IMG/VR virus record: IMGVR_UViG_3300040815_001785
Location: 1-36,260 of that record
DNA from: a virus
DNA length: 36,260 nucleotides
Reading direction: 5' to 3' (one strand)
This document shows positions 1-36,260 of the stretch, in pieces. The notes beneath the pieces were generated by a model. The model searched no databases and was not told the DNA's origin. It was given only the letters and a program-made list of their open reading frames with translations. Position 1 is the first letter of the stretch, and the number at the start of each line of letters is the position of its first letter. The translations under genes were made by a program, and so were the position numbers.

Positions 1-384
1 AGCAGAAGTTCTTCTCAGCCCAGCAGCGTATCTATGACGAAAACAACGTCAACAGAATGTACCCTGAAAACAAAGATTTCTGGAAGTGGAAAGAGTCTAA
101 CTTTGATGATGCAGGATGTTCGATTACTGAATTTTACCGAGACAAGGTTCTCTTCGTAAAAGAGGTTCTTGGATTCGGTGCGGTAGTAACCGACCTTATG
201 ATGGATGGTAACGGGAATCCTGTTACTGACACAGACGGCAACGTAGTTCCTTACAACTTTGTTGTGCGTCCCCACGAAATATGGAACTTTCAAGTGAGAC
301 AAGGCGCTCTCACGTTGCTTGTTACTCGTCAAATGTATTATGACCTAGACAACGTTAAAAAGCATAAGTGGACTGCCTACACAC
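1..384. repeat. Left copy of a long direct repeat at the window ends
   Basis: Bases 1-384 recur at 35877-36260, placing the genome unit at about 35,876 bp. Reading across by eye I count 10 substitutions and no indels, at window positions 125, 131, 227, 230, 296, 341, 354, 356, 359 and 380. They fall in nine portal codons. Eight changes are synonymous and one is Val to Ile. The window therefore closes into a circle, but the two ends come from slightly different genomes. Confidence 0.95.
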
Positions 385-1298
385 CTGAGTACATCTGCGT
401 GTACATCGAAGAGAACGGGAAAAAACAAAAGACGTTGGAAATACCTAATCCATTTGGTGAGGTTCCAGCCACGCTACTCAAGGGTCAGACGGATGCTAAC
501 AGTTCGTTCATCGTAGGTAAACCACGTAGATATTGCCTAAAAGGTATGTACCTAGCCTCTTCTGAGTTGTTCTATGACCTAAAGAAGGGTTCTGAACTGT
601 TCGGGCATCCTATTCCTGTTCTCACAGATTCCATTGTTCGGTCTTTAGCTGGTGTCGCTGATGATGACCAGTACGACTCTCGCACCATTAAAGAGGGTGT
701 AGGTATGGCTATTATCATTCCTGATGACCAGCAAATACCTAGTAATATGTTATACCAAGCAGACATGCAGGGTCTTCAGCACCTTAGAGACGTAATTTTT
801 GGTGATTTAATGTCGCTCATCTTTTCTATGGCTCAGGTTCGGGACAAGTCCATTGTTAAGAGCAATGTGTCAGGCTCCGCTAAGAGATTTGATAACGTAG
901 AAGAACAAGGGCTACTAGCGTCTACAGCGATGGACATGGAAATGATAGAGATGCAGGTTCTAAGAAGAATGGCTAAGGTTCGTGACGAGGACTACGAGGG
1001 GTACGGTGTAACCTACTCGAAGCATTATGACCTGTCTAGTGCGGATGAGATATTCCAAGACATTACCGAAGGTATGCAGTATCACGCCATGTCTCTACCT
1101 CTCATCAAGAAGTTAACTGCGGAATACATGCGCAAGCGCTCTATGCCTCAAGAGGATATTGAAGAAGTAATGCAACACTTTAATGAGTATGGTATGCCTA
1201 AAACAGCTACTGACCTAAGAAATTTAGTGGATATTCTACCACAAGAAGAACTTCAACGCCAAGCACAAGTTGGTATTGAAACACAAAGCGAGCAATAA
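1..1298 (+). CDS. Portal protein, 3' part (5' part at 35615-36260)
   Basis: The portal is the dodecameric ring at the capsid vertex through which DNA is packaged and leaves, and where the tail joins. The frame is open from base 3 with no start of its own. The first in-window ATG at 57 is internal, because the gene begins at 35615 on the other side of the genome junction. Joined, the protein is about 519 residues, a normal portal length. The assignment rests on size, on position after the terminase genes and before scaffold and capsid genes, and on portal-like composition: an alpha-helical core and a Gln-rich C-terminus. No single diagnostic motif is visible. It is followed after 18 bases by the scaffold gene. 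Confidence 0.8.
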   Translation, partial: QKFFSAQQRIYDENNVNRMYPENKDFWKWKESNFDDAGCSITEFYRDKVLFVKEVLGFGAVVTDLMMDGNGNPVTDTDGNVVPYNFVVRPHEIWNFQVRQGALTLLVTRQMYYDLDNVKKHKWTAYTPEYICVYIEENGKKQKTLEIPNPFGEVPATLLKGQTDANSSFIVGKPRRYCLKGMYLASSELFYDLKKGSELFGHPIPVLTDSIVRSLAGVADDDQYDSRTIKEGVGMAIIIPDDQQIPSNMLYQADMQGLQHLRDVIFGDLMSLIFSMAQVRDKSIVKSNVSGSAKRFDNVEEQGLLASTAMDMEMIEMQVLRRMAKVRDEDYEGYGVTYSKHYDLSSADEIFQDITEGMQYHAMSLPLIKKLTAEYMRKRSMPQEDIEEVMQHFNEYGMPKTATDLRNLVDILPQEELQRQAQVGIETQSEQ

Positions 1299-1316
1299 TT
1301 AACTTATAACCACATT

Positions 1317-2072
1317 ATGAGCGAACAAAACATAGAGCAAGCTGATGCTCTTGAATCAGCCGTAGAGGAGTCAACCTCAAAAAACACCGAACAACAACCC
1401 GCAACTGAACCCGCATTTGACAAGGATAAATTCTTTCGAGGTGCGTACAATGAGGGAAAAAACAAAGTCGAAAAAGACGTTGTTAGTAAGTTCTCTGAAT
1501 TACTGGGAAATGACGTTGAGTCATTAGACGACGCATTTTCTCGCATACAACAGACCCTTCAACCTAAGCAAGAAGAGAAGGGTGAATCTGAAAAGTTGCG
1601 AGAACTCTTACAGCAATATCAGCAGGAAGCTGAAGCCGCAAAAGAGCAGTTAATGATGACTCAAATGGAGAATCGCATAAACACTGAGTTTCAATCAGCG
1701 TTTGGTGCACTCCAACAAGATAATGAACTGACTTTGCGTCAAGACTATATAGAGCAGCTGTTCTATAACGAGTACGAGATTGAGGAGAGCAACGGACAGT
1801 TTTATGCCGTCAAAGACGGTGTACCTGACCTAGACGCTCAAGGCAATAGAAAGTCAGTGGCTAACTCACTCGTTGAGTTTGCTAAACAATTTGCGAAGCC
1901 CAAGAAAGTGGGCGCTGGCGGAGCAACTGGTGGTACTCCAGCTAGTAGTGAAAGACCTAGCCGAGCAGAGTTTCAACAACTTGTACGCTCGTCTAATCCA
2001 GCAGACCGTGCTAAAGCTGAAGAGCTCTTTGGAGCAATGAAAGCAACAGGCGGTTGGGCTGAACAAGCGTAA
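1317..2072 (+). CDS. Putative capsid scaffolding protein
   Basis: 251 residues between portal and major capsid, the standard scaffold position. The N-terminal 50 residues are acidic and low in complexity. Residues about 55-125 are rich in Glu, Gln, Lys and Leu and look like a coiled coil. A Gly/Ala/Ser linker near residue 200 precedes a short C-terminal helical segment (residues 215-250), which in known scaffolds often contacts the coat protein. Scaffolds guide procapsid assembly and are then lost or cleaved. No protease gene was recognised nearby, so a scaffold released intact is plausible. The family call is from context and composition, since scaffolds diverge strongly in sequence. Confidence 0.7.
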   Translation: MSEQNIEQADALESAVEESTSKNTEQQPATEPAFDKDKFFRGAYNEGKNKVEKDVVSKFSELLGNDVESLDDAFSRIQQTLQPKQEEKGESEKLRELLQQYQQEAEAAKEQLMMTQMENRINTEFQSAFGALQQDNELTLRQDYIEQLFYNEYEIEESNGQFYAVKDGVPDLDAQGNRKSVANSLVEFAKQFAKPKKVGAGGATGGTPASSERPSRAEFQQLVRSSNPADRAKAEELFGAMKATGGWAEQA

Positions 2073-2177
2073 ATCCATCTTTTATGGTTAGGCAAAACCT
2101 TAATTGTCATGTTCTGGTCATAGCGACCCAAAAGCTAAAATATAACATTATACCTATAATTTAACTTTTATAAAGAC

Positions 2178-3371
2178 ATGGCAATTAATAGCAATTTCAA
2201 TATATACGAACCAGAGGCGTTTGTAGAGGTAGCTCTAGCTAACCAATATCCAGACCGACCAATGGTATCTAAAGCCGTTACTAACGTAGCTGGTGCATCT
2301 ATCGAAGGACTCGTTGCAGCTCGTAACAAGTCTGTAAACATCACTCGTGCCGTAAAGCCTAGTGGTTCCCCTTCTTCTTACTCAGGTTCTTATAGTCTAG
2401 GAACTCCTGATGCTAGCGAAGAAACATTAACCATCAACAAGCACTACTATGCTGGTTTCAGCATCGACAAAGCTGACCAGAAGTTTGCGCTTCCTGACTT
2501 AGTACAACAGCACTTTGTACCAAGACTACACCAGCTTATTGACCAAATCAATGCTGACGTAAAAGTAGAAGCTCGTAAGTCTTTTGAAGTAGCTTTCGCT
2601 GACAACAACACGGACTCTACTGTAATGGACGACAATGACCTTGCAGAAGCTCGTAGAATTATGGCTTCTCGTAAGTTCACTACGGATAACCTAATGATGG
2701 TTATTGACCCATTCGTAGAAAAAGACTTGACTACCCTAAACATCTTCCAACAAGCTAACACTCGTGGAGATGCTGGTATTCAGTTAGGTGGAGCTATGGC
2801 TCGTGCGTATGGTTTCGACTTCTTCGTAGACAATCAAGGTTCTAGCCACACTGCTGCTACAGTAACTGACGCTGTTATTGCAGCCGCAGAAGCTGTAGGA
2901 CAAACCGCATTAACTATTGATAATGGTAGTGGTTCTGCTGCAACTGTATCTCTAGCTGAGGGTGACATCGTTACTTTCGGTTCTGCTAAAGGTACCGATG
3001 ACTTCTACACTGTTGAGTCTCAAACTGGAACTGTATTGACTATTAAAGAGCCATTACGAAAAGCTCTTGCTAATAACGATACTATCAACCCAGTTGATAT
3101 TGCTTCAGGTGACACTGGACGTGAGCAGTTCTTCTACGACCCATCTGCCCTTGCCTTAGTAACTGCTGTAATGCCTTCAGTGGATAGCGGTTCAGGTTCA
3201 GGCGTAAGACGTGCTGCTGGTTTCGAGCCAATGAACAACGTAAACTACACGTTGACCGTAGAAGAAACCAAGTCAGGCGCTGACATCCTTATCGAAGTAC
3301 TATACGGAGTTAAGGTATTCAGACCAGACTTAGGTGGACGATACATTCGTGGTAACGTAGCTAAGGCGTAA
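2178..3371 (+). CDS. Major capsid protein, HK97-fold, P22-coat-like
   Basis: 397 residues. The opening, with bulky early residues followed by a plea for many subunit-contact helices (residues 20-150), and the position after a scaffold gene fit an HK97-fold coat protein. Residues about 220-310 form a Thr/Val/Gly-rich beta segment that interrupts the core, like the inserted domain of P22-type coat proteins. The segment at 340-397 resumes the core fold and includes GVKVFRPDLGGRY. The gene has a 105-base leader without ORFs upstream and a strong hairpin terminator immediately downstream (3391-3432), an arrangement expected for the most abundant virion protein. The fold call is inference from sequence pattern and context. 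Confidence 0.8.
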   Translation: MAINSNFNIYEPEAFVEVALANQYPDRPMVSKAVTNVAGASIEGLVAARNKSVNITRAVKPSGSPSSYSGSYSLGTPDASEETLTINKHYYAGFSIDKADQKFALPDLVQQHFVPRLHQLIDQINADVKVEARKSFEVAFADNNTDSTVMDDNDLAEARRIMASRKFTTDNLMMVIDPFVEKDLTTLNIFQQANTRGDAGIQLGGAMARAYGFDFFVDNQGSSHTAATVTDAVIAAAEAVGQTALTIDNGSGSAATVSLAEGDIVTFGSAKGTDDFYTVESQTGTVLTIKEPLRKALANNDTINPVDIASGDTGREQFFYDPSALALVTAVMPSVDSGSGSGVRRAAGFEPMNNVNYTLTVEETKSGADILIEVLYGVKVFRPDLGGRYIRGNVAKA

Positions 3372-3390
3372 GCCCTAGTAACTAATTAAA

Positions 3391-3432
3391 AGGGGTGTGG
3401 TTACCATTATGGTAACTGCCCCCTATTTTTTT
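3391..3432 (+). terminator. Intrinsic terminator after the capsid gene
   Basis: A long hairpin with an outer AGGGG/CCCCT stem and an inner GTTACC/GGTAAC stem closing a five-base loop is followed by seven T (3426-3432). It sits 20 bases after the capsid stop and before the next start, so it should lower expression of the neck and tail genes relative to capsid. It also shows that the earlier ATG at 3397 lies inside the hairpin and is unlikely to be used. Confidence 0.8.
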
Positions 3433-3453
3433 AATACACACAAAACAATACTC

Positions 3454-3909
3454 ATGGCGTTTAGCGACTTAACACTTACTAGAAACAATATTGATGCACT
3501 AGAAGAGCTAACGTTCAAGGGCGTTAACGTCACTACGGGCACTACAACGCTCAATCTATCAGAGAAGGATAACCTAATACTAGGTAAAGCAATTAAGCTC
3601 CTTAAAACGGATATTCTTGAGAATTTACAAGAATACATAAATGATTCTACGTATGCTACAGAAACTGCGTTGTTAGATGCTATACACGCAGCAGATTCTG
3701 AAGAACTTCTTGTTGACTTGCTTTCATACAAATTTTTAGAGTTGTGGTTTAGCCAAGATGCTACCCACAAAGAAAGTTATTCATTTCAAAAGGCTGGTAA
3801 ATATTACGCTATGTATAACCAGTATCTTACTGGTAACCTAAGAAGACTTAGTGGGTTATTAGCTAAACCAAAGACGACTCCACGAGTTCGTTTTATGAGC
3901 TTGTATTGA
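3454..3909 (+). CDS. Putative head-tail connector protein
   Basis: 151 residues if started at ATG 3454. The frame is open back to an ATG at 3397, but that start lies in the terminator hairpin and its extension has no protein-like character. The protein is mostly alpha-helical (residues 8-115) with a basic C-terminus. Size and position directly after the capsid gene match the gp6-like adaptor class, which sits under the portal. No diagnostic motif was recognised, so the function is from synteny only. The next gene starts 5 bases after the stop. Confidence 0.5.
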   Translation: MAFSDLTLTRNNIDALEELTFKGVNVTTGTTTLNLSEKDNLILGKAIKLLKTDILENLQEYINDSTYATETALLDAIHAADSEELLVDLLSYKFLELWFSQDATHKESYSFQKAGKYYAMYNQYLTGNLRRLSGLLAKPKTTPRVRFMSLY

Positions 3910-3913
3910 TACC

Positions 3914-4402
3914 ATGACCATAGGCGAAGCAATAGTAAAAGATATAAAAGAGATGTTCAGCTCGCCTGAGCTTGGTTCTGTTCTTGATAATATAGGAACG
4001 ATATATAGCGACTCTATAGAAGAAATGAACAGACAAGCAAGCGACCCAAATGAAAAATCTAGATTACGTTTAAATCAAACGTATGCTGACATAAAGCAAG
4101 AGCTAGGAAGACAGGATGTTGCTGACTTTTATTTTAGTGGTAATGCTTATGAGTCTTTTTATTATGAGGAAAACGTTGGAGACAGCTCAGTAGGATTTGG
4201 ATATGACGATGCAACTATTACCGAATATATGCTTGGGCACGAAGAAGGTAACGGAGTTCCTGAAAGAAGACAATTTCCTATAGAATCAGACTCTAACAGC
4301 GCTGAGCAACAAATGAATTATGATGATGTAGAGCAAGAGTTATCCGTATATTTAAATACACCAAGAGTCATTAGAGTTTCGCAACAATTACAAACAGCTT
4401 AA
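3914..4402 (+). CDS. Putative tail completion / virion morphogenesis protein
   Basis: 162 residues, second gene of the neck cluster. The segment at residues 105-122 (MLGHEEGNGVPERRQFPI) has the pattern of the virion morphogenesis proteins of the Mu gpG / P2 gpS group, in which a His and Gly are followed by a P-x-R-x-F motif. Such proteins join the tail to the head or complete the tail. The gene is separated from its neighbours by 4 bases upstream and one base downstream, so all three neck genes are probably translated from one message. Confidence 0.55.
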   Translation: MTIGEAIVKDIKEMFSSPELGSVLDNIGTIYSDSIEEMNRQASDPNEKSRLRLNQTYADIKQELGRQDVADFYFSGNAYESFYYEENVGDSSVGFGYDDATITEYMLGHEEGNGVPERRQFPIESDSNSAEQQMNYDDVEQELSVYLNTPRVIRVSQQLQTA

Positions 4403-4403
4403 C

Positions 4404-4859
4404 ATGGATAGAAACGCAATACTTAGTGGGTACGTAACGAGCTTCAGCTCCTATTCATCCTCAGACGCTAGACCAACCGTTGAAAAGGTATTGAAATATA
4501 GTGGTAACAATTTCGATATTAGGAAGCGTGGAGACATTAAGCGTGAAGTAGTTATTTTTAAGTTATTGAACGGTTCTAGCGACTACAGGCTTAATGACGA
4601 AAAACCTAGTGAGTTGAACCAACGGTTCCAAGCGCTAGTATATATTGAACAGCCCGATTCGCATAGCTTGAAAGACACGATATACGATAGGGCACTTGAA
4701 ATTAGTGACCAGTTGTTCGATTGGGCAACCGAAACGACAGCATCAGACATTAACAGTGACTTGTGGACGCTCACAGTTACTGGCGTAGATAGTATCGAGG
4801 AACGAGACGGATACTTATCTACCACAGTGAATTTTGAAAGTATAATCCAAATATCCTAA
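4404..4859 (+). CDS. Putative tail terminator protein
   Basis: 151 residues. The alternating beta and alpha pattern, with a central amphipathic helix at residues 83-106 and beta strands at 45-55 and 118-150, and its place just before the tail tube gene match the tail terminator class (lambda gpU-like). That protein caps the end of the tail tube before it joins the head. No catalytic motif is present or expected. Function is from synteny and size. It starts one base after the preceding stop codon. Confidence 0.5.
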   Translation: MDRNAILSGYVTSFSSYSSSDARPTVEKVLKYSGNNFDIRKRGDIKREVVIFKLLNGSSDYRLNDEKPSELNQRFQALVYIEQPDSHSLKDTIYDRALEISDQLFDWATETTASDINSDLWTLTVTGVDSIEERDGYLSTTVNFESIIQIS

Positions 4860-4876
4860 ACTAAACACAAAAAACA

Positions 4877-5323
4877 ATGGCAAAGTTAATATTTTCTCAT
4901 GCTTCTATACTGCAGTCAGATGGCTCAACAGCCCCTACTGCTGGAGCTGAATTAATCTATGGACTGGTTTCTGACGGGGTTGAAATCTCATTAGAGCCTG
5001 ATACAGTAAACGTAGAAGACAATCGTGAGATATACGAGTCTTATACGGGTCGTATCGTAATTAGAACTGTAAACACAAAATTTGATGCTGATGGTGCTGG
5101 TGACCTAATACTATCAAGCGTTCATGTATCAAATGACGGTAATTTACCTACTGTAGGAACATTAAAGCTACATGGAAAATCTGGTAGTCACGATATAGTT
5201 ACTGCTCCAACGTACATTCAGGGACATCAGTCTTTTGAAAATGGTAGACTTGAAACTGTATTGATAGCTCAGTCTTCTGACAAAACAGGGAACACAACTT
5301 TAGTTGCAACTGACGCATCTTAA
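4877..5323 (+). CDS. Putative tail tube protein, short paralogue
   Basis: 148 residues, rich in Ser, Thr, Val and Gly, with beta-strand alternation throughout. Residues 42-68 (ending in RIVIRTVNT) resemble residues 50-75 of the next protein. Both have a V-x-x-N-R-E-I core followed by a beta strand, so the two genes are probably paralogues. The position between tail terminator and chaperone is where the major tail protein is encoded. Either this or the next gene could be the main tube subunit. The smaller size and simple composition favour this one. Confidence 0.55.
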   Translation: MAKLIFSHASILQSDGSTAPTAGAELIYGLVSDGVEISLEPDTVNVEDNREIYESYTGRIVIRTVNTKFDADGAGDLILSSVHVSNDGNLPTVGTLKLHGKSGSHDIVTAPTYIQGHQSFENGRLETVLIAQSSDKTGNTTLVATDAS

Positions 5324-5351
5324 TATAAACACTATAAATCGGTAGATAACC

Positions 5352-6278
5352 ATGCCTACACAACTAAGCAAATTAGCTTTGGTTAATCCTTCTGTAGATG
5401 GAAGTGGAGATTTTGATGCTCTTAGTGAGACAAAATCATTTTCTGTAGTGCAGGAAGGTGCGGCTGAAGCGTCTCGTCAAGTTATTAGCATTGAACCTAA
5501 CACACAGGTCATTGAGAATAATCGTGAGATAATTACTAGCAAAAACTATAACATCACCGTTACTGGGGTATATAGCGACTCTACTAAGACTCAGTTGTAC
5601 ACATGGGCAAGTGCTCAAACCAACCTAGTGTTTACTGGATATGGATTAGATGGTTCCATTCTTCAGATGGAGGGCACGCTTCAAATCAACAAAGGATTTG
5701 AAGATAATATGTCCTACCGATTCTCTAGTATGCGTGAAGCCAAAGGAGGTTACAATACCTCCGATGGCAAGCACTCAGCAGAGATGTCCTACTGCAAGAA
5801 TGGATTAGCCTTGTATGGTTGGCAAGAGGGTTCTACCAGTGGTGTAGCCGCAGGATGGACAAATGGGTTTGGAGACCCTGCAAATTCATTTGAGACTGTT
5901 GGGTTCAGTGGTGGAATACAGAGAGTTGCGGAATCAACAAATAATGACAGAGCGTTGTATCGTGACATACACTTTCCATTTGCTGGGCAAACGTTAACAT
6001 TTAGTATAGATGTAGTAGAAACTTCAGACCCTGCTAACAACGATTACACAGGAGCCTTAATAGGCATTCAGTGTTACAATGCTTCTAACGGTACTGTGAA
6101 CAGTCAAGAAACACAAGCTATATCTGCAACTGGTACTGTCCAGGTATCGAAGACGTTACCATCTACCTGTAAATGGGTAAGAATTAGCGTTGAAGGAGAT
6201 AGTGGATGTGACTTTGAGTTTCAAAACCCAACACTACAACTTTCTACCGATTACGGATTTGTAGAGTTCAACACATAA
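5352..6278 (+). CDS. Tail tube-like protein with C-terminal beta-sandwich domain
   Basis: 308 residues in two parts. Residues 1-125 resemble the preceding tail tube-like protein, including the N-N-R-E-I core at about residue 55. Residues 140-308 look like a carbohydrate-binding-module type jelly roll: an aromatic and Gly-rich start (GLALYGWQEGS), then LTFSIDVVETSD, then a closing W-V-R-I-S strand. Extra surface domains of this sort are known on tail tubes and capsids of other phages, where they may bind glycans or stabilise the virion. The combination suggests a decorated second tube subunit. The CBM assignment is by pattern, not by search. Confidence 0.6.
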   Translation: MPTQLSKLALVNPSVDGSGDFDALSETKSFSVVQEGAAEASRQVISIEPNTQVIENNREIITSKNYNITVTGVYSDSTKTQLYTWASAQTNLVFTGYGLDGSILQMEGTLQINKGFEDNMSYRFSSMREAKGGYNTSDGKHSAEMSYCKNGLALYGWQEGSTSGVAAGWTNGFGDPANSFETVGFSGGIQRVAESTNNDRALYRDIHFPFAGQTLTFSIDVVETSDPANNDYTGALIGIQCYNASNGTVNSQETQAISATGTVQVSKTLPSTCKWVRISVEGDSGCDFEFQNPTLQLSTDYGFVEFNT

Positions 6279-6307
6279 TAATAACCCTAAAATAAAGCGA
6301 GCAATTT

Positions 6308-6709
6308 ATGGGACGTATTACAAAAGTAACTGGTGAATTTATGGGGGTTCGGTTTGAGGTCAAGCCGACCCCTATTCGTTTTGATAAGGTAGTCGAAGAG
6401 CGTAGACAAATGCTCTTGGGCTGGTACAAGGACAACCATCCTAAGCTTCATAAGAAAGTTACTAACGATAACATTTCTATTGACGATTACACGATGGAAG
6501 ACCTTGAAGCACTAAACGCATGGCGTTTGGATGAAGAGTTTCGTGCTAAGTATTGCCAATACACAGCGCAACACTGCATGAAGCTAGACAAAAATATTAC
6601 GGACGATACTTGGAAGTCAGACGACTTGGAGCTGGGAACGCTTGAGGAAGCGTGGGATTTTTTTACGAACAGGCGACAAGTACCTTCCAATGGAGTCGGA
6701 GTACTTTAG
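6308..6709 (+). CDS. Tail assembly chaperone, G-like product
   Basis: 133 residues, mostly alpha-helical. It lies between the tail tube and tape measure genes, the fixed position of the chaperone that loads tape measure during tail assembly. A T-heptamer at 6658-6664 in the frame GAT-TTT-TTT allows a -1 shift into the overlapping frame that runs to 6897. The shifted product would be 119 shared residues plus 77 new ones (196 in total), matching the G/GT pair of lambda and many other siphoviruses. The leader ATAAAGCGAGCAA just before the ATG recurs at 17947. Confidence 0.8.
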   Translation: MGRITKVTGEFMGVRFEVKPTPIRFDKVVEERRQMLLGWYKDNHPKLHKKVTNDNISIDDYTMEDLEALNAWRLDEEFRAKYCQYTAQHCMKLDKNITDDTWKSDDLELGTLEEAWDFFTNRRQVPSNGVGVL

Positions 6710-6897
6710 AGTCATTAGACTTGCTCGCACCTAATGACCTAGTGGTTGAAGTTGGCGGTGCATACACATATTACTGTTATGTACTTGCCGACTTTAATCC
6801 ATTGCGAGCAAAGGAACTTGAAGCCGAGTGTTCCATAGAAGACATAACCAAAGCAATGATGGCTCGTGAGGCTTACCACAAGCCTTCTAAAGAATAG
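6652..6897 (+). CDS. Tail assembly chaperone, T extension in the -1 frame
   Basis: This frame is open from a GTG at 6652, but it has no convincing independent start. It most likely is reached by -1 frameshifting at 6658-6664, so that decoding enters at the TAC codon at 6664. The 77 added residues are acidic and helical with a Tyr-rich centre, and end in an A-M-M-A-R-E segment. In lambda the T part of gpGT binds the tape measure protein. The tape measure gene begins 7 bases after this stop, consistent with that role. Confidence 0.75.
   Translation: MGFFYEQATSTFQWSRSTLESLDLLAPNDLVVEVGGAYTYYCYVLADFNPLRAKELEAECSIEDITKAMMAREAYHKPSKE
6658..6664 (+). promoter_or_regulatory. Programmed -1 ribosomal frameshift site (T TTT TTT)
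   Basis: Seven consecutive T fit the X-XXY-YYZ slippery heptamer exactly in the chaperone reading frame. Two Phe codons can re-pair with TTT after slipping back one base. A possible stem pairs AAGTAC at 6678-6683 with GTACTT at 6701-6706, beginning 13 bases downstream of the heptamer. That is somewhat farther than usual, so the stem's stimulatory role is uncertain. Confidence 0.75.
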
Positions 6898-6903
6898 ACC
6901 ACT

Positions 6904-9132
6904 ATGCCCGATTTAATATACAACGTCAAGTTTGAAGTAGATTCTTCTGGTCTTGAAAAGATTAATAACTTTGGCACATCTGGCGTTTCTCAGTCTTTTG
7001 ATGATGTCACTAAATCGGTAAACAGAACTCGCTCATCAACAAGCCAGTATAGTAAGGAAGTTCAAGATTTAGTAAAGGATACCAATGAGGTTGTTTCTGC
7101 TAATGCAAGAGCTAAGGCTTCTATAGATTTAAGGAGAAAGGCATCTCAAGATGATTTAAGAGTCGTTGTTAAAACAAATCAATTAGCTCAGGAGCGTATA
7201 AAGTCTATACGTGAAGAAAGGATGGCTCTTATAAACCATTCAAATACAGCTGAGTTAAATACAGAAGAGAGAACAAAGCTAAATAGGACTATAGCTAGAC
7301 TTGAGATACAAGAAAGGCAGTTTATTGTAGCTTTGCAGCAAGGACGAGCACAGCTAAAAGGTAATGCAGATGGCATTCAGAACTTATCAAAAGTTCAACA
7401 GCATTTGCAAAATCAAATGAAACAGTCTGGTCATTCATTTGACATGAGTAATAAGTCATTAGCTACATCAAATCAGCTAATGTTTTCTTTTAGTGATTTA
7501 GTTCAAGATTCAACGCAGTTTAGTCAAGGATTTGCACAAGGTATGCGAGCCATTGGTAACAACGTTGGTTTTACGGCAGAGTTATTCTTTAACTTACAAA
7601 GAAGAGTTGATGAATATAATAGGTCGCTAACAAAATCAGAGATAGCTCAAGGTAAAGCTAAAACAGTTAGCGGAGAGTTAACAGCATCGCTTAAAGGTGC
7701 TGGTGGCGCTCTTATAGCCATCAACGCAGCCGTTATGGTTGCCACCATTGGATTTCAATTATTAGAGAAAAGACTAAAAGACGCAGAGGAAAGAGCTAAA
7801 GCACAAGTAGAGGTTCTTTCTGAGGTTGCAAAAACATTTTCTGAGTTAGACACAGGAGTTCCCGACCCTTTCGGTATGCGGTCTAGACAAAGACAGATAA
7901 ATATTCTGTCTCAAAATATAGGAGATACAGTACGGGACGTTGCCAAAAAAACAGCAGAAGCTCAAAAAACTATAGGAGAGGCAATGGCTGGAGGCTCAGA
8001 AGGTTTTCTGGGCACGATAAACTCAATGTTTGTTAATTTTCAAGCATCAATTACAAAAACTGTATTTCCTACCGCTTTAAAAATAGGCGCTGCATTTGAT
8101 AAAATGACAGAAGAGCAATTAATAGCGTTAAAAGCTAATGAAGAATTAAGAATTGAGATAGAGAAGCAGCAAAAAGTTCAAGAAGCATATACTAAATTTT
8201 TGAATCAAGATGGTAATGCGGCACTGAATTTATATGTTGAAACATTAAAACAATTAGAGCAACAGCAAGCTATAATAAATGCAGGCTCTGTTGTTGGATT
8301 AAAAGGAGTATTAGATGAATCAGTATCAAGAAATTCTTTAATAGAAGATTTAAGGCAACAAATATTAGTTCAGCAAGCAATATTAAATAGTGAACATATA
8401 TCAGACGAACAAAGAGAGAAATCTATATCGTTAATAAGCCAGTTAAGTTCTACTTATAAACAATTATCTGAAGAAATAGAGAACACTAGAAGACAAGTAG
8501 AGGATATAACATTTAAAAATACAGCTTTTTTAAGTGAGTCTCAAAAGATTGATTATCAAGTATTTAGACAAATAGAAAGTCTAGATAAGCTAGCTTTAAA
8601 ATATCCTGAATTAAAAGCACAAATAGACGATGCTAAAAGGGCTATTTTAGATTTTACAGCTGCACAGAAAGAATCATTAGCATTTTCTAACATATCTGAA
8701 TTAGCTGGCGTATCTGGTCAATTAGGAGAAATATTTGGAGCATCTAAAGAATTTAGATTAGCCATGGCTTCCATTGATGGAGCTGCAGCTGTTATAAGTG
8801 TATTAGCAGACCCAACCCTTGGATTTGTTGGTAAACTTGCGGCTTCAGCAACAATAGTTGCTCAAGTTGCTCGTCAAATACAACAAATAAAAAATACAAA
8901 AATAGGTAGTGGTGGCGGTGTAGCAAGCGGTGGTGGCAAGGGTGGCATATCACCTATCTCTTCATCAGCGTCAGGGGTATCCCAACGCACGCAAAGCATA
9001 AGTTTCCTACCAAATGCAGCTACATCAGGAGGGGCGCCCCCAACCGTTGATGTTAAGATAGACCGAGCAGGATTAGCTGTAGCCGTAAACAAAGGTAATA
9101 GAGAGTTAGCTAACAAACAAGTTAGGGTCTAA
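6904..9132 (+). CDS. Tail tape measure protein
   Basis: 742 residues, the largest gene between chaperone and baseplate genes. It is almost wholly helical, with long Gln, Lys and Glu-rich coiled-coil stretches (about 80-190, 400-540). Two hydrophobic stretches (about 265-290 and 640-675) are typical of tape measures that interact with the cell membrane during DNA entry. Residues 680-715 are rich in Gly and Ser. Tape measure length sets tail length, at about 1.5 angstrom per residue in characterised siphoviruses, which implies a tail near 110 nm. That estimate is family knowledge applied to this length, not a measurement. Confidence 0.85.
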   Translation: MPDLIYNVKFEVDSSGLEKINNFGTSGVSQSFDDVTKSVNRTRSSTSQYSKEVQDLVKDTNEVVSANARAKASIDLRRKASQDDLRVVVKTNQLAQERIKSIREERMALINHSNTAELNTEERTKLNRTIARLEIQERQFIVALQQGRAQLKGNADGIQNLSKVQQHLQNQMKQSGHSFDMSNKSLATSNQLMFSFSDLVQDSTQFSQGFAQGMRAIGNNVGFTAELFFNLQRRVDEYNRSLTKSEIAQGKAKTVSGELTASLKGAGGALIAINAAVMVATIGFQLLEKRLKDAEERAKAQVEVLSEVAKTFSELDTGVPDPFGMRSRQRQINILSQNIGDTVRDVAKKTAEAQKTIGEAMAGGSEGFLGTINSMFVNFQASITKTVFPTALKIGAAFDKMTEEQLIALKANEELRIEIEKQQKVQEAYTKFLNQDGNAALNLYVETLKQLEQQQAIINAGSVVGLKGVLDESVSRNSLIEDLRQQILVQQAILNSEHISDEQREKSISLISQLSSTYKQLSEEIENTRRQVEDITFKNTAFLSESQKIDYQVFRQIESLDKLALKYPELKAQIDDAKRAILDFTAAQKESLAFSNISELAGVSGQLGEIFGASKEFRLAMASIDGAAAVISVLADPTLGFVGKLAASATIVAQVARQIQQIKNTKIGSGGGVASGGGKGGISPISSSASGVSQRTQSISFLPNAATSGGAPPTVDVKIDRAGLAVAVNKGNRELANKQVRV

Positions 9133-9135
9133 AGA

Positions 9136-10398
9136 ATGGCTACGCTCACGCTAAATACAGGTAACGTAGCCAGACAGTTCGGTACGTTCTCGTCACAGAT
9201 AACGATGACTCACACCAGTGACGTGACCACCACCATGAAAATGGCTAAGATGCCAACCATTTCTCAGGACTTTGACGTACAAGAAGAAGTAGACGACATC
9301 ACAGAATTTCGCACTAACCTATCGGAAATATCCATTGAACTATTTGATGAATTAGGCAACGGAGACAGCCTGTTTACGTATATAGATGCTCTTGCATTAA
9401 GCGATACAATACAGATTCAAGTTACTACCCCAACGGGTACAGACTACTTCATAGCTACCAAGTCTTCTTGTGAATATGATTGGTTTGCACGTAAAATAAG
9501 CATTAAAGCTCAAGCAGCACTTAGATACGATGTACAAGTAACAAATTATGACACTTCTAGTTACGAGACGAGTGGGGAAACAAATGCCGATGACGGATTA
9601 ATCGTTTCAAGTGATGTGATTAGGGCGTTTTTAGAGGCTCAAGGGTCGTCCCCAACCGTTAAGATACTTGGTCATTTTTCTAGCGTTACTAAGTCTGATA
9701 TAAGCACTATACCATCACCAACATCAATAAGATATATTATATTTGATGGTCAATACGTTGATACGTATGCAGAAGGTCAAGACGTGGTTCTAAAGCTATC
9801 TATCGTTGAAGGCGCTGTTGTAGGAGCCATGATGGGATACGCTTTTTACGTGCGTAGAAACTTTGCTAGTACATCCGATAGTGACTACTACGCTCAAATA
9901 GGCTCATCCGACCTTAAATCGTATGGGGTCTCGTTCAATGACAGGCACGTGCGTAATTTTAATAGCACTCTTGCGATACAAGACAACATTGATGGCGCAC
10001 AAATAAGTACAGCCACAACTGAAGTCATTGATAGTACAGGGGCGCAAGACATAGCCATAAACTACTACGTGCCTGATATGCACACGGTATTTTTTGACAC
10101 TACCGAGTCACCACAAAAATGGGAGCTAGCAACCACAGGGGCTAGTGCCTTGTCTCAATCCGATATGGACGATATATCTGATGACGCTCGTGACTCTTAT
10201 AAAAAGTCATTGGGCATAACATCTTCGTATTCCGTTGACTTTGAGATATTTGGTATAAGCACACTCAAGCCTTATCAATTCATACAGTTTGACTCGGACA
10301 TACACCCCACCGTTAACAGTAAAAAAGTACGCCCATCCTATTTGGAGTATGACCTAGAGTCCGATACAATCAAGGGCGAAGGGTATATTATTGGCTAA
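9136..10398 (+). CDS. Putative distal tail / baseplate protein
   Basis: 420 residues directly after the tape measure gene, the usual place of the distal tail protein and baseplate hub. Beta-rich, with an acidic central part. The C-terminal 60 residues (SVDFEIFGISTLKPYQFIQFD and onward) resemble the beta region that many baseplate hub proteins use for docking. I do not recognise a peptidase or lysozyme domain. The stop lies 8 bases inside the following gene, which indicates translational coupling. Structural role is from position. Confidence 0.5.
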   Translation: MATLTLNTGNVARQFGTFSSQITMTHTSDVTTTMKMAKMPTISQDFDVQEEVDDITEFRTNLSEISIELFDELGNGDSLFTYIDALALSDTIQIQVTTPTGTDYFIATKSSCEYDWFARKISIKAQAALRYDVQVTNYDTSSYETSGETNADDGLIVSSDVIRAFLEAQGSSPTVKILGHFSSVTKSDISTIPSPTSIRYIIFDGQYVDTYAEGQDVVLKLSIVEGAVVGAMMGYAFYVRRNFASTSDSDYYAQIGSSDLKSYGVSFNDRHVRNFNSTLAIQDNIDGAQISTATTEVIDSTGAQDIAINYYVPDMHTVFFDTTESPQKWELATTGASALSQSDMDDISDDARDSYKKSLGITSSYSVDFEIFGISTLKPYQFIQFDSDIHPTVNSKKVRPSYLEYDLESDTIKGEGYIIG

Positions 10399-10906
10399 AC
10401 TCACCGACATAGTAATCATCACTGATTCGGGCGGTACCCAGACGCTAACCATCCAAAATTACGCTGAGACGGACGAACTCCAATATTGGGGGTCAACCTT
10501 CGATGAAGCGGTAGATGGGACGTTACGGAGCAACCTCCGAAGTATTCGTAGAAAGGTAGAACTCACCTATCAGCTGTGTACGACCCCTGATGACTTTAGG
10601 GGTGTGTGCAACAACATCGCACAAGACTTATTGAACGGAGCTGAGTTCGTTTATATCGGTATTGATACTGATAATGTATTTAGAGTAGTTTTAGACGATG
10701 ACTTTGCGCATCGAGTTCAATACGCTAATCAACATGGTCTGTTCATTCCTAAGCTTACATTCAGAAGCACAGAAGGTGACGTGGACATTATTCTGGACTT
10801 TGAAGATTGGCGGTTCATCACCGAGTCTGTAACCGAAGCTAGGGACTACAGGCTCATAACAGAAGCAGTAACTGGAACACCATTAGATTATGGCTCTATC
10901 GTCTAA
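10391..10906 (+). CDS. Baseplate-associated protein, paralogue A
   Basis: 171 residues. It overlaps the gene before it by 8 bases and the gene after it by 17. Residues 35-55 (WGSTFDEAVDGTLRSNLRS) align with residues 41-59 of the next protein (YGSAFDEAIDGSLRHNLRG), and both proteins then have a similar beta pattern, so they are paralogues from a tandem duplication. Their place between the tail hub gene and the long fibre gene suggests small adaptor proteins of the tail tip. No named family was recognised. Confidence 0.55.
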   Translation: MAKLTDIVIITDSGGTQTLTIQNYAETDELQYWGSTFDEAVDGTLRSNLRSIRRKVELTYQLCTTPDDFRGVCNNIAQDLLNGAEFVYIGIDTDNVFRVVLDDDFAHRVQYANQHGLFIPKLTFRSTEGDVDIILDFEDWRFITESVTEARDYRLITEAVTGTPLDYGSIV

Positions 10907-11381
10907 AATTACTAATATCTATATACGACAAAAGGATTATGATACAGCCAACGATTGGAAGTATGAGTTTATCATAAATAATGCTGTATCTGAACTTGGT
11001 CAGGTTAATTATGGCTCAGCCTTTGATGAAGCTATAGATGGTAGCTTGAGGCATAATCTGCGTGGATTTAGAATTACCGTTAACCTAGATTGGGGTAAAC
11101 TATTAAGTTCCACCGCAAAAAGAACTTTATTTGGTGGTAGTCAAACGTCTAGTACCATAGGGGCGCTCCTTACAGACTTAGTAGATGCTCTCGTTACAGA
11201 CGGTGATAGCTATATAGAAGTATCTTTTGACGATACTAACTGGGTCAAGGTAGTGCCTGACGCTGCAACGTACAGAACCGCATATACCAACCAAATAGGC
11301 AGAGGTTCATCTAGTATAACTCTTATAGGGCAGGAAATATTAACCAGTATTCCAGCGTATCTGGAAGCACCTAGCGTATAA
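10890..11381 (+). CDS. Baseplate-associated protein, paralogue B
   Basis: 163 residues, sharing the F-D-E-A-x-D-G-x-L-R-x-N-L-R core with the preceding protein and otherwise diverged, so the duplication is old. The start ATG lies within the end of the previous gene and the stop is 5 bases before the fibre gene. A link between tail tip and fibre is plausible from the gene order, but the sequence gives no catalytic or binding motif. Confidence 0.5.
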   Translation: MALSSKITNIYIRQKDYDTANDWKYEFIINNAVSELGQVNYGSAFDEAIDGSLRHNLRGFRITVNLDWGKLLSSTAKRTLFGGSQTSSTIGALLTDLVDALVTDGDSYIEVSFDDTNWVKVVPDAATYRTAYTNQIGRGSSSITLIGQEILTSIPAYLEAPSV

Positions 11382-11386
11382 CGTAT

Positions 11387-14300
11387 ATGGCAACGGAAGT
11401 AAAACGCAGACGTGGCACAACCGTAGAACACAGCACGTTTACTGGCGCTGTAGCAGAACTTACGGTAGACCTTACCAAAGACACCGTAGTCGTTCATGAT
11501 GGTGCTACACAAGGTGGGTTTCCATTGTTGCGTGAAGACTTTGATAATGTACCGACCACTGCTCCGTTTACGCACATTACCCTAGACACCGCCATCTTTG
11601 ATACTACGTATACAGAGACAGGTAGCGAGACGCAGGGAACCTTGTATTGGAATTCAGACGAAGAAACAATCAGTCTTGTTACCAATGGTGAGTCTTTTGA
11701 GTTAGGTCAAAAAACAGAGATACACGTAAAGAACCAGACAGGCGCTCAGATAGACAAGGGCGAGGTAGTCTACGCTTCAGGCACAGTGGGTAACTCAGGG
11801 CGTATCCTTATCACTAAGATGATAGCGGATGGAACGGTTCCAGCTAAAAGGATAATGGGTATTACTGCTGAAAACATAGCCAATGGTGCTGATGGTAAGA
11901 TTATAACGTTTGGTAAGCTAAAGAATATAAATACGTCTTCATTTAGTGATGGTGACATTCTTTATGCGTCAGCCACTACTGCTGGAGCATTGCAAAACAC
12001 AGAGCCATCTCAGGCTAATGGTCACGTGTCATTACCCATAGCGTATGTCATACACGCCCATAGTAATGGTCAGATATTTATTAGGGTCACCCCCATTGAT
12101 GAAAACGAATATCAAAACTATGACGCTGGATTAACGGACATCGCTGGACTCACTCCAACCGATAGCAACATCATTGTAGGAGACGGAACGAATTGGGTAG
12201 CTGAGTCGGGAGACACCGCACGAGCTAGTTTAGGTCTTACTATTGGAACGCACGTACAAGCATGGGATGCTCAACTAGATGACATAGCTGGTCTGACACC
12301 CACAGACGGAAACTTTATTGTTGGTAACGGAACTAACTTTGTAGCGGAGTCAGGTAACACTGCTAGAACAAGTTTGGGGTTAGGTACGAGTGATGATGTT
12401 CAATTTGATGACCTTACACTGACTGGTGTTTTACGAACCAACGAAATAGACACGCAATCTGATTTGGTATGGAACACATCCACAGAAGTTTGGAATACAT
12501 CTGATTATTACATTTCAGGAGCCTTAAATATAGCAGGTAGCGTTTATATAACTGATGATTTAAATATAGCAGAATCATTGACGGTGGGTACTACGCTGGA
12601 CGTAACAGGTAACACCACCATTTCAGGAACACTAGATGCTCCTACATTGAATACTGGTCAAGGCGATAATGAGTTATACGCTATGAACCAAAACGTGCGC
12701 ACCTCTGATAGTGTTACGTTTGATACGTTATCTGTTACCAATAGCGCTTCGGTAGGTGGTTCTCTAACGCTTACGGGTTCGGCAGACTTTAATAGCACAA
12801 TGAACTTGCAGGGCAATTTAACAACGCAAGCCGATTTAGCAGACGATGGATTTAGCGAAGGGTGGGCAGGTACTAATTGGAAAATAAATGCAGACGGTTC
12901 GGCAGAGTTTGAGGAAATGCGGATTCGTGGAGCGCTTAGAGTGTACGAGTTTATAGCGAAGCAAATTAGCACGATAGGCGGAAGTGAGATATTAAGCATA
13001 GCGCAGGGTAGAATTTCAAGTGTTAACGCTGGCGCTGACACAATAACGGTAGAAAATGTTACGGGTACGGCAGGAAATGCCTTTAAAGCGAATGACCTTT
13101 GGATTTGTCAAGTGGTGGACATTAACAATGACTTAGAGAGTGGTGGCACTGGCTCTATTGTGAAGTCGGTTCGTGGTACGGTTGATTATGTTTCAGGTAA
13201 TGATATTGGCTTATTTATTGATTCAGGGGATATTACACAATTAGAGCAAGGCGATTTGATTATTGCTTATGGTAACGTTTCGGATGCTGATAGGCAGGCT
13301 ATAATGTATCGGAACGTGGATAGGTCAGAAGATAATCTCATTATGCGTTTACAGACCGAAGTAAATTCGTTTGCTGACTTACAAGCGGTTGGAAATACTA
13401 GGGTAGCTTTTGGGGATTTGAACGGCTATTCGGGATTGAGTTCTGAAACCTTTGGTTTCTTTGCAGGTAAAAATGCCGAACAACACGTATTAGTAACAGA
13501 TACTGGGATATTCTTTAAAAATGGTTCAACGGTAGGCGCTCAATTATCTAGCAATATTTTTAAGATTGGGGATAATGATAACTTCCTATCATTTAATACT
13601 TCGAATGACGATTTTGAAATTAAGGTTGATACTTTCGATTTAAATACTAGCTTTATTCAAATAGCTGATAGTATTGCAAAAACAAGTTCAACGCTTACAA
13701 GTTCTGTTTCTTATAGCGGAGATTTATCTTTGGATGGATTGTTCTTTGATGCTGAAAATTACTTTGGTTATTTGACTGATGTTGAAGCAGTTGAATCTAA
13801 TGGATATGTTTTTAGGGTAGGTGAAGAAACTTCTAACTTTATAGAAATAAATAGCGCAAATGGTATTGCTAAAATAAACTTCGATACCTTCGATTTAACT
13901 TCGGGTAATCTTAGCGTAAAATCGGTTGGCACTACTTATCCATCTGCCTCATCAAGCACTGCGGTTACTACATCAAATCAAAGTGGATTTGGAGGTGGAG
14001 ATTGGACTGCAACAGAAATATCGATAAATGATAAGACTATGGTTAAGTTTTATTTTGATTACGATATTACAACATCTGGCGAATTAGAGATATTACTCGA
14101 TGTAAGTACAGATAATGGTTCAACATTCACAAATTATACTGACTCATCTACAACAGCCGTAATAAATATGAGTCCAGAGTATTGCAATGGAGATGCTGAT
14201 TCGGGAAATGGTTTTGAAATAAGCGTTCTAAGCTCTTTTAATAATAGAGTCGACCAATTAGCGTTTAACAATCCTTCGGGTGGCAGAGGAAGCCGATTTG

Positions 14301-14530
14301 GTAGAGTTGCGGTATATGTATATATATCTGAGGTAGGCGATGCCGATAAAATAAGGTTTCAAGTGGCTGAAATAAATGGCTCTTTAGCGGTATGTGATGC
14401 TACTAACATTATTACACAAGAATTTCAATCTGTAACGGAAATAAATCCTTCGGGAGTTTTCACAAGATTATCCGATGCGGTTATATTAGCTAATGGAGAA
14501 AAATACTTAAACCCAGAACTAATATCATAA
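11387..14530 (+). CDS. Long tail fibre protein
   Basis: 1047 residues. The N-terminus (RRRGTTVEHSTFTGAVAELT, then TVVVHDGATQGGFPLLRE) is the widespread fibre attachment module, with Arg-rich start and V-H-D-G motif, found at the base of many phage fibres. Residues about 246-282 and 294-331 are two copies of a D-I-A-G-L-T-P-T-D...V-G-x-G-T-N repeat ending in A-R-x-S-L-G-L. From about 340 to 500 there are short Thr, Ser and Leu-rich repeats of a trimeric shaft. The C-terminal 400 residues are beta-rich and probably contain the receptor-binding part. Base composition changes to more AT-rich after about 13500, which suggests exchange of the distal part. Confidence 0.85.
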   Translation: MATEVKRRRGTTVEHSTFTGAVAELTVDLTKDTVVVHDGATQGGFPLLREDFDNVPTTAPFTHITLDTAIFDTTYTETGSETQGTLYWNSDEETISLVTNGESFELGQKTEIHVKNQTGAQIDKGEVVYASGTVGNSGRILITKMIADGTVPAKRIMGITAENIANGADGKIITFGKLKNINTSSFSDGDILYASATTAGALQNTEPSQANGHVSLPIAYVIHAHSNGQIFIRVTPIDENEYQNYDAGLTDIAGLTPTDSNIIVGDGTNWVAESGDTARASLGLTIGTHVQAWDAQLDDIAGLTPTDGNFIVGNGTNFVAESGNTARTSLGLGTSDDVQFDDLTLTGVLRTNEIDTQSDLVWNTSTEVWNTSDYYISGALNIAGSVYITDDLNIAESLTVGTTLDVTGNTTISGTLDAPTLNTGQGDNELYAMNQNVRTSDSVTFDTLSVTNSASVGGSLTLTGSADFNSTMNLQGNLTTQADLADDGFSEGWAGTNWKINADGSAEFEEMRIRGALRVYEFIAKQISTIGGSEILSIAQGRISSVNAGADTITVENVTGTAGNAFKANDLWICQVVDINNDLESGGTGSIVKSVRGTVDYVSGNDIGLFIDSGDITQLEQGDLIIAYGNVSDADRQAIMYRNVDRSEDNLIMRLQTEVNSFADLQAVGNTRVAFGDLNGYSGLSSETFGFFAGKNAEQHVLVTDTGIFFKNGSTVGAQLSSNIFKIGDNDNFLSFNTSNDDFEIKVDTFDLNTSFIQIADSIAKTSSTLTSSVSYSGDLSLDGLFFDAENYFGYLTDVEAVESNGYVFRVGEETSNFIEINSANGIAKINFDTFDLTSGNLSVKSVGTTYPSASSSTAVTTSNQSGFGGGDWTATEISINDKTMVKFYFDYDITTSGELEILLDVSTDNGSTFTNYTDSSTTAVINMSPEYCNGDADSGNGFEISVLSSFNNRVDQLAFNNPSGGRGSRFGRVAVYVYISEVGDADKIRFQVAEINGSLAVCDATNIITQEFQSVTEINPSGVFTRLSDAVILANGEKYLNPELIS
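12127..12381 (+). repeat. Two tandem imperfect repeats in the fibre gene
   Basis: A repeat of about 111 bases at 12127-12237 is followed by a diverged copy at 12271-12381. At protein level the copies share D-I-A-G-L-T-P-T-D, a V-G-x-G-T-N core and A-R-x-S-L-G-L. Codon use differs freely between the copies, so the repeat is maintained at protein level as a shaft unit. Confidence 0.7.
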
Positions 14531-14531
14531 C

Positions 14532-14666
14532 ATGACAAACACAGAACTATTAGAAGCATTAAACCAAGACCTCAGAAAGCTCAACGTTAATTACGAGGCT
14601 CATGCTATGATTCAACAAATCATACATTCCTACAAAGTTCGTATTGAATCTGAGAGCAAGGATTAA
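14532..14666 (+). CDS. Small acidic helical protein
   Basis: 44 residues, starting 2 bases after the fibre stop. It begins MTNTELLEALNQDLRKL and is fully helical and charged. It is tightly placed after the fibre gene and 40 bases before the next structural gene, so it belongs to the same transcript. Short helical proteins here can be fibre assembly factors, but nothing in the sequence proves this. Confidence 0.55.
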   Translation: MTNTELLEALNQDLRKLNVNYEAHAMIQQIIHSYKVRIESESKD

Positions 14667-14705
14667 CTATTTTTATTTCATCTTAACCAAACCTAAAAGC
14701 GGATT

Positions 14706-15038
14706 ATGGCAAAATTAGAAATAGCAACCATCGCATCTGGAGAGGCAGTATCTTCAGCAGTAGATTTTAGTAGAAGTAATAATGTTTTCGAAATCGGCTC
14801 TCTAGTATTAGAAGGCACGTACACAAATAGTTCCTTTGACATACAAGCAGAAATTGATGGTACTTGGTTCGACATATACGATACGTTTGGCACTAAGTAT
14901 TCGGTAACGGTAGCGGATGGGAAGCATAGTTTACCTGCCGATGTATTTAAGGATGTAAACAAAGTTCGTTTAAAAGGTTCGTCTAATGAAGGCGCAGAAC
15001 GTACGGCAAAATTCCTTTTAATCGACATACTAGATTGA
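14706..15038 (+). CDS. Small beta-rich virion-type protein
   Basis: 110 residues with regular beta alternation and the end motif F-L-L-I-D-I-L-D. It lies between the two long fibre genes. Residues 30-60 (LEGTYTNSSFDIQAEIDGTW) are like small beta-sandwich or fibre-tip proteins. I do not recognise the family. A structural role in the tail tip is inferred from neighbours only. A 98-base gap without ORFs follows. Confidence 0.5.
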   Translation: MAKLEIATIASGEAVSSAVDFSRSNNVFEIGSLVLEGTYTNSSFDIQAEIDGTWFDIYDTFGTKYSVTVADGKHSLPADVFKDVNKVRLKGSSNEGAERTAKFLLIDILD

Positions 15039-15136
15039 GGTTATTACTTTACATATCGCACATTAGATGGGGTGTACTTTCACGCTCGAATCAAATTTGG
15101 AATCAATCAACAATGTATTTTGACAAGCACTAAATT

Positions 15137-17602
15137 ATGGACTTAAGAAGCACACAACTAAAAGACACCTACGGCAATCTGCTAACGATTGGAACTACGG
15201 AAGGCGCACCAACTTCGGGAACGCTTGAGAATGGTCAAGGCGCTGATATTACGGCTCTTGATGTTGCGGGTACAATTACAAGCGATGGATTAACTTCGGA
15301 TGGAAACATAAGTCTGTCGGGAAATGGCACTGGCACTAGAAACGTTTTTCTTGGTAGTGAAACAGCTAGTTACGCAGGAGCATTTAGACTTCAAGCAGGT
15401 GGCAGTAGTGCTAGCTTTGGTGGTGGGCTTACTATGTATGGACATTCACACGCTTCTAAACCTGGCGATGTTGCGGTGGGCATCTCAAGTGGTTCTGGTG
15501 GTTCTTTTAGGGTAAATGCAAGTGGTGTTGATAGTGGATTAGATTTATTTGAAGTAAAATCAACTAGTGATATTGCTTTTTTTGATGGCTCAGGAAACGA
15601 AGCCTTTTATTGGGATGCAAGCGCAGGAAGTCTTGGGATTGGTACGACTTCGCCTTCTAATCTTTTGCATATACGAGGCTCATCAGATGGTGGTACAATT
15701 AGAACTGCGTTATTTGAAAATAATGCTAGTTTAGTAGATTCTAAAGCTGAAATTATGCTTGTATCGGGTGGAAACACTACTCGTGGTTCGTCTATTGCAA
15801 ATATAAATGAAAGCGCAAGTGGGCAACCAGCAAGTATGGTTTTTTCTACAAGTTCTGCATTTGCAACTCCAACCGAACGCATGCGCATTGACTCAAGCGG
15901 TAACGTGGGGATTAACAATACATCTCCTTCTTCGTTTCTTTCAAATGGCAGGGAATTAGTGCTTGGCGATGGAAGTGCTTCGCATGGTATGACAATTTTT
16001 AGCGACTCTGCAGGTACTGGTAACTTATTCTTTGCGGATGGAACTACTGGTGATGAAGCGTATAGGGGATTTTTAAGATATTCCCATAGTTCCGATTCTA
16101 TGGATTTTTATACTGCTGGTGCAAATCTACGTATGCGCATCGACTCAAGCGGTAACGTGGGGATTGGTGCTACTTCGCCTCGCGTAGCTTTAGATGTTGC
16201 AGGTGAAGTAGCCATTGCATACAACGCGACCTATGGCTTGCGCTTTTATAATGAAGAGCAGAACAACTGGTCGAGCATTGGCAACAATGTTGCAACTGGG
16301 TCTTCTGACGCAAATTTGGTTTTCAAAGATTCTACTGGCGAGGTCATGCGAATTGACGGTGGTAACGTAGGGATTGGTACGGATAGCATTACATCTGGTA
16401 ATAAATTACATATTAAGGATTCTGATACACAGATAGAGTTAGAAGCTACTGGTGGTTCTAATAGTGGATTTGTTGATTTTGATGGAACTAGTTTGCAATT
16501 AAGCACTAATCGTGATAATAAAAGTGGTGCTTTTTCTAATACTAGTAAAAGCCACGCTAGTATGATAATGGTTGGAGCAGATGGCGGTTCTTATATTCGT
16601 TTTAATACGGCAAGTGCTAACAACACTGTTGCTACAGAAGCCATGCGTATCGATTCAAGCGGTGACGTAAGATTATCGGGCACTGCTCCAAATGCTGAGA
16701 ATACTATTTCTAAAATAGATTTTTATAACAATTCATCAAGCCTCAACTTAGCAGGAATTGAAGGTAAAAGAACAGCAGGTGGTACTAATTATGGTAGTTT
16801 AATTTTTAATACTACTAATTCGGGTACTTCTTCTGAGAAGATGCGCATAGACTCAAGCGGTAACGTAGGGATTGGTGAAACGAATCCTACTTTAGGTAAA
16901 CTTGTAGTAAAAGATGATTACATCGTTCAAACTGACGGTACTAGAAATGTATATTTTGGTAGCGATGGAACTGGTGCGCTAATAGGGACAACAACCAACC
17001 ACTATACTAGGTTTGTTACTAATAATACCGAACGTATGCGCATAGACTCAAGCGGTAACGTTTTGATTGGGCAAAGTGATACAGGTTCGGTAACTACGGG
17101 TTCTGCAGGACTTTATGCAACTTCGGGAGGAACTATTGTAACGGGTAAAAATTCTACTTTGTCAAGAACACATTATTCTTTTTACAATCCTAATGGAAAT
17201 ATTGGTTCAATTACTACAAGCGGTTCTGCAACGGCTTTCAACACTTCATCTGACTACCGACTAAAAGAAAATGTAGTAGAAATGACTGGTGCATTGGATA
17301 GGGTTGACCAACTAAAGCCTAGTAGATTTAACTTTATTGCTGATGCTGATACAATAGTAGATGGTTTTTTGGCACACGAAGTAGCTGACGTTGTACCTGA
17401 AGCTATTAGTGGAGAAAAAGATGCTACCGAAGAATACGAAGTAACGCCTGCGGTTTTAGATGATGAAGGAAACGTTATCGAAGAAGCAGTAATGGGTACA
17501 AGACCAGTTTATCAGGGTATTGACCATAGCAAGCTAGTTCCTTTATTAGTAGGAGCAATCCAAGAACTTAGAGCAGAAATTGAACAACTTAAAAACCAAT
17601 AA
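15137..17602 (+). CDS. Tail fibre/spike with C-terminal S74 chaperone domain
   Basis: 821 residues. The shaft carries six copies of an M-R-I-D-S-S-G-N-V-G-I-G motif between residues about 249 and 645. The C-terminal region from S705 (SSDYRLKENVVEM) to 821 is an intramolecular chaperone of endosialidase-type proteins (Peptidase_S74). It has the S-D-x-R-L-K-E-N start, F-L-A-H-E-V and V-P-L-L-V-G-A-I-Q-E-L, and a final coiled coil. In the family this domain trimerises the fibre and then cuts itself off before the conserved Ser, here expected near 704-705. The mature fibre would be about 704 residues. No glycosidase domain was recognised. Confidence 0.9.
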   Translation: MDLRSTQLKDTYGNLLTIGTTEGAPTSGTLENGQGADITALDVAGTITSDGLTSDGNISLSGNGTGTRNVFLGSETASYAGAFRLQAGGSSASFGGGLTMYGHSHASKPGDVAVGISSGSGGSFRVNASGVDSGLDLFEVKSTSDIAFFDGSGNEAFYWDASAGSLGIGTTSPSNLLHIRGSSDGGTIRTALFENNASLVDSKAEIMLVSGGNTTRGSSIANINESASGQPASMVFSTSSAFATPTERMRIDSSGNVGINNTSPSSFLSNGRELVLGDGSASHGMTIFSDSAGTGNLFFADGTTGDEAYRGFLRYSHSSDSMDFYTAGANLRMRIDSSGNVGIGATSPRVALDVAGEVAIAYNATYGLRFYNEEQNNWSSIGNNVATGSSDANLVFKDSTGEVMRIDGGNVGIGTDSITSGNKLHIKDSDTQIELEATGGSNSGFVDFDGTSLQLSTNRDNKSGAFSNTSKSHASMIMVGADGGSYIRFNTASANNTVATEAMRIDSSGDVRLSGTAPNAENTISKIDFYNNSSSLNLAGIEGKRTAGGTNYGSLIFNTTNSGTSSEKMRIDSSGNVGIGETNPTLGKLVVKDDYIVQTDGTRNVYFGSDGTGALIGTTTNHYTRFVTNNTERMRIDSSGNVLIGQSDTGSVTTGSAGLYATSGGTIVTGKNSTLSRTHYSFYNPNGNIGSITTSGSATAFNTSSDYRLKENVVEMTGALDRVDQLKPSRFNFIADADTIVDGFLAHEVADVVPEAISGEKDATEEYEVTPAVLDDEGNVIEEAVMGTRPVYQGIDHSKLVPLLVGAIQELRAEIEQLKNQ
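15881..17070 (+). repeat. Six dispersed fibre-shaft repeats (M-R-I-D-S-S-G-N)
   Basis: The DNA motif ATGCGCATnGACTCAAGCGG followed by TAACGTnGGGATTGG occurs near 15881, 16135, 16347, 16642, 16841 and 17035, with small variations. One copy lacks a codon (R-I-D-G-G-N). The copies are 190-300 bases apart. Repeats so similar at the DNA level are potential sites for recombination that changes fibre length. Confidence 0.85.
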
Positions 17603-17604
17603 AA

Positions 17605-17922
17605 ATGAACTGGAAAATTAACACACTAGAATACACTAATGACTCCGACAAAGGGGTAGTTACTGCCCATTGGGATTGCTCCCATACTGAAATGGTAGGA
17701 GAAGGCGATGACGCTTTGTCTTATTCAGGCAGACGGTACGGTTCTTGCTCTTTCCAACCTGAACCATCTTCAGAAGATTACATCGCTTTTGATGACTTAA
17801 CCGAAGAAATCGTTCTTGGTTGGGTTAAAGCTGAAGTAGGCGAAGAAGATGTTGAATCAAGTATAACGGCACAAATCGAAGCAAAAAAGAATCCTGCTAC
17901 TTTGAAAGGATTGGCTTGGTAG
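17605..17922 (+). CDS. Fibre-associated small phage protein (DUF7936-like)
   Basis: 105 residues, 2 bases after the S74 fibre stop. It begins MNWKINTLEY and continues with V-T-A-H-W, a Tyr-Gly-Ser-Cys-Ser-F beta core and a closing I-E-A-K-K-N-P segment. This layout is shared by a family of short proteins often encoded directly after phage fibre genes; I believe it is annotated as DUF7936. The function is not known to me. Gene order suggests a tail or fibre accessory protein. Confidence 0.65.
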   Translation: MNWKINTLEYTNDSDKGVVTAHWDCSHTEMVGEGDDALSYSGRRYGSCSFQPEPSSEDYIAFDDLTEEIVLGWVKAEVGEEDVESSITAQIEAKKNPATLKGLAW

Positions 17923-17965
17923 TTATATTTGGGCATAACCTTAAACATAAAGCGAGCAAACACGT

Positions 17966-18112
17966 ATGAACGAACAACGAATAGAAGAGTTAGAAGCCTT
18001 TAAAGCTAAACTCGAAATGCAATTGAACGAAACCGTATTCTTGATTCAAGGGTACAAAAACGCAATAGAAAATCAACAAGATGATGTACCAGAACAAGTC
18101 GAAGAAGTCTGA
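17966..18112 (+). CDS. Small helical protein near the end of the late operon
   Basis: 48 residues (starting MNEQRIEELEAFKAKLEM), likely a single long helix or coiled coil. Its leader ATAAAGCGAGCAA at 17947-17959 is identical to that of the tail chaperone gene (6292-6304). It overlaps the next small ORF by 32 bases. Unknown role, possibly a minor tail or chaperone subunit. Confidence 0.6.
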   Translation: MNEQRIEELEAFKAKLEMQLNETVFLIQGYKNAIENQQDDVPEQVEEV

Positions 18113-18188
18113 CCCTAACAAAAAGAAAAAGCCAAACGCCCAGAACGGGAGAATGGCTATGTTTAAACGAAAGGGCGCTAAAAAATAA
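18081..18188 (+). CDS. Very small basic protein, last late gene
   Basis: 35 residues, nearly a third Lys or Arg, starting M-M-Y-Q-N-K-S. The ORF overlaps the gene before it in another frame and ends 31 bases before the terminator. Its start could be 18081 or 18084. The strong base bias and position make it plausible as a nucleic-acid-binding peptide, but short Lys-rich ORFs also arise by chance in A-rich DNA. Confidence 0.4.
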   Translation: MMYQNKSKKSDPNKKKKPNAQNGRMAMFKRKGAKK

Positions 18189-18218
18189 TTAGGGTATACC
18201 CTTACGGATATAAAACGT

Positions 18219-18260
18219 GCCCGACTCTGGTAGATTATACTGGGTCGGGTATATTTTTTT
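18219..18260 (+). terminator. Terminator closing the late operon
   Basis: A stem of about 9 bp (GCCCGACTC with GGGTCGGGT, one wobble pair at each end) around a loop of about 14 bases is followed by TATATTTTTTT. The last T run touches the stop codon of the convergent leftward gene. A perfect 12-bp palindrome AGGGTATACCCT lies just upstream at 18191-18202. Confidence 0.85.
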
Positions 18261-18471
18261 AGTTTATACCCATATCAGGGAAATCATCATAATACTTTTT
18301 ACTGGCTTTCTTGACCGAAGCCCAACAATCTGAATACCCTTTAACGTATCCTTCCTTGTAAGCCTCTGACTTTGACACTTCGGAGGCTTCTATTTGTCGC
18401 ATACTCCCCCCGAACATGTAGCCGATATACGTGAAAGTTGCAATGGACGCTAAATATGCTATTATCGTCAT
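18259..18471 (-). CDS. Small single-pass membrane protein
   Basis: 70 residues. An uncharged N-terminal segment (residues 3-22, IIAYLASIATFTYIGYMFGG) is a transmembrane helix or uncleaved signal anchor. It is followed by a charged helical tail with several Lys and Tyr residues. The layout is like an inner-membrane spanin subunit, but the tail is short and no partner lipoprotein is nearby. It is the last gene of the leftward block and starts 4 bases after the DnaA-like gene ends. Confidence 0.6.
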   Translation of the reverse strand: MTIIAYLASIATFTYIGYMFGGSMRQIEASEVSKSEAYKEGYVKGYSDCWASVKKASKKYYDDFPDMGIN

Positions 18472-18474
18472 AAT

Positions 18475-18813
18475 TTACTCCGCCTCAGAAATTTTTGCCT
18501 TCATATTTTCACGTACACGAGCGTTCTCGTACAAAGCCATATCTAAGTATGCCTTTACAGCTTGCGTGGCTCTCAGGCGATTCTCGTGCGAATTGAAGCA
18601 TCTTCGGTTTATTAGGTGGTTCACAGTGGTGTGGTCTCGGTATTTTAACTGTTTCGCAATAAATTTTTGCGTAAATCCAAGCTCGCTCAGTGCGAACACT
18701 ACAATTTGCTTGGCATCTACTATTTCTTGGTGTCGATACTTGCTCTTTATCAATTTTTTAGTGATGCCTGTATCTTCGGCTACGTGCTCAATGATGTAAT
18801 CTGCTATGACCAT
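18475..18813 (-). CDS. DnaA domain IV-like DNA-binding protein
   Basis: 112 residues. Residues 26-70 match the C-terminal DNA-binding domain of the bacterial initiator DnaA: a basic start, Q-I-V-V-F-A-L-S-E-L in place of the first helix, then the signature R-D-H-T-T-V (59-64) that contacts the DnaA box. The ATPase domain is missing, so the protein cannot build the DnaA filament. It could bind DnaA boxes and compete with host DnaA, or repress promoters that carry a box. Two perfect TTATCCACA boxes occur in this genome (20793-20801 and 26668-26676), one overlapping the promoter of the replication operon. The regulatory role is inference. Confidence 0.8.
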   Translation of the reverse strand: MVIADYIIEHVAEDTGITKKLIKSKYRHQEIVDAKQIVVFALSELGFTQKFIAKQLKYRDHTTVNHLINRRCFNSHENRLRATQAVKAYLDMALYENARVRENMKAKISEAE

Positions 18814-18842
18814 TTGTATCCTTCTTTTTTAATTGTTATTGG

Positions 18843-19151
18843 CTATGATGATAATACTGAGCCTTTCCATTCCTCTACTTTCCAGACTGGCTTTTTGTAA
18901 CCGAATCTTTTTGCGTATATCTGATAGTTTACATCTTCCCAATCTTTTAGGTTGTCTTGCTGTATCTTGTTCTTGTAGGCAATAGCTTCTTTTTTATTAT
19001 CGAATAGTTTAGGGTGTAGCGACTCTTCGTCATCAAAACCGACAGGCACTACACTATGCCAAATGTCGTTTGGAGACGTGCTATCATCATTTATCATGCT
19101 AAATGAATCTCGTTTACTTACTCGTTCTGTTACTATGTATTTTTTGCTCAT
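18843..19151 (-). CDS. Unrecognised small protein
   Basis: 102 residues, mixed charge with several Trp and Tyr. It begins MSKKYIVTERVSKRDSF and is followed by an acidic central part. The C-terminal half contains a basic helix (NKKEAIAYKNKIQQ) and an aromatic end. No signal peptide, transmembrane segment or known motif was seen. Five bases separate it from the upstream gene, so it belongs to the leftward accessory operon. Confidence 0.6.
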   Translation of the reverse strand: MSKKYIVTERVSKRDSFSMINDDSTSPNDIWHSVVPVGFDDEESLHPKLFDNKKEAIAYKNKIQQDNLKDWEDVNYQIYAKRFGYKKPVWKVEEWKGSVLSS

Positions 19152-19156
19152 TTTAT

Positions 19157-19357
19157 TTATTGTTTAGTGGTTGTCTCGTTATACTCATCGATTACTCCTT
19201 GACTGTACGCCTCGTCTAGGGCATCTACTTCCTCGCTAATGAAATAGTTTGCTAGGTCGATAGCTTTTGTATAGGCTTCTACTTCCGCAGTAAATCCATC
19301 GCTCTGGTCTCTTAATTTCTCTAGTTCTTCAATCAGTTTTTGCATTGGTGTTTTCAT
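19157..19357 (-). CDS. Small acidic protein, MKTPMQ family copy 1
   Basis: 66 residues. It starts MKTPMQKLIEELEKL, contains D-G-F-T-A-E at about residue 20 and E-V-D-A-L-D-E-A-Y near 44. A paralogue at 19827-20033 shares all three blocks. Predicted all-helical and acidic, about the size of phage inhibitor or regulator proteins. No function recognised. Confidence 0.65.
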   Translation of the reverse strand: MKTPMQKLIEELEKLRDQSDGFTAEVEAYTKAIDLANYFISEEVDALDEAYSQGVIDEYNETTTKQ

Positions 19358-19363
19358 TGTTCT

Positions 19364-19807
19364 CTAATAAAATAGTGAATGTTTAAACTCGTTTAATATA
19401 CCCTCTAGCTTATCCATTTTTGTGTACGTCCAAATAAAATAATCTACAGGCGTCATTGTGCGAAGGAATCCCTCTATGTAGCCGCCCTCCCATTTATCGT
19501 ACTCCTGAAAATCGTACATAGGAAAATGATTTACCTTAATACCAGCTATTGATGAATGGTCAATCTGTGATAAAATAAATTCTTGTGATTTATCCGTTTT
19601 TGTGCGTCCCGCATAATCTTCAGCTCTTTTTTCACCAAATGATAATTCTTGTAGCGTTACCATATCAGATACAGATATTAGATGTTCTATGAAAGGTCTG
19701 TTCATATCTGAGCTTATATTAGCCTGTACTGGGTTAGGCTTATAATTTAGCTGAACATCCTTAGTTATTTGTATAAACTCATATACAGATGTTATTGGTC
19801 GAATCAT
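19364..19807 (-). CDS. Unrecognised 147-residue protein
   Basis: Begins MIRPITSVYEFIQIT and alternates helix and strand. The C-terminal third is aromatic (YIEGFLRTMTPVDYFIWTY). No known motif. It is sandwiched between the two copies of the MKTPMQ family, which suggests that the family duplicated around it or that it was inserted between the copies. Spacing to both neighbours is 6-20 bases. Confidence 0.6.
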   Translation of the reverse strand: MIRPITSVYEFIQITKDVQLNYKPNPVQANISSDMNRPFIEHLISVSDMVTLQELSFGEKRAEDYAGRTKTDKSQEFILSQIDHSSIAGIKVNHFPMYDFQEYDKWEGGYIEGFLRTMTPVDYFIWTYTKMDKLEGILNEFKHSLFY

Positions 19808-19826
19808 GGTTTTTGTATTTGTTTGC

Positions 19827-20033
19827 TCATTGTTTATCTATCCATTGATTGTACTTACACGCATTAAGCCAGCCATGACCGTAGGCATCTTCTAGGGCAT
19901 CAGCCTCTTGTTCAATAAGTTCTTCAACGTAAGCGGTTATTCGCTCTATAATATCCGCCTCTGCGGTAAATCCATCAACCTCATCCCTCATAAAGATAAG
20001 TCTATCAAAAAGTTCTTGCATTGGTGTTTTCAT
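19827..20033 (-). CDS. Small acidic protein, MKTPMQ family copy 2
   Basis: 68 residues when started at the ATG at 20033, which aligns the protein with its paralogue at 19157-19357. The frame is open to an earlier ATG at 20063 that would add ten residues. Shared blocks are M-K-T-P-M-Q, D-G-F-T-A-E and A-D-A-L-E-D-A-Y. Helical and acidic, function unknown. The 150 bases upstream contain two similar AT-rich blocks (AGGTATAGCCTGACAT and AGGTTATAAGCTGACAT) that could be regulatory. Confidence 0.65.
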   Translation of the reverse strand: MKTPMQELFDRLIFMRDEVDGFTAEADIIERITAYVEELIEQEADALEDAYGHGWLNACKYNQWIDKQ

Positions 20034-20185
20034 TGTGCAGATTTCAGGGTTTTTGTTGTGCATATTTCAAGGTATAGCCTGACATTAAACGTTGAAAAGT
20101 AAGGTTATAAGCTGACATACAATGTATAGAAAATCAATAAGTTTATACATAGGTCGGTTGATATGGACAAAAACCTATACACTTA

Positions 20186-20332
20186 CTAATAAATGTCAAG
20201 TTTTTTGCGCAGAATACTTGACTTGTTGAATAAGGTGTGAGGACTTTCTTTATTCCAAAAATTGGGTGGCTTCTCCTCAAGCGTTTGCAACCGCTCTTTA
20301 CATATCATACCAACAAGTTTTGCCTTATTCAT
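20186..20332 (-). CDS. Short basic protein
   Basis: 48 residues beginning MNKAKLVGMICKERLQ, with a basic C-terminus (SSILRKKLDIY). Its ATG overlaps the TGA of the upstream gene as ATGA, the usual sign of translational coupling in this genome. It is too short for most gene callers. No homologue recognised. The overlap and the absence of another gene in the interval argue that it is real. Confidence 0.6.
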   Translation of the reverse strand: MNKAKLVGMICKERLQTLEEKPPNFWNKESPHTLFNKSSILRKKLDIY

Positions 20333-20592
20333 TCGTCTATGGTTTTAATTGATTGCTTGCCTATTATCAATCCATCTGAATTTTTGTAAAATGTTACATT
20401 TCCATCTGAATCAAATTCACGCTCGCAGTAATATCCATCGGAGTACTCAAAGTATTTTTCGTTACCTTGCATGTCATATTCCCTCCTTTCCCAAAATTCA
20501 GTAGAAGCCTCGTAGTATATTACCCTACCTTGCTTGTCCTTTATCTCAAAAGGAAAGTCAGTTACTCCTAGTTGTTCTGCTATTGTTTTCAT
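20329..20592 (-). CDS. Repeat-type small protein (YwqK/MORN-like strands)
   Basis: 87 residues containing two to three repeats of about 20 residues with a pattern of G-x-x-x-Y-Y-E, Y-D-x-x-G-N and Y-x-x-S-D-G. The short aromatic beta hairpins resemble MORN or RHS-type strands. Small proteins of this kind are common in phage accessory regions and their function is generally unknown. It starts a leftward transcript with a TATATTTG -7 box at 20677-20684. Confidence 0.6.
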   Translation of the reverse strand: MKTIAEQLGVTDFPFEIKDKQGRVIYYEASTEFWERREYDMQGNEKYFEYSDGYYCEREFDSDGNVTFYKNSDGLIIGKQSIKTIDE

Positions 20593-20676
20593 TGTATCGT
20601 TTTTTATTCGTTATTGTTTTTTTATCGGTTAGTGAATGAGTTATCGTGCATTTACCATAATAAATCATTAATGAAA

Positions 20677-20684
20677 CAAATATA
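20677..20684 (-). promoter_or_regulatory. Bacteroidota-type -7 box TATATTTG
   Basis: An exact TAnnTTTG element on the minus strand about 85 bases upstream of the gene at 20592 and just past the leftward terminator. I do not find a TTTG or TTG at the expected 19-21 bp, so the promoter is either weak or needs an activator. Confidence 0.45.
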
Positions 20685-20745
20685 CTACTTTTTGTGTCAT
20701 TATTAGTTTGTTTCGTAGTACACTTATAGTTTACTTGTACATAAT

Positions 20746-20781
20746 AAAAAAAGGGCAACCCACGATTAAGCGAGATGCCCT
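20746..20781 (-). terminator. Leftward intrinsic terminator
   Basis: Read on the minus strand, AGGGCA pairs with TGCCCT across an 18-base loop and is followed by a run of seven T. It ends the transcript of the lysis genes. A reading frame that spans it (20558-20800) encodes the hairpin itself and was left out. Confidence 0.8.
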
Positions 20782-20792
20782 CTGTTAATGTG

Positions 20793-20801
20793 TTATCCAC
20801 A
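20793..20801 (+). promoter_or_regulatory. Perfect DnaA box TTATCCACA
   Basis: The nine bases match the strong DnaA box consensus exactly. The box lies between the terminator hairpin and the end of the 116-residue gene. Together with the box at 26668-26676 and the phage DnaA domain IV-like protein it may form a small regulon. A single 9-mer can occur by chance. Confidence 0.5.
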
Positions 20802-20803
20802 AT

Positions 20804-21154
20804 CTACAGAAGTCGAGATATATAGTCAAGCATATTTTTGGCTTGTAGGCGATTATAGCTTCTTCGCCCAGTAAGCCAATCCCTTAGCAAGAGATATTTT
20901 CTGGGTAGGTCTTTAGATTGGTAGTATCTGTGTGCGTACCAGTGTGGGTCTGACTGTACCTCACACCAGAACACCATCGCTGATAGTTCGTCTTCGGAGG
21001 GCTTACCATGTCCCTTTGGGGAGAGAAGCTGATAGACTCGCTCCTTGAACTTGTCTGACCACTCCACGCCCATGTAGACGGCAACGTGCTTTGAGAAGTC
21101 CACCATAGAGTAGGGACTACCCTTGACTGTATCCTTAATTTCTTCAAGGGTCAT
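20804..21154 (-). CDS. Unrecognised 116-residue protein of the lysis operon
   Basis: Starts MTLEEIKDTVKGSPYSMVDF and overlaps the holin stop by 4 bases. Rich in aromatic and basic residues; residues 60-95 (VFWCEVQSDPHWYAHRYYQ and onward) contain two Trp and several His and Tyr. No transmembrane segment. It could be a lysis accessory protein because of coupling to the holin gene, but the sequence does not decide this. Confidence 0.55.
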   Translation of the reverse strand: MTLEEIKDTVKGSPYSMVDFSKHVAVYMGVEWSDKFKERVYQLLSPKGHGKPSEDELSAMVFWCEVQSDPHWYAHRYYQSKDLPRKYLLLRDWLTGRRSYNRLQAKNMLDYISRLL

Positions 21155-21531
21155 TTTGCCTCTGGTTCAGGCTTCTCTTTTTTGATGGTCTGAATCACAC
21201 CAATGATGGCTAGCATCAACGCTGCAATGGATTCGTATAGGTCAGGTTGTACGGTCACACCAATAGCACCAGCTATGGCGGTTACACCTTGATACGTTGA
21301 GGGTTCTTTTAGTCGGGATTTTAACCAAGTCCAAGTCATAGTTACGGCTCTTTTGTTAATGATAAATACAGTGAAGTCAATGATAGGAAGGATACGCTCC
21401 CTACTCAATACCTTTTTACGTCTAGTTACTTCGGGCATCTTAGTTTCTTTAACGGTCTTCAGATTGCCTTGTGGTATGTTACGGTTATCTATCGTAACCG
21501 TTTTTATTTTCTTTCGCCCTTGTATTGCCAT
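21151..21531 (-). CDS. Holin with possible N-terminal extension
   Basis: The last 62 residues, starting at the internal ATG at 21339 (MTWTWLKSRLKEPSTYQ), have the usual layout of a small phage holin. A short amphipathic start is followed by two hydrophobic segments around a Pro-Asp turn (GVTAIAGAIGVTV and SIAALMLAIIGVIQ) and a Lys/Glu-rich tail. The frame remains open for 64 further codons to an ATG at 21531 that overlaps the end of the endolysin gene. The extension is basic. Either the short form alone is made, or both forms exist, as in dual-start holin/antiholin genes. A holin makes the membrane hole that releases endolysin and times lysis. Confidence 0.7.
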   Translation of the reverse strand: MAIQGRKKIKTVTIDNRNIPQGNLKTVKETKMPEVTRRKKVLSRERILPIIDFTVFIINKRAVTMTWTWLKSRLKEPSTYQGVTAIAGAIGVTVQPDLYESIAALMLAIIGVIQTIKKEKPEPEAK

Positions 21532-21926
21532 TTTCCGTCCTCATCCGCTTCAAATTCGTGGTATCTGTCTCCTTTATGGTCACAGTGTATAAACTTCTGG
21601 TCTGGGTAGTAACAGATACGCTTGTAGTCGGACGCTCTAAGTTCTTCTAGCAACAGCTCCATGTTAGCGCACGTGTAATCTACGGCTCCTAACCCAGTAA
21701 AGGTGTGTTCGCTGGTTCCGCTTCTGCCGTGCGACAATTCCCATTCTAACGAGCGATAACCACTGTTCTGGGATACTTGTATGGGTTGACCTATTCTGTG
21801 CCGTATTTGGTTAATTATGGGCTTGTGGTACTTCTCTATCTTATCAACTACGTGGATTGGAACATTAACCATGACCCTATCCACCAAAAATTCTTTAATG
21901 CTAAAATAATCGTAGTACATACGCAT
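21504..21926 (-). CDS. Endolysin, M15-family peptidase
   Basis: 140 residues. The metal-binding and catalytic motifs of M15 peptidases are present: S-G-Y-R-S (55-59), S-E-H-x4-G-x-A-V-D (72-83, with H74 and D83), and the C-terminal I-H-C-D (113-116). These enzymes cut the peptide side chains of peptidoglycan, as L-alanyl-D-glutamate or D-Ala-D-Ala peptidases. There is no signal peptide, so release depends on the holin encoded immediately downstream. The gene has its own promoter (21944-21974) and overlaps the extended holin frame by 28 bases. Confidence 0.85.
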   Translation of the reverse strand: MRMYYDYFSIKEFLVDRVMVNVPIHVVDKIEKYHKPIINQIRHRIGQPIQVSQNSGYRSLEWELSHGRSGTSEHTFTGLGAVDYTCANMELLLEELRASDYKRICYYPDQKFIHCDHKGDRYHEFEADEDGKWQYKGERK

Positions 21927-21943
21927 TTTGTTAGTTAAATGAT

Positions 21944-21974
21944 AAAATCTAGGTAGTTACCACTAAAATATCAA
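21944..21974 (-). promoter_or_regulatory. Leftward promoter of the lysis genes
   Basis: On the minus strand TATTG is followed by 20 bases and then TAGATTTT, close to the Bacteroidota TTTG / TAnnTTTG pattern. The -7 box ends about 17 bases before the endolysin ATG, giving a short leader of roughly 10-12 bases. Confidence 0.6.
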
Positions 21975-21981
21975 TACCAAT

Positions 21982-22012
21982 AAAAAAAGGGGCATTGCTC
22001 GCACAAGCCCCC
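21982..22012 (-). terminator. Leftward intrinsic terminator with strong G+C stem
   Basis: Read on the minus strand, GGGGC-TTG pairs with CAA-GCCCC (one bulged base) and is followed by TTTTTTT. It lies just upstream of the endolysin promoter and ends transcription coming from the SSB-like gene or from the structured segment between them. Confidence 0.85.
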
Positions 22013-22014
22013 TC

Positions 22015-22214
22015 TTCCTTTATTCTGATGTAGTCGATTACATCGAAAATCAAATAGTTGAGTAAGTAGTATTACCTAATCTCAACAACATATCATCCTA
22101 ACAGTGTGCCATGCCTATAACTTTAAGCGAAAAACTAAAAAGTTATAAATATAGTTAAGTTAAGGTATCGGTATCCCTACCGAAAAAGAATGGGGGCTTT
22201 CACACCCTCCATTC
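22015..22214 (-). other. Gene-free structured segment, candidate non-coding RNA
   Basis: Together with the flanking promoter and terminator this makes a 359-base interval (21927-22285) without a convincing gene. It contains four hairpins in a row: GATGTA/TACATC (22027-22044), TATAACTTT/AAAGTTATA with nine perfect pairs (22116-22147), CGGTA/TACCG with a four-base loop (22169-22182), and GAATGG/CCATTC (22188-22214). On the minus strand the last is followed by five T and may be a weak terminator. The segment ends in the strong terminator at 21982-22012. It could be a structured 3' UTR of the SSB-like gene or an independent small RNA. Confidence 0.45.
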
Positions 22215-22267
22215 ATAAGGAATACTAAATGAAAATACACTACCAAAATAGTTTCTCTAGTATGTAG
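22215..22267 (+). other. 12-codon ORF with early-gene leader, on the opposite strand
   Basis: The 13 bases ATAAGGAATACTA (22215-22227) are identical to the leaders of the early genes at 27739 and 28023, and are followed directly by ATGAAAA as there. The ORF (22229-22267) encodes only 12 residues, starting MKIHYQ, before a TAG. It faces right in a leftward region. It may be a relic of an early gene start copied here, or a leader peptide. Confidence 0.4.
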
Positions 22268-22285
22268 CGTAGAATCGGGTCTTTA

Positions 22286-22579
22286 TCAAAAGGGCAGTGC
22301 TGCCTCAACCGCTGCTGCTGGAGCATCGGCATCTTCCCGTTCCGCTACGGTCACGGCTCCTTCAGTGTACACTACACGTCCGTTGCCTAAATATACTTTT
22401 GGTTCTCCTGCCTCTCGCTGTTCCTTCGATTGGCTCATTGCAATACTAGCATTGTTTCCAAATTTAGTCTCATCATTAATGAACACAGTAACGTTGGCAT
22501 ACGTGCCTTTTTTACCTTTCACTAATGCGTCTTTAGGGATTTTTGTTACGTCTATTGAAGCGTTTATAATTGTCGCCAT
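22286..22579 (-). CDS. Putative single-stranded DNA-binding protein
   Basis: 97 residues. A short beta-rich body (starting MATIINASIDVTKIPKDAL, then K-G-K-K-G-T-Y-A-N-V-T-V-F-I-N-D-E-T) is followed by an acidic Ala-rich tail that ends in A-L-P-F. A hydrophobic tip of this kind is the mark of bacterial and phage SSBs, where it binds replication and repair partners. The location next to a DnaB-type helicase fits. The domain is shorter than a classical OB fold, so the call is by pattern. It has its own promoter at 22609-22639. Confidence 0.65.
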   Translation of the reverse strand: MATIINASIDVTKIPKDALVKGKKGTYANVTVFINDETKFGNNASIAMSQSKEQREAGEPKVYLGNGRVVYTEGAVTVAEREDADAPAAAVEAALPF

Positions 22580-22608
22580 TTTTCTTTGATTAAGTTATAG
22601 TTGAAGTT

Positions 22609-22639
22609 TAAATATAGATGAGTGAGTGAAGAAAGTCAA
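22609..22639 (-). promoter_or_regulatory. Leftward promoter of the SSB-like gene
   Basis: Minus strand TTG, then 20 bases, then TATATTTA. This agrees with the Bacteroidota promoter pattern except for the last base. It lies in the 63-base gap after the helicase gene and allows strong separate expression of the DNA-binding protein. Confidence 0.65.
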
Positions 22640-22642
22640 TAA

Positions 22643-23878
22643 CTAAATTTTTAGCCCTAAGTCTTTGTGGTGTAAAAGTTTGATGCGTTCATGCGTGAGC
22701 TGTCCTCGCCTGCTCTTCACAACCTTAACGAACACACTTTCATAGGAGTGAACATCACCGTCTCTCCACCCCTTGACCTTGAGGTCGCCAAACCCATCCA
22801 TTAGGATAAGGGACTCAACCATGTTAGGTCGGAACACGGAGGTCATACAATGAGCTACATTCTTAATGACTTGTGCCCATTGAGCGTCCTTGTACTTAGG
22901 CTCTAGTTGCCACCCTGAACGGTTGTATTCGGATATAGTAACTTGGCTAGGTACGATGACCAGCACGTTGAGCTCCTTTGCTATCTGCTTTAGTATCTTG
23001 GTTACATAGTTAATCTCTAGCGTCCTAGAATCGAACCTGCCTTGAGCATACACCTCTTGAATGTAATCAATGACCACGAAGTCAAGACCACCCTCAATTT
23101 TTGCTAGACGGCACAGACGTTTGATTTCGTCTATGTCATCGGTAGTATCCACTATGCGCACGTTATCAGCGTGAGCTACTGCTTGTAGGGCTAACTGAGT
23201 AGCCGTGTTCACGTCATAATCTTCCATTTGGAACCACAAACCTTGATAGCCCTGTACGGCTAACCTAGAGGCTAGGAACGTTGACCATTGGGTCTTTCCG
23301 TGCCCTGAGTCGGCTAGTATCACGTTTATGTCGCCCTTGTGCAGACCAACGTGTTGATACAGTTGATTATCTATTTTTTGCTCACCAGTAACTAGCTTTT
23401 TCTTTTTGGGCTGAGACTGTTCTCGCTCGAAGATTTGCGTTGGGGTCAGCGCATCTACTGGGGTAGCCTCGTCTAGTTCGCCACTTAGCTTATCTATCTG
23501 CATCATCAACTCATCCATCGTAGTGGATGGATTATGAGCGAGCTGGGTAGCTTGGGTCAGGGACTTGGTTAGTCTTCGCCTGTCAGCGGTGTCCTTTAGG
23601 ATACGAGCGTACCCCTTGATGTCGTGCTCAGAGGTTCGCTGGTGCATCTGCAACTCAAGTAGATAGTCAGCGCCATAGTTATCTAGCCTAGCTGCTAGGG
23701 TGTCCTCATTGAACAGAATACCCTCTGCGTGTTGCTCGCACGCTTCTAAGTAAATGGGATGTAGGTTAGGGAAGTGGGTAGCGTCCGTTACATTGAATAT
23801 AAGGTCTCTATATTCTCTACTAGCAATGAGCGTACCAACCAGCACTTCCTCTAAGTGCCTTTGGTCAATTTCGCTCAT
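22643..23878 (-). CDS. Replicative DNA helicase, DnaB-type
   Basis: 411 residues. Residues 5-110 resemble the DnaB N-terminal helical domain, and 160-411 the RecA-like motor. Walker A is ADSGHGKT (189-196), Walker B is FVVID (267-271), and the sensor segment V-P-S-Q-V lies at 309-313. A hexameric DnaB-type helicase unwinds the fork on the lagging strand. The phage lacks a recognisable DNA polymerase or primase, so it presumably recruits host replication enzymes through this helicase and the O-like initiator at 26844. It overlaps the upstream gene by 4 bases. Confidence 0.9.
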   Translation of the reverse strand: MSEIDQRHLEEVLVGTLIASREYRDLIFNVTDATHFPNLHPIYLEACEQHAEGILFNEDTLAARLDNYGADYLLELQMHQRTSEHDIKGYARILKDTADRRRLTKSLTQATQLAHNPSTTMDELMMQIDKLSGELDEATPVDALTPTQIFEREQSQPKKKKLVTGEQKIDNQLYQHVGLHKGDINVILADSGHGKTQWSTFLASRLAVQGYQGLWFQMEDYDVNTATQLALQAVAHADNVRIVDTTDDIDEIKRLCRLAKIEGGLDFVVIDYIQEVYAQGRFDSRTLEINYVTKILKQIAKELNVLVIVPSQVTISEYNRSGWQLEPKYKDAQWAQVIKNVAHCMTSVFRPNMVESLILMDGFGDLKVKGWRDGDVHSYESVFVKVVKSRRGQLTHERIKLLHHKDLGLKI

Positions 23879-24114
23879 AGAACTTCCTTAGCCTTGACTC
23901 TTCCATACGGGGTTAGTGAATAGGTAGACGGGTGCTTGTTATCGGAGACCATTACGCCCGATTGTATTAGGCTACATATCGTTGAAAAGGTCGTCCAATA
24001 CTTGTCGTGCCCCTCTATCTTCATTATGGGCTCTATCTCTTTATAGGAAGCCTTTCCTTGCTCTTGTAATAAATTTAGTATGTGTAGTTCATTTAGTGTC
24101 ATCTTTTTTCTCAT
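23875..24114 (-). CDS. Small winged-helix-like protein
   Basis: 79 residues, or 75 from the internal ATG at 24102. The helical start (LNELHILNLLQEQGKASYKEI), a second helix around residues 40-53 and the closing beta hairpin (TYSLTPYGRVKAKEVL) form a winged helix-turn-helix pattern. It lies between the helicase and a nuclease gene with overlaps on both sides. Possible roles are helicase loader or regulator of the replication operon. Neither is shown by the sequence. Confidence 0.55.
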   Translation of the reverse strand: MRKKMTLNELHILNLLQEQGKASYKEIEPIMKIEGHDKYWTTFSTICSLIQSGVMVSDNKHPSTYSLTPYGRVKAKEVL

Positions 24115-24511
24115 TAGTTTTTCTTAAATCTCTTTTAGTTACGGTTCCATTTTTGTTAAATGTGTGGGTGACCCATCCCTTGCGGTCATACCACGTCATT
24201 GCAAGAACCCTAATATATCTACTAGCAAAGTTCCTAGCAAAACGAATATATGGTTTTTGTGTGGGAGGTTTGTTCGTCTTGATTTGTACGAGCCAAACGT
24301 TACTCCCATCCATCGCTATAATATCGAACCCATCGAATCTAGGCTCGTTACACGAACATTCTGTGCGCCAACACTTAGTGCAGAGCCCAGCGAATAGGTC
24401 TTTGGATTTTCGAAAACGTCCACCCAGCTCTACCTCATCCACTATCATTCCCTTGTCGTGGAAGAAGGCTATGGCTTTAGTGACGGTTCTGCGACCTTTG
24501 GCTTTGGACAT
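24089..24511 (-). CDS. Putative PD-(D/E)XK nuclease with zinc cluster
   Basis: 140 residues. A Cys cluster C-x2-C-x4-C-x-C at residues 44-54 precedes F-D-G-F-D (59-63) and V-Q-I-K-T (75-79). The Asp and the Q-x-K strand have the layout of the PD-(D/E)XK core, with Gln in place of the second acid. This is similar to small Holliday-junction resolvase or VRR-type nucleases. In the recombination operon it could resolve branched DNA. The family is inferred from motif spacing. Confidence 0.55.
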   Translation of the reverse strand: MSKAKGRRTVTKAIAFFHDKGMIVDEVELGGRFRKSKDLFAGLCTKCWRTECSCNEPRFDGFDIIAMDGSNVWLVQIKTNKPPTQKPYIRFARNFASRYIRVLAMTWYDRKGWVTHTFNKNGTVTKRDLRKTNEKKDDTK

Positions 24512-25068
24512 CAGCTAGAATAATCGTTGCTAATATAATAATCGAGGCTATCAACATATTCACCTTCTCTGTCTAGTTTTATTAGGGTGTGATTAATTTT
24601 TGGTAGGCTCGTGTTAGGCAAGAGCCACCCTGCTGCGTTTCCTTCTACTGAATTTCCAGTGGTTGGAATGTCTACGTTCTCACACAAGAAATTTCTAAGT
24701 TCTCTTGTCTTGAACACATATAAGCGGTACGTGTTGTCGGGCATCAGAAAGAAGTACGCATACTTATCTGACTTGGTCTTGAAGATGCCACTAGGCTCAA
24801 ACTGCTTGGTATTGAACATCTCAATGTAGAAATTGAATCCCTTCTTGTTTCTCAGAAACATACCCGTTACGTCTAGTTTTACCTCTATCAAAACCGTTCT
24901 ACCTTCTGGTGTTATTGCTTTTATGTCCCAATCTGGAAATCGTTTAGGAGGGGCGGAGAAACACTCATAGCCTAACTTTGTCAAGTAGTTAGCTAAGAGT
25001 GCCTCGCCCTTTTCGCCATTCTTATTTAGCACGTTTGAAGTCCTCTGACTCATCTTCGCTAAACACAC
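24511..25068 (-). CDS. Putative PD-(D/E)XK nuclease
   Basis: 185 residues, or 180 from the second ATG at 25053. Residues 18-64 hold an early Glu in a helix (E22), a Pro-Asp-Trp-Asp turn (D48) and the strand I-E-V-K (61-64), the classical order of a PD-(D/E)XK nuclease core. The rest is mixed helix and strand without a further named domain. It overlaps the annealing-protein gene upstream by 32-47 bases and shares one base with the gene downstream. Possible roles are structure-specific or repair nuclease. The core looks intact. Confidence 0.65.
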   Translation of the reverse strand: MCLAKMSQRTSNVLNKNGEKGEALLANYLTKLGYECFSAPPKRFPDWDIKAITPEGRTVLIEVKLDVTGMFLRNKKGFNFYIEMFNTKQFEPSGIFKTKSDKYAYFFLMPDNTYRLYVFKTRELRNFLCENVDIPTTGNSVEGNAAGWLLPNTSLPKINHTLIKLDREGEYVDSLDYYISNDYSS

Positions 25069-25459
25069 CCTCTGAGTAGAACCCAGTGATTTGTAGAACG
25101 GCTCTCGCTTTAGCTCGCTTTTCAGCGGTCTCTACTGGATAGTGGGGTAACGCACCGCCAGCTTTCTTAGTTTTTACAGGACAGTTGTAGTGATTAGCTG
25201 TGCCATAAGATTGTACGGTGTATACCTCACCGTTTGCATCTAATTTTTCGGCAGTAGCCTTTATACAACAGTTTTCCTGTCCCTCAGTTAGTTCGGGCAC
25301 AACCTCGTAGGTTACGGTAATTTTGTCGTGCGCCATAATCTTCTCTACGCCTGTTCGGGTGATGATAATAAACCCTTGATATGGGTGCTTGAAGAAGTCT
25401 TTGCCTGTAAGTTTGTACCTTTCGGCAAGCATTTTTAGTGTGTTGTTTTCTGTGCTCAT
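25022..25459 (-). CDS. Putative single-strand annealing / recombination protein
   Basis: 145 residues. The segment Y-P-V-E-T-A-E-K-R-A-K-A-R-A-V-L (106-121) followed by an acidic end (GVFSEDESEDFKRAK) is typical of phage-type annealing proteins of the Rad52/Erf-like classes. In these a basic helix precedes a variable C-terminal. It directly follows a RecE-like exonuclease with a 4-base overlap, the usual exonuclease and annealing-protein pairing. The exact superfamily cannot be decided by eye, so the functional call depends on the pairing. Confidence 0.55.
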   Translation of the reverse strand: MSTENNTLKMLAERYKLTGKDFFKHPYQGFIIITRTGVEKIMAHDKITVTYEVVPELTEGQENCCIKATAEKLDANGEVYTVQSYGTANHYNCPVKTKKAGGALPHYPVETAEKRAKARAVLQITGFYSEGVFSEDESEDFKRAK

Positions 25460-26301
25460 AATAGTGTAATTGTATTAGCATTAGGCAAGCCCAATGAAGC
25501 CTGCGATTGTTCCTTTTTCCATTGTGATATACGGCTCTTTACCTCACCGAGAGCCATAGCGGTGTTTATGATGGTGTCTTCCGATAAAGAGTACACAGCT
25601 GAATTATATGGAAACTCTTTTTCTATTGCAACAAAGTAAAAGTTATCGGCTGGTACGCCCAACACTTCGCAATAAAATACGGCTTGTAAGTCGTATCGGT
25701 ACTTCCAAAAGTCCGAGCGAAATGCTTTAGCACTCGCATCTCTACATGACTTCCAATCTATAACGGCTAGAGGCTGTTCATTTTCGCCTACAAGGAGCCT
25801 ATCAGGACGCACCCGATACTTGAGTCCGTAGATGTCTTCTTCGTCCGTTACAAACGAATATTCGTCCCATATAGCCACGTGGTCATGCTCTTCGTATATG
25901 TTTTGTAGGGCTTTGTTTTCGGTGGCACTCTTGAACATCTGCTCAATACGGTGATGGTCTTGACCCGATATAACCACTTGATTTTCACTTAGACCCTCTT
26001 CGAATTTTTGCTTATAGGTCTTGTAGTCTTTGGTCATGGTCGGAGCTGAGATGTCAGGTCTACGCTCTAGTATTTCAGCGATGATGTCGGTATCGTCAAA
26101 GACTTTGAATCGCTCGTTATACGCTTCTTGGTCTTCGAAGTACGTGTGCATGGCATCCCCAAACAATAGGGCTTGGCTCGGCTCAATGGGTTGTAGCGCC
26201 TTAGCAATGGAGTGCTTGGCTACTCCCTTCACGAAAGAGCTACTGATGTAGTCTTTGAGGGAGTGATACTCGCTGTTAGGCATTGATTCGTAAATGTTCA
26301 T
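25456..26301 (-). CDS. RecE-like PD-(D/E)XK exonuclease
   Basis: 281 residues. The beginning (YHSLKDYISSSFVKGVAKH) and F-G-D-A-M-H (47-52) match motif I of RecE / exonuclease VIII-like proteins. The catalytic core R-P-D (165-167) and I-D-W-K (181-184) is followed by Y-D-L-Q-A-V-F-Y (203-210), the Q-x3-Y motif of RecB-type nucleases. Such enzymes chew the 5' strand from DNA ends to give single strands for annealing. The partner gene follows immediately. Together they would serve recombination-dependent replication or repair of phage DNA. Confidence 0.85.
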   Translation of the reverse strand: MNIYESMPNSEYHSLKDYISSSFVKGVAKHSIAKALQPIEPSQALLFGDAMHTYFEDQEAYNERFKVFDDTDIIAEILERRPDISAPTMTKDYKTYKQKFEEGLSENQVVISGQDHHRIEQMFKSATENKALQNIYEEHDHVAIWDEYSFVTDEEDIYGLKYRVRPDRLLVGENEQPLAVIDWKSCRDASAKAFRSDFWKYRYDLQAVFYCEVLGVPADNFYFVAIEKEFPYNSAVYSLSEDTIINTAMALGEVKSRISQWKKEQSQASLGLPNANTITLL

Positions 26302-26461
26302 GATTCGTGTGTCCTCCTACAATAATTTCTTGGTTGTTTTTTTCTGCTGAGTACAAGCACATCTCGAAGGCTCGAATATAGGCTTGTGTGTATTTGTCGG
26401 GGTTCGGCAGGGACTTGAGTCCAGCTAAGAACGCCTTCATAAATTGAATGTGGTTATTCAT
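26276..26461 (-). CDS. Small helical protein of the replication operon
   Basis: 61 residues beginning MNNHIQFMKAFLAGLK. Helical with a cluster of aromatic residues, no known motif. It overlaps the gene before it by 8 bases and the exonuclease start by 26, so it is translated as part of the operon. Function unknown. Confidence 0.55.
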   Translation of the reverse strand: MNNHIQFMKAFLAGLKSLPNPDKYTQAYIRAFEMCLYSAEKNNQEIIVGGHTNHEHLRINA

Positions 26462-26645
26462 AGGTAGTACTCCGTATGGGTAATTGTTTTTCTTTGTGAT
26501 GCAGGTAGTCTAGGGCATCGTCTTGTTGGTCGGGTGCTAGATTGATGAGCACCATTATCGCCTCTTGTATGGCTTCTTCTGGGTCTTCGGAAATAAGTGC
26601 GGTAGACACGTATTCCTTGATTATATGCAATTTGTATCCTTTCAT
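26454..26645 (-). CDS. Small helical protein, first gene of the replication operon
   Basis: 63 residues with E-E-A-I-Q-E-A and D-Q-Q-D-D-A-L-D-Y-L blocks. The middle part resembles the 56-residue protein encoded at 28743-28913 (E-E-A-I-E-E-I, then D-Q-A-K-S-L-I), so both may belong to one small helical family. It is preceded by AAAGGAATA eight bases from the ATG and by the promoter at 26674-26704. Confidence 0.55.
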   Translation of the reverse strand: MKGYKLHIIKEYVSTALISEDPEEAIQEAIMVLINLAPDQQDDALDYLHHKEKQLPIRSTTYE

Positions 26646-26667
26646 ATTATTCCTTTAGGTTAATGAT

Positions 26668-26676
26668 TGTGGATAA
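26668..26676 (-). promoter_or_regulatory. Perfect DnaA box overlapping the operon promoter
   Basis: TTATCCACA on the minus strand overlaps the last bases of the -7 box (26674-26681) and the expected transcription start. Any DnaA-box-binding protein here would block RNA polymerase. Host DnaA and the phage DnaA domain IV-like protein are both candidates. Confidence 0.55.
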
Positions 26677-26704
26677 ATTTATAAAAAAGTATTGAGTATG
26701 CAAA
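26674..26704 (-). promoter_or_regulatory. Leftward promoter of the replication/recombination operon
   Basis: Minus strand TTTG (26704-26701), then 19 bases, then TAAATTTA (26681-26674). This is a near-consensus Bacteroidota promoter. It should drive the genes from 26645 to 22643. Confidence 0.7.
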
Positions 26705-26722
26705 ATTATTTTTTTAAGTTGT
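26692..26722 (+). promoter_or_regulatory. Possible rightward promoter of the initiator gene
   Basis: TTG at 26692-26694, then 20 bases, then TAAGTTGT. The spacing is right but the -7 box has two mismatches. It overlaps the leftward promoter on the other strand, so the two would exclude each other. Confidence 0.35.
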
Positions 26723-26778
26723 AATAAATTAGCTTAGAAGAGTGTTACGGACTGTTCTAAGGTTTTAGTTAAAGACCC

Positions 26779-26832
26779 AAAGCCCTATTCTGATTGGTAG
26801 CCGTAACCTACCGATTGGTTTAGGGTTTTTTT
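26779..26832 (+). terminator. Hairpin terminator in the leader of the initiator gene
   Basis: An inner stem of nine pairs (GATTGGTAG with CTACCGATT, two wobble pairs) sits inside an outer stem (AGCCCTA with TAGGGTT) and is followed by seven T (26826-26832). It ends 11 bases before the initiator ATG. No rightward gene lies upstream, so it can only act on the initiator's own leader transcript or end a short RNA of about 100 bases. Confidence 0.65.
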
Positions 26833-26843
26833 ATTATAGAAAC

Positions 26844-27527
26844 ATGGACAAGAGAATCTACCTACCCAACACGACACAAACACCTAATGACATATTAGAT
26901 AAGCACATGAAAGAGCTTAGTGGGAGCGAGTTCAAAGTGATTATGGCGATACTACGTAAGACCCTAGGGTGGCACAAATGGGCTGATTATATAAGTATAT
27001 CTCAAATAATGGAAGCCACTGGGTTATCTAATAGGCAATCCATCAACTGCGTCAACTCCCTAGAAAAGAAGGGCTTTATACGCACCAAGAAGTCTAAGAG
27101 AACAACCACGCTTATAACTATCAATTTTACCGACCCTAGTGAAAAAAGTTCACAAGGTAGTGAAAAAAGTTCACAAGCAACTGGTGAAAAAAGTTCACAC
27201 ACAAAACCTAATAATAAACCTATCAATATAAAACCTAGTAAGTACGTTGACCTATGGAACGAGTGTAACGGAACGAAGCTTCGTATTACGGATGGTAAAC
27301 GTAATCAAATAAAAGCGAGGCTTAAGAAGTTTACTGAGCTAGAGATTGAGTCAGCTATTAAGGCTAGGGGTTCTACTAAGTGGGTTAAAGAGAATAACCA
27401 TCAGAATAATTGGGATGCTTTGTTTAGGAGTGATGATGCCTTAGAGCATTGGTTGTTACGCTCGAATGAACAGAGTCCTGAGAAAGACGCTTGGGCTGAG
27501 AAAGGATTTTCACCTGCCATACTTTAA
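26844..27527 (+). CDS. Replication initiator, lambda O-like
   Basis: 227 residues. Residues 10-95 are a winged helix domain of the phage replication protein O type: a P-N-D-I-L-D-K start, L-S-G-S-E-F-K-V (25-32), G-W-H-K, S-I-S-Q-I-M-E-A-T-G-L-S as recognition segment, then L-E-K-K-G-F-I. Residues 99-119 repeat S-E-K-S-S-Q three times; this stretch is encoded by the DNA iterons. The C-terminal part (130-227) is helical and Trp-rich and probably binds the helicase or its loader. The protein would bind the iterons in its own gene and load the DnaB-type helicase encoded at 22643-23878. Confidence 0.85.
   Translation: MDKRIYLPNTTQTPNDILDKHMKELSGSEFKVIMAILRKTLGWHKWADYISISQIMEATGLSNRQSINCVNSLEKKGFIRTKKSKRTTTLITINFTDPSEKSSQGSEKSSQATGEKSSHTKPNNKPINIKPSKYVDLWNECNGTKLRITDGKRNQIKARLKKFTELEIESAIKARGSTKWVKENNHQNNWDALFRSDDALEHWLLRSNEQSPEKDAWAEKGFSPAIL
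27139..27237 (+). other. Probable replication origin: iterons plus AT-rich region
   Basis: Three copies of GTGAAAAAAGTTCAC (27139-27153, 27160-27174, 27184-27198) start 21 and 24 bases apart, about two helical turns. Each copy has GTGAA/TTCAC arms. They are followed by an AT-rich stretch with three AAACCTA repeats (27204, 27216, 27231). The arrangement copies the lambda origin, where iterons and an AT-rich element lie inside the O gene. Confidence 0.7.
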
Positions 27528-27530
27528 GAG

Positions 27531-27588
27531 ATTTTTACGTACCCTTTAAATTTCTACGTACCCTCTAAAGATTTCTACGTATCCCTAA
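27531..27588 (+). repeat. Repeat island A: three ATTTCTACGTA-type copies
   Basis: Copies begin at about 27531 (ATTTTTACGTACCC), 27549 (AATTTCTACGTACCC) and 27571 (ATTTCTACGTATCCC), with 19 and 21 bp spacing. They start four bases after the initiator stop codon and so lie in its 3' UTR. The same motif recurs in islands B and C. Confidence 0.8.
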
Positions 27589-27636
27589 AAAGTGCAGAAC
27601 ATATGATAGTATGGGTGAAACGAATCCTATCCCTTA

Positions 27637-27653
27637 TTTAGACTCAATCTAAA
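27637..27653. promoter_or_regulatory. Operator palindrome TTTAGA-N5-TCTAAA, copy 1
   Basis: Six-base perfect arms around CTCAA, embedded in the context CCTTA...TT that is shared with the second copy at 29196-29212. It lies about 20-30 bases upstream of the likely -33 region of the first small-gene operon. Confidence 0.65.
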
Positions 27654-27673
27654 TTTCAGTAGTAACATTTTAC

Positions 27674-27707
27674 TTGTGGAATTTGTCTGAAAACAGTTGT
27701 ATCATTC
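27674..27707 (+). promoter_or_regulatory. Probable promoter of small-gene operon 1
   Basis: The segment resembles the clear promoter at 29246: a TTG with TGGAAT downstream, then GTTGTAT at the -7 position. The -7 box (TATCATTC) and the spacing (23 bp) are poor, so the promoter may depend on an activator bound at the palindrome. Confidence 0.35.
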
Positions 27708-27738
27708 TTTCAACCAACAACAAATAAGGAATACTATT

Positions 27739-28002
27739 ATGAAAACAACACAACTAAACTTTATTTCAACTGCTTCACACGGATATTTAGAAGTTCCATT
27801 CACTACTCTTTGGAGTTATATGAATGACAAAGATATATCCGAATACTCTTTTGTTGACTATTTTAATAAAACATTCTACTTGGAAGAGGATTGTGACGCA
27901 CCTTTATTCATAAAGAAAGTTAAAGAAAAGAATAATATTGCAATAACAGAATCTTACTTAGAAGATATACCTGAAACAGCAGAACGTTTATTTCACTCTT
28001 AA
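27739..28002 (+). CDS. Small phage protein with H-G-Y-L motif
   Basis: 87 residues from ATG 27739, chosen because the leader ATAAGGAATACTA lies directly before it and recurs before the next gene. An upstream in-frame ATG at 27697 would put the start in the promoter. The motif S-H-G-Y-L-E-V-P (13-20) and the segment Y-L-E-E-D-C-D-A-P (46-54) define a type of small phage protein I have seen before, of unknown function. First gene of a seven-gene operon. Confidence 0.65.
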   Translation: MKTTQLNFISTASHGYLEVPFTTLWSYMNDKDISEYSFVDYFNKTFYLEEDCDAPLFIKKVKEKNNIAITESYLEDIPETAERLFHS

Positions 28003-28022
28003 AACTAATAAGGAATACTACA

Positions 28023-28262
28023 ATGAAAACATTTACATTCTATGAATACAGACAAGTAAAAATGTACACTAAAGATACATTTGAGATTGAAGCAGAATCA
28101 ATGGATGAAGCTAAAAAGAAGTTAAAGGATATTATTAAAAATGGAGATTCTTGGATTATTAACATAGACTTTGAATATGACTATGAAAGTGTTGAGGATA
28201 TACCCAATACAGAAGAATACTATGATGAAGAAAGTGTAAATATAACTAAGGAGATAAAATAA
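28023..28262 (+). CDS. Small acidic protein, operon 1
   Basis: 79 residues, very acidic with many Tyr (FEYDYESVEDIPNTEEYYDE). The N-terminal part (FTFYEYRQVKMYTKDTFEIEAESMDEAKKKL) is beta-beta-alpha and typical of small phage proteins of unknown function. A strong AAGGA leader is present. The stop overlaps the next start as TAATG. The acidic surface could mimic DNA, but this is speculation. Confidence 0.6.
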   Translation: MKTFTFYEYRQVKMYTKDTFEIEAESMDEAKKKLKDIIKNGDSWIINIDFEYDYESVEDIPNTEEYYDEESVNITKEIK

Positions 28263-28423
28263 TGTACAAAGAAATAACCACTATATTAACAGACTATATA
28301 TCTGTTGTTTGGAATGACGGGGAACGAGAAGAGATACCCATACCCGAACATATATGGAAGCTTGTTGATACTTATTTAGATAATTACGAACAAGAACGAA
28401 ACAAAGAGGAAGGTAATGAATGA
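28262..28423 (+). CDS. Small protein, W-x-D-G-E family copy 1
   Basis: 53 residues. Residues 12-27 (YISVVWNDGEREEIPI) and the helix P-E-H-I-W-K-L-V-D-T-Y-L-D are shared with the protein at 28583-28738. The two are paralogues separated by one gene. A beta hairpin followed by a helix is predicted. Starts in a TAATG overlap. Function unknown. Confidence 0.6.
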   Translation: MYKEITTILTDYISVVWNDGEREEIPIPEHIWKLVDTYLDNYEQERNKEEGNE

Positions 28424-28598
28424 AATAACAGAAGAAATAAGTGAGCAATACGCTAATTGGATATTAACGGAATGTTGTTCACCTATTGACGAAATACAAT
28501 ACTTAGTAAGTGAAATACTAAGCAGTAGAAATGAGGAAGAAAAAAAGAAACATTTAACAGAATCAATTAATGAGGTAATGCAATGGATAAACATATAG
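28416..28598 (+). CDS. Small helical acidic protein
   Basis: 60 residues, wholly helical (starting MNEITEEISEQYANW, ending E-V-M-Q-W-I-N-I), with a C-C pair at 20-21. Overlaps its neighbours by 8 and 16 bases. It lies between the two W-x-D-G-E paralogues, so the block of two genes may have been duplicated as a unit, with the helical gene at 28743 as the counterpart. Confidence 0.55.
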   Translation: MNEITEEISEQYANWILTECCSPIDEIQYLVSEILSSRNEEEKKKHLTESINEVMQWINI

Positions 28599-28738
28599 AA
28601 TCAATAGAAAGTAGCTACATTACAGTTACTTGGGATAATGGAGAAAAAGAAGATATATTAATACCCGATAACATTTGGTGTATGATAGGTAAATATCTTG
28701 ATGAAATAGAACTTGAAAGAAATCAATACGGGGAATAA
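28583..28738 (+). CDS. Small protein, W-x-D/N-G-E family copy 2
   Basis: 51 residues. Residues 12-29 (YITVTWDNGEKEDILIPD) align with copy 1 at 28262-28423, as does the helix I-W-C-M-I-G-K-Y-L-D and the E-x-E-R-N end. Starts inside the previous gene. Conservation of the W, the G-E turn and the I-P motif suggests a folded domain under selection. Function unknown. Confidence 0.6.
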   Translation: MDKHIESIESSYITVTWDNGEKEDILIPDNIWCMIGKYLDEIELERNQYGE

Positions 28739-28742
28739 ACAA

Positions 28743-28913
28743 ATGGATAAACGAATAGTAACTAAATACGTAACGGACGTTATAGACCAAGCACCTCACA
28801 ATCGTGAGGAAGCTATTGAGGAGATAGCGAATGTCTTACACATTGCTTTTAATCGGAATGTAGACCAAGCCAAATCGTTAATTATAAACATACTATTGGA
28901 GATAGAAGAATGA
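28743..28913 (+). CDS. Small helical protein, operon 1
   Basis: 56 residues from the ATG at 28743, four bases after the stop of the previous gene. An in-frame ATG at 28713 overlaps the neighbour and lacks its own leader. The protein has E-E-A-I-E-E-I-A-N-V-L and D-Q-A-K-S-L-I blocks like the first gene of the leftward replication operon (26454-26645). Predicted two-helix protein. Confidence 0.6.
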   Translation: MDKRIVTKYVTDVIDQAPHNREEAIEEIANVLHIAFNRNVDQAKSLIINILLEIEE

Positions 28914-29080
28914 ATGAATTAAGACAATACAAACTGGAGAATCGTTGCCTACAAAAGGAGATAGCCAACAAATTGGGTTATTCCGAATCAAAGGTAACAA
29001 GGCTAATGAAGAAGCACTGTTCATTGAGAAAGATACTGCCAATGGACGAATACGAAAGAGTAATGGAATTACTTGAATAA
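28910..29080 (+). CDS. Small HTH regulator, last gene of operon 1
   Basis: 56 residues. The central segment Q-K-E-I-A-N-K-L-G-Y-S-E-S-K-V-T-R-L-M-K is a helix-turn-helix (second helix SESKVTRLMKKH). Start and preceding stop overlap as ATGA. As the only clear DNA-binding protein in this operon it is a candidate for the protein that binds the TTTAGA-N5-TCTAAA palindromes or the repeat islands. That link is inference. Confidence 0.65.
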   Translation: MNELRQYKLENRCLQKEIANKLGYSESKVTRLMKKHCSLRKILPMDEYERVMELLE

Positions 29081-29150
29081 ATTTCTAGGTACGGGTAATA
29101 AATTTCTACCTATCCTAAATTTCTACCTACCTTAAATTTCTACTTAGGTC
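29081..29150 (+). repeat. Repeat island B: four ATTTCTAC-type copies
   Basis: Copies at about 29081 (ATTTCTAGGTA), 29101 (AATTTCTACCTA), 29118 (AATTTCTACCTA) and 29135 (AATTTCTACTTA), with starts 21, 17 and 17 bp apart. The island begins directly after the HTH gene and the last copy runs into the terminator hairpin. It is a slightly diverged relative of islands A and C (CTACGTA becomes CTACCTA). Confidence 0.8.
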
Positions 29151-29179
29151 TTGGCTTAATTGCTTAGACCTATTTTTTT
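29145..29179 (+). terminator. Terminator of small-gene operon 1
   Basis: Seven-base stem TAGGTCT/AGACCTA with a 14-base loop, followed by TTTTTTT. It places island B in the 3' UTR of operon 1. Confidence 0.85.
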
Positions 29180-29195
29180 GAACTTTATTACCTTA

Positions 29196-29212
29196 TTTAG
29201 ACTTATTCTAAA
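29196..29212. promoter_or_regulatory. Operator palindrome TTTAGA-N5-TCTAAA, copy 2
   Basis: Perfect six-base arms around CTTAT, with the same CCTTA context as copy 1. It ends 33 bases before the -33 element of the operon 2 promoter, which is a position for an activator or a looping repressor. Confidence 0.65.
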
Positions 29213-29245
29213 TTAGCTACTTTTTAAAGAATATTCTTTATTCTT

Positions 29246-29277
29246 TTTGGAATATTGTTTGGAACGTTGTATATTTG
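29246..29277 (+). promoter_or_regulatory. Consensus Bacteroidota promoter of small-gene operon 2
   Basis: TTTG (29246-29249), 20 bases, TATATTTG (29270-29277). Both boxes match the consensus exactly. The first ATG is 31 bases downstream with the leader AACAAGGAATACA. This is the clearest evidence for the host phylum. Confidence 0.8.
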
Positions 29278-29307
29278 TATTAACCTAATAACAAAACAAG
29301 GAATACA

Positions 29308-29499
29308 ATGGAAAAAGACGAACTGATAACAAAAATATCTTTGAGCATAGATTGGGAGCGTATTTGCGACTATTTAGAATATGAATTGGACATTGAAATT
29401 AACCCCGATTGCTATACTTTTAAAGATATTGAAACGACTGTAGCGGAAATGCTTTTGGAAGCATTGAAAGAAGAGCCAAATTTTACTTACAAATACTAA
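29308..29499 (+). CDS. Small acidic helical protein, operon 2
   Basis: 63 residues, acidic (starting MEKDELITKISLSIDWERI), helical with an E-Y-E-L-D-I-E-I strand in the middle. It has the early leader AAGGAATACA. No family recognised. First gene of four in this operon. Confidence 0.55.
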   Translation: MEKDELITKISLSIDWERICDYLEYELDIEINPDCYTFKDIETTVAEMLLEALKEEPNFTYKY

Positions 29500-29520
29500 A
29501 CAAAACAAGGAATACAACCA

Positions 29521-29928
29521 ATGGAATATTTTAACAACTTAGGAAAAGCTTATCAAACAGAGCTTTTAGAGCTTATCAAAGACGAAATAGAACACAACTG
29601 CTTACAGTCTGACACAATTAGTGAGAGATACTTTGACGTGTCAGAATTTCATTCAAAGCTATTTAATGAAAATTATTATTTTATTTACACTTCAGACTGT
29701 AATAATTTTATCAACAGCCAATTTGATAATTCTTTCAATGCTATTGAGATTGTCAAAGACTATGAGGAAAGCAATTTTGGAACGTTCAACACAACTATTC
29801 AAGCTTTCAACATTGCTAATATGCTTATTTACATAATAGGTGAAGACTTAATATATAACGTCTTAAACATTGAAGATGAAACAACAGCTAAAGAAATATT
29901 AACAAAAGTAAACAACTTAATACAATGA
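29521..29928 (+). CDS. Unrecognised acidic protein, operon 2
   Basis: 135 residues, rich in Asn, Asp, Glu, Phe and Tyr. Helical start (FNNLGKAYQTELLELIKDE) and end, with two aromatic blocks between (NYYFIYTSDCNN and NIANMLIYIIGEDLIYNV). It carries the AAGGAATAC leader. The acidic, Asn-rich composition is like many early phage host-takeover or anti-defence proteins, but no family was recognised. Confidence 0.55.
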   Translation: MEYFNNLGKAYQTELLELIKDEIEHNCLQSDTISERYFDVSEFHSKLFNENYYFIYTSDCNNFINSQFDNSFNAIEIVKDYEESNFGTFNTTIQAFNIANMLIYIIGEDLIYNVLNIEDETTAKEILTKVNNLIQ

Positions 29929-30155
29929 GAAAATACAACTACATTCGAACCAATAGAAAAGAATTAAGTTTAACTCAATGTGAGTTAATATCAATGGTGA
30001 ACCACAATTTAAGTGAAATAAACAGTTTATATAGGTTAAGCCAGTCAAGACTATCTTTCCTGGAAAGACTTAACACAGACGAACTTTTAAGTAAATTAAA
30101 TGTATTAGAGTATAAGCAACTTAAAACAATCTTTAACGAATTACAGGGGATATAA
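29925..30155 (+). CDS. Putative XRE-type HTH protein, operon 2
   Basis: 76 residues. R-K-E-L-S-L-T-Q-C-E-L (11-21) and the later L-S-Q-S-R-L-S-F-L-E-R (38-48) have the spacing of the helix-turn-helix of Cro/CI-type repressors, in which L-T-Q-x-E-L precedes an S-Q-x-x-I-S-x-x-E-R recognition part. The first helix and the loop are somewhat longer than usual. Overlaps neighbours by 4 bases and 1 base. It could regulate the small-gene operons. Confidence 0.5.
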   Translation: MRKYNYIRTNRKELSLTQCELISMVNHNLSEINSLYRLSQSRLSFLERLNTDELLSKLNVLEYKQLKTIFNELQGI

Positions 30156-30352
30156 TGTATACAACATATATAGAGACTATAAAACACAATGCACATAGAG
30201 TTATTAAGACTTATAAGCATAGCGAGTTAATATATAAGACAATAGGAATAGGCTATACCAAAAAACAATCTTTGAGCATTCACGAGAAAGAACTTTCAAA
30301 GATGGGATATAATTGTTGTGGTCAAAATACCACCTATATTAATATGACTTAA
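30155..30352 (+). CDS. Small basic protein, last gene of operon 2
   Basis: 65 residues, basic (starting MYTTYIETIKHNAHRVIKTY), with a Cys-Cys pair near the C-terminus. ATG shares its A with the TAA of the previous gene. No family recognised. A terminator follows 24 bases after the stop. Confidence 0.55.
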   Translation: MYTTYIETIKHNAHRVIKTYKHSELIYKTIGIGYTKKQSLSIHEKELSKMGYNCCGQNTTYINMT

Positions 30353-30375
30353 CCTAAAAACCGTCAACCATTTAC

Positions 30376-30407
30376 AGCCCTATTTTAAACGATAGGGCTA
30401 TTTTTTT
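30376..30407 (+). terminator. Terminator of small-gene operon 2
   Basis: Eight-base perfect arms AGCCCTAT/ATAGGGCT with an eight-base loop, then seven T after one A. Confidence 0.9.
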
Positions 30408-30650
30408 GCCCTTTAATTACGGTAGTTAACCTATCTCAATACAATAGCCATAGAGAGCCTATATTTTACGTTTAAAGCGTTCAAACGTATAAAGCCATAT
30501 CAATCAAAGGAAATTTTTTGGATAGCTTAGGATTGAAATTTGGTAGCTTAAAATGCAAATAGGGGGATATGTGTTAAATTTGGTTGGGTGGGGGGCATAA
30601 TACCATCCCTACCGCAAAAACTAAATTTTCACCAAACCCTGTCAATGTTG
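30408..30650 (+). other. Gene-free region upstream of the packaging genes
   Basis: Between the operon 2 terminator and repeat island C there is no convincing ORF. I see an ACGTTT/AAACGT inverted repeat (30468-30488), two TAGCTTA-N6-AAAT direct repeats 21 bp apart (30523 and 30544), and a G-rich hairpin with a 9-pair interrupted stem (30582-30613) containing six consecutive G. It has the look of a regulatory region for the terminase operon, or of a packaging-site region next to terS. Neither is proven. Confidence 0.4.
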
Positions 30651-30723
30651 GATTTCTACGTAGGATACTTGCTTTTTGAGAAATTTCTACGTAAGGTGTG
30701 TAAACTACAATAAATTTCTACGT
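30651..30723 (+). repeat. Repeat island C: three ATTTCTACGTA copies, 31 bp apart
   Basis: GATTTCTACGTA at 30651, AAATTTCTACGTA at 30681 and AAATTTCTACGTA at 30712. The TACG steps are exactly 31 bp apart. The third copy runs to within one base of the start codon at 30725, so a bound protein would affect translation or transcription of the packaging operon. Confidence 0.85.
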
Positions 30724-30724
30724 A

Positions 30725-30898
30725 ATGACGTGGCACAAGAAGTCGAGAATCGAGTCAAAAGAGGAGCTAATAGAGGAGATTAAGGTGGTTATCGAGTGCT
30801 TGCACGGGATACCATCAATGTCTGATAAGCTGCCTAATTATATATATAACCGCATAGAATCCATTATAGAGTATGTCAAAGAAAAAGGCTGGGACTAA
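30725..30898 (+). CDS. Small protein preceding terminase small subunit
   Basis: 57 residues beginning MTWHKKSRIESKEELIEEIK, helical. The start is at the last copy of island C and the end overlaps the terminase gene by 26 bases. No family recognised. The overlap with terS in another frame supports expression as one operon. Confidence 0.55.
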   Translation: MTWHKKSRIESKEELIEEIKVVIECLHGIPSMSDKLPNYIYNRIESIIEYVKEKGWD

Positions 30899-31448
30899 CG
30901 AGTTTAGCCCTGAAGAGAAAGTGGCTATTCTGAGGGAAATTGAGGTGATGGGCAACGTGTCCAAAGTAGCTGAAAAGTGGGGAGTGTCTAGACAGTCCAT
31001 ATATAACTGGCAAGCTCAGAGAAGAAACCTTGATGAGGAGATAATGATAAGGGAGCAAGCTAAGGACGTTGTGGCACGCTCAAAATTCGACCCAGAGCTA
31101 CTAAAAGACCTTGAGCAGTACCGTAACACTCTTCAGTTCATTGGGACGCTAGAGGAGCGAAAAGAGAAGATGTCGGCTAAAGTAGAGTTCATGCTCATTA
31201 AGATTACGACTCTATTAGAGAATCATCCTGACCTAGATGAGATTCACCCGAAAGACTTGAGCAAGATAATGAAGGATTTGCATGACGTGCGTAAAGAACT
31301 GAGCAATGAACCGACCATTATTATTGAGTACAAGAATAAGCTGAGGGAACAAACCCTTCAGGTACTTCAGGACTTCTTGGACTTAGACCAGCTAAAAGAG
31401 TTTGCGCATAGGATGGAAGCAATCGAAGCGGACTACGAGGTTTTATGA
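30873..31448 (+). CDS. terS: Terminase small subunit (TerS)
   Basis: 191 residues. Residues 12-52 (E-K-V-A-I-L-R-E-I, then V-S-K-V-A-E-K-W-G-V-S-R-Q-S-I-Y-N-W) are a helix-turn-helix, as in TerS proteins that recognise the packaging site. The rest (70-185) is a long helical oligomerisation part. TerS rings bind phage DNA and hand it to TerL for cutting and packaging. Position upstream of the terminase large subunit genes agrees. The HTH also resembles transposase-type DNA-binding domains, a known similarity in this family. Confidence 0.75.
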   Translation: MSKKKAGTNEFSPEEKVAILREIEVMGNVSKVAEKWGVSRQSIYNWQAQRRNLDEEIMIREQAKDVVARSKFDPELLKDLEQYRNTLQFIGTLEERKEKMSAKVEFMLIKITTLLENHPDLDEIHPKDLSKIMKDLHDVRKELSNEPTIIIEYKNKLREQTLQVLQDFLDLDQLKEFAHRMEAIEADYEVL

Positions 31449-31573
31449 AAAAGTTAGTACCGATGTGTATTGTCGTATTGACCGAGTTTATAGGGTGCTT
31501 TATCTTGTGCGCATCCTGTAACTCCTTAACGACAGACCAATCATCGACAATCTACAACTTAATCTGTTCTTAA
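31445..31573 (+). CDS. Small secreted or lipoprotein-like peptide
   Basis: 42 residues. A basic start (MKK) is followed by a hydrophobic segment (LVPMCIVVLTEFIGCFILCASC) with several Cys. Possible lipoboxes are F-I-G-C and C-A-S-C, both imperfect. ATGA overlap with terS and TAATG overlap with the next gene indicate coupled translation. It could be an outer-membrane spanin-type lipoprotein matching the coiled-coil membrane protein two genes downstream. Confidence 0.45.
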   Translation: MKKLVPMCIVVLTEFIGCFILCASCNSLTTDQSSTIYNLICS

Positions 31574-31953
31574 TGAAGATGAAGTTATTACGCCTACGTC
31601 AGGTATGGATGTATTCTGACAATCAACCAACGGAGATTATCCTTGCGCTGGCTAATATCTTTCTGGTTCCTTTTGCGTTGAGTATGGAGGTGGGAACAGG
31701 ACTGTTTTTTTCTTTGATACCTGCTGTGTCAGGTGTTCATCAAATAATTTGCGTGGCTTCTGACGAGATAAATTGTAGAGTGCGAGCCTCTATGATTTGT
31801 TTGGGTGTATACCTAGCGTCAGCGGTTATGTATCTAATCACCATAGGCTTCCCTAGTCCAACACACTATGGGTGGCTTCTATTTATAATCGCAGCTTTCG
31901 GTAGTATGTCCAGATTATCGAGAGAAAAAATATATAAAAACAAAAATGGATAA
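31573..31953 (+). CDS. Multi-pass membrane protein
   Basis: 126 residues with about four hydrophobic segments (residues 22-38, 43-61, 72-92, 98-111) and a basic C-terminus. Unrelated in sequence to the holin at 21151. It could be a second holin, a superinfection-exclusion protein or a membrane anchor. It is placed within the packaging operon with overlaps to both neighbours. Confidence 0.55.
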   Translation: MKMKLLRLRQVWMYSDNQPTEIILALANIFLVPFALSMEVGTGLFFSLIPAVSGVHQIICVASDEINCRVRASMICLGVYLASAVMYLITIGFPSPTHYGWLLFIIAAFGSMSRLSREKIYKNKNG

Positions 31954-32257
31954 CATCACGCAAATTGTTATTACGCTCGCAACCGTACTGGGCTCCGCTG
32001 GGGTCTGGAAGTTCTTTGAAGCTAGGCTTAAAATTAGAGCTGAGCAGAGAGAGAATGAAACCAATAATAGCGACACGATTCAGTACAGGGACGACCTGAA
32101 GAATAGGGTTCGTAACCTTGAGAACTTATTGGAAGAGTCATCCGATGAAAAGGATGAGTTGCGAAATCAAATATTAAAGCTGACAGAGGAAGTATCTGCC
32201 CTGCGGATTAAAGTTGAATTTCTTGAGAAGGAAAATGAAAGACTCAAGCTCAAATAA
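31946..32257 (+). CDS. Membrane-anchored coiled-coil protein (spanin-like)
   Basis: 103 residues. One N-terminal membrane segment (IVITLATVLGSAGVWKFF) is followed by an unbroken charged coiled coil (residues 30-103, rich in Glu, Leu, Lys, with heptad spacing). This is the layout of inner-membrane spanins (Rz-like), which with an outer-membrane lipoprotein fuse the membranes at lysis in Gram-negative hosts. The small lipoprotein-like peptide at 31445 would be the partner. Identification by layout only. Confidence 0.55.
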   Translation: MDNITQIVITLATVLGSAGVWKFFEARLKIRAEQRENETNNSDTIQYRDDLKNRVRNLENLLEESSDEKDELRNQILKLTEEVSALRIKVEFLEKENERLKLK

Positions 32258-32354
32258 CTTTAAGTGCGTCAGCCAACTGGCTGGTCACAAGCGTTGCCGT
32301 AAACAGTGCCGCCTTTGTAAGGAGCATTACGGTGGCGAAGCCAAAACAAAATAA
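32235..32354 (+). CDS. Small Cys-rich zinc-finger-like protein
   Basis: 39 residues. Four Cys (C-x10-C-x3-C-x2-C) and two His lie in a strongly basic context (GHKRCRKQCRLCKEH), consistent with one zinc-binding knuckle. It overlaps the coiled-coil gene by 23 bases and the terminase large subunit start by 23 bases. It may be a nucleic-acid-binding helper of packaging, but the role is unknown. Confidence 0.5.
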   Translation: MKDSSSNNFKCVSQLAGHKRCRKQCRLCKEHYGGEAKTK

Positions 32355-33144
32355 TTGGTCTAATCTATTAGTCAACATAGTAGGACACGAGCCACCCCCT
32401 GACTCGTTAGACCTGCGTAATTCTTTTATCGAAAACTGTCTGGCTGACCAAGACGGTTTTAAGGTTACCCAAGCTGAGATTCATCACACGATGCAGAAGG
32501 GTATCTATGACTGGGAGCAACAGGCGCTATCCAAGAACGCTCGTCTTAATGGGTTAATTAGAGCGCCCTACAACACAGGAAAGTCGCAACAAGTTCCTAT
32601 TGGTTTGTCTGCCTACATGACCACCCGTAAGCACGAGCTAGAAACACTAATAGTATCGGCAGACGGTGGTATCTCCACCAAAAGGATATTGTCTCTAAGA
32701 GCCTTGTTTCAGAGTGATATGTACCGTTACTGGTGCAGAGAGCATAACTTTAACCCTGTTGAGTTTGATAGAACGGACACGGGGTCAACACAGCGTATTA
32801 TTGTTAAGAGTCGTAACCGTACTGGTAATCCAACGTATGAGGCGTATGCCGTCCTTACGCAAACCACAGGACAGCGTGCTGGAGTGCTGATTCTTGATGA
32901 TGTGTGTAACGATGAAGACCGTATATCTACCGCTCGTAGGGAAACGGTTTGGAACAAGGTATCCAACACATGGATTAAGCGGGTTCACGACAAAGGTATT
33001 GTTTTGAGTGTGTGCACCCCATATCATCCGAATGACGCTAACAGCAGGCTCATGAAGTCTGGTATCTTTAACGTACTTCAAATATCCGTAAAAGAAGATA
33101 AGACTGGGTACAAAGTAGAGGAGTGGAACAACTTTGAAAAGTAA
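32332..33144 (+). CDS. terL: Terminase large subunit, ATPase half (split terL)
   Basis: 270 residues, GTG start. The packaging ATPase motifs are complete: Walker A APYNTGKS (78-85), Walker B VLILDD (185-190), and the coupling motif region C-T-P-Y-H-P-N-D (228-235). The protein stops at residue 270, where a complete TerL would continue into the nuclease domain. That domain is encoded separately at 33893-34678. Two genes are inserted between. The halves together (270 + 261 residues) have the length of a normal TerL, so little or no terminase sequence was lost. Confidence 0.85.
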   Translation: MAKPKQNNWSNLLVNIVGHEPPPDSLDLRNSFIENCLADQDGFKVTQAEIHHTMQKGIYDWEQQALSKNARLNGLIRAPYNTGKSQQVPIGLSAYMTTRKHELETLIVSADGGISTKRILSLRALFQSDMYRYWCREHNFNPVEFDRTDTGSTQRIIVKSRNRTGNPTYEAYAVLTQTTGQRAGVLILDDVCNDEDRISTARRETVWNKVSNTWIKRVHDKGIVLSVCTPYHPNDANSRLMKSGIFNVLQISVKEDKTGYKVEEWNNFEK

Positions 33145-33562
33145 AGTGTGTAATACGTGTCACATCTCTAAGCCGTTATCTGAGTTTAACAGAGACAATC
33201 ACGCATCCGATGGTCATAGGTCTCGTTGTAGTAAGTGTAGAAACAAATCACGAAGAGAAACAGAAAAGAAAAAATATACCTACAAAGTATTTAGAGGGAT
33301 AGTCTACTGCGTTGAATGTGAAGGTTTTTATAAGATAGGAGTAACATCGTATGGTATTCGTAAACGACTTCAATCAATACAAACGGGTAACCCATTTGAG
33401 GTAAAAATTGTTTGGGTCAAGCGCACGAATAACGTAGGTAAATACGAGCGTATGCTTCACCAACAACTAAAAGACAATCACGTAAGGGGTGAGTGGTATG
33501 ACATACCACAAGTACTAGCCAAAGAACTTAAACACATAGTGAGACACGATGAAGAAAGCTAA
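33134..33562 (+). CDS. GIY-YIG homing endonuclease (T5orf172/MUG113-like)
   Basis: 142 residues, TTG start 8 codons' length inside the end of the terminase ATPase half (overlap 11 bases). The N-terminus has a zinc knuckle (C-N-T-C at 6-9, C-S-K-C at 32-35). The catalytic part has V-Y-C-V (57-60), F-Y-K-I-G-V-T-S (65-72), R-K-R-L-Q (76-80), a Glu at 105, H109 and G-E-W-Y (119-122), the order of T5orf172/MUG113-type GIY-YIG nucleases. Such enzymes cut DNA at an uninterrupted target site and spread their gene by repair. The target would be the junction between the two TerL halves. Confidence 0.75.
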   Translation: MKSKVCNTCHISKPLSEFNRDNHASDGHRSRCSKCRNKSRRETEKKKYTYKVFRGIVYCVECEGFYKIGVTSYGIRKRLQSIQTGNPFEVKIVWVKRTNNVGKYERMLHQQLKDNHVRGEWYDIPQVLAKELKHIVRHDEES

Positions 33563-33896
33563 AGTAATAATGTACGCTCAGTTCGGGGTACACGTAGAAC
33601 AGGACGAGATAGACTACATAAAAGCAAAGATGGACGACTTCTTAGAGATGATAGAGGCTGAGCTTGTTGGTCAAAAATGGGAAATACTATCCAAGAACCA
33701 AAGCTCTAAGGCGATACACGAAATTATAAAGCAATGCGGAAAGAATGGATGGGCTATCCTGACATACGACCTTAAAACACTACACCAGCACCATTCAGGT
33801 GCGATGTCCTTAATAGCGGAGGGTAACGATGTCGGTGTGCCCGTCTATTTCATTGAAGGTGAAGCTGTCATGCAAACATTATTTAGTAGAATATGA
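33549..33896 (+). CDS. Degenerate serine-resolvase-like protein
   Basis: 115 residues. The order of strands and helices fits the N-terminal domain of serine recombinases: a first strand VIMYAQFGVHVEQDEI in place of Y-A-R-V-S-x4-Q, a long helix, then G-W-A-I-L-T-Y-D-L-K-T-L where resolvases have a V-V-x-x-L-D-R-L core, and G-V-P-V-Y-F-I. The nucleophile Ser position is occupied by Gly and the Arg residues of the active site are missing, so no recombinase activity is expected. There is no DNA-binding domain. It overlaps its neighbours by 14 and 4 bases. Homology is by pattern only. Confidence 0.45.
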   Translation: MKKAKVIMYAQFGVHVEQDEIDYIKAKMDDFLEMIEAELVGQKWEILSKNQSSKAIHEIIKQCGKNGWAILTYDLKTLHQHHSGAMSLIAEGNDVGVPVYFIEGEAVMQTLFSRI

Positions 33897-34678
33897 GAGA
33901 ACCCGATAAGGTATGGGACATTCCTTTATGGGAAACCAATCACAGTAAACAACGGCTACTCCAAGAAGAGGCGATGGATTTTCTGTCGTATAAACTTGGG
34001 TACGAAATGAGCGAGGAAACAGATGACCCGACTAAAAAGGCTTACAAACACTTTGATGGATACAATCACTACCCTGATGGGAATCTTACGGCTCTTGATT
34101 ACGATAGTGGGCATCCTGTCTGGCTTTGTGCTGATTTCAACAGGTCTCCTCATTGTTGGGCTCTTCTCCAAGTTAAAAGAGCTCGTAACGGGCTTAAGCA
34201 GTATGTTATTTTCGATGAAATCTTCTCCAAAGAAGCTCTAACCACCGAACAAGCCCTAAAAGCAGTAGAATTGCTTAATAAATGGGGTATTTCGAAGGTT
34301 TTATTAGCTGGAGACAACACGTCCAACCAAAAAAGTGGTAATTATGGTCGTGTAGGTAAAAACGATTGGGATTACGTGCGAGAAGTGCTTGAAGAGAACA
34401 ATATTTTGTATAAAAACGAGCTAGACATACAAAATCCGAAGCGAAAGGTACGTGTAGATAAAGTAAACAACGTAATTTACGCTGGAACTAATGGAGAAAG
34501 ACGTTTACTGGTCAATACGAGATGTGAACACGTTATAAAAGACTATATGTACTCCATCGTAAACGATAAAGGGCTAAAAATAGACAATGGAGATAGGGGA
34601 CACATGTCGGATGCGACAGATTATGCCATTTGGCGTAATGAGCGAGGTAGTAACTCACCAATGTACGTGTTACGCTAG
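33893..34678 (+). CDS. terL: Terminase large subunit, nuclease half (split terL)
   Basis: 261 residues starting at an ATGA overlap with the resolvase-like gene. The RNase H-like nuclease has its acidic residues in place: D81 in L-C-A-D-F-N-R, D141 in A-G-D-N-T-S, and D240/D243 in G-H-M-S-D-A-T-D-Y-A-I-W. The first 40 residues (REPDKVWDIPLWE...RLLQEEAMDFLSY) are the linker region found in intact TerL between ATPase and nuclease. The domain looks functional. Cutting of concatemers would require association of this protein with the ATPase half at 32332-33144. Confidence 0.85.
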   Translation: MREPDKVWDIPLWETNHSKQRLLQEEAMDFLSYKLGYEMSEETDDPTKKAYKHFDGYNHYPDGNLTALDYDSGHPVWLCADFNRSPHCWALLQVKRARNGLKQYVIFDEIFSKEALTTEQALKAVELLNKWGISKVLLAGDNTSNQKSGNYGRVGKNDWDYVREVLEENNILYKNELDIQNPKRKVRVDKVNNVIYAGTNGERRLLVNTRCEHVIKDYMYSIVNDKGLKIDNGDRGHMSDATDYAIWRNERGSNSPMYVLR

Positions 34679-35058
34679 TCTCTTTTGATGGCTTTGGTGC
34701 GTTTGCCCATACCAACACGTTTTTTTTCACGTACAGCCTCAGAAGCCTTTCCTTTAGCCTTGAGTTCTTTCCAAGTAACAGGGGTTTTGGATGAAACACG
34801 CACAGTAGGTCGACATTTCTTAACGCCTTTGAATTTAGCTGAACCACAAGGAGAACCATCTTGAGTAGTCCATTTTTCTTTCATCCATCGGGCTACGCCT
34901 GTTGTGCCTGACTTAGCTCCTTTGTAGCCACCACCCCTTTTCTTGTATTCCTTTACTATCCACGCAGAAGCATACGCACTAGGAAATATCTTGAACTTAC
35001 GTTTAGCCTCAGCTTTTACTCGGCTGTATAGGGCTGGTTTTGCTGGTTCGTTTGCCAT
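34675..35058 (-). CDS. Small basic phage protein (DUF5872-like)
   Basis: 127 residues, strongly basic. The segment P-A-L-Y-S-R-V-K-A-E-A-K-R-K-F-K-I-F-P-S-A-Y-A (residues 7-29), then K-K-R-G-G-G-Y, W-M-K-E-K-W and C-R-P-T-V-R-V-S-S-K-T-P, is a widespread phage family that I believe is annotated as DUF5872. Members are often found near terminase or capsid genes. It is transcribed leftward, convergent with the nuclease half of terL, from the promoter at 35117-35148. Confidence 0.7.
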   Translation of the reverse strand: MANEPAKPALYSRVKAEAKRKFKIFPSAYASAWIVKEYKKRGGGYKGAKSGTTGVARWMKEKWTTQDGSPCGSAKFKGVKKCRPTVRVSSKTPVTWKELKAKGKASEAVREKKRVGMGKRTKAIKRD

Positions 35059-35076
35059 TTGAATAGTATAATGACC

Positions 35077-35092
35077 AATAGTTATAACTATT
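35077..35092. promoter_or_regulatory. Perfect 16-bp palindrome AATAGTTATAACTATT
   Basis: A fully self-complementary 16-mer in the leader of the leftward gene at 35058, between its start codon and its -7 box. This is a likely binding site for a dimeric regulator. Confidence 0.55.
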
Positions 35093-35116
35093 CGTCAGTA
35101 TTATTAGTAATTGCGT

Positions 35117-35148
35117 CAAACTTATGGCGGAATTTGCGCCAAGTTCAA
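35117..35148 (-). promoter_or_regulatory. Leftward promoter of the basic-protein gene
   Basis: Minus strand TTG, 21 bases, TAAGTTTG. The -7 box is an exact TAnnTTTG. The TTG is in the left arm of the inverted repeat at 35144-35168. Confidence 0.65.
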
Positions 35149-35168
35149 TACCTTACTTTAGTATTGAA
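35144..35168. promoter_or_regulatory. Inverted repeat joining two divergent promoters
   Basis: TTCAATAC and GTATTGAA are perfect eight-base arms nine bases apart. Each arm contains the TATTG that forms the -33 box of one of the two divergent promoters. One bound protein could control both, including the late operon. Confidence 0.65.
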
Positions 35169-35193
35169 TCTTTATAGAATATACGTATATTTT
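35164..35193 (+). promoter_or_regulatory. Rightward late promoter, probably leaderless
   Basis: TTG, 19 bases, TATATTTT at 35186-35193 followed by TG. Transcription would start about six to eight bases after the box, at or next to the ATG at 35201. The message for the first late gene would then have almost no leader. Confidence 0.65.
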
Positions 35194-35200
35194 TGACACC

Positions 35201-35485
35201 ATGAGTAGCAAAAAAGACCCAAAACTTACAAGGTACGGAGTAAGTGGCTATAACAAGCCTAAACGAACTCCAAATCATCCTACTAAGTCTCATATTGTAG
35301 TAGCAAAAGTGGGCAACAAAGTAAAGGTCATACGCTTTGGTCAGCAGGGTGTATCAGGTGCGGGCAAGAATCCTAAGACCGAAGCAGCAAAGGCTAGGCG
35401 TAAATCCTTCAAGGCTAGACACGCAAAGAACATAGCCAAAGGACGTATGTCAGCAGCGTATTGGGCGGATAAAGTAAAATGGTAA
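35201..35485 (+). CDS. Small basic phage protein (DUF6321-like)
   Basis: 94 residues, Lys-rich. The motif order R-Y-G-V-S-G-Y-N-K-P-K-R-T-P, H-P-T-K-S-H-I-V-V-A-K, I-R-F-G-Q-Q-G-V and K-A-R-H-A-K-N-I-A-K-G-R-M-S-A-A-Y-W-A identifies a common small phage family that I believe is called DUF6321. It is often encoded next to portal or terminase genes. Its molecular role is unknown; the basic surface suggests nucleic acid binding. First gene of the late operon. Confidence 0.75.
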   Translation: MSSKKDPKLTRYGVSGYNKPKRTPNHPTKSHIVVAKVGNKVKVIRFGQQGVSGAGKNPKTEAAKARRKSFKARHAKNIAKGRMSAAYWADKVKW

Positions 35486-35495
35486 TAACAGCATT

Positions 35496-35615
35496 ATGCC
35501 TCTTCAGCGTGGTTCTTCACCGAATATTATTCAGCAAAACATTCGACAACTCATCAAAGAGGGTTATACGAGGCAACAAGCCGTCGCTATAGCCCTACAA
35601 TACTCAAGAAAGTAA
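35496..35615 (+). CDS. Small conserved protein preceding portal
   Basis: 39 residues: M-P-L-Q-R-G-S-S-P-N-I-I-Q-Q-N, then E-G-Y-T-R-Q-Q-A-V-A-I-A-L at the end. Short proteins with M-P-L-x-x-G-x-S, then I-x-x-N-I and Q-A-V-A-I-A, occur in many phages close to portal and terminase genes. The last base of the TAA is the first base of the portal ATG (TAATG), which couples the two. Function unknown. Confidence 0.7.
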   Translation: MPLQRGSSPNIIQQNIRQLIKEGYTRQQAVAIALQYSRK

Positions 35616-36260
35616 TGATAGACACCTCAAAGTTATATTCCGTATCCAAAGACGCTGTCGAAGACATCGTAATGAAAGAAACTCGTCACCCGTATTACAG
35701 CGTGGTTCTTGACCGTGCTAAGATGATGAACAGCTGGTTTCAGGCAGAGTATGATGAGTACACAGCTATTTCTAGCACCGTCTTTTCTGATAAGTCCTAC
35801 ATCATTGACCAGAGCAGCATAGAATCTGATGAGGAGTACAGAGAGCGTTTATCCAGAATGAAGTTGTTTCCGCTAGAGCAGAAGTTCTTCTCAGCCCAGC
35901 AGCGTATCTATGACGAAAACAACGTCAACAGAATGTACCCTGAAAACAAAGATTTCTGGAAGTGGAAAGAGTCTAACTTTGATGATGCAGGATGTTCGAT
36001 CACTGAGTTTTACCGAGACAAGGTTCTCTTCGTAAAAGAGGTTCTTGGATTCGGTGCGGTAGTAACCGACCTTATGATGGATGGTAACGGGAATCCTGTT
36101 ACCGATACAGACGGCAACGTAGTTCCTTACAACTTTGTTGTGCGTCCCCACGAAATATGGAACTTTCAAGTCAGACAAGGCGCTCTCACGTTGCTTGTTA
36201 CTCGTCAAATGTATTACGACCTAGACAACATCAAGAAGCATAAGTGGACTGCCTATACAC
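35615..36260 (+). CDS. Portal protein, 5' part (continues at 1-1298)
   Basis: The true start of the portal gene, ATG in a TAATG overlap with the small gene before it. The first residues are MIDTSKLYSVSKDAVEDIV. The frame remains open to the window end and joins the frame at the left end without a gap, because 35877 corresponds to base 1. From 35877 onward the coding sequence is present twice, in two versions that differ by 10 bases. Confidence 0.85.
   Translation, partial: MIDTSKLYSVSKDAVEDIVMKETRHPYYSVVLDRAKMMNSWFQAEYDEYTAISSTVFSDKSYIIDQSSIESDEEYRERLSRMKLFPLEQKFFSAQQRIYDENNVNRMYPENKDFWKWKESNFDDAGCSITEFYRDKVLFVKEVLGFGAVVTDLMMDGNGNPVTDTDGNVVPYNFVVRPHEIWNFQVRQGALTLLVTRQMYYDLDNIKKHKWTAYT
35877..36260. 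repeat. Right copy of the long direct repeat at the window ends
   Basis: Matches 1-384 with 10 substitutions and no indels. All but one affected codon is synonymous, which is the pattern of natural strain variation under selection, not of random sequencing error. Confidence 0.95.

Follow-up and report, generated by a model that had tools for sequence, protein, structure and literature searches.

Three non-coding islands (A, B and C) of an uncultured phage genome carry short, similar repeats, and a preliminary description of this DNA proposed that they may be sites for a phage regulator, phage-specific promoter elements or RNA elements of untranslated regions. We asked which of these functions the repeats are likely to serve. 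The window analysed throughout is 36,260 nt of the IMG/VR virus record IMGVR_UViG_3300040815_001785.

Ten repeat copies lie on one strand and in three islands

The pattern RATTTYTA[CG]NTA is present in ten copies in the window, every one on the + strand and confined to islands A, B and C (Table 1). The strict pattern RATTTYTA[CG][CGT]TA gave 10 matches on the + strand and 0 on the - strand, with 10/10 inside the three islands, whereas dinucleotide-shuffled windows contained 0.26 on average and 2 at most. The ten-copy family is confirmed. The exact 9-mer AATTTCTAC has 7 matches in the window against 0.57 expected, one of them outside the islands (24826, - strand). A loose 13-mer search with 3 mismatches found 29 matches against 21 expected, which is not significant alone, so the evidence consists of clustering and strand bias. 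Start-to-start spacings are 19 and 21 bp in island A, 21, 17 and 17 bp in island B, and 31 and 31 bp in island C, which bears out the earlier values. The motif is 12-13 bp long and asymmetric, with a RATTTYTA core and no dyad symmetry.

Table 1. Positions of the repeat copies, promoter elements and genes discussed in the text (window coordinates)
Feature	Position	Strand	Basis or remark
Stand-alone DnaA domain IV protein, candidate regulator	18475..18813	-	PF08299 E 4.5e-14; AF2 model matches 1j1v
O-like replication initiator gene, directly 5' of island A	26844..27527	+	Phage_rep_O E 7e-12; PHROGs
Island A copy 1, AGATTTTTACGTA	27529..27541	+	sequence; G032, G033 and G011 keep an array there
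Island A copy 2, AAATTTCTACGTA	27548..27560	+	sequence
Island A copy 3, AGATTTCTACGTA	27569..27581	+	sequence
Mini-HTH protein, candidate regulator, directly 5' of island B	28910..29080	+	profile searches
Island B copy 1, AAATTTCTAGGTA	29079..29091	+	overlaps stop codon of the 28910 gene
Island B copy 2, AAATTTCTACCTA	29100..29112	+	sequence
Island B copy 3, AAATTTCTACCTA (identical to copy 2)	29117..29129	+	sequence
Island B copy 4, AAATTTCTACTTA	29134..29146	+	3' end touches terminator stem
Intrinsic-terminator-like hairpin and T run, 3' of island B	29145..29177	+	sequence, fold
Mini-HTH protein of the 28910 family, candidate regulator	29925..30155	+	profile searches
C0, weak fourth copy of island C, AATTTTCAC	30624..30632	+	-45 from TTG; missed in the preliminary description
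C1	30650..30662	+	immediately 5' of the -33 box; -18 from TTG
-33 box TTGC of the late promoter	30669..30672	+	invariant in 21 non-redundant relatives
C2	30681..30693	+	promoter spacer, contacts the -7 box; +13 from TTG
-7 box TAAGGTGTG (most relatives: TATAGTTTG)	30692..30700	+	sequence, promoters of relatives
C3	30712..30724	+	5' leader; +44 from TTG; directly adjoins ATG 30725
Late operon gene 1, 57 aa, conserved, function unassigned	30725..30898	+	in every relative reaching it
HTH protein, putative terminase small subunit	30873..31448	+	position and weak profile match

The copies of island C are locked to a late promoter

Island C is more than a gap between genes. It is a late promoter of the Bacteroidota type, TTG-N20-TATAGTTTG, and its third copy directly abuts a start codon, which the preliminary description had placed one base further on. 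The Bacteroidota promoter consensus is TAnnTTTG (PMC9723704), from which the phage -7 form differs by one additional base between TA and TTTG. Tested as a Bacteroidota housekeeping promoter, the core of island C conforms, with a TTGC-N19-TATAGTTTG-like arrangement in relatives. Because this promoter is of an ordinary type and the repeats are additional to it, the proposal of phage-specific promoter elements is not supported.

In the closer relatives the sites are found at -45, -18, +13 and +44 from the TTG, and C2 keeps its +13 position in most of the others; for C0 the position is -45 to -47 among closer relatives and -24 in others. When 21 non-redundant promoters are compared, the C2 core, ATTTNTA, holds 1.55-2.0 bits at 6/7 positions, the variable N excepted, and matches the promoter boxes in conservation, while the remainder of the spacer is mostly variable. 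The location of C2 inside the spacer, with a core conserved like the boxes, points to DNA binding rather than to an element that acts as RNA only.

A DNA-binding activator, rather than a repressor, might occupy the same sites, recruiting or reshaping RNA polymerase late, with islands A and B serving the downstream small-operon promoters. Class II and MerR-type activators bind directly upstream of the -33 box or within the promoter spacer, and C1, just 5' of the -33 box, and C2, in the 20-bp spacer, are in positions of this type that are strict relative to the promoter. However, the upstream site shifts by lineage (-18, -24 or -45 from the TTG), to which a contact-dependent activator is less tolerant, C3 is downstream of the start site, and islands A and B, which are placed between transcription units, are ~90-170 bp from the next promoter. 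We consider activation unlikely.

Islands A and B follow the last genes of early transcription units

The initiator gene's stop codon marks the beginning of island A, and that of a small HTH gene the beginning of island B. This placement recurs among relatives: island A is found 2-24 nt past the initiator gene in 11 genomes and island B 0-4 nt past a mini-HTH gene in 8 genomes. The palindrome CCTTATTTAGACTYAWTCTAAATT, overlooked in the preliminary description, is common to A and B and is located downstream of both.

As direct repeats about two helical turns apart beside an initiator gene, these islands resemble the iterons of theta-replicating plasmids and of lambda-type origins. If the repeats were bound by the initiator, or were replication or fork-arrest sites, a same-direction array with 17-21 bp spacing right after the initiator gene would be explained. 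In contrast to such iterons, the repeats are also found at a promoter, to which the C copies are locked, and the O-like gene holds a separate iteron set of its own (3-4 palindromic units, spacing 21, 21 and 24 bp). They also persist unchanged in relatives with an F5 gene instead of the F2 gene at the initiator place, although F2 and F5 show no BLAST match to each other. Judged indirectly, from the O-gene iterons and the F5 relatives, the repeats do not appear to belong to an origin bound by the adjacent initiator, and we find a replication role improbable. The initiator was likewise rejected as the binding factor, since the repeats are the same beside two gene families at that place.

In relatives, arrays are found on both sides of intrinsic terminators or T runs, as expected for DNA sites. 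This bears on the suggestion that the repeats work as RNA in leaders or trailers, as antitermination, termination or stability signals. Strict sense orientation would suit such elements, as would the copies within terminator loops or arms in G014, G019 and G011. But the late promoter does not transcribe C1, upstream of it, or C2, inside it, the RNA structure of A and B is no greater than in shuffles (z -0.4 and -1.0), and copies flank T runs on either side; Rfam returned no family match for the repeats. The RNA reading is thus disfavoured, and we regard it as decidedly improbable.

The motif is conserved across an uncultured phage family

A motif search in relatives found the repeats conserved. 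Between initiator and terminase, the genomes of 16 relatives together contain 192 copies on the + strand versus 14 on the - strand, and the remainder of the same genomes 59 versus 55. The motif is a hallmark of the whole uncultured phage family. The genes of the region all run in the same direction, so orientation with transcription is inseparable from orientation with replication. No cultured phage relative was found, and the DnaB protein had no relatives in 84,980 bacterial and archaeal genomes. Bacteroidota as the host phylum is a guess based solely on the type of promoter.

Gene content between the islands varies greatly among relatives, which is what would be seen if the repeats were recombination linkers, aiding exchange of small-gene cassettes and kept for exchange rather than regulation. 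Linkers of this kind would explain neither why the C2 core is conserved inside the spacer nor the spacing there, and we give this reading a slim chance. Two further candidates were rejected: Rho sites, because the core is retained in relatives with G-rich or C-poor tails, and transposon ends (TnsB-like arrays), because the copies are all one-directional and no transposase was seen.

The 9-mer AATTTCTAC is identical, over 9 bases, to the 5' half of the Cas12a CRISPR repeat handle. RNA anti-CRISPRs that mimic CRISPR repeats exist (PMC10651486), and the repeats might be mimics of this kind. Unlike Cas12a repeats, however, they have no hairpin partner: the pairing arm GTAGA is missing and TCTAC-N0-9-GTAGA has zero matches in the window, which refutes the hairpin form (UCUAC-loop-GUAGA). 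Relatives carry T for C in the motif and vary the rest, and copies are found within a promoter spacer. The probability of mimicry is close to nil.

Candidate binding proteins

The repeats might be bound by a protein of the mini-HTH family (28910/29925), by the stand-alone DnaA domain IV protein or by some factor of the host. The two HTH proteins had been singled out for binding assays, and they are possible binders as a family, but 28910 itself tracks a different site, the palindrome TTTAGACTYAWTCTAAA, with which it co-occurs; in G033 the palindrome is present and the record stops before a 28910-type gene. As a single factor 28910 was rejected, since its close homologues are absent from most repeat-bearing relatives. 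A wider mini-HTH profile has members in nearly all relatives and found none in G007, G026, G029, L170 and L171, of which the first three have arrays despite this. Mini-HTH members are divergent and occur as several copies, which limits any comparison of their changes with changes of the motif. The AF2 model of 29925 (pLDDT 64) was too poor for a structure search.

The distance between DnaA-like proteins hardly follows the motif tail (Mantel r 0.13): G024 and G025 have a common motif and DnaA-like proteins that are 36% identical, and the motifs of G012 and G007 differ with proteins that are 66% identical. In addition, canonical DnaA boxes are found at conserved places elsewhere in the phage. 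The DnaA-like protein was therefore rejected as a binder of the full motif and is retained only as a possible binder of its invariant core.

A model of operators and stoperator-like sites

Copies locked around and inside a host-type promoter, together with orientation with transcription across the family, make regulator sites the best supported of the functions first proposed. On balance, we favour the view that the repeats are operators and stoperator-like sites for a regulator of asymmetric sites. This regulator would repress the late promoter and probably also prevent read-through within the early region. In this model, each repeat would be a 12-13 bp asymmetric DNA site of one sequence-specific regulator, pointing with transcription. 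The copies of island C would act as operators, with C1 at about -54 to -43, C2 in the spacer that separates the -33 box from the -7 box, and C3 where the leader starts; a protein bound at these sites would therefore deny RNA polymerase access to the late (packaging) promoter as long as the protein stays in place and is not outnumbered. Islands A and B, each located after the final codon of an early unit and before the promoter that follows, would probably be "stoperators", at which bound protein would stop or slow polymerase arriving from the preceding unit. The repeats themselves, their strand, their confinement to this region across the family and their lock to the late promoter are observed, whereas protein binding, repression and, above all, the elongation block at the repeats are what we infer.

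One large group of actinobacteriophages is known to have oriented, asymmetric repressor sites at which elongating polymerase is also stopped. More tentatively, and with some doubt, this uncultured Bacteroidota-type phage family may have evolved a stoperator system independently. A single-domain protein (mini-HTH or a freed DnaA domain IV) would then bind the oriented, asymmetric sites, close the late promoter from its spacer and stop early read-through, perhaps for lytic timing rather than lysogenic immunity. If true, the finding would add an unrelated second example, from phages that infect another kind of host and apparently lack lysogeny genes, and would tell us whether such a strategy had more than one origin and is able to time a lytic cycle. 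The analysis also provides a concrete late-promoter map for a phage family without a known cultured member.

Comparison with known systems

The DnaA box (TTATCCACA) is asymmetric, about 9 bp long and bound by a monomer of DnaA domain IV. The phage ATTTCYACN has TnTCnAC in common with it, and the phage encodes a stand-alone domain IV. In contrast, the island motif fails the TTWTNCACA consensus, of which the window has only 2 matches (20793 and 26668) and the islands none; the motif tail does not track the phage protein, in which the equivalent of R399 is an invariant Asp.

In cluster A mycobacteriophages (L5, Bxb1, TipsytheTRex), asymmetric sites point the way of transcription, some lying in promoters and the majority in short gaps between genes, and the operator/stoperator consensus drifts between lineages (PMC9283540, PMC6550527). 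The phage sites are similarly short, asymmetric and without dyad symmetry, and similarly oriented with transcription (10/0 in the window and 192/14 in 16 genomes, although replication direction coincides), with island C in a promoter and islands A and B in intergenic gaps, and their consensus likewise drifts from lineage to lineage. No integrase, lysogeny gene or L5-type repressor (HTH and stoperator domain) was found among the proteins scanned with Pfam and PHROGs. L5 has 20-30 sites genome-wide, whereas the phage has ~10 in one 4-kb region, arranged as tight tandem arrays, and belongs to another phage family, presumably with a host of another phylum.

Ten copies of the repeat lie on one strand in three islands

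The positions of the ten copies in the preliminary description were confirmed, and every copy lies on the plus strand. Across the whole window, the strict pattern RATTTYTA[CG][CGT]TA matched 10 times on the plus strand and 0 times on the minus strand, exclusively within the three islands; dinucleotide shuffles gave a mean of 0.26 matches and a maximum of 2. Because a loose pattern with three mismatches was by itself not significant in the window, the signal consists of clustering and strand. The window is an entire IMG/VR virus record with overlapping ends; it therefore represents a circular or circularly permuted genome.

Coordinates of features in the window
Feature	Position	Remark
Island A	27529-27581	3 copies
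Island B	29079-29146	4 copies
Island C	30650-30724	C1 30650-30662, C2 30681-30693, C3 30712-30724
Late promoter	30669-30672; 30692-30700	-33 box; -7 box
O-like initiator gene	26844-27527	directly before island A
Iterons TAGTGAAAAAAGTTCACAAG	27137-27201	three, palindromic, inside O-like gene, 21 and 24 bp apart, then AT-rich DNA
Mini-HTH genes 28910, 29925	28910-29080; 29925-30155	
Palindrome TTTAGACTYAWTCTAAA / CCTTATTTAGACTYAWTCTAAATT	27632-27655; 29191-29214	upstream of both small-operon promoters
DnaA domain IV protein	18475-18813	stand-alone
Perfect DnaA boxes	20793; 26668	
Large terminase	32332-34678	split into separate ORFs (ATPase part, second terminase-like part)
Overlapping ends	1-370; 35890-36260	ORFs 15-332 and 35891-36208 almost identical

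The repeats are a family trait

IMG/VR yielded 66 loci by terminase small subunit, 3 by initiator and 65 by DnaB helicase, and the longer contigs were examined. Among 50,697 phage records, searched by DNA and by portal protein, no relative was found, and helicase matches were at most 27% identical. The motif search of the relatives demonstrated that the repeats are a family trait. In 16 relatives that hold the entire initiator-to-terminase stretch, the core matched there (70 kb in total) 192 times on the plus and 14 times on the minus strand, and the other 263 kb of the same genomes gave 59 and 55 matches. The strand skew (p = 4e-41, unsafe at face value since the genomes are related) recurs in each genome.

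The core RATTTYTA is common to the lineages, while the tail varies from one to the next and is in many lineages fairly uniform: the window group has CGTA(CCC), contigs G012/G015/G024/G025 have CCCAT, G007/G026/G029 have TGTA with 16-bp spacing and G031/G021 have GGGGGG. Because late-promoter tails sometimes differ from array tails within one genome, the recognised part is probably the core. Long AT-rich intergenic arrays, far larger than those of the window, occur in G004 (31010-31492, locus L084) and G017 (10127-10689, L097), where ATTTTTATATACCC is mixed with reverse-strand TAGAAATATA units. The large terminase is split in 13 of 13 relatives checked, some with a T5orf172/GIY-YIG-type endonuclease gene between the two ORFs.

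Island C is a promoter

The core of this late promoter is TTG-N20-TATAGTTTG, and TATAGTTTG is near the flavobacterial consensus TAnnTTTG (PMC9723704). In 21 non-redundant promoters, spacer positions 14-20 (ATTTNTA) carry 1.55-2.0 bits, the variable N aside, and the remaining spacer is mostly far less conserved except for TT at 6-7; ATTTNTA is present even in lineages seemingly without C2. With the TTG of the -33 box as reference, closer relatives have sites beginning at -45, -18, +13 and +44, and a further group has them at -24 and +13. With the G of the -7 box counted as -5, C1 extends from about -54 to -43, C2 from -23 to -12 and C3 from +9 to +20; neither C1 nor C2 can be an RNA element of the late promoter. 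Repression is the simplest reading of these sites, since a protein sitting on C2 and C3 would bar polymerase; alternatively, they may activate.

Islands A and B adjoin stop codons

Island A begins 2-24 nt past the initiator stop in 11 genomes and island B 0-4 nt past the mini-HTH stop in 8, its first motif base often being the final A of that stop codon. The relatives' arrays flank intrinsic terminators on both sides and sometimes lie within terminator loops. No excess RNA structure was detected in A and B, and the motif's likeness to a Cas12a repeat lacks the pairing arm. A second element, in the window and the closest relatives the palindrome TTTAGACTYAWTCTAAA, stands between the array and the small-operon promoter. 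The palindrome co-occurs with the 28910-type HTH; in G003/G004/G017 it is replaced by TTTACATTCTTTTACA. Two regulatory layers are therefore present, of which the repeats form the family-wide layer.

Candidate binders

One or two matches to the mini-HTH profile adjoin the islands in most family genomes, and such a protein is a possible binder; against it, no member was found in G007, G026 and G029, which bear TGTA-type arrays and whose upstream promoter region has no clear sites. The DnaA domain IV protein (Pfam E 4.5e-14), present in nearly all records able to hold it, is a slightly less likely candidate. The top PDB matches of its AF2 model (pLDDT 89) are DnaA-box complexes, and in the phage proteins the equivalents of H434, T436 and H439 are invariant and the R399 position is always occupied by Asp. 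A reading head that does not vary would suit the invariant core, and ATTTCYAC is partly like TTATCCAC. However, the motif tail does not track the protein, arrays are missing in other-family phages with DnaA domain IV, and two true DnaA boxes at conserved places are a more natural target. In relatives, one box lies ~30 bp upstream of the DnaA domain IV gene (close upstream of it in G004, G031 and G017) and another before the replication operon. A host protein is as likely as the DnaA domain IV protein, and binders of other kinds, taken together, are a little less likely.

The repeats resemble operators and stoperators in layout

The repeats could instead be initiator iterons, which is disfavoured because the O-like gene carries a separate iteron set and the repeats are also kept where a different gene family occupies the initiator place. 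Together with their AT-rich DNA, the O-gene iterons form a lambda-type origin. In relatives the set comprises 3-4 units, which differ in sequence and are spaced 21, 21 and 24 bp.

The repeats constitute a genuine set of regulatory sites shared across the family; most likely these are operators together with putative stoperator-like arrays that may block elongation. Their layout is that of the operators and stoperators of mycobacteriophage L5 (PMC9283540, PMC6550527). Unlike in L5, the sites are regional, and the proteins scanned with Pfam and PHROGs gave no match to an L5-type repressor; membership is not claimed, and it is in anatomy that the repeats appear to resemble the L5-type operator/stoperator system.
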